IMG/VR virus record: IMGVR_UViG_3300031669_000210
Span: 1 to 26,203 of that record
Origin: a virus
Strand: one strand, 5' to 3'
Length of the DNA: 26,203 nt
A model generated the notes under the pieces. The model was given only the letters and a program-made list of their open reading frames with translations. It did no database searches and was not told the DNA's origin. Position numbers and translations under genes: made by a program. Position 1 is the first letter of the stretch. Every line of letters begins with the position of its first letter. Below, one piece after another: positions 1-26,203 of the stretch.

Positions 1-1
1 C

Positions 2-841
2 AACGAACGGATCCCGGGGTATTGCAAGCGCCTCAAAGATGCACGCGAGAGCGAGCTCCAGCAAAAGGAGCTGACCGAGATGATCCGGGCCGGGGAGCTC
101 CTCGGCATAGAGGAGATGGTCGACCGGATTTTTGCCATGATCGAAGGACAAAACGACCACGTCTTCAAGAATCGCGGCGAGGACACCGGAAAAACCCCGC
201 GGCAGCTCTACAACGAGAGCGTCTCCCGGTACCCGGTCACGACCCTTTCGGAGGAGGTGCTCGAGTACATCTTCCTTCCCGTCCAGGCCGTAAACGGCAA
301 CGGCAAACCGCTCACCGTCAAGCGCAGCCAGGTTAAAATCAGGCACGAGTTTTTCAAGCGGACCCTCACCTATTATGGGCCGGAGCCCGCCGATTACGGC
401 GGTACCGAGGTGTTCGTGCGGTATCATCCGTTCGATCCCGGCCGGGTATGGATCTTCAGCCGGGCCTCGGGGAGCTTGCTGTGCCGGGCCGAGGAGTGGG
501 GAATGATCAACCCCAAGAATCGCGACCAGGTGGCCGCCAAAATTGAAATGCAAAACCGGCTGGTAAAGCAGATTTCGCAGAAATACCGGCTGTGGCTGCC
601 GGAGAAAACACCGAAGACTCACGTGCCCAGGATCCACCCTCACGAGAGGGAGGCAAGGGAAGTGAGAGACCGGGAATCGAAGATCAGGGTTTTGCGGACC
701 CAGCTGGAGGGAGCGCAGCTCCGGGCCGTTTCCGGCCCGGGATACCGGCCGTTAACCTTTAAGCCGGCGCCCCCGCCGGAAAAACCCAGGCCGATCATGA
801 GGCTGACCATCAACGATCCGGTGCGGGACGAGGATGAATAA
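2..841 (+). CDS. Mu-type transposase (MuA-like), C-terminal part, 5' truncated by window edge
   Basis: The frame is open from base 2 and ends at TAA 839-841, giving 279 residues of the C-terminal part of a Mu-family DDE transposase, the enzyme that cuts and joins phage ends during replicative transposition. Visible are the tail of the integrase-like core, then the beta-barrel Mu-transpos_C-type region (from about YNESVSRYP near 187 to the RYHPFDPGRVWIF segment near 421-460), then a basic charged tail with Arg/Lys-rich helices and a Pro-rich stretch (PAPPPEKPRP). In MuA the corresponding end contacts MuB and ClpX; that role is inferred here. The catalytic Asp/Asp/Glu residues lie left of the window, so activity cannot be judged. 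The MuB-like ATPase follows 42 nt downstream, as in Mu. Confidence 0.85.
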   Translation, partial: NERIPGYCKRLKDARESELQQKELTEMIRAGELLGIEEMVDRIFAMIEGQNDHVFKNRGEDTGKTPRQLYNESVSRYPVTTLSEEVLEYIFLPVQAVNGNGKPLTVKRSQVKIRHEFFKRTLTYYGPEPADYGGTEVFVRYHPFDPGRVWIFSRASGSLLCRAEEWGMINPKNRDQVAAKIEMQNRLVKQISQKYRLWLPEKTPKTHVPRIHPHEREAREVRDRESKIRVLRTQLEGAQLRAVSGPGYRPLTFKPAPPPEKPRPIMRLTINDPVRDEDE

Positions 842-883
842 GGCGTTCAGGATCAAAAAAATACCTTAAGAGGAGGGGATTAA

Positions 884-1840
884 ATGACTGTTGAACCGGC
901 AGTAAAAGAAGATTTAAGCAAGGTTTACGACGAGAACCTGCACGACAGGTTTTGCCTTTGGAAAGACCAATCGGGGAGAAGCTTGAAGGGCATCGCCGGG
1001 ATGATCAACCGATCCACGGCGGCCGTCAGCCAGTACGTCAACCGGATCTATGCCGGGAACGTGCAAGAGGTCGAGAAGGATATCAAGAATCTCCTGGAGC
1101 GCGAAGAGGACCTGCAGTTTGTCTCCGGCCCGAAGGAATTCGTCACGACGAATGCCTCCACGCTTATCTGGGAGGTACTCCAGTTTTGCGACCAGAAGCA
1201 AAAAATGGGCGCCGCCCTGGCGCCGTCGGGCACCGGGAAAACGGAGACGTGCAAGGAATATAAAAGGGTAAATCGCGCCACGGTATTCGTTACCGCCGAC
1301 ATCACCACGAAGACGCCGTCGCAGATTCTGCGCAGGGTCATCGAGCAGGTCGGCGGCGTGGGCCGGAAGAGCAGTGTCAGCGATTATCTCCAGGCGCTGA
1401 TCGCGAGGCTCAAGGGCACGAACAGGCTCCTTATAATAGACGACGCCCATTTTTTGAGCTGGGAGGCCTTCGAGCTCGTCAGGAAGCTGCACGATTGCGC
1501 CTGTCTCGGCATCGTATATGTCGGCCAGGAGCGGCTCTATGAGCAGATGAAAGGGACGGAGGGCCGTGCGTACCTGTTCGATCAGATCTACAGCCGGATC
1601 GCGATGAAGCGGGACAAATTCAGGATATCCAAAAAAGACACGCGGGCCATCGCGGAGAGTCACTGCCCCGGCCTGGATGGGGAATGCATAGATTTTTTGG
1701 CCGCCCGCGCCAAAGGCCAGGGCCGGTACCGCTACGTTACCAACCTTCTGGACGTTGCGATGATGATCAACGAGCAATACGGCAACCCTCTCGGGCTCCC
1801 GCTTCTGATGGAGTCGGAAAAGTTTTTGATGGGCGATTAA
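884..1840 (+). CDS. MuB-like AAA+ ATPase, transposition target-selection protein
   Basis: This 318-aa protein is an AAA+ ATPase of the MuB/TniB type, which binds target DNA, delivers it to the transposase and gives target immunity. An N-terminal helix-turn-helix-like segment (about residues 31-55, GIAGMINRSTAAVSQYVNR) resembles the MuB N-terminal DNA-binding domain. Walker A is APSGTGKT at residues 113-120 and Walker B is RLLIIDDAH at 181-189. The C-terminal part is helical, as expected for the lid domain. The start is ATG 884 behind a strong site (AGGAGGGG about 8 nt upstream). It lies directly after the transposase and before GemA, the Mu A-B order. Length fits MuB (about 310 aa). Whether it oligomerises on DNA is inferred from the family. 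Confidence 0.9.
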   Translation: MTVEPAVKEDLSKVYDENLHDRFCLWKDQSGRSLKGIAGMINRSTAAVSQYVNRIYAGNVQEVEKDIKNLLEREEDLQFVSGPKEFVTTNASTLIWEVLQFCDQKQKMGAALAPSGTGKTETCKEYKRVNRATVFVTADITTKTPSQILRRVIEQVGGVGRKSSVSDYLQALIARLKGTNRLLIIDDAHFLSWEAFELVRKLHDCACLGIVYVGQERLYEQMKGTEGRAYLFDQIYSRIAMKRDKFRISKKDTRAIAESHCPGLDGECIDFLAARAKGQGRYRYVTNLLDVAMMINEQYGNPLGLPLLMESEKFLMGD

Positions 1841-1869
1841 TCTTTGACGGGATCAACGGGGTTTGCGGG

Positions 1870-2268
1870 ATGATGAGAGCGAAAAAACCGAAGAGCGAAA
1901 TCAGAAACGTGTTGCTGGCCAAGGTGCATATCGCGAAAAAGGATTTGTGCCTGGACGATGTGCTCTACCGGGATATCCTGAAGACGGAATTCGGCGTGAA
2001 TTCGGCGGCGGACTTGAGCAACAACGAACTGGAGCAGCTTGTTGTCCGCTTTGAAACCAGGGGCTGGCGGGTCAAAAGCGGCAGCAGGACCCAGGTGGAG
2101 GCGCTCAAGGAACGGATAGGCCAGGAGCTGGCGGGTTCGGAGCTCAACGGGCGCCGGCTCAGGGGCCTGGTGTTGAAGATTTGCAGGGTCGATGATTTGC
2201 GGTTTTGTCATGACGCCCGGCGGCTCAAACGGCTGCTGGCGGTGATAAGGAGGATCAACGATGGATAA
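1870..2268 (+). CDS. gemA: GemA-like regulatory protein (Mu gp16, DUF1018)
   Basis: A 132-aa basic protein with the DUF1018/GemA signature: an opening RNVLLAKVHIAKKDLCLDDVLYRDIL followed by an FGVNSAADLSNNELEQLV segment and a GWR end of the core. Mu GemA is an early regulatory protein reported to affect host gene expression and supercoiling; the biochemical role is not settled. The frame is open further upstream, but ATG 1870 (or the next codon, 1873) starts exactly where family members begin. The upstream site is only modest (ACGGGG). The stop at 2266-2268 overlaps the next start at 2261, so the two genes are probably translationally coupled. Family assignment is firm, the exact first Met less so. 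Confidence 0.85.
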   Translation: MMRAKKPKSEIRNVLLAKVHIAKKDLCLDDVLYRDILKTEFGVNSAADLSNNELEQLVVRFETRGWRVKSGSRTQVEALKERIGQELAGSELNGRRLRGLVLKICRVDDLRFCHDARRLKRLLAVIRRINDG

Positions 2269-2677
2269 GGTGGATAAGATTTCAAAGTCAGAGGCCAAGG
2301 GCCGCCTGCTGGCGATCCTGACGCGGCATATCGGGATCGAAAAGGCGATCGGCATGGGCGAGCTGTACTCCCGGGTGTACGACAAAGACTGGCGGCACCG
2401 GATCAACGACACCCGGGATCTGCGGCATGTCATAACCGAGCTGCGATACACTGGCGTGCTGATCGGGGAGACCAGGAGCCAGACAGGGGGCGGGTATTAC
2501 CTGGCGCGAAGTGCCCACGAGCTCAAGCTCTTTTTCGACAGGCGCAAACACGAGGCGGTGAAAAAACTGGCCATGATCGCCAGTATGCAAAATATCGGGC
2601 TGCCCGAGCTCCTGGGCCAGATGCAGCTGAACCTGAGGGAGGGCACAGATGGAGAAGCTCTCGAACCTGAAGAATAG
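2261..2677 (+). CDS. Early winged-helix-like DNA-binding protein, function unknown
   Basis: A 138-aa protein that I do not recognise by name. The pattern of residues about 15-90 fits a winged helix: helices around RLLAILTRHIG and GELYSRVY, a recognition-like helix DTRDLRHVITELRYTG, and a wing-like GETRSQTGGGYYLA hairpin. The 3' end is a charged helix (FFDRRKHEAVKKLAMIASM). It overlaps GemA by 8 nt at its start and Gam by 29 nt at its end, so it belongs to the early transposition operon. A role in early gene control or replication is plausible by position only. The start ATG 2261 has AAGGAGG at 2247-2253. Confidence 0.7.
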   Translation: MDKVDKISKSEAKGRLLAILTRHIGIEKAIGMGELYSRVYDKDWRHRINDTRDLRHVITELRYTGVLIGETRSQTGGGYYLARSAHELKLFFDRRKHEAVKKLAMIASMQNIGLPELLGQMQLNLREGTDGEALEPEE

Positions 2678-3125
2678 CGCGGACAGCCATCTCGCGCATA
2701 TCGCTGCGTTCCTGGAGGAGCTGGCGCGGGTAGAGGCGGAGGCCGAGGGCGAGATCGCCGGGATACGCGAACGGCACGCGGCCTCGGTGGCACGCCTTAC
2801 CGATGCGATCGCGGGCACCGAAAAAGAGCTGATCACCCTCATGCAAAAAAATAAGGCCAACTTGTTCGAGGACGCCGACCAGGTGAAGCTTGAAAACGGC
2901 ATCCTCCTGTACGGCAGGGAACTGAAGGTGACCATACCGAAGGACGCTGTCGCCCGGATCGAGGCAGAGGGATGGGAAGACGGGCTTAAAAGATCCGTCA
3001 AGATCGACCGGGAGGTGATCGGCAAATGGCCGGCGGAGCGATTGGCGGTGATCGGGGCGATAAGAAAAGAGAAGGAGACGTACACCTACGAGCTGATAAA
3101 AAATGAGACGGCTGAAAGGAGTTAA
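2649..3125 (+). CDS. gam: Mu Gam-like host-nuclease inhibitor / DNA end-binding protein
   Basis: 158 aa with the Mu Gam layout: a long N-terminal coiled-coil arm (residues about 5-75, rich in Ala, Glu and Arg heptads such as FLEELARVEAEAEGEIAGI) followed by the compact core with KLENGILLYGRELKVTIPKDA and the DREVIGKWPAERLAVIGAI helix. Mu Gam is a Ku-like protein that binds double-stranded DNA ends and blocks exonucleases, protecting the infecting or transposing genome. Length and order match Mu-like phages. ATG 2649 lies inside the end of the previous gene (29-nt overlap), preceded by GAGGGAGGGC. Assignment to the Gam family is by sequence pattern; end binding is inferred from the family. Confidence 0.85.
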   Translation: MEKLSNLKNSADSHLAHIAAFLEELARVEAEAEGEIAGIRERHAASVARLTDAIAGTEKELITLMQKNKANLFEDADQVKLENGILLYGRELKVTIPKDAVARIEAEGWEDGLKRSVKIDREVIGKWPAERLAVIGAIRKEKETYTYELIKNETAERS

Positions 3126-3130
3126 GGCGA

Positions 3131-3412
3131 ATGGAGCTGACGCTGAGCAAGCATTTCAGGGACAGGTGGCGGGAACATTTCGGGTGCGAGCCGCCCTCCC
3201 CTGCCCGGATAGTGACGATGCTCGACCAGGCCGTGTGGCTGCAAAAGGGCCGGCTGCTCATGGAGCCGGACGGCACGCAATATAAACTGCTGTCTACCTA
3301 CTGGCACGCCGGCATGGGCGTGGTGATCAAGGTGGACAGGCTGTCAAACCCGCCCCAGGCGGTGACCCTGATAACGGGGAGATCGAGGGGGAAAAGAAGG
3401 GGAAAAGCATGA
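3131..3412 (+). CDS. Small early phage protein, unknown
   Basis: 93 aa. Not recognised by name. It starts LSKHFRDRWREHFG and has a segment LQKGRLLMEPDGTQYKLLSTY, then two beta strands (GMGVVIKVDR, QAVTLITG) and a very basic tail (GRSRGKRRGKA). The helix-then-sheet order is reminiscent of RelE/BrnT-type or DUF4258-like folds, but no catalytic pattern can be claimed. ATG 3131 has AAAGGAG at 3116-3122, overlapping the stop of gam. The stop TGA overlaps the start of the next gene (ATGA at 3409-3412), so it is part of the same translation-coupled early operon. Confidence 0.65.
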   Translation: MELTLSKHFRDRWREHFGCEPPSPARIVTMLDQAVWLQKGRLLMEPDGTQYKLLSTYWHAGMGVVIKVDRLSNPPQAVTLITGRSRGKRRGKA

Positions 3413-3657
3413 AAAATAAGCTGATCGATTTGAACAATCATCTCTTTGCGGAGGTGGAGCGGTTGTCGGATGAAGACCTGAAAGGCGAGGCGCTGCAGGA
3501 GGAGATCTGCCGCGCCAAAAGCGTGAGCAACGTGGCCGCTCAGATTATTAACAACGCGAGTCTCGCGTTGAAGGCCCAGATAGCCATAAACGACGGGCTC
3601 ATCGACTCGGCCCCGCAAATGCTGGGGATTGGATCGGGTGTTAAAGACGATGAGTAG
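3409..3657 (+). CDS. Small early phage protein (conserved-looking helical protein)
   Basis: 82 aa, almost entirely helical and acidic, with the pattern DLNNHLFAEVERLSDEDLKGEALQEEI...AKSVSNVAAQIINNASLALKAQ. Proteins of this look are common in the early region of Mu-like prophages, between gam and the late genes, but I know of no function. It shares ATGA with the gene before it and its TAG stop lies inside the start region of the HNH gene (ATG 3650), so all three are coupled. No membrane segment or metal motif is visible. Confidence 0.7.
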   Translation: MKNKLIDLNNHLFAEVERLSDEDLKGEALQEEICRAKSVSNVAAQIINNASLALKAQIAINDGLIDSAPQMLGIGSGVKDDE

Positions 3658-5119
3658 ATTCATCTACACCGATGAGCACCTTGAATTCCTGCGGGATGGA
3701 TATCTCACCATGAACACCCGGAGCCTTGCCCGGGCGTTCAACGACCGGTTCGGCATGGAGAAAACCGAAGAAGCGATCGGCAGTGCTTTGCGCAAGAATG
3801 CGATCAGATGCGGCCGGGCGCATAAGGACAGGCTGATAAACCGGGAACGTCTTTTTACCGCTGGGCAGGCGCAGTTCATTCGCGGCCAGTACAAAGGCAG
3901 GAGCATGGCAGAGATGACCGCTTTATTCAACAGGCGCTTCGGGACCGGCATGACGGTGAAACAAATTAGAACGTTTGTGCACAACCGGGGCATCAAATCC
4001 GGGCGGACGGGGCACTTTCCCAGGGGCCACAGGCCCTGGAACGCGGGCACAAAGGGCCTGACCGGCCCGAATAAAACCAGCTTCAAAAAAGGGAATGCGC
4101 CTCCGAACCGCAAGCCGATCGGGGCGGAGCGGATCGGTTCAAAAGAGGGGTTTATTTTGATGAAAGTACCGGAGCCCGATCCGTATACCGGATTCCCGAC
4201 CCGGTATAAGCACAAGCACGTATATCTGTGGGAGCAGGCGCACGGCCCGGTGCCGGAGGGCATGGTCGTGGCGTTTGTCGACGGGGACAAAACCCGGTGC
4301 GACCTGGATAACCTGATGCTCATCTCCAGGGCCGAGCTCCTGAATCTGAACCGGCACGGGTATGGAGATACGCCGGACAGTCTCAAGCCAAGCGTGCTGG
4401 CGTTGTCGACGCTGGAGGTTAGGACCTGGAAGAGGGAGAAGGCCGGAAGGCTAGAAAGCATGGAAGCAGTAAGCATAGAACCGCACAACCTTGCCAGCAT
4501 GATGGACCGGGCCAAGCTCCTGGCCGGGCCGGGGTATTTTACGTGCGAGCGCACGCACACGCGCATGAAAAAAATAGCCTGCATGGATCGGCAGCGGCCA
4601 TATGTTGCGCACGGCAATACCTATGAACCGCCGCCCGAGTGCAGGGATTGCCCGCAGGGGCAGGAGATTACGGCTCTATTAAAAGGGGAGGATCGAATGG
4701 AAGAACAAAAAACAGTTGCAGTCAAGATGTGCGATGAGCCGGGCTGCATGAAGCCGGCCAAAATAAAAGGCAAATGTAAGCGGCACTATCAAAAGACGTA
4801 TTTCGGTAAGGCATATTACGCGAAACGGGCATTGAGGCGGCGGGGAAAAAAGCTGCAAAAAGCGACGGGCGTGAAGGATTTGAGGGAAGATACAAAAGAT
4901 ACAAAAGATATCACCGGCGGAAAAGTCACGCGACCCGGGCCGTGGCCTGAGCCGCCTGAGGAAGAGATTCGGGACAACGGTCCGGCCCTCACGCTGCAAT
5001 TTGATCAACATCCGGATCTTTATGAGAAGCTCGAAACGAAGGCCGCCGCCGAGCTCCGCACACCGGAGCTGCAGGCGCTCTATTTCATCCGGGAGGCATT
5101 GCAAAGCCATGACCAATAA
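3650..5119 (+). CDS. Phage HNH-family protein with two N-terminal helical repeats and added zinc-finger segments
   Basis: 489 aa from ATG 3650. A TTG 21 nt upstream is in frame but the ATG overlapping the previous stop is preferred. Two related helix-turn-helix-like repeats cover about residues 5-55 and 66-117 (FTAGQAQFIRGQYKGRSM). The HNH-like core is at 187-231: HKHVYLWEQAHGPVPEGM, then VVAFVDGDKTRCDLDNLMLIS. The position that is usually His before DGD is Phe, as I recall from many phage relatives, so nuclease activity is not assured. After the core come two Cys clusters: C299, C311, C331, C334, and C361-x4-C366-x9-C376-x2-H379. The last third is basic, then Pro-rich and acidic. This is much longer than the usual phage HNH protein of about 200-250 aa and looks like a fusion. 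An internal start at 4697 is described separately. Confidence 0.8.
   Translation: MSRFIYTDEHLEFLRDGYLTMNTRSLARAFNDRFGMEKTEEAIGSALRKNAIRCGRAHKDRLINRERLFTAGQAQFIRGQYKGRSMAEMTALFNRRFGTGMTVKQIRTFVHNRGIKSGRTGHFPRGHRPWNAGTKGLTGPNKTSFKKGNAPPNRKPIGAERIGSKEGFILMKVPEPDPYTGFPTRYKHKHVYLWEQAHGPVPEGMVVAFVDGDKTRCDLDNLMLISRAELLNLNRHGYGDTPDSLKPSVLALSTLEVRTWKREKAGRLESMEAVSIEPHNLASMMDRAKLLAGPGYFTCERTHTRMKKIACMDRQRPYVAHGNTYEPPPECRDCPQGQEITALLKGEDRMEEQKTVAVKMCDEPGCMKPAKIKGKCKRHYQKTYFGKAYYAKRALRRRGKKLQKATGVKDLREDTKDTKDITGGKVTRPGPWPEPPEEEIRDNGPALTLQFDQHPDLYEKLETKAAAELRTPELQALYFIREALQSHDQ
4697..5119 (+). CDS. Possible internal translation product of the HNH gene (zinc-finger C-terminal part)
   Basis: Within the HNH frame, ATG 4697 (residue 350) is preceded by GGGGAGG at 4685-4691, a good ribosome binding site with 5-nt spacing. 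Initiation here would give a 140-aa protein with the Cys cluster CDEPGC...CKRH, a basic segment (RALRRRGKKLQ) and an acidic C-terminal end that reads ALQSHDQ. The region upstream of 4697 still reads as protein in the same frame, so this may be either a nested product or the remains of a separate gene now fused in frame. No experiment distinguishes them here. Confidence 0.35.
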   Translation: MEEQKTVAVKMCDEPGCMKPAKIKGKCKRHYQKTYFGKAYYAKRALRRRGKKLQKATGVKDLREDTKDTKDITGGKVTRPGPWPEPPEEEIRDNGPALTLQFDQHPDLYEKLETKAAAELRTPELQALYFIREALQSHDQ

Positions 5120-5297
5120 AGGCAACTCGTTCTGGTGTGCGGGGTGGCACCAGCAGGTCTACGAGCGGCTCTGTATGCACCGGTATATCAAGGGGCTGAA
5201 GAAGTGTGAGGGGTGCGGGAAGGGCAAAGAGCTGATCGAGGAAGAAGTGAAGAGCCTGAGGCAAGAAGCTGGAATGCTGGGAGGGCAAACCACATGA
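5109..5297 (+). CDS. Small Cys-rich protein, unknown
   Basis: 62 aa from ATG 5109, inside the last codons of the HNH gene (11-nt overlap). The Cys/His residues (WCAGWH, LCMHRY, KKCEGCGKGK) suggest a small metal-binding domain; the last pair is a C-x2-C knuckle. The C-terminal end is a charged helix (KELIEEEVKSLRQEAGM). The stop TGA overlaps the next start as ATGA (5294-5297). Position and coupling support that it is real; the function is unknown. Confidence 0.6.
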   Translation: MTNKGNSFWCAGWHQQVYERLCMHRYIKGLKKCEGCGKGKELIEEEVKSLRQEAGMLGGQTT

Positions 5298-6184
5298 CAA
5301 CGAAAATCGAGTGGTGCGAGGAGACGTGGAATCCAATTACTGGCTGTTCTCCGGTTTCCGAAGGCTGCGAGCATTGCTATGCCCGACGCATGGCCCAGCG
5401 CCTTAAAGGTCGTTATGGCTACCCGGAGGACGATCCGTTCAGGGTAACGTTTCATCCGGACCGACTTGAACAGCCGTTGAAATGGAAAAAGCCCCGGATG
5501 ATCTTTGTCTGTTCAATGGGGGACTTATTCCATCCAGACGTTGATTGGCTAACAATCGATAACGTCCTTAACACTTGTTGGCGAGCAACAAGACACACAT
5601 TCCTAGTACTCACCAAACGCATAGAGGCCGCGTGGTATTATTTTCGATCACCAATATTTTTAACGCCAGACCATTGGAGGCGTGAATTCTTAGATCGAGG
5701 AAATATTTGGCTCGGAGTCACCGCCGAAAATCAGCAACGAGCAGACGAGCGCATTCCCATTCTCTTACAGATCCCGGCTGCTAAACATTTTGTGAGCATA
5801 GAACCGATGTTGGGACCGGTTCAAATAAGGGGAAATTATCATTTAGGAGAACAGACGATTGGGTCATGGCCACAAGGACTCGATTGGGTAATCCTCGGCG
5901 GTGAATCCGGCCCCGGTGCCCGGCCCATGCACCCGGACTGGGCGCGGTCGGTTCGGGATCAATGCCAGGCGGCGGGAGTGCCGTTTTTCTTTAAGCAATG
6001 GGGGGAATGGAAACCTTATTCAAAACGGTTGGGCGGCGGCATATTTATCAAACCAGACGGAACAAAAACCTGTCAAGGCGAATATTGGGACGGCCAAGCA
6101 GCAGCAATGAATCGTCTCGGCAAAAAAGCCGCTGGCCGTCTACTCGATGGCCGGGAATGGAATGAGAGGCCAGAAACGGAGTAA
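5294..6184 (+). CDS. DUF5131 / phage Gp37-Gp68 family protein (radical-SAM-like Cys motif)
   Basis: 296 aa. The family hallmarks are clear: IEWCEETWNPITGC with C18-x6-C25-x2-C28 (the GCEHCYA motif, reminiscent of radical SAM cluster ligands), a MIFVCSMGDLFHPDV segment, HTFLVLTKR, NIWLGVTAENQ, FVSIEPMLGP and the C-terminal VILGGESGPGARPMHPDW...PFFFKQWGEW. The family is widespread in phages and mobile islands. Its reaction is not established to my knowledge. In other genomes relatives often sit beside 'three-Cys-motif partner' genes, but none is seen here. ATG 5294 overlaps the previous stop. From about 5540 to 5860 the base composition turns A+T-rich compared with the phage core, the left end of an accessory block, which points to separate acquisition. 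Confidence 0.85.
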   Translation: MTTKIEWCEETWNPITGCSPVSEGCEHCYARRMAQRLKGRYGYPEDDPFRVTFHPDRLEQPLKWKKPRMIFVCSMGDLFHPDVDWLTIDNVLNTCWRATRHTFLVLTKRIEAAWYYFRSPIFLTPDHWRREFLDRGNIWLGVTAENQQRADERIPILLQIPAAKHFVSIEPMLGPVQIRGNYHLGEQTIGSWPQGLDWVILGGESGPGARPMHPDWARSVRDQCQAAGVPFFFKQWGEWKPYSKRLGGGIFIKPDGTKTCQGEYWDGQAAAMNRLGKKAAGRLLDGREWNERPETE

Positions 6185-6187
6185 TCG

Positions 6188-6355
6188 ATGCAATATCTAT
6201 TCAGCGGGATCAACAGCGTCTGGTGGTGGCTGGGCTTGTACATTCTCGCCGGCCTGGTCGCCTTATTCGTGTATGTGATGTGTAATCTCGTCAAACAGGA
6301 GATCCGATGGTGGAGAAAGAAGAGGGATTATGAAAAATACGTCAACGAAAAATGA
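6188..6355 (+). CDS. Small single-span membrane protein, unknown
   Basis: A 55-aa ORF starting ATG 6188, 4 nt after the DUF5131 stop. Residues about 11-33 form one hydrophobic span flanked by Trp (SVWWWLGLYILAGLVALFVYVM), followed by a basic and Trp-containing cytoplasmic-type tail (EIRWWRKKRDYEKY). The preceding sequence (ACGGAG at 6177-6182) is a fair ribosome binding site. It overlaps the next small ORF by 26 nt in another frame. Its place before the late region would fit a small membrane effector such as an exclusion or holin-like protein, but that is only a guess. Confidence 0.5.
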   Translation: MQYLFSGINSVWWWLGLYILAGLVALFVYVMCNLVKQEIRWWRKKRDYEKYVNEK

Positions 6356-6491
6356 CGACAAAACGCGCATCATGATGCGGGCGGCTGCCCTGTGCATGGA
6401 AGGGCCGTACACGAGGCGATGGCGGATCCGGGCGGAGCTGCTGCCGATCGCCTGCTTCGTGCTCGGCGTGATCCTGGGGTTGCTGTTGTAA
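6330..6491 (+). CDS. Small protein with C-terminal membrane anchor, unknown
   Basis: A 53-aa ORF from ATG 6330, with AGAGGG just upstream. The N-terminal half is polar and basic (MKNTSTKNDDKTR, YTRRWRIR) and the last 15 residues are hydrophobic (LLPIACFVLGVILGLLL), a tail-anchor layout. It overlaps the previous small membrane ORF by 26 nt. Two adjacent tiny membrane proteins in an accessory block may work as a pair; nothing in the sequence proves it. Confidence 0.45.
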   Translation: MKNTSTKNDDKTRIMMRAAALCMEGPYTRRWRIRAELLPIACFVLGVILGLLL

Positions 6492-6522
6492 TTGTCGATT
6501 TTCAATTGAAAATTTTCAATTG
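6491..6522 (+). repeat. Heptad-type A+T repeat (TTTCAAT / ATTGAAA family)
   Basis: The gap before the next gene holds alternating TTTTCAATTGAAAA units. It is palindromic about CAATTG and uses the same 7-nt word (ATTGAAA and its complement) as the array at 14220-14256. It ends just upstream of the ribosome binding site of the 6546 gene. Confidence 0.7.
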
Positions 6523-6545
6523 GAGACCTGTACAGGGAGTGAGCA

Positions 6546-7067
6546 ATGCAATTGATCTGTCCGAAATGCGGAAGCCGGTTTGTTCTGGAACAGGCCGTAA
6601 ATGAATTGGAACAAACGGAAACACACGATATTGCAGCAAAACTAGGAGTGCACTGGCGCGTCGTATACGAGTATTCCGACTGTTTCAGACAGTCCGAATT
6701 CGGCAATGTTCCATTACCGAAGCGCCTCAGAATTTTCAAAAATGTTGCCCGGCTCCTGGAAATGTCCACGTTCAAACATAGGGGCAAGCAGTACCGCACG
6801 TCGCAGCCGGAGATAATCCGGGCGATGACCGACACCTGCAATATGCAGAAATGGGGCTTCACGAACCACAAGTATCTGTTTGCGATCCTTTCCAAGGCCG
6901 GGGAGCGGCTGAGTGCGGAGGGGATGACGGCCCGGGAAGAAGAGGAAAGGGAGCAGGGGAGAAGGGGGGCAGGTGGGCAGGACAGGAAAGATGAGATCCG
7001 GCTGGAGGAGGCGATCAAAAAACATCCCCAGCTCAAGCAGGCATTTGATAAATATGGCAAGGGCTAA
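6546..7067 (+). CDS. Mu-like prophage protein with N-terminal zinc knuckle, unknown function
   Basis: 173 aa. It opens with a C-x2-C knuckle (LICPKCGSRFVLEQAV), then DIAAKLGVHWRVVYEYSDCF, which has the rhythm of a helix-turn-helix, then LPKRLRIFKNVARLLE, a GKQYRTSQPEIIRAM segment, and NHKYLFAILSKAGERLSAEGMTAREE. As I recall, proteins with this order of motifs recur in Mu-like prophages just before the late genes; no function is known to me. The C-terminal end is low-complexity and charged. Because it lies where Mu encodes its late regulators and has a possible DNA-binding segment, a regulatory role is conceivable but unproven. Start ATG 6546 follows AGGGAGTG. Confidence 0.7.
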   Translation: MQLICPKCGSRFVLEQAVNELEQTETHDIAAKLGVHWRVVYEYSDCFRQSEFGNVPLPKRLRIFKNVARLLEMSTFKHRGKQYRTSQPEIIRAMTDTCNMQKWGFTNHKYLFAILSKAGERLSAEGMTAREEEEREQGRRGAGGQDRKDEIRLEEAIKKHPQLKQAFDKYGKG

Positions 7068-7103
7068 TTCCATGTATGCTGCTGTTAGCCCTTTGGAGAA
7101 AAG

Positions 7104-7277
7104 ATGAAAGGTAATTGTGATTTTTGTGGCGGCGAATTAAAAGCTCCATGTTGGATTCGTAGAGTTAGGCCGATGTCTCCCTTTCATCTCAATCCTGGGG
7201 GACTGTATCGCTATTGTAGCCAAGATTGTTATGATAAAAGCATAAGGGCTAACAAGCTCCATCCACTCGACCCCTAA
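7104..7277 (+). CDS. Small zinc-finger protein, unknown
   Basis: A 57-aa ORF from ATG 7104 with TTGGAGA 5-11 nt upstream. Two Cys pairs are visible: CDFC at residues 5-8 and YCSQDC at 38-42, the second in a YRYCSQDCYDKS context like the end of TRASH/MYND-type fingers. The coding sequence is A+T-rich like its neighbours in the accessory block. It is a plausible metal-binding protein that could act on nucleic acid or on a partner protein; I do not recognise a named family. Confidence 0.55.
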   Translation: MKGNCDFCGGELKAPCWIRRVRPMSPFHLNPGGLYRYCSQDCYDKSIRANKLHPLDP

Positions 7278-7306
7278 AAAACGGGGCGTGTGATGTCGAG
7301 CGATAG

Positions 7307-7513
7307 GTGACTTATGGCAAAAAAAGCTATGATCAAAGATTAAAAGAACGTTGGTTCCGCCGACAAAACAAAGATAGATTAGATGCTAAACGGCGTCTGG
7401 ATGAATTCACAAAATATCACAATTCTTTTATGGCGGCGGGTAGGATCATAAATGCATTTTTTTACCGTCACCTATCAAGCAAATCCATCCGACCCGATAA
7501 GACGGGCGGCTGA
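7307..7513 (+). CDS. Small basic protein, doubtful
   Basis: A 68-aa ORF that would start at GTG 7307 (a GAGCGATAG sequence is the only upstream candidate for ribosome binding). It is very basic (YDQRLKERWFRRQNKDRLDAKRRLDEF) and has no recognisable domain. It ends 34 nt before the preferred start of the next gene (7548). Codon use is A+T-rich like the surrounding block. It may be real but could be chance. Confidence 0.35.
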   Translation: MTYGKKSYDQRLKERWFRRQNKDRLDAKRRLDEFTKYHNSFMAAGRIINAFFYRHLSSKSIRPDKTGG

Positions 7514-7547
7514 TAACGGCGTTAACAGGAAGAACGGAGTCGATGTT

Positions 7548-8384
7548 ATGTTCATTGATCAAGTGCGAGAAATCGGGTTTGAATTGAATGAGTCAAAGAT
7601 TACGGATGCGAAGGTTTTCCGCGTATATGAAAGCCTATCGAATTTTTGGGATGGGAATAAAAGGCTTGGCAGCAGCCTAATTAATGACGGCGATAAAAAG
7701 GGTAAATTCCTTTGTGCATCATATATGCCAAGTGAAAATTCTTGTCTATCTTTCAACGATGCCGTTTTGTGGGTATTAGAAAATAAGTTTGAAGATTCCA
7801 CCTCTGATCGTTTGCTCCTTTACCGTATGTTTTGGAAATCTTTCATGGAGTATGAGGACGGTCCTGCTTTAAATAAAATGTCAGCCGCAATAATCAAAAA
7901 AACCACAGAGGGCTTTGTTCTGATACCAGGCGCTGTATTTGAGCCTCGTAAGTTTCGGAGCGACTTCAGGCGGCCAAGGGGTGAAATTGAGGTGGGCATC
8001 TTAGTCCAAGGCTCGGTTATTATTAACACATTCTTAACCCTACTGTCCTGCAAAAACGTAAGGGCAAGAAAAAATATCCCGGATATAAAAGCCCAAAGGA
8101 AACGGAACAAAAAAAACAAACTTCCTCTGGTATCCTGGTACACCCTGGAACTACAGGGGTTTAGTACAAACGGATCTCAACCGGCCCAGGGCCTCTGGAC
8201 CAACCGCCTACATTTTTGTCGAGGCCATATCCGAGAATATGGTCCGCCCGGACTGTTCGGAAGATATGTCGGTCGATTTTGGATCACGCCGCATTTCCGA
8301 GGCAAGAGTTCTAAAGGGGAGATTTACAAGGATTATGATATTTCAAAAATCAGCTTATCTGCTAACCAGGAGATACGTGGATAA
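7548..8384 (+). CDS. Unrecognised accessory protein with conserved-looking HxxRGH...LFGRYVGRFW C-terminal motif
   Basis: 278 aa from ATG 7548 (CGGAGT about 7 nt upstream); an in-frame ATG at 7452 is also possible. No named domain. The C-terminal quarter has a striking block: LHFCRGHIREYGPPGLFGRYVGRFWITPHFRG (residues 221-252) followed by GEIYKDYDI. As I recall, this His/Arg/Gly/Trp pattern also occurs in other mobile-element proteins of unknown function. The middle has a hydrophobic stretch (EVGILVQGSVIINTFLTLLSC, 148-168) and a Lys/Arg-rich linker (KAQRKRNKKNK). The gene is A+T-rich and sits at the end of the accessory block immediately before the late control region. It could be a moron-type gene affecting the host or rival phages; that is inference. 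Confidence 0.65.
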   Translation: MFIDQVREIGFELNESKITDAKVFRVYESLSNFWDGNKRLGSSLINDGDKKGKFLCASYMPSENSCLSFNDAVLWVLENKFEDSTSDRLLLYRMFWKSFMEYEDGPALNKMSAAIIKKTTEGFVLIPGAVFEPRKFRSDFRRPRGEIEVGILVQGSVIINTFLTLLSCKNVRARKNIPDIKAQRKRNKKNKLPLVSWYTLELQGFSTNGSQPAQGLWTNRLHFCRGHIREYGPPGLFGRYVGRFWITPHFRGKSSKGEIYKDYDISKISLSANQEIRG

Positions 8385-8403
8385 AGACCGCTAAAAAAAT
8401 TGC

Positions 8404-8444
8404 TTGACATGTTGCAGCAACGCCTGTAGCGTGTAAAATACAAT
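8404..8444 (+). promoter_or_regulatory. Candidate activator-dependent late promoter
   Basis: TTGACA at 8404-8409 is followed by a perfect 11-bp palindrome GTTGC-A-GCAAC (8411-8421) and by TAAAAT (8434-8439) / TACAAT (8439-8444). The distance from TTGACA to either -10-like box is too long (24 or 29 nt) for a normal sigma-70 promoter. A -10 box plus a dyad centred about 35 nt upstream of the expected start is the layout of Mu middle and late promoters, which need the Mor or C activator. It lies in the gap just before the lysis and head genes. Inference from layout only. Confidence 0.4.
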
Positions 8445-8453
8445 TAAAAAGTT

Positions 8454-8602
8454 ATCCGCTGCAGAACAGAGTGGCGGATCAGGGGTTGACGGAGCCCGAC
8501 TCAGAGTCCCGTCCCGCTGAAAGCGGGATCGTGGCATAACGGCTAACCAAAGCCCGGCATTTTTCGATTTTCAATCGAAGGTCGAATTGTCGGGCTTTTT
8601 TT
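8454..8602 (+). ncRNA. Candidate structured leader or small RNA of the late region
   Basis: About 150 nt without a credible ORF hold successive hairpins: 8454-8479 (9-bp stem with two G-U pairs, loop of 8), 8488-8513 (GACGG/CCGTC enclosing GACTCAGAGTC), 8512-8528 (TCCCGCT-GAA-AGCGGGA), then the terminator at 8549-8602. With the promoter candidate just upstream this could be a free-standing small RNA or an attenuating leader. The 8512-8528 hairpin also looks like a common dispersed repeat, so part of the structure may be repeat-derived. Confidence 0.35.
8549..8602 (+). terminator. Rho-independent terminator
   Basis: AAAGCCCGGCA (8549-8559) pairs with TGTCGGGCTTT (8588-8598), an 11-bp stem with one G-U pair, followed by a run of T (8596-8602). 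Inside lies a second perfect hairpin TTCGATT-TTC-AATCGAA (8563-8579). This is the only strong terminator in the window. It separates the accessory block and leader from the lysis genes, so late transcription must either read through it or start after it. Confidence 0.75.
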
Positions 8603-8616
8603 ATTGCGGGAACAGG

Positions 8617-8775
8617 ATGCCGGAAAAAGGCGAAGACGCGCAGGCGACGGAGCGGATTATCGTTGAGCCGCGGGGGCAAACGGGCTGTGTGTATCTTATG
8701 AATCTGCCTCTTATCAAGAACGGGCGGGTAATTGCGGATCCGTGGCCGGTACCGGCATGGGTGAGTTTTAATTAG
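8617..8775 (+). CDS. Small hypothetical protein
   Basis: A 52-aa ORF from ATG 8617, directly after the terminator, with GGGAACAGG upstream. An in-frame TTG at 8587 lies inside the terminator stem and is unlikely as a start. The sequence (IIVEPRGQTGCVYLMNLPLIKNGRVIADPWPVPAW) has no recognised domain, membrane segment or metal motif. It precedes the endolysin. Support is limited to an open frame and a fair start site. Confidence 0.4.
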   Translation: MPEKGEDAQATERIIVEPRGQTGCVYLMNLPLIKNGRVIADPWPVPAWVSFN

Positions 8776-8776
8776 T

Positions 8777-8817
8777 TTACCGTTCACCGTTCACCGTTTA
8801 TCCCGCCTCTGGCGGGA
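8777..8817 (+). repeat. Heptad array (ACCGTTC) followed by TCCCGCC hairpin
   Basis: Three ACCGTTC-type 7-mers (8777-8799) are followed by a perfect hairpin TCCCGCC-TCT-GGCGGGA (8801-8817). The hairpin resembles the one at 8512-8528. The heptads match those at 17121, 18253 and 25303. Confidence 0.7.
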
Positions 8818-8850
8818 ATAACAAGAACGGGGAACCGGGGAGATGGAGTA

Positions 8851-9300
8851 ATGATTACATGGGATCAGATCCGTCATTTCGTCTCTAAGGAGTTTGATGA
8901 TTCCCGCCATCCCGGAAGCGGCGAACAGATCGACATGCGCCTCGTCTTGAACCTCGACTATCTATGGGAGAGGGTCTACATCATATCCGACAAGAAGCCT
9001 GTCATTATCATCACGCAAGCAGTGGATCTTTACGGCGAGCACGGGCATGCCGATAGCAGCTACCATCTGGAAAAACAGGGCTGCCAGGCCGCCGATTTTA
9101 TCATTCTCACCGATCTTGACCCCCGGATACAATACCAGCTGGTCGAACGCCAGGGCTTTGGCGGCATCGGGATATATTACGACTGGCAGTATAAAGGCAG
9201 GCCTGTCTCGATCGGATTTCATACAGACCTTCGTCCGGCTCAACTGATCCAGAGATGGAGGCGGGTGAACGGCGAATATTTTTACCTGTTGGGGAGGTAA
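8851..9300 (+). CDS. Endolysin: M15-type zinc peptidase (D-Ala-D-Ala carboxypeptidase/endopeptidase fold)
   Basis: 149 aa with the zinc-ligand pattern of the M15 (VanY/phage endolysin) family: H72 and D82 in SYHLEKQGCQAADF, then H124 and D126 in GFHTDLRP. Such enzymes cleave peptide cross-links in peptidoglycan and release progeny phage. There is no signal peptide, so it should depend on the holin encoded next. ATG 8851 has GGAGT 3-7 nt upstream. Its stop TAA (9298-9300) comes immediately before the holin start. Length is typical for a single-domain phage M15 lysin. Compared with the usual S-x-H-x6-D spacing, the H72-D82 gap is slightly long, so activity should not be taken for granted. Confidence 0.8.
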   Translation: MITWDQIRHFVSKEFDDSRHPGSGEQIDMRLVLNLDYLWERVYIISDKKPVIIITQAVDLYGEHGHADSSYHLEKQGCQAADFIILTDLDPRIQYQLVERQGFGGIGIYYDWQYKGRPVSIGFHTDLRPAQLIQRWRRVNGEYFYLLGR

Positions 9301-9302
9301 TC

Positions 9303-9839
9303 ATGGGCGCATTCAGCACGATAGCGGACGGGATCAAGGCGATTGCTCCTACAGTCGCGAACCTTATTCTGCCCGGCTCAGGGACGCTTTTGGGAGGGCT
9401 CATGAGGGCGGTGACAGGGGACAGTGAGTCGGACATCGAAGCTGTGGCCGCCAAAATAGAGGCGGACCCGAAACTCTATGTGGAGCTGCAGACCAGGGCG
9501 ATGGAACAAGAGGTAAGCCTGGCACAGATCGAGGCCGCCAAACTCGCAACCGTGAATGCCACCATGCAGGCGGAATCGAAAAGCGAACGGTGGCCGCAGT
9601 ACTCCTGGAGGCCGGCTAACGGTTTTGCCTATCCCCTGGCAGTGATTCTTATCTATTTCCTCCTTCCCCTGCTCGGCAAGGCGGTGCCGGACGTGCCTCA
9701 ATGGATCTGGGTGGGCTGGCTTTCCATCCTGGGCGTGGCCGTCTGGGACAGGGGAAAAGAAAAAAGGGCACAGGCGGGAGAGCATAAGCCCGGTTTGATC
9801 GAGGGGGCTATCAGTGCAATTCAGGGAGGCAAATCATGA
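9303..9839 (+). CDS. Holin of the 3-TM (GTA-type) family
   Basis: 178 aa from ATG 9303, with GGGGAGG at 9291-9297 overlapping the endolysin stop. An amphipathic, glycine-rich N-terminal segment (AIAPTVANLILPGSGTLLGGLM) is followed by a helical acidic middle (AVAAKIEADPKLYVELQTRAMEQEV), the hallmark SERWPQYSWRPANGFAYPLAVI, and two clear spans at about 108-125 and 134-149. The RW...SWRP motif is characteristic of the three-TM holins found in gene transfer agents and Mu-like phages. It would make the membrane lesion that lets the M15 endolysin reach the cell wall. It overlaps the next gene by ATGA. Confidence 0.8.
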   Translation: MGAFSTIADGIKAIAPTVANLILPGSGTLLGGLMRAVTGDSESDIEAVAAKIEADPKLYVELQTRAMEQEVSLAQIEAAKLATVNATMQAESKSERWPQYSWRPANGFAYPLAVILIYFLLPLLGKAVPDVPQWIWVGWLSILGVAVWDRGKEKRAQAGEHKPGLIEGAISAIQGGKS

Positions 9840-10108
9840 CCGCGCAGATCGCCCTGGTAATCGTGGGATGCGTGTTCTCGGCGCTGCTGACATTGGCGGT
9901 GATTTACTTAAAGGACATAAAAAGCAGCATACTCAGGCAGGGCAATCGCCACGATAAACTGCGCCAGGAGCTGGCGGACCTCAAGGAGGCGCTGCCGAAA
10001 GATTACGTCCGCCGCGAGGACTGGATCATGAGTTTCGGCAAGATCGAGCAGAAAATAGACGCGATATGGGAGTTTGTGCATCAACCTATAGGGCGGGGAG
10101 GCTTGTGA
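9836..10108 (+). CDS. Small membrane-anchored coiled-coil protein of the lysis cassette
   Basis: 90 aa: an N-terminal membrane span (IALVIVGCVFSALLTLAVIYL, about 4-25) followed by a charged helix (KSSILRQGNRHDKLRQELADLKEALPKD) and an amphipathic end. The topology (N-terminal anchor, periplasmic coiled coil) resembles an inner-membrane spanin or the small accessory proteins in Mu-like lysis cassettes. No outer-membrane partner with a lipobox is seen nearby, so a spanin role is only a possibility. Overlaps with both neighbours (ATGA at 9836, TGATG at 10106) indicate coupled translation. Confidence 0.65.
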   Translation: MTAQIALVIVGCVFSALLTLAVIYLKDIKSSILRQGNRHDKLRQELADLKEALPKDYVRREDWIMSFGKIEQKIDAIWEFVHQPIGRGGL

Positions 10109-10410
10109 TGGACCTGGAGAAAAAACGCATAGAGGTATTGCGCTGGAGGATACTGCAGACCCTGAACGTGGGGCGGCCCTATCCCGTGTCGGAAGAGGTG
10201 ATCATGGCCACGGTGGGCGGCGAGGACATGCCTGTCACTCCCAGGGAGCTGAGACGGGAGATGGATTACCTGGAGGACCGCAAGCTCATAGTGATCAGCG
10301 GCAAGGACACCGCCTTCTGGAGCGCGGACCTGACCCATCACGGGGTCGACGTGGCGGAGTATACCGTCGAGTGCCTGCCCGGGATCGCCCGCCCGGCGAA
10401 GTACTGGTAG
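10108..10410 (+). CDS. Winged-helix-like protein upstream of small terminase (Mu gp26-position)
   Basis: 100 aa from ATG 10108, overlapping the previous stop. The pattern VLRWRILQTLNVGRPYPVSEEVIMATV...TPRELRREMDYLEDRKLIVISG is a typical winged helix, then WSADLTHHGVDVAEYTVECLPGIARP. A gene of this type stands directly before gp27 in many Mu-like phages. Its role is not established; DNA binding in packaging or late gene control is a reasonable guess. The 10-nt spacing to the gp27 start supports a common operon. Confidence 0.75.
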   Translation: MDLEKKRIEVLRWRILQTLNVGRPYPVSEEVIMATVGGEDMPVTPRELRREMDYLEDRKLIVISGKDTAFWSADLTHHGVDVAEYTVECLPGIARPAKYW

Positions 10411-10420
10411 GGGGTTGATC

Positions 10421-10945
10421 ATGCAGCGATCGAGCGTGGAACTGCTGCCCGATGAGGTGCGCCGGGACCTGGAGAAAAAACTGATCCAGGGCGGGTTTGC
10501 CGGGTACGAGGCGCTGGCGGATTGGCTGGGCGAACAGGGATACGAGATCTCGAAATCCAGCGTGCACCGGTATGGCAGGAAATTCGAGGACAGGCTGCGG
10601 GCCCTGAAGGTGGCCACGGACCAGGCCAAGGCCATTGCGGAGGCCTCGGAGGATGACGCGGGCGCCATGAACGACGCGATAATACGACTTGTGCAGACCA
10701 AAGCGTTCGAGGTGCTGGTGGAGCTGGACGTGGACGACAAGAGCCTCCCCAGGATCGGCCAGATGGTCGCCAAGCTGGCGCAGGCCGCGGTGAGGCAGAA
10801 AAAGTGGCAGACGGAGATGGAGACCGCGGCGAGGAAGCGGGCGCTCGAGGACGCGGCAAACGCCATTGAGAGTGCCGCCTCCGAGCAGGGCCTGAGCAGT
10901 GATCAGGCTGAATTCTGGCGCAAAAAGGTATTGGGAGTTGCGTAA
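10421..10945 (+). CDS. Terminase small subunit-like protein (Mu gp27, DUF3486)
   Basis: 174 aa. The DUF3486 signature is clear: SSVELLPDEVRRDLEKKLIQGGFAGYEALADWLGEQGYEISKSSVHRYGRKFE, which includes a DNA-binding helix-turn-helix at about 28-52, then a long helical, Ala-rich oligomerisation part ending in LSSDQAEFWRKKVLGV. In Mu-like phages it acts as the DNA-recognition partner of the packaging motor. ATG 10421 follows GGGGTTGATC; a TTG 6 nt earlier is also in frame. The stop TAA (10943-10945) overlaps the terminase start (TAATG). Confidence 0.9.
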   Translation: MQRSSVELLPDEVRRDLEKKLIQGGFAGYEALADWLGEQGYEISKSSVHRYGRKFEDRLRALKVATDQAKAIAEASEDDAGAMNDAIIRLVQTKAFEVLVELDVDDKSLPRIGQMVAKLAQAAVRQKKWQTEMETAARKRALEDAANAIESAASEQGLSSDQAEFWRKKVLGVA

Positions 10946-12549
10946 TGACCGACCGGCCCGGGGATATCGAGCGCATACTAAGCTGGGATGAATTGCCTCC
11001 CAGCGTGCGGGAGATCCCGGAGGGATACGACCCCCTGGCTGAAGGTGTGCTGATGAAACACCAGGCCGGGTGGATCAAGCAGATCCACGCGTATCCCCTC
11101 AATATCGCAGAAAAGGGACGGCGCACGGGCATCACCTTTGCCACGGCCCTGGACGATACGATCACGGCGTCGAGTAAAAAGAAGGCGGGCGGGGATAACA
11201 TCTATTACATCGGCGACACCAGGGAAAAAGGGCTCGAGTATATAGGCTACTGCGCCCACATGGCCAGGATCATGGCGGCGGCTATGGCGGACGGATGGCA
11301 GGGTATCGAGGTATTCCTGTTCGAGGACCAGCAGCCGGACGGATCATCGAAGCACATTACCAGTTACCGGATCAGGTTCGCATCGCGTTTTCAGATAGTG
11401 GCCTTATCATCCAGGCCGGCGAGCATCCGGGGACTGCAGGGCAAGGTCAACATCGACGAGGCGGCGTTTCACCTTAACGTGCAGGCCGTGATCGATTCCA
11501 CCCTGGCCCTGATCATATGGGGCGGGGACATCCGCATCATAAGCACGCACAACGGCGACAAGAACCCGTTCAACCAGCTCATCCACGACACGAGGGCGGG
11601 ACTGTTCGCGTTTAAGATATTCAGGGTGACATTCGACGATGCCGTTAAAAACGGGCTGTACGAGCGGGTCTGCATGGTCAAGGGATGGACCCCGACGCCG
11701 GAAGGGAAAAAGGAATGGTACCAGCGGGTGCGCGGGGCATACGGTGCCAACAAGGCGGCCATGAAAGAGGAGCTGGACGCTATCCCCAGGGAAGGATCTG
11801 GGGTGGCCATCCCCGGCATCCTGATCGAGGCGTGCATGAAAGAGGTGAGGCCGATCGTACGCCTCGCCCTGGACAATAACTTCGCCCTCAAGGGGGAGGA
11901 CTACAGAAAATCATGGTGCGAGGAGTGGATCCGGATCCACCTCGCGCCTCTCATGAAAGGGCTGGATAAAACGCTCGATCACGTTTTCGGGCAGGACTTT
12001 GCGCGGTACGGTAATTTTTCCGTTATCGGCCCCCTGGAGATCTTGAAAAACCTGGTGCGGAAATGCCCCTTCCTGGTGGAGATGCACAATGTGCCGTCGC
12101 GTCAACAGGAGCAGGTGCTCTGGTACATGATCGACAACTTCCCGAGATTCCGGGGCGGTGCGATGGATGCGACCGGGCCGGGGCTGACGTTTGCGGAATA
12201 CACGGCGGACAGGTACGGCCGGCCGTTGATCGAGGAGATAACCCTGAACGATGCCTGGTACAGGGAACATATGCTGCCGTTCCAGGACAGCTTCGAAGAC
12301 CAGACCATCGACCTGCCGCGCGACGCGGACATAAAAAACGACCTCCGCGCGCTCGAGCTGATCGACGGCATCATCAAGCTGCCCAGGCTGACGGTCAGCG
12401 ATACGAAAAACCCGAAATTCATGCGGCATGGAGACGCGGCGATCGCGCTCGCACTGGGACATTATAAATCGATAAACATGGGCGGCGGGCCTGTGGAATA
12501 CAAAACCATATCGAAGCGCCGGTTCGGCGGCGTCAAGGGGACGTGGTGA
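10945..12549 (+). CDS. Terminase large subunit (Mu gp28 family)
   Basis: 534 aa packaging motor. N-terminal ATPase: an unusual Walker A-like EKGRRTGIT at residues 56-64, Walker B KVNIDEAAF at 167-175 (D171, E172), then the coupling segment RIISTHNGDKNPFN at 197-210. C-terminal RNase H-like nuclease: GQDFARYGNFSVI from 349 (D351 the likely first metal ligand), GAMDATGPG, and the final MRHGDAAIALALGH with a further acidic residue. In Mu the motor cuts DNA at both phage-host junctions, packaging flanking host DNA. Length is normal for the family. Its start overlaps gp27. A 59-nt repeat-containing gap follows before the portal. Confidence 0.92.
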   Translation: MTDRPGDIERILSWDELPPSVREIPEGYDPLAEGVLMKHQAGWIKQIHAYPLNIAEKGRRTGITFATALDDTITASSKKKAGGDNIYYIGDTREKGLEYIGYCAHMARIMAAAMADGWQGIEVFLFEDQQPDGSSKHITSYRIRFASRFQIVALSSRPASIRGLQGKVNIDEAAFHLNVQAVIDSTLALIIWGGDIRIISTHNGDKNPFNQLIHDTRAGLFAFKIFRVTFDDAVKNGLYERVCMVKGWTPTPEGKKEWYQRVRGAYGANKAAMKEELDAIPREGSGVAIPGILIEACMKEVRPIVRLALDNNFALKGEDYRKSWCEEWIRIHLAPLMKGLDKTLDHVFGQDFARYGNFSVIGPLEILKNLVRKCPFLVEMHNVPSRQQEQVLWYMIDNFPRFRGGAMDATGPGLTFAEYTADRYGRPLIEEITLNDAWYREHMLPFQDSFEDQTIDLPRDADIKNDLRALELIDGIIKLPRLTVSDTKNPKFMRHGDAAIALALGHYKSINMGGGPVEYKTISKRRFGGVKGTW

Positions 12550-12552
12550 AAG

Positions 12553-12606
12553 AAGCTGTCAGCTGTCAGCCCTTCGACTTCGCTCAGGGCTAAAGTGCGG
12601 AGCACT
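12553..12606 (+). repeat. AGCTGTC heptads, TTCGAC element and a hairpin holding the portal ribosome binding site
   Basis: The terminase-portal gap consists of two AGCTGTC units (12553-12568), the dispersed element CCCTTCGACTTCGCTCAGGG (12570-12589), and a perfect small hairpin AGTGC-GGA-GCACT (12594-12606) whose loop and first 3' stem base carry the only candidate Shine-Dalgarno sequence (GGAG) for the portal start at 12609. Confidence 0.65.
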
Positions 12607-12608
12607 AT

Positions 12609-14240
12609 ATGATACTGGACCAGTTCGGACGGGAAATCAAGACGATGAAGGTGCCGGAGCGGCGGCCCCTGGCGGCGGCGCCGGTCCTGGATTCGTGGCG
12701 GGAGTACGTGAGCGCGGGCCTGACCCCGCGGCGGCTGACGACCCTGCTCAAAGAGGCGGACTCCGGGAACGTGCAGAGACAGGCCGAGCTGTTCGACCAG
12801 ATGGAGGAAAAGGACGCTCACCTCCTGGGGGAGGCGGAGAAGCGGAGAAACGCCATACTGGATGTGGAGTTCCGGGTTTCGCCGGCCTCGGAGGACAGCC
12901 GGGACGTGAAGACGGCGGAGTTCGTGCAGGAGTACTTCGACAATTTCACGGACTGGGACGATACCCTGGTCTCGCTCCAGGACAGCGTCGGAAAGGGGTT
13001 CTCGGCCCTGGAGATCCACTGGGACGTGTCGTCCGGCCAGGCCATGCCGAGGGACCTGGAATTCATCGAGCAGAAACGGTTTCTGTTCACCGATCCGGCC
13101 GGGTACCTGCGCAAATATCCCCGCCTGCTCTCGGACGCCAACATGATGGGCGAGGAGATCCCGGCGTGGAAGATCCTCTTCCACCGCTACGGGGGCAAGG
13201 CGGGCCACGCGGCGCGGTCCGGTATTTACCGGGTGTGCGCGTGGATGTTCCTTTTCCGCAATTACGCGCTCAAGGACTGGATGGCGTTCCTGGAGGTGTT
13301 CGGGATGCCCCTCAGGCTTGGGAAATATGACCCCGGCGCGGGCCCGGAAGACAAGGACGCCCTGATCACGGCCATACAATCCCTGGGCTCGGACGCGGCC
13401 GGGATCATCTCCAAGAATACGGAGATCGAATTCGTCGAGGCGGTCAAGCACGGGGCCGGGGGGAACAACCCGTACGAGACGATGGCCGTGTACTGCGGGA
13501 AGGAAATATCCAAGGCCCTGCTGGGCCAGACCCTGACCGCGGACGTGGGCGACGTGGGCTCCTACGCGGCTGCCAGGACCCACAACGAGGTGCGCATCGA
13601 CCTGGCCAAGGCGGATACGCGCACCGTGGGAGCGACCGTCAGGTACCAGCTTATACGGCCGATGGTGGGATTTAACTTCGGGTGGGACACGCCGGTACCC
13701 GGATACGCCGCGATCTGGAACGAGCGCGAGGACCTCAAGAGCCTGAGCGAGGTATACAAAAATGTGATCCAGTTCGGCCAGCCGGTTTCCGCCGAGCACG
13801 TGAGCGAGCGGTTCGGGATCCCGCTGCCGGAGGAGGACCAGACGATTTTGCAGCCCGTGAGTTCCGCCCCGATGGCCATGAAGCGTTTAAATCCGGCCCA
13901 GGCTGCGAGAACCGGGGCAAAAACGTCTAATCATACGCGGCTCGCGGCAAAAGACGACCCAGGGCCTGTTTTTGACGCGGAGCAGCAGGAACTGGAGGAG
14001 CTCGCGGACGATTCCCTGGGTCTCGCGGCCGCGGCATGGAAAGGGATAGACGGCCCGGTCCGGAAGCTGATCGAATCCAGCTCGTCCCTGGAGGAATTGC
14101 GGGACAGGATATTCGATATCTACGCGGACCTGGATCCGGCGGACCTGGAAAAGGTGGTACGCGACGCCCTGGTCACCGCGGCACTGGCAGGCGCGGCGGA
14201 CGCGGCGAAGGGAAGGAAAAAATTGAAAATTGACAATTGA
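12609..14240 (+). CDS. Portal protein (Mu gp29, DUF935)
   Basis: 543 aa with the DUF935 portal pattern: ILDQFGREI opening, LTPRRLTTLLKEADSGNVQRQAELFDQMEEKDAHLLGEAEKRRNAIL, FSALEIHWD, a GIYRVCAWMFLFRNYALKDWMAFLEVFGMPLRLGKYD core, and GQTLTADVGDVGSYAAARTHNEVR. It forms the dodecameric ring at the head vertex through which DNA enters and to which the tail is attached. The C-terminal region after about residue 410 is Ala/Glu-rich and helical, as in Mu relatives. The last four residues (KIDN) and the stop are encoded by the ATTGAAA/ATTGACA repeat that fills the following gap, so the original C-terminal end may have been altered. The start site GGAG lies in a small hairpin. Confidence 0.92.
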   Translation: MILDQFGREIKTMKVPERRPLAAAPVLDSWREYVSAGLTPRRLTTLLKEADSGNVQRQAELFDQMEEKDAHLLGEAEKRRNAILDVEFRVSPASEDSRDVKTAEFVQEYFDNFTDWDDTLVSLQDSVGKGFSALEIHWDVSSGQAMPRDLEFIEQKRFLFTDPAGYLRKYPRLLSDANMMGEEIPAWKILFHRYGGKAGHAARSGIYRVCAWMFLFRNYALKDWMAFLEVFGMPLRLGKYDPGAGPEDKDALITAIQSLGSDAAGIISKNTEIEFVEAVKHGAGGNNPYETMAVYCGKEISKALLGQTLTADVGDVGSYAAARTHNEVRIDLAKADTRTVGATVRYQLIRPMVGFNFGWDTPVPGYAAIWNEREDLKSLSEVYKNVIQFGQPVSAEHVSERFGIPLPEEDQTILQPVSSAPMAMKRLNPAQAARTGAKTSNHTRLAAKDDPGPVFDAEQQELEELADDSLGLAAAAWKGIDGPVRKLIESSSSLEELRDRIFDIYADLDPADLEKVVRDALVTAALAGAADAAKGRKKLKIDN

Positions 14241-14256
14241 AAATTGAAAATTGTCA
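14220..14256 (+). repeat. ATTGAAA heptad array overlapping the portal stop codon
   Basis: A run of 7-nt units ATTGAAA, ATTGACA, ATTGAAA, ATTGAAA then ATTGTCA (14224-14256). The first units are translated as the last codons of the portal gene, and the array ends right at the ribosome binding site (AAAGGAGGGAG) of the next gene. Confidence 0.8.
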
Positions 14257-14268
14257 AAGGAGGGAGAC

Positions 14269-14598
14269 ATGAGACCATTATTTTACGCATTCGTGGGGTT
14301 TTGCCTCATGGCGCTTTTGCTGCCGGCACTCGCTTTCGGCAATCCGTTCCTGGTCTGCGATCCGCAGGCGGGAGTAACGGAATACGTAGTGGAGACCAAC
14401 GGCGCAGAGAGCGCCGCGTTTACGGCCGAGCCGGACGGATCCATGAAATACGACCTGGCCGGGCTTCCCCAGGGATCGTACACGGTCAGGGCCAAGGCGG
14501 GCAATATATGGGGGTGGTCGGGATACTCGGACCCTTTCGATTTCAACAAGGCGGTTCCGGGGACACCCACCGGCCTCCGTGTTTCATCGGGGCCATAA
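14269..14598 (+). CDS. Small secreted protein with one FN3-like beta domain
   Basis: 109 aa from ATG 14269, with AGGAGGGAG just upstream. Residues 1-22 are a clear Sec signal peptide (basic start MRP, hydrophobic core FYAFVGFCLMALLLPALA, likely cleavage after ALA or AFG). The mature part NPFLVCDPQAGVTEYVVE...LAGLPQGSYTVRAKAGNIWGWSGYSDPFDF reads as a fibronectin-III-like beta sandwich and ends in PGTPTGLRVSSGP, which looks like the start of a further domain cut short. I recall similar small exported proteins in prophages of Desulfovibrio-type hosts. A secreted protein between portal and head-completion genes is not part of the Mu head; it may be a surface or periplasmic moron (for example exclusion). 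Function unproven. Confidence 0.7.
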   Translation: MRPLFYAFVGFCLMALLLPALAFGNPFLVCDPQAGVTEYVVETNGAESAAFTAEPDGSMKYDLAGLPQGSYTVRAKAGNIWGWSGYSDPFDFNKAVPGTPTGLRVSSGP

Positions 14599-14611
14599 GG
14601 CAGGAGTAAAG

Positions 14612-15157
14612 GTGGATCTGACGCTACGCATCGCGGACGAGGAGACGGTCATCAAGGCCCTGGATGAACTGGGCGACAGGGCGCGGGATCTCACGCAGCC
14701 CCTGGCGGATTTCGGCGAGCGCCTGGTCAGGAAGATATCGAAGCGCCTGTCCGGCCCGGCGCTCAAGGAGAGGACGGGCAGGCTCAAGGGCAGCCTGGCC
14801 CACGAGGAGACAGCCGGCACGGCGGAGATCTCCGCGGGAGGGGGCCCGGGCGAGGTGGATTACGCGGCGATACACCAGTACGGCGGGACGATCAGGCCGA
14901 AAAAAAAGAAGTTCCTGACCATCCCGTTTCCCGGCGGGCCCGCGGATAAGCGCGTGCCGCTGCGGGCCGCGGATTTTGAAGATACCTTCGTGGCAAAGGG
15001 GATCATCTTTCAGAAGAGGGGCGAGGATATCGTGCCGCTTTTTATACTCAAAAAATCCGTAGTGATCCCGGCGACGCCGTACATGTACCTGGAGGACTCG
15101 GACGAGCGGTATCTCGACGAATCGATAGCCGATTTTATCGCGGGGGCGTGGGCATGA
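14612..15157 (+). CDS. Phage virion morphogenesis / head-tail completion protein (Mu gpG-like)
   Basis: 181 aa using GTG 14612, which follows CAGGAG at a suitable distance; a longer in-frame version from 14579 overlaps the previous gene and is less likely. The sequence has the family signs: VIKALDELGDRARDLTQPLADFGERLVRKISKRL, RTGRLKGSL, and VDYAAIHQYGGTIRPKKKKFLTIPF, then PATPYMYLEDSDERYLDESIADFI. Proteins of this type are minor virion components for head-tail joining or tail completion. In Mu, gpG lies in the same neighbourhood of the head cluster. The stop overlaps the MuF start (ATGA at 15154-15157). Confidence 0.82.
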   Translation: MDLTLRIADEETVIKALDELGDRARDLTQPLADFGERLVRKISKRLSGPALKERTGRLKGSLAHEETAGTAEISAGGGPGEVDYAAIHQYGGTIRPKKKKFLTIPFPGGPADKRVPLRAADFEDTFVAKGIIFQKRGEDIVPLFILKKSVVIPATPYMYLEDSDERYLDESIADFIAGAWA

Positions 15158-15639
15158 AAGGGATGCCGTTTGCAGAGGCGGTGGAATTTTTCCGGAAGAA
15201 GACGGCCATGCCCGGACCGGAGTTCGAGACCCTGGCGGCGGAAGTGGGTGACTATGCAAACAGCCTGGCCTTTACGGTGTCGCGCATCGGCTCTGCCGAC
15301 CTGCTGCAGGACCTGCACGGCGAGGTCCTGAAGGCCATCGAGGAGGGCGGGACGTTCTGGGACTTCCGCGAGGGGATCGACGAGATCATGGCCCGGCGGG
15401 GCTGGGCAGGCATGACGCCCTACCGGCTGGACAACATCTTCAGGACGAACGTGCAGGGCGCCTATAACGTAGGCAGGCACAAGCAGATGAAGGGCGTAGC
15501 GGCGAGAAGGCCGTACTGGGAATATGACGCGGTGAACGACACGCACACGCGCCCGAGCCACCTGGCCCATGACGGCAAGATCTATCACCACGAGCACCCG
15601 TTCTGGAATACGTGGTATCCGCTGAACGGGTACAGGTGA
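15154..15639 (+). CDS. MuF-like head morphogenesis protein (SPP1 gp7 / Mu gp30 family), N-terminal 161 aa up to an in-frame TGA
   Basis: The Mu F domain is clear: WDFREGIDEIMARRGWAGMTPYRLDNIFRTNVQGAYNVGRHKQM, then YWEYDAVNDTHTRPSHLAHDGKIYHHEHPFWNTWYPLNGYR. In the family the motif continues NGxRCRC. Here the codon after NGYR is TGA (15637-15639), and the same frame goes on R-C-R-V-N-S to 15828 with further MuF-like sequence. So the conserved first Cys is replaced by TGA. This may encode selenocysteine, be read through, or be a point mutation from TGC/TGT. MuF proteins are minor capsid proteins near the portal, needed for head assembly or ejection. ATG 15154 overlaps the previous stop. The full frame 15154-15828 would give 224 residues including the TGA position. 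Confidence 0.85.
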   Translation: MKGMPFAEAVEFFRKKTAMPGPEFETLAAEVGDYANSLAFTVSRIGSADLLQDLHGEVLKAIEEGGTFWDFREGIDEIMARRGWAGMTPYRLDNIFRTNVQGAYNVGRHKQMKGVAARRPYWEYDAVNDTHTRPSHLAHDGKIYHHEHPFWNTWYPLNGYR

Positions 15640-15828
15640 AGGTGCCGCGTGAACAGCATCTCCCGTGAGGAGATGGAGGAGGAGGGGCTCACAGAGGAGA
15701 AGCGGGGCACGGATCTGAAGCCGGACGAGGGATTCCGGTACAACCCTGCGGTGCGGAAATGGCGGCCGGACCCGGGAAAATACGACCCGCGGCTGCGCGA
15801 TCGCATGGAGGAAGCGATATGGGATTGA
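15640..15828 (+). CDS. C-terminal continuation of the MuF-like gene beyond the in-frame TGA
   Basis: The frame of the MuF gene stays open for 62 codons after the TGA and ends at TGA 15826-15828, overlapping the protease start (ATG 15819) by 10 nt, the same type of overlap seen across this operon. The sequence RCRVNSISREEM... and GFRYNPAVRKWRPD (about residues 193-206 of the full frame) matches what normally follows the RCRC motif in Mu F proteins. There is no good independent start: GTG 15649 has only a weak AGG upstream and would begin inside the motif. It is therefore best read as the second half of one gene, made by Sec insertion or readthrough, or lost if the TGA is a mutation. Confidence 0.6.
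   Translation, partial: RCRVNSISREEMEEEGLTEEKRGTDLKPDEGFRYNPAVRKWRPDPGKYDPRLRDRMEEAIWD
15657..15675 (+). promoter_or_regulatory. Hairpin after the MuF TGA, possible bacterial SECIS-like element
   Basis: A perfect 7-bp stem CATCTCC / GGAGATG with loop CGTGA lies within the coding region 18-36 nt after the TGA; its loop, which contains GT, is 25-29 nt after the TGA. Bacterial SECIS hairpins lie directly downstream of the UGA with the apical loop at about this distance. The stem is short and no bulged U is evident, so this is suggestive only. Confidence 0.3.
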
Positions 15829-17117
15829 AACTTTTATATGTACTCAAGAGCATCGAGGGCGCCCCGGGAGAATTCCAGCTCTTTCCGTACGGGAAGATCG
15901 GGATCGAGGGCGAGGCCGATGCGTTTGTGGACGGCGAATCGATGGACGCCATTATCGCCGATTTCGAGCGCCGGGGAAACGACATGGTCATCGATTACGA
16001 ACATCAGACCCTCCAGGGCGTCGAGGCCCCGGCCGCGGGATGGGTCAAGCGGCTCATCAACCGCGGCACCGAAGGGCTCTGGGTGATCGTGGAGTGGACC
16101 AGGCAGGCAAAGGAATACCTGGAGAACCGGGAGTACCGCTATTTCTCGCCGGTGTTCTGGGTCTCCGACAAGGGGCGGAAGATCGTCAAGATCGAGAACG
16201 TGGCCCTGACCAATTATCCGCGCATCAACAACCTGCGGCCGATCATGGCCAAGATGAGCCTGGAGGAGGAGCGGCAGGCCAGGGAGGACCGCTCCAAAAA
16301 ATACAAGATCGGCATCAAGGAAGGCGGGCACGTGACGAAGCCGGGCGAGTGGGAAAGCGTGCCCGACGACGAGTGGCTGGACCCGGTGAATTACCGCTAC
16401 CCCTGCCCGGACGCGGCCCAGACGCGGGCGGCTGCGGGCTACTGGGGCCGGGAGGATAACCAGGCCCAATACAACCTCGAGGAGCGCTCGATCATCAACG
16501 GGCGATTGGATAGGTTCCGTAAAAAATTCAACATCGGTGAATACCGAAAGGAGGAAAGCAAGATGGAATTTTTAAAAAAACTTATAGCAAAACTCGGACT
16601 CAAGGCCGAGGCTACAGAGGACCAGGTTATTGAGGCAATGGATGCTATGCTTACCAAGAACAAGGACCTGGAAAAGCAGGTCGCGGAAAAGCCGAAAGAG
16701 GTCGTGGCCAAGGAGGTAATCGAGGCCCTGGATCTGAAGGAGACGGACGGCGTCTCGACCGTGGTGGCGTCCATCCACGCGCTCAAGCAAACCGGCAAGG
16801 GAACGGTATCCAGGGAGGAATTCGAAAAGATACAGAAGGATCTCTGCAAGCGGGACGCGGACGAGGTCACGGCCAAGGCTATGGCCGAGGGCAAGATCAC
16901 GCCGGATCAGAAAGACTGGGCCGCACAGTACGCGGAGCGGGACCTGGAAGGGTTCAAGACCTTCGTGGCCAAGGCCCCGGTGGTAGTGCCGGTGAAAGAC
17001 CTGGCCAGAAAGGAGGTCAAGGCGGACGACGTGATCGCGAACGAGGCGGTCCTCAACGTGGCCAAGATGTTCGGCAATACGCCGGAGGATATCAAGAAGT
17101 ACGGGGGATTGAACTAA
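15819..17117 (+). CDS. Mu gpI-like prohead protease with C-terminal scaffold
   Basis: 432 aa from ATG 15819. The N-terminal part is the Mu I-type prohead protease: FPYGKIGIEGEADAFVDGESMDAIIADFERRGNDMVIDYEHQTLQG...PAAGWVKRLINRGTEGLWVIVEWT, then the EYRYFSPVFWV block. Next comes a small separate domain (about 164-240; KKYKIGIKEGGHVTKPGEWESVPDDEWLDPVNYRYPCPD) of the type often attached to phage proteases. From residue 249 the sequence is a helical scaffold (FLKKLIAKLGLKAEATEDQVIEAMD...). In Mu the scaffold Z is made from an internal start in I, and an equivalent site is present here. The protease cuts the scaffold during head maturation. The start overlaps the MuF readthrough frame. Confidence 0.88.
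   Translation: MGLKLLYVLKSIEGAPGEFQLFPYGKIGIEGEADAFVDGESMDAIIADFERRGNDMVIDYEHQTLQGVEAPAAGWVKRLINRGTEGLWVIVEWTRQAKEYLENREYRYFSPVFWVSDKGRKIVKIENVALTNYPRINNLRPIMAKMSLEEERQAREDRSKKYKIGIKEGGHVTKPGEWESVPDDEWLDPVNYRYPCPDAAQTRAAAGYWGREDNQAQYNLEERSIINGRLDRFRKKFNIGEYRKEESKMEFLKKLIAKLGLKAEATEDQVIEAMDAMLTKNKDLEKQVAEKPKEVVAKEVIEALDLKETDGVSTVVASIHALKQTGKGTVSREEFEKIQKDLCKRDADEVTAKAMAEGKITPDQKDWAAQYAERDLEGFKTFVAKAPVVVPVKDLARKEVKADDVIANEAVLNVAKMFGNTPEDIKKYGGLN
16563..17117 (+). CDS. Internal-start scaffold protein (Mu gpZ-like)
   Basis: ATG 16563 lies in frame inside the protease gene and is preceded by a near-perfect ribosome binding site AAAGGAGG (16547-16554) at 8-nt spacing, stronger than most sites in the window. 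The product is 184 aa, helical and charged (NKDLEKQVAEKPKEVVAKEVIEALDL...), ending NVAKMFGNTPEDIKKYGGLN. Mu produces its scaffold Z in exactly this nested way from gene I. The strong site and matching domain boundary make a separate scaffold product very likely. Confidence 0.75.
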   Translation: MEFLKKLIAKLGLKAEATEDQVIEAMDAMLTKNKDLEKQVAEKPKEVVAKEVIEALDLKETDGVSTVVASIHALKQTGKGTVSREEFEKIQKDLCKRDADEVTAKAMAEGKITPDQKDWAAQYAERDLEGFKTFVAKAPVVVPVKDLARKEVKADDVIANEAVLNVAKMFGNTPEDIKKYGGLN

Positions 17118-17120
17118 GAG

Positions 17121-17167
17121 GTTCACCGTTCACCGTTAACCGTTCACCGACGGACAACGGACAACAG
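17121..17167 (+). repeat. GTTCACC and GGACAAC heptad arrays forming an imperfect inverted repeat
   Basis: GTTCACC-type units (17121-17150) are followed by GGACAAC-type units (17151-17167). CCGTTCACCG and CGGACAACGG are inverted copies apart from a two-base mismatch, so a hairpin could form. The array ends upstream of the GGAGG site of the next gene. Confidence 0.8.
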
Positions 17168-17191
17168 TAAATAGACAATGGAGGTTATGAC

Positions 17192-18241
17192 ATGACAGCA
17201 TTAACGCAAGACAAAGAACTGCAGTACACCGAGGGGGTGGAGCTGCCCTTCGAGCTGTACCGGGCGGTCGAGATCTTCGGCGGCAGCTTCGTGTGCGTCC
17301 GGGCCGACGGCTACGCCATACCCGGCGACGACGCCACGGGACTTCTATTCATGGGCGTGGCGACCCAGCACGTAGATAATGCCGGCGGCGACGACGGCGA
17401 CAAGTCCGTGGTCCTGCGCAGGCGGGGCCTGGTCAAGGCCATCGTGGACAACACCATCACCATCGCCAACGTGGGAGACAGCGTCTACCTGGTGGACGAC
17501 CAGACCGTGGACGTGGTGGGCAACACAACGTATGACATTTTCGCGGGCATCATCGCCGGTTTTATCGACGGCACCCACGCCTGGATCGACATCGAGCCGG
17601 CCATACGCCAGTCCGACGCGGCTGCCCATATCGCCGACGGCAGCGCTGCCCATGCGGCCTCGGCCATCAGCATCGACGACGCGGGCACCTTCACCGCCCA
17701 GGAAGAGGTGGAGGCGGCCCTCCAGGAGATCTACCAGCATCTGCTCACGGCCCATGCATCGATCCTGGTGCCCCTTACGGCCCTTACCCAGGAAGACGGC
17801 ACCGTGCTGGCCAAGCTGAACAGCACTGCGTCAGGATATGAGCAGCTGTCCGACAAGGAAGTGGTGATCGACATCCCGGTCAACGCAACCATAGAAGCGT
17901 TTCAATTCACGGTGCCGGTTCCACTTGATCTGGACGACGGCGAGGATATCACGGTCCACGTGCTGGCTGGCAAGAGCGCGAACAACGATGCGCTCACGCT
18001 CGACTGCGAGGTTTTTCCGTGTGCAGCCGGGGATACGGCGAATGCGGACATCCAGAACACCGAAGCGGTGACAATTACACAGGCGGCATCGGAGCTGGTT
18101 TTCACCTGCGGCGCTAACGGGGTTCTTGCAGCGCCGGGCACCCTGACCGTGGTGCTCACTCTGGGCGACACAAATGACGGCGACGCGGTCTATATCTACG
18201 GCGTCTGGGTAGAGTACACAAGGGCGCTGCTGGCAGCGTAA
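17192..18241 (+). CDS. Head decoration protein fused to a fibre-like linker and C-terminal beta domain
   Basis: 349 aa with GGAGGT just upstream of ATG 17192. Residues about 1-140 look like a capsid decoration domain (DUF2190-like beta fold: VELPFELYRAVEIFGGSFVCVRADGYAIPG, GDKSVVLRRRGLVKAIVDNTITIANVGDSVYLVDDQTV). Residues 141-190 have the fibre-type spacer DAAAHIADGSAAHAASAISIDDAGTFTAQEEVEAALQEI. Residues about 191-349 are a beta-rich domain (VVIDIPVNATIEAFQFTVPVPLDLDDGEDITVHV...YGVWVEYT), of a kind also seen in fibre proteins. It lies between scaffold and capsid, the usual decoration-gene position. The C-terminal domain would be displayed on the capsid; a binding role is inference. Confidence 0.7.
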   Translation: MTALTQDKELQYTEGVELPFELYRAVEIFGGSFVCVRADGYAIPGDDATGLLFMGVATQHVDNAGGDDGDKSVVLRRRGLVKAIVDNTITIANVGDSVYLVDDQTVDVVGNTTYDIFAGIIAGFIDGTHAWIDIEPAIRQSDAAAHIADGSAAHAASAISIDDAGTFTAQEEVEAALQEIYQHLLTAHASILVPLTALTQEDGTVLAKLNSTASGYEQLSDKEVVIDIPVNATIEAFQFTVPVPLDLDDGEDITVHVLAGKSANNDALTLDCEVFPCAAGDTANADIQNTEAVTITQAASELVFTCGANGVLAAPGTLTVVLTLGDTNDGDAVYIYGVWVEYTRALLAA

Positions 18242-18252
18242 ACACTAGAGAT

Positions 18253-18378
18253 GTTCACCGTTGACCGTTGTGCGTTTTCGGACGGGCAGCGGGCGGCGGT
18301 GAACGGACAACGGACAACGGATAATCTTTCGGCGGAGCTCAAGACCGTGAGCCTGTCGAACGGCGGTCAACGGACAAC
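18253..18378 (+). repeat. Composite repeat block in the decoration-capsid gap
   Basis: The gap holds GTTCACC/GTTGACC units (18253-18271), a GC-rich stretch with CGGTGAA, GGACAAC units (18303-18320), a 44-nt segment (18323-18366) identical to 25366-25409, and another GGACAAC unit before the capsid start site AAAAGGAGGA. No ORF is credible here. Confidence 0.8.
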
Positions 18379-18402
18379 GTTTAATAAAAGGAGGACTGAA
18401 CC

Positions 18403-19308
18403 ATGATAGTCAACAGAGACAATTTAACAGCGGTTTTCATCAACCTGAAAACCACCTTCAACAAGGCGTTCGACGAGGCCCCGAGCCTGTGGCAACAGAC
18501 CACCATGCTCGTGCCGAGCGGTTCCGGCCAGAACGATTACGCCTGGCTGAGCCGGTTCCCCAAGATGAGGAAATGGCTCGGGGACAAGGTGCTCAAGGCC
18601 CTGGCCGCGTTCAAGTACACGGTCGTGAATGAGGACTGGGAGGCCACGGTCGAGGTGGACCGGAACGACATCCAGGACGATAATGTGGGCATGTACGAGC
18701 CCCAGGCCAGGGATGCGGGATTTTCCGCCAGGCAGTTACCCGACGAGATCGACGCGGACCTGAAGAACAATGCGTTCGCGAGTGATTGCTACGACGGGCA
18801 GTATTTCTACGACGACGATCACAGTGTGGCAGGGTCCAGCGCGAGCAACCTGGGTACCGCGGCACTTTCCGCTGCCACGACGGCAGCGGCAGCCGCCAGT
18901 TACGGAGCGGCCAGGCTGGCCATTATGAGCTTTACCGATGACGAGGGCAGGCCCCTGGCACTGATCCCGGACCTGATCGAGGTGCCCCCGGCCCTGGAGG
19001 CCACGGGCAAGCTGCTCCTGGAGAACGACAAGCTGACCGACGAATCGCCGAATCCGTATAAGGGCACCGCGAAGCTGCTCGTCAACCCCAGGCTCACCAG
19101 CTCCACCGCGTGGTTCCTGCACGTCACGAACCGACCCCTCAAGCCCTTCATTTATCAAGAGCGCCAGGCACCGGTTTTCGTGGAGCAGACCACCCAGGAA
19201 TCCGACAGCGTATTCATGCGGAAGAAATTCCGGTTCGGCGCGGAGGCCAGGGCGGCCGGAGGATACGGACTCTGGCAGATGAGCTACGGCAGCACGGGAG
19301 GGGGATAA
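18403..19308 (+). CDS. Major capsid protein (Mu gpT family)
   Basis: 301 aa with the Mu gpT pattern: MIVNRDNLTAVFINLKTTFNKAFDEAP at the start, TTMLVPSGSGQNDYAWLSRFPKMRKWLGDK, FKYTVVNEDWEATVEVDRNDIQDDNVGMYEPQARDAG, the surface segment NAFASDCYDGQYFYDDDHS, then LLVNPRLTSSTAWFLHVTNRPLKPFIYQERQ and FRFGAEARAAGGYGLWQMSYGS. This is the HK97-fold shell subunit. Unlike HK97 it has no long N-terminal delta domain, consistent with a separate scaffold. ATG 18403 follows AAAAGGAGGA. Length is typical of the family (about 300 aa). Confidence 0.93.
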   Translation: MIVNRDNLTAVFINLKTTFNKAFDEAPSLWQQTTMLVPSGSGQNDYAWLSRFPKMRKWLGDKVLKALAAFKYTVVNEDWEATVEVDRNDIQDDNVGMYEPQARDAGFSARQLPDEIDADLKNNAFASDCYDGQYFYDDDHSVAGSSASNLGTAALSAATTAAAAASYGAARLAIMSFTDDEGRPLALIPDLIEVPPALEATGKLLLENDKLTDESPNPYKGTAKLLVNPRLTSSTAWFLHVTNRPLKPFIYQERQAPVFVEQTTQESDSVFMRKKFRFGAEARAAGGYGLWQMSYGSTGGG

Positions 19309-19310
19309 AT

Positions 19311-19395
19311 AGCAAGGAAGCATTCAGCGATCAGCGATCAGCTAAACATTAAACACTGAATGCTGACCGCTGACCGCTATTCGCTAACCGACAAA
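19311..19395 (+). repeat. AGCGATC/GCTGACC heptad block with 9-bp inverted repeat
   Basis: AGCGATC units, ATTAAAC-type units and GCTGACC units fill the capsid-gp35 gap. AGCATTCAG (19319-19327) and CTGAATGCT (19356-19364) are perfect inverted copies. The block stops just before the AAAGGAGG of the next gene. Confidence 0.7.
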
Positions 19396-19408
19396 GGAGG
19401 TTATTATT

Positions 19409-19807
19409 ATGATCCGGATAACGAGCAAAAGGCATAACTTCCGGCGCTGCAGGATCGCCCATCCGAAAGGGCCGACCGAGTACCCGGACGATAGATTCAC
19501 TCCGGCAGAAATGAAAGTTTTACAGGCGGAGCCAATGCTGACGGTGGAGATCGTTAAGAACCGAGAGAAGACCGAAGTCAAGGGCGAAGAGCAGGCCGAT
19601 CCGGGAGAGCAGATTGAAGGCACGGAGGAAGAGCCTTTCGACTTCGCTCAAGGCCCTGAGCCTGTCGAAGGGCGGCCGGACCTGACGGTGCGGGAGATAA
19701 AAGAGCGGCTGGAAGAGATGGGAGTCGAATTTTCGCCCAAGGCCAAAAAAGAAGAGCTGCAAAAGATGCTCGCGGAAAAGATGAGCGAGAGGGTGGTACC
19801 GGAATAA
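19409..19807 (+). CDS. Mu gp35-like (FluMu N-terminal domain) head protein with C-terminal HeH/SAP-like motif
   Basis: 132 aa with AAAGGAGG upstream of ATG 19409. The N-terminal part ITSKRHNFRRCRIAHPKGPTEYPDDRFTPAEMKVLQAEPMLTVE is the FluMu/gp35 domain. The C-terminal part DLTVREIKERLEEMGVEFSPKAKKEELQKMLAE (about 91-123) is a helix-extended-helix (HeH/SAP-like) motif, common at the end of such phage proteins. Between them, residues 76-88 (PFDFAQGPEPVEG) are encoded by an inserted dispersed repeat (19634-19672), a perfect-looking inverted element. The position between capsid and gp36 is that of Mu gp35. Its role in the virion is not well defined. Confidence 0.85.
   Translation: MIRITSKRHNFRRCRIAHPKGPTEYPDDRFTPAEMKVLQAEPMLTVEIVKNREKTEVKGEEQADPGEQIEGTEEEPFDFAQGPEPVEGRPDLTVREIKERLEEMGVEFSPKAKKEELQKMLAEKMSERVVPE
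19634..19672 (+). repeat. Dispersed TTCGAC...GTCGAA hairpin element inside the gp35 reading frame
   Basis: CCTTTCGAC at the left end is the inverted copy (one mismatch) of GTCGAAGGG at the right end, with GCTCA/TGAGC as a second inverted pair inside, so the 39-nt element is a long imperfect hairpin. Its length is a multiple of three and it leaves the frame open, adding 13 residues between two domains. The same element type is in the gap at 12570-12589 and, more diverged, at 18330-18361 and 25373-25404. Confidence 0.8.
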
Positions 19808-19808
19808 C

Positions 19809-20246
19809 ATGGCCTATTGCGCGCAAGACGAGACGCATAACGACATCCTGGACCAGCTGGACGAGAACGTCCTTATCCAATTGACGGATGACGCGGGAAC
19901 AGGCGCGGTGGATTACGACAAGGTGATCAAGGCGATCGAGGACGCGGATGCCACCATAGACGCCTACTGCCAGGGCAGGTACACGATTCCTCTTTCGCCG
20001 GTGCCGGACAAGATCCGCCAGGTCAGCGTGGATATCGCCATCTATAATCTCTTCTCCAGGCGCTGGGACACCGCGCCCGAGGTGCGCAAGGACAGGCACA
20101 AGGAGGCGATCCGGTTCCTGGAGAAGGTCGGGGAAGGCAAGATCAGGCTGGGCGCTGCAACGCCGGCGCCGTCCAACACGCCGGATACGGTCAGTATTTC
20201 GTCGAACAAGAGGATCTTCGATCGCGACAAGATGAGGGGGTTTTAA
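19809..20246 (+). CDS. Head completion protein (Mu gp36, DUF1320)
   Basis: 145 aa, DUF1320 pattern: ILDQLDENVLIQLTDD, YDKVIKAIEDADATIDAYCQGRYTIPLSPVPDKIRQVSVDIAIYNLFSRR, then HKEAIRFLEKVGEGKIRLG. It is the Mu-family connector protein that follows gp35 and belongs to the gp6-like adaptor type fold. It starts 1 nt after the gp35 stop. The last 20 residues are a flexible Ser/Asn-rich tail. Assignment is firm; the exact place in the neck is inferred from the family. Confidence 0.9.
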   Translation: MAYCAQDETHNDILDQLDENVLIQLTDDAGTGAVDYDKVIKAIEDADATIDAYCQGRYTIPLSPVPDKIRQVSVDIAIYNLFSRRWDTAPEVRKDRHKEAIRFLEKVGEGKIRLGAATPAPSNTPDTVSISSNKRIFDRDKMRGF

Positions 20247-20248
20247 TG

Positions 20249-20304
20249 AGAGCTGAGAGCTGATAGCTGATAGCTGATAGCTGACCGCTGACAGCTGACC
20301 GACC
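20249..20304 (+). repeat. AGCTGAT/AGCTGAC heptad array
   Basis: About eight consecutive 7-nt units of AGCTGAG, AGCTGAT, AGCTGAC and CGCTGAC type fill the gp36-gp37 gap and end at the AAAGGGAGG site of gp37. No ORF is supported. Confidence 0.85.
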
Positions 20305-20317
20305 AAAGGGAGGTCAC

Positions 20318-20770
20318 ATGCACGAGTTCGAGGAGCTGGAGGAGGTTATTCTCGCCGCGCTCGCCCCGCTGAAAGACCAGGGTGTCAAGACCCTGGAGCT
20401 TTACGCGGGCCAGGCCGAGGCGGAGGACATCGAGGAGCTGGCCAGGATGACGCTGCTCTTTCCGTGCGTTTACGTGGTGGCCACGGGCCTGGCGCTCACG
20501 CACAAGGACCGCTACGACGAGGAGGATATCGGGATCATGCTCCTGGTGGGCGACCGCAACCTGCGGGGCACGGAGGCCTCGAGGCGCGGGGACTCGACGA
20601 GCATGGGAGTTTATGAGATCCTGGAGCTGACCGAGGGACTGCTGCACAGGAAAAAGATCCACAGCTCCGGAATCATGCTCCTGCGCTCTGCGGCGCCGCT
20701 GTACCTGGCGCCTAAAAAGGGGCTTTGTTTTTACGCGGCGAGGTATGAATTCAAAACAATAAAAACCTAG
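20318..20770 (+). CDS. Tail terminator/completion-like protein (Mu gp37, DUF1834)
   Basis: 150 aa of the DUF1834 (gp37) family: FEELEEVILAALAPLKDQGVKTLELYAGQ, IEELARMTLLFPCVYVVATG, DIGIMLLVGDRNLRG, then MGVYEILELTEGLLHRKKI...GIMLLRSAAPLYLAPKKGLCFYAARYEFKTI. In Mu it follows gp36 and precedes the tail genes, and by position it should close the tail at the neck. ATG 20318 follows AAAGGGAGG. The gene is flanked on both sides by AGCTGAC-type heptads. Identification rests on sequence pattern and gene order. Confidence 0.88.
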   Translation: MHEFEELEEVILAALAPLKDQGVKTLELYAGQAEAEDIEELARMTLLFPCVYVVATGLALTHKDRYDEEDIGIMLLVGDRNLRGTEASRRGDSTSMGVYEILELTEGLLHRKKIHSSGIMLLRSAAPLYLAPKKGLCFYAARYEFKTIKT

Positions 20771-20814
20771 GCAGTCGTCTAGGCTGACCGCTGACAGCTG
20801 ACCGCTGACAGCTT
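20766..20814 (+). repeat. CCTAG hairpin and CTGACCG/CTGACAG heptads
   Basis: The gp37 stop lies next to a small hairpin CCTAG-n8-CTAGG (20766-20783). Four alternating CTGACCG and CTGACAG units follow (20784-20813), then an A-run and the AAGGAGG site of the tail-tube gene. Confidence 0.75.
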
Positions 20815-20834
20815 AAAAAAAAGGAGGACAGACA

Positions 20835-21812
20835 ATGCCATTAGCATCGAGCGCGGACAATATCCGCTATTACGGCACCGGCAGGGCATACGCCGGCGAG
20901 GTGGGCGAGGCGTCGTTCGACGACCTGGGGGAGCTGGAAAATATCAATTTCGCCCTCACGATCACGACCGAAAAGCTCAAGAGCACGCGGAACGCGGCCA
21001 GGGCCGCGATCATCGAAAAAGAGACGGAGCGGGACGCGGTGCTTACCTTCGGACTCCGGGAGATGACGAACGAGAACCTGAAGATGACCTTACTCGGTTC
21101 GGCGATCAACACCGATAACCAGGCCGCGAGCTATGTCTATCAGGATGAAGTGGGAGCGGCGGCGGACGTGGCCCTGGTAGATGACCGGTATATCGATCTG
21201 GGCAAGCTGGACGTATTCATCACGAAGCTGACGGGTACTATTACCGGAACCATCGCGATAGGCGATACGCTGACGGGCCTGACCTCGAGCGCGAGCGGGG
21301 ATATCGCGTACGTTGACACCGATTATGTCGAGCTGGTCAGCGTATCCGGGACGTTTGAGGCCGGGGAGACCGTCCAGAAGGCCGAAGGTAATCATATCGT
21401 TCCGGCGGGTATCGAGATCCTCGAGGACGTGGTGGTCGCCAAGGCGGACGGAACGGAGCGGCGCGTGCAGGGCACGGATTATAACCTCGATCCGGATGGC
21501 GCGTATATCCGCAAGCTGAGCGGCGGGGACATCATCGATACGGACTTGATCTCCTATGATTATCCGGCTGTGGCTCGCAGCTACATCTGGGGGATGTCCG
21601 CCGGATCGGTAGAGCGCAAAGTGATTTTCTTTTCCGATAAGGACGACAACGGCGTGCGGCAAAAATGGACGTTCCACAAGGTCAATATCCTCCTGAACGG
21701 CGAGTTCCCGCTGATCGGGGAAGGTGCCTCGGTGCTCGCGGTAACGGGCACGGTGCTGAAGGACACGACCCAGGCTAGCGGCCAGGAGTATTACAAGGTC
21801 GAGACGATGTAA
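20835..21812 (+). CDS. Major tail tube protein with an inserted beta module
   Basis: 325 aa behind AAGGAGGAC. The N-terminal part (YYGTGRAYAGEVGEASFDDLGELENINFALTITTEKLKSTRNAARA) and the C-terminal part (DGTERRVQGTDYNLDPDGAYIRKLSGG...RKVIFFSDKDDNGVRQKWTFHKVNILLNGEFPLIGE) are typical of tail-tube proteins of siphophages. No tail-sheath gene lies between gp37 and this gene, the main argument for a non-contractile tail. Residues about 131-195 (LTGTITGTIAIGDTLTGLTSSASGDIAYV...SGTFEAGETVQK) look like an inserted beta module that interrupts the tube domain and is likely exposed on the tail surface. About 120 nt of C-run repeats follow. Confidence 0.82.
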   Translation: MPLASSADNIRYYGTGRAYAGEVGEASFDDLGELENINFALTITTEKLKSTRNAARAAIIEKETERDAVLTFGLREMTNENLKMTLLGSAINTDNQAASYVYQDEVGAAADVALVDDRYIDLGKLDVFITKLTGTITGTIAIGDTLTGLTSSASGDIAYVDTDYVELVSVSGTFEAGETVQKAEGNHIVPAGIEILEDVVVAKADGTERRVQGTDYNLDPDGAYIRKLSGGDIIDTDLISYDYPAVARSYIWGMSAGSVERKVIFFSDKDDNGVRQKWTFHKVNILLNGEFPLIGEGASVLAVTGTVLKDTTQASGQEYYKVETM

Positions 21813-21814
21813 AT

Positions 21815-21925
21815 CCCCCCCCTGCCCCCCCTTTTTCAAAAGGGGGGGGCTCGTCCCGTGCGCCTTTTTCAAAGGGGGGTTGGCCTCTTGTCCCCCTTTT
21901 TTCAAAGGGGGGTCGGGGGGATTTG
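21815..21925 (+). repeat. Three CCCCCTTTTTCAAAGGGGG-type palindromic elements
   Basis: The gap between tube and tail-assembly genes is made of C-run/TTTTTCAAA/G-run units (about 21823-21849, 21868-21889 and 21892-21920), each able to form a stem. The framing sequences are AATCCCCC at the left and GGGGGATTT at the right, also inverted. The block ends at the TTGGAGGA site of the next gene. Confidence 0.85.
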
Positions 21926-21933
21926 GAGGACCC

Positions 21934-22272
21934 ATGAGAAAGGAAAAGCCGTTTAAAATCGGCGACAAAAAATTTACCGCCTATGAGCTCACGGTCAAAC
22001 AGATCGCGCAGATAACCGACTCGCTGGGGAAGGACACGGAAATCAGCGATATCGACATGTTGTTTCCGGACCGGCTTCCCTCGGAAGCTCTCGCGATGAG
22101 TCTCGAAAGCACGATCGAGGACCTGGCGGAGTATGCCCCGTCCGAGATCGAGCTCATGATCGACGCGGTCGAAGAAATAAACCCTACTTTTGCCGGCCTC
22201 CTGCAAAGGCTGGCAAACCTCGGGCGGGCCGCGCTGGCAGCGCAGAAATCAGAAAAGCAGCCTGCCGGCTGA
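21934..22272 (+). CDS. Tail assembly chaperone (lambda gpG-like role)
   Basis: 112 aa from ATG 21934 with TTGGAGGA upstream; an upstream in-frame TTG would translate the repeat block and is not credible. The sequence (PFKIGDKKFTAYELTVKQIAQITDSLGKDTEISDIDMLFPDRLPSEALAMSLESTIEDLAEYAPSEIELMIDAVEEINPTFAGLLQRL) is a small acidic helical protein between tube and tape measure, where siphophages encode the chaperone that coats the tape measure. A tiny ORF follows in the -1 frame, the arrangement for a G/GT-type frameshift. Family assignment is from context and composition. Confidence 0.75.
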   Translation: MRKEKPFKIGDKKFTAYELTVKQIAQITDSLGKDTEISDIDMLFPDRLPSEALAMSLESTIEDLAEYAPSEIELMIDAVEEINPTFAGLLQRLANLGRAALAAQKSEKQPAG

Positions 22273-22274
22273 TC

Positions 22275-22376
22275 ATGATGGGACACGCGCAGGCGTGGGA
22301 GTACGGGTGGAGTTTTTTTAATCTTGCGATCGAGGAGGCCGTCCGGTGGCTCAAGCCCCCGGAGAATGAGCGATGA
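22275..22376 (+). CDS. Small ORF between tail chaperone and tape measure (possible T part of a G-T frameshift pair)
   Basis: A 33-aa ORF (MGHAQAWEYGWSFFNLAIEEAVRWLKPPENER after a second Met) starts 2 nt after the chaperone stop and ends in an ATGA overlap with the tape measure start (22373). Its frame is -1 relative to the chaperone and stays open upstream into the chaperone end. A -1 shift near GAAAAG (22252-22257) would join the two. No classical X-XXY-YYZ slippery heptamer is seen, so separate initiation is equally possible. Confidence 0.5.
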   Translation: MMGHAQAWEYGWSFFNLAIEEAVRWLKPPENER

Positions 22377-25300
22377 CGGACCGGAAAGTCAAGATAACGG
22401 TCGAGGCAAAGGACCGGACAAAGGAGGAGCTCCGCAAGACCAGGGACGAGCTGGACAAGACCAAGAAGTCCGCGGCCGACGCCCGGAAGGTCATGGAGGC
22501 ACGCTCGGCCCTGGGTGTGCGGCCCTACAAGGAGATCCGGGATGAGATTACCAAGCTCCGGGGATCCTATGACACGCTCAAAAAATCCGGGACCCTGGCG
22601 AGCAACGAGCTGTACCAGGCAAAGGTCAAACTCAAGCAAAAGACCGCCGAGCTGAGGAAGGAGACCGGCGGCTGGACCGGGGACCTGGGCAAGGCAAAGG
22701 CCGGGCTGATCGCCCTGGCAGGGGCCGGGTACGCCGTCATCAAGGCATTCAACCGCTACAGCGAGTTCTCCCAGCGCATGGCCGAGGTCAACACCCTGAT
22801 CGACGTGAGCAAGGAGCAGTTCGGCTCCCTGGGCGACGAGATCAGGAAGATGACAAAGGAGATCCCCCAGAGCGCCTCCGAGCTCGCGGCCGCGGAGTAC
22901 GACATCCTTTCCGCGGGCGTGTCCCTGGAGAAGTCGGTCGGGGTCCTGGAGAAATCCGCAAAGGCGGCCGTGGCGGGCGTTACGGATACCAAAACCGCCG
23001 CGAACGCCGGCATTGCGGTCATCAACGCCTACGGCAAGTCGATCGACGAGCTGGACGACGTTTATGATATCCTGTTCAAGACGGTCAAGCTCGGGGTCAC
23101 CACGTTTCCCCAGCTCGCCCAGTCCATAGGCGAGGTCCTGCCCACGGCGAAAGCCGCGGATGTCGATTTCAAAGATCTATCCGCAAGTATTGCAACTCTC
23201 ACCAAGGCCGGCATCCGCACGCCCGTTGCCATGACCGCGCTCAAGGGCGCGATCAACGCAATGGCCGCTCCCGCGCCGGAAGCCAAGAAAAAATTCGACG
23301 AGCTCGGGATCACCTGGAAGGGGCTGATCCCGACCCTGGACGCCATCCGCAAAAAGGGGCTGTCCATCGACCAGATGCGCCTGCTGATCCCGGATGTTGA
23401 GGCGCGCACCGGCGTTCTGGCCCTGACCCAGAACTTCGATGTGCTCGTCAAGACCCTGGACGAGATGGGACACTCCGCCGGAGCGATGACGGAGGCCTAC
23501 GACAAGATGAAGGACACGCCGGAGAACCAGATGAAGCTCTTCAGAAACGAGATCGACAGCCTGATGATCTCCGCGGGCGCCCTGGCGTCCAAGGGCCTGC
23601 TGCCCCTGGCCAGGGGATTGCGGGAGTTGATCGATTCGTTCAGGGAGCTGGACCCGGTGACAAAGGGACTCGTGGCCACGCTGGCGAGCGCGGCGGGCGC
23701 GATGGCAATCTGGAAGCTGGGCCTGGGATCCATAGTGATGGGGCTCAGAGGCGTTATCGTCCAGGCCGGGGCCGCCCAGGCGGCCGTCGGTTCTTTGAGC
23801 GCCCAGTTTGCCGCGTCCGGGATCGCCATGAAGGCGTCCCTGGCCGCGTCCGTGGTGTATACGACGTACCAGCTGGTCAGGCTGGGCATAGAAATTTATA
23901 AGTCGATCCAGGCGGCCAAGGAAGCGCGGGAATCGCAGAGGCGGCTCATGGAAAACTCGGACCGGCTCATGCACAAGTATGAAGAGTTCAGGACCCTACA
24001 AATGCTCCCAGGCGACATTACAAAGCTCGCGCAGGAAGACCTGGAGGAGCTGAGACAAAAGCTGGCCAAGGCCCGGGTCTATTACACGGCGCTCAAGGCC
24101 AAGCTCGAGGAAAAGGGAGCGAGCAAGCAGCTGAAGGTCGTCAACGCCATCCTCGAACAGATCCAGGCGGATTTCAAGAGAGTCGGGGAGGCCGCGTCCG
24201 GCGCGGCCGGGGAGATGGAAAAGCCCATCGAGGCCGTGAAGGACATGACAGAGCAGCTCGACGAGTTCGAAAAAGCGGCGAAGAAGGCCTACGACGAGGC
24301 CAAGAAGCAGGCGGCCGATTACGCAAAGCAGGTGATCGACTGGGAAGACAGGATCAAGTACGCCAGGCTCTCCACCGAGGACAAGCTCCGCGAGCTGGGC
24401 CGCAAAGGCCTGGAGGATGCGGAGATCTGGGCCGACAAGAAGCTCCAGGCGGAGGAGAAATTATATGCGGCCAGGGAGGCGATGGCCAACGGCGATTACA
24501 AGCTCGCCGAGAAGCTGGCCAAAGACGCGGAGGGACTTTACGCGGACCTGGCAACCGAGGTCAAGAAGAGCGAGGGCGGCAAGGACGTGGTGGTCCGGTC
24601 CCTGGAAGACACCAAGCAGGTGGCCATCAACGGCGTGACCGAGGTCGGCAATTTTGTGGAGGAGCTGTACTCGCTGCAGCGGGATGCCGCTGCGAGTGCC
24701 AGGGACGAGTGGGCGGCCACGGCGGACGGGATCCTGAAAGAATTAAATGAAATTGCCAAGCAGCGCGAGGCCCATGTACAAATCACGCTGGGCGGCCTCG
24801 AGGCGGCCCAGTCTGCGATTAATAACCTGGTCAGGGACGAGACCAAGCATATCACCGTTATAACGCACCACGTGGACGCCAAGGCCGCAGGCGGGCTTGC
24901 GGGGCTCGCATCGGGAGCGAGGCTCGCCGGGTACGGCGGGGGCGACAGGATACGCGCCCTCCTGGAGGCCGGGGAGTTCGTGGTCCGCAAGGAGGCGGTC
25001 AGAAAATACGGGGCGGGCCTGTTCCAGGCGCTCAACGCCATGAAACTGGATTTGTCCGATATGGTACGCGCCCGGATAGGAGGCCTGATCTCGAACATCT
25101 CCCTGCCTGCGATGACCGCGCCGCAGTACGCGTTTCAGGCGGGCGGCGCCGTGCCCGGGCCCGGGGAGACCATGACCATACGCTTTCAGGCGGGCGGCGC
25201 CGAGATGCCGCTGACGGTCATGGGAGACAGGAAGGTAACCAGGGCGATGGTCAAGGAGTTCGAAGCGGAGCTGATCAAGATGGGATTATCAAAACGTTAA
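22373..25300 (+). CDS. Tail tape measure protein
   Basis: 975 aa. N-terminal coiled coil (TVEAKDRTKEELRKTRDELDKTKKSAADARKVMEA), then the TP901-type tape measure domain (QRMAEVNTLIDVSKEQFGSLGDEIRKMTKEIPQSASELAAAEYDILSAGV...GVTTFPQLAQSIGEVLPTAKAADVDFKDLSASIATLTKAGIRTPVAMTALKGAINAM), a hydrophobic part at about 430-475, long helical heptads from 490 to 800, and the C-terminal GGLAGLASGARLAGYGGGDRIRALLEAGEFVVRKEAVRKYG block that is common in tape measures. By the usual 0.15 nm per residue it would set a tail of about 145 nm. The start overlaps the preceding small ORF (ATGA). Confidence 0.92.
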   Translation: MTDRKVKITVEAKDRTKEELRKTRDELDKTKKSAADARKVMEARSALGVRPYKEIRDEITKLRGSYDTLKKSGTLASNELYQAKVKLKQKTAELRKETGGWTGDLGKAKAGLIALAGAGYAVIKAFNRYSEFSQRMAEVNTLIDVSKEQFGSLGDEIRKMTKEIPQSASELAAAEYDILSAGVSLEKSVGVLEKSAKAAVAGVTDTKTAANAGIAVINAYGKSIDELDDVYDILFKTVKLGVTTFPQLAQSIGEVLPTAKAADVDFKDLSASIATLTKAGIRTPVAMTALKGAINAMAAPAPEAKKKFDELGITWKGLIPTLDAIRKKGLSIDQMRLLIPDVEARTGVLALTQNFDVLVKTLDEMGHSAGAMTEAYDKMKDTPENQMKLFRNEIDSLMISAGALASKGLLPLARGLRELIDSFRELDPVTKGLVATLASAAGAMAIWKLGLGSIVMGLRGVIVQAGAAQAAVGSLSAQFAASGIAMKASLAASVVYTTYQLVRLGIEIYKSIQAAKEARESQRRLMENSDRLMHKYEEFRTLQMLPGDITKLAQEDLEELRQKLAKARVYYTALKAKLEEKGASKQLKVVNAILEQIQADFKRVGEAASGAAGEMEKPIEAVKDMTEQLDEFEKAAKKAYDEAKKQAADYAKQVIDWEDRIKYARLSTEDKLRELGRKGLEDAEIWADKKLQAEEKLYAAREAMANGDYKLAEKLAKDAEGLYADLATEVKKSEGGKDVVVRSLEDTKQVAINGVTEVGNFVEELYSLQRDAAASARDEWAATADGILKELNEIAKQREAHVQITLGGLEAAQSAINNLVRDETKHITVITHHVDAKAAGGLAGLASGARLAGYGGGDRIRALLEAGEFVVRKEAVRKYGAGLFQALNAMKLDLSDMVRARIGGLISNISLPAMTAPQYAFQAGGAVPGPGETMTIRFQAGGAEMPLTVMGDRKVTRAMVKEFEAELIKMGLSKR

Positions 25301-25409
25301 CCGTTCACCGTTGACCGTTCACCGGCGGACAACAGATAACGGACAACGGACCACGGACAACGGACAATCTTTCGGCGGAGCTCAAGACCGTGAGCCTGTC
25401 GAACGGCGG
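25300..25409 (+). repeat. Composite heptad block with second copy of the 44-nt repeat
   Basis: GTTCACC/GTTGACC units (25303-25323), GGACAAC units (25326-25367) and a 44-nt copy (25366-25409) identical to 18323-18366. The array also has the imperfect inverted CCGTTCACCG / CGGACAAC relation seen at 17121-17167. It lies between the tape measure stop and the next tail gene. Confidence 0.85.
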
Positions 25410-25423
25410 ACAACAATTGAGAT

Positions 25424-25921
25424 ATGGCGGATTTTGCATTTTACAGCACGGAGATAGATCCTACAACCGACCCGGCAAACGCGGACCCGGCGCCGGAGAC
25501 CCTGGTGGTTCTGGACCAGGTGCCGATCCTGGGCGATGCGCGGTATGAGCTCCAGGCCGGGGAGACCGGGCGGGGCAGCGTGATCCAGACCCTGGGCGGC
25601 GCGGTCGTCCAGGACTTCGGGGTCGTGGACGGGGATCAGAGGATCTCCTTTGCCGACAGCGACGCCCTGAGCGCTGAGACCATAGCGGAGCTCAAGGCTA
25701 TCCACGAGACCGTGGACGGGGAGTATTTCTTTACGGACGGCTATGACATATGGCGCGTGCGGTTTGCACGGCCGGGCGGGTTCAGGTACCGGAGAAACCT
25801 GTTCTGGGCCGCGCACGGAACGGCAATCTATTCGTACGAGATCAACCTGATTGTTACGGCAAGCCTGCGGCCCGCTTCGGCGGATTGCGGGCTTTCCCTC
25901 GAAGCCGTCGCAGGGAGTTAA
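25424..25921 (+). CDS. Tail protein following the tape measure (distal-tail position), unknown family
   Basis: 165 aa, beta-rich: FAFYSTEIDPTTDPANADPAPETLVVLDQVPILGDARYELQAGETGRGSVIQTLGGAVVQDFGVVDGDQRISFADSDAL, then EYFFTDGYDIWRVRFARPGGFRYRRNLFWAAHGTAIYSYEINLIVTAS. The second half resembles small distal-tail type proteins, and the position just after the tape measure fits. I do not recognise a named family with certainty. ATG 25424 has no clear Shine-Dalgarno sequence because repeat DNA runs almost up to it (GACAACAATTGAGAT). Confidence 0.6.
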   Translation: MADFAFYSTEIDPTTDPANADPAPETLVVLDQVPILGDARYELQAGETGRGSVIQTLGGAVVQDFGVVDGDQRISFADSDALSAETIAELKAIHETVDGEYFFTDGYDIWRVRFARPGGFRYRRNLFWAAHGTAIYSYEINLIVTASLRPASADCGLSLEAVAGS

Positions 25922-25931
25922 TGACACGGCC

Positions 25932-26203
25932 ATGTACTCCTGGAAAATAACACTCAACAGCGTGGATATCTCCGGCAAGGTGTCGAGGTTCTCGATTGCC
26001 TGCTCGCTCAATAGTTTCTGCAGGGAGATGAACCTGGACATATCCGACCCCGATCTCTACGCGGAGCTGGATTTCGCGCAGATTTCCGAGGCCCCCGAGA
26101 TCGAGATATTCACCAGGACCGGGGAAGACTGGATCAGCCAGGGCGAGTTCTTCATCGAGCGGCCGGCCCTGGCCGCGAGCGTTCAATCCGACCTGATGCA
26201 GGG
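25932..26203 (+). CDS. Tail-tip/baseplate-hub-like protein, 3' truncated by window edge
   Basis: The frame from ATG 25932 is open to the window end (90 residues seen): MYSWKITLNSVDISGKVSRFSIACSLNSFCREMNLDISDPDLYAELDFAQISEAPEIEIFTRTGEDWISQGEFFIERPA. The opening (SWKITLNGVDIS-type, then a beta-rich domain with IEIFTRTG) resembles N-terminal parts of phage hub proteins that join the tube to the tip. A GGGAG lies at 25914-25918, rather far upstream. The rest lies outside the window, so the family cannot be confirmed. Confidence 0.55.
   Translation, partial: MYSWKITLNSVDISGKVSRFSIACSLNSFCREMNLDISDPDLYAELDFAQISEAPEIEIFTRTGEDWISQGEFFIERPALAASVQSDLMQ

Follow-up and report, generated by a model that had tools for sequence, protein, structure and literature searches.

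MuF is a widespread phage head domain whose function has been described as unknown (PMC5576092). The minor head proteins that carry it, such as Mu gpF and SPP1 gp7 (PF04233, TIGR01641), have in common with the genes described here the domain, the size, the location between the portal and protease genes and an invariant CxC motif. In contrast to the known MuF proteins, the genes that we report encode one or both cysteines of this motif by TGA and have a SECIS-like hairpin downstream of it. Interchange of selenocysteine (Sec, U) and Cys within a two-cysteine motif has been described in bacterial selenoproteins like the SO_0444 family Cu/Zn efflux transporter (UxC) and the thioredoxin-like Sec.1 (CxU) and Sec.2 (UxC) (Table 1, PMC13188914), which also present an in-frame SECIS just past the UGA; unlike the protein studied here, these are cellular transporters and redox proteins. 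According to the published bacterial model, a SECIS has a stem of 4-16 bp and a loop of 3-9 nt with a G in the first two positions, at a spacing of 16-37 nt (PMC13188914).

An inventory of prokaryotic selenoproteins from 2026, with 119 families, includes no MuF, PF04233, phage or virion protein and does not mention phages (PMC13188914), NCBIfam has no selenoprotein model for MuF, and in the open-licence literature that was searched we came across no structural selenoprotein of a phage. To our knowledge, a recurrent swap between Cys and selenocysteine is not known in any protein of a virus particle. Here we analyse a stretch of 26,203 nucleotides of viral DNA (IMG/VR record IMGVR_UViG_3300031669_000210, positions 1 to 26,203; the window from here on) and conclude that the product of its MuF gene is very likely, with a probability of about 0.9, a form of this minor head protein that contains selenocysteine. 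Decoding by sel genes of the host and the presence of selenium in the protein are inferred from sequence alone. The mechanism of selenocysteine decoding is already known, and the novelty would lie in its use for this protein and by this kind of genome.

Results

The window belongs to a Mu-like phage, with genes for a Mu transposase C-terminal domain, an AAA ATPase, Portal_Mu, Phage_tail_S, a Mu-like protease and a gpT major head protein. A gene with an HNH_3 endonuclease domain (3629-5119) and a DUF5131 gene (5213-6184) were also observed in the early region of this phage. On the plus strand, the Portal_Mu gene (12609-14240) and a Phage_tail_S/virion morphogenesis gene (14579-15157) precede the MuF (phage Mu F/SPP1 gp7-like) minor head protein gene (15154-15828), whose start is overlapped by the second of them and whose end is overlapped by the start, at ATG 15819, of the Mu-like_Pro protease/scaffold gene (15819-17117). 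The criterion of a placement in the head gene cluster, beside portal and protease, is met.

The MuF frame contains a single in-frame TGA at 15637-15639 (AAC GGG TAC AGG TGA AGG TGC CGC GTG, that is, N G Y R stop R C R V), which takes the place of the first CxC cysteine (NGYR-U-R-C) and is proposed here to be a selenocysteine codon; the TGC of the second Cys is at 15643-15645. The list of open reading frames cuts the gene at this TGA, giving an ORF of 163 aa from GTG 15148, whereas readthrough from ATG 15154 to the terminal TGA at 15826-15828 gives a product of 224 aa including the putative Sec162. This readthrough protein matches Phage_Mu_F (PF04233, E 2.7e-19, residues 53-166), the minor head protein family phrog_220 (E 2.8e-66, residues 2-211) and TIGR01641 (SPP1 gp7-like), and the domain criterion for MuF, a match to PF04233 or TIGR01641 above cut-off, is met. 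In the predicted structure model the motif (residues 162-164) stands directly ahead of the final strand of the core that is predicted with confidence; a structure search confirmed the MuF fold among viral models and found no solved relative. The 62 codons downstream of the TGA (15640-15825) are conserved at the protein level, with dN/dS values of 0.25-0.29 against the homologs L015, L002 and L005.

Homologs were collected with the part of the protein upstream of the motif, the motif itself being excluded from the query, which yielded 43 loci, 35 distinct genes and 6125 codons (set 1). Most of them present TGC at both positions of NGxxCRC, and the column of the TGA is Cys in nearly all. Five in-frame stops were found in the 35 genes, all five of them TGA and each at the first or the second Cys. 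The TGA is at the first Cys in L027 and L033-L035 and at the second in L015 and L017, and L001, on another IMG/VR contig, is an identical copy of the window MuF, TGA included.

When the search was repeated with a broader alignment (A2), the motif likewise left out, it returned 74 distinct genes, five of which carry a total of six motif TGA codons (set 2). Four of these genes (L121, L138, L148 and L153) have the TGA at the first Cys, and the fifth, L194, has it at both Cys codons (NGYN-TGA-CGT-TGA, 3478-3486, same contig as L201), which corresponds to a UxU form. CRC was read in 71 loci, and the remaining genes were all CRC where the motif was readable; the sole other in-frame stop, a TAG in L171/L172, lies about 150 codons upstream, close to where the matched stretch begins. 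In view of the tallies of both sets, chance does not reasonably account for the TGA at the motif.

Targeted scans for TGA patterns added L049, L052, L053, L056, L065, L076, L085, L087, L091, L093, L120, L202 and L205; pattern matches in other frames or in short ORFs are due to chance, and many were dropped after the frame was read. All the additions that were tested match PF04233, with L120, which comes from a more distant MuF subfamily with the motif PFHPN-U-RC, just below the cut-off; in L065 the TGA is at the second Cys codon, as in L015 and L017. One strict TGA pattern was also scanned against 84,980 species genomes and gave two matches, both by chance. There are in total about 23 distinct TGA genes, of the forms UxC, CxU and, once, UxU, and identical TGA copies are found across separate contigs (window/L001; L033-L035; L085/L090). 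The selenoprotein criterion of an in-frame UGA aligned with a Cys conserved in homologs is met.

An earlier note, made without any database search, had claimed that the TGA falls exactly at the conserved first Cys of the MuF motif and that the frame stays open for 62 codons up to an overlap with the protease start, and both claims held, the former on the sequence and the homolog alignment. It had also proposed to look for Cys or TGA at this column in MuF homologs and for related TGA copies, considering that homologs all with Cys and no such copies would refute it; in fact both Cys and TGA were found. That note did not anticipate that TGA would also occur at the second Cys, that a UxU form exists or how often Cys and TGA have been exchanged.

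Two further loci showed unusual MuF genes. The TGA-containing gene of L027 (5980-7446) continues past the TGA with a C-terminal extension of 323 aa, possibly a fusion of MuF to a further domain. In the MuF gene of L023 (6001-7455), an intein-like sequence (NGYN-CFPLGTMALIPSGWKPIE...) starts exactly at the first motif Cys, and the contig ends ahead of the resumption of the extein.

In a maximum-likelihood tree of 118 MuF proteins, built with the motif masked, the state changes between Cys and TGA number at least 16, of which at least 10 are forced by well-supported branches; gain and loss could not be distinguished. L002, the nearest relative of the window MuF, has Cys, and the diverged genes L049, L076, L085 and L087 form a supported clade in which all members have TGA. 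The dN/dS past the TGA was 0.07-0.30 where dS was finite, broadly like that of the part before it, suggesting that these genes, rather than decaying, are most likely translated past the TGA. Another selenoprotein criterion, conservation of the coding sequence to either side of the UGA, is accordingly fulfilled by dN/dS.

A SECIS-like hairpin is present in the window at 15657-15675 (plus strand), with a 7-bp stem (CATCTCC/GGAGATG) and a loop CGUGA (15664-15668) that begins 24 nt past the UGA. With a folding energy of -10.6 kcal/mol it meets the SECIS criterion, which also asks for an MFE of -7.5 or lower, and it is not significant alone (p 0.095 by synonymous shuffle). Folding of the whole segment gave z-scores of -1.6 in the window and close to zero in three others, and TGA and Cys genes could not be told apart by the z-score of a generic fold-energy test. 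Because generic fold energy was uninformative in this respect, we turned to a test based on the published SECIS model, in which hairpins with a G[G/U] loop were scored in every TGA gene against synonymous codon shuffles; Cys homologs, ordinary TGA stops and genes of E. coli served as controls. The same score recovers the SECIS elements of E. coli fdhF, fdnG and fdoG.

Hairpins of this model were found in 20 of the 23 TGA genes, against 4.1 expected (z 9.4), and in 9 of 68 broad Cys homologs, against 5.3 expected (z 0.9). The difference between both groups has a Fisher p of 2e-10 when homolog kinship is ignored; as the homologs are phylogenetically related, Fisher p values overstate their independence. 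Ordinary TGA stops of the same contigs had such a hairpin in 5 of 71 cases. Among the TGA genes, L046 and L093 have no hairpin by the scored definition (2/23), and that of L087 is just short of the threshold. An Rfam search returned nothing relevant.

Among Cys genes closely related to the window or to L027/L033, 8 of 29 had the hairpin against 1.0 expected, an excess that would be expected if Cys and Sec had been interchanged recently. We also observed that two relatives with Cys (TGC), L005 (3976-4647) and L006 (5506-6177), keep nearly or exactly the hairpin of the window; these could perhaps be relics of a recent Sec form.

The position of the hairpin in the gene is nearly fixed in most members of the TGA-MuF family, with the loop about 17-18 nt after the second codon of the motif and usually 23-25 nt after the first, compared to 18-19 nt past the UGA in E. 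coli fdhF, fdnG and fdoG. When the TGA is at the second Cys, the loop keeps its position in the gene, 23-24 nt after the first codon. As the loop position is constant in UxC and CxU genes, the hairpin stays while the Sec codon moves. The UxU gene L194 has a perfect 7-bp stem (GCTCTCT-GGA-AGAGAGC) located 24 nt past the first UGA and 18 nt past the second, and in L078, L081, L091, L120 and L202 the loop is nearer, at 15-21 nt. Like the three E. coli elements, the TGA-MuF hairpins have a small apical loop with G[G/U], and the loop top of L027, L033, L078 and L081, A-GGU-pyrimidine-U (A-GGU(C/U)-U), resembles that of fdhF.

Discussion

In this work we have shown that Cys and TGA interchange at the MuF motif, that a SECIS-like hairpin is present, that the frame downstream is under selection and that TGA is a normal stop elsewhere. 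The reading of the motif TGA as selenocysteine is supported because the exchange takes place at exactly two codons in many lineages, the hairpins are at the right distance and the part past the TGA is under purifying selection. Selenocysteine was also the lead reading of the earlier note, and the support that it has now received is sequence evidence only.

Several other explanations were considered, and those that the earlier note had listed (readthrough, a split gene and a nonsense mutation) are all disfavoured with respect to selenocysteine. The least improbable of them, which we still regard as unlikely, is a programmed readthrough in which a near-cognate tRNA decodes the UGA, so that a shorter and a longer head protein are made and neither contains selenocysteine. 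It has in its favor that the part downstream of the TGA is conserved, that readthrough of in-frame stops has been proposed in prokaryotic genes (PMC7918605) and that the base after the TGA is C or A in all cases. C or A after UGA is generally regarded as a leaky context. However, this base is set by a conserved Arg (once His) codon and is therefore uninformative on readthrough. Moreover, readthrough does not predict stops only at two Cys codons, only of the TGA type and at both codons in L194, nor hairpins of the SECIS model at 15-25 nt, and a near-cognate tRNA would insert varied residues where the homologs otherwise always have Cys.

An origin of the TGA from TGC or TGT by nonsense mutation or by sequencing error, in a dead gene or a chimeric assembly, would require only a single base change from either of the two Cys codons, both of which are used. 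Against it, the same codons are affected repeatedly across lineages and no other position is, identical copies exist in the separate contigs mentioned above, diverged genes form an all-TGA clade and the dN/dS past the TGA is well below 1, which makes this possibility very unlikely. Also very unlikely is a split gene encoding two separately started proteins: an internal start for the downstream 62 codons is possible in principle (for example GTG 15649), but the MuF domain match runs to residue 166, past the TGA, the homologs are in one piece, and a TGA at either position would split the fold just ahead of its last confidently predicted strand. Finally, a changed genetic code with TGA as a sense codon throughout would account for the in-frame TGA of the MuF gene, but there is no other in-frame TGA in about 18,000 MuF codons and TGA terminates 78 of the 185 long ORFs of the same contigs. 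The code is therefore unchanged, the criterion for a reassigned TGA is not met, and this explanation is all but excluded, as the earlier note had already claimed from the use of TGA as a stop in other genes.

Taking selenocysteine as the preferred reading, we propose that in a selenocysteine-using bacterial host the ribosome would decode the UGA at 15637 as selenocysteine, which would be supplied by the host SelB and tRNA-Sec and guided by the hairpin at 15657-15675, to produce a full-length MuF with U-R-C in place of C-R-C. No phage-borne tRNA-Sec was found in the window or in 26 other records. One hairpin may serve either codon of the motif, and this would explain the UxC, CxU and UxU forms of related phages. 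Without Sec insertion, translation would end before the final strand of the MuF fold is made, which would make head assembly dependent on selenium.

With regard to the function of the motif, Sec replaces precisely two otherwise invariant Cys residues, in both orders and both at once, which argues for a thiol/selenol role. We infer that CxC likely has a redox or bonding function in the head-portal complex; the motif could act as a redox switch, form a selenenylsulfide or disulfide bond in this complex or bind metal, and any choice among these is an inference. A bolder reading, which we consider likely, is that many lineages of tailed phages, Mu-like and others, have a virion-associated head protein that is a selenoprotein, that Cys and Sec have been exchanged repeatedly at either or both residues of CxC, and that the full-length head protein needs the selenium machinery of the host. 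The organism of the L205 contig (IMGVR_UViG_2523231026_000003; TGA at 5064-5066), the name of which we take to be in the style that IMG uses for isolate genomes, would be the best candidate for an experimental host.

As standard gene calling truncates TGA-MuF genes at the TGA, such phages are probably misannotated. If our reading is true, a chemical (thiol/selenol) role would be indicated for the CxC motif of MuF, viruses would exploit selenocysteine decoding, and phage assembly would be tied to the selenium supply of the host.
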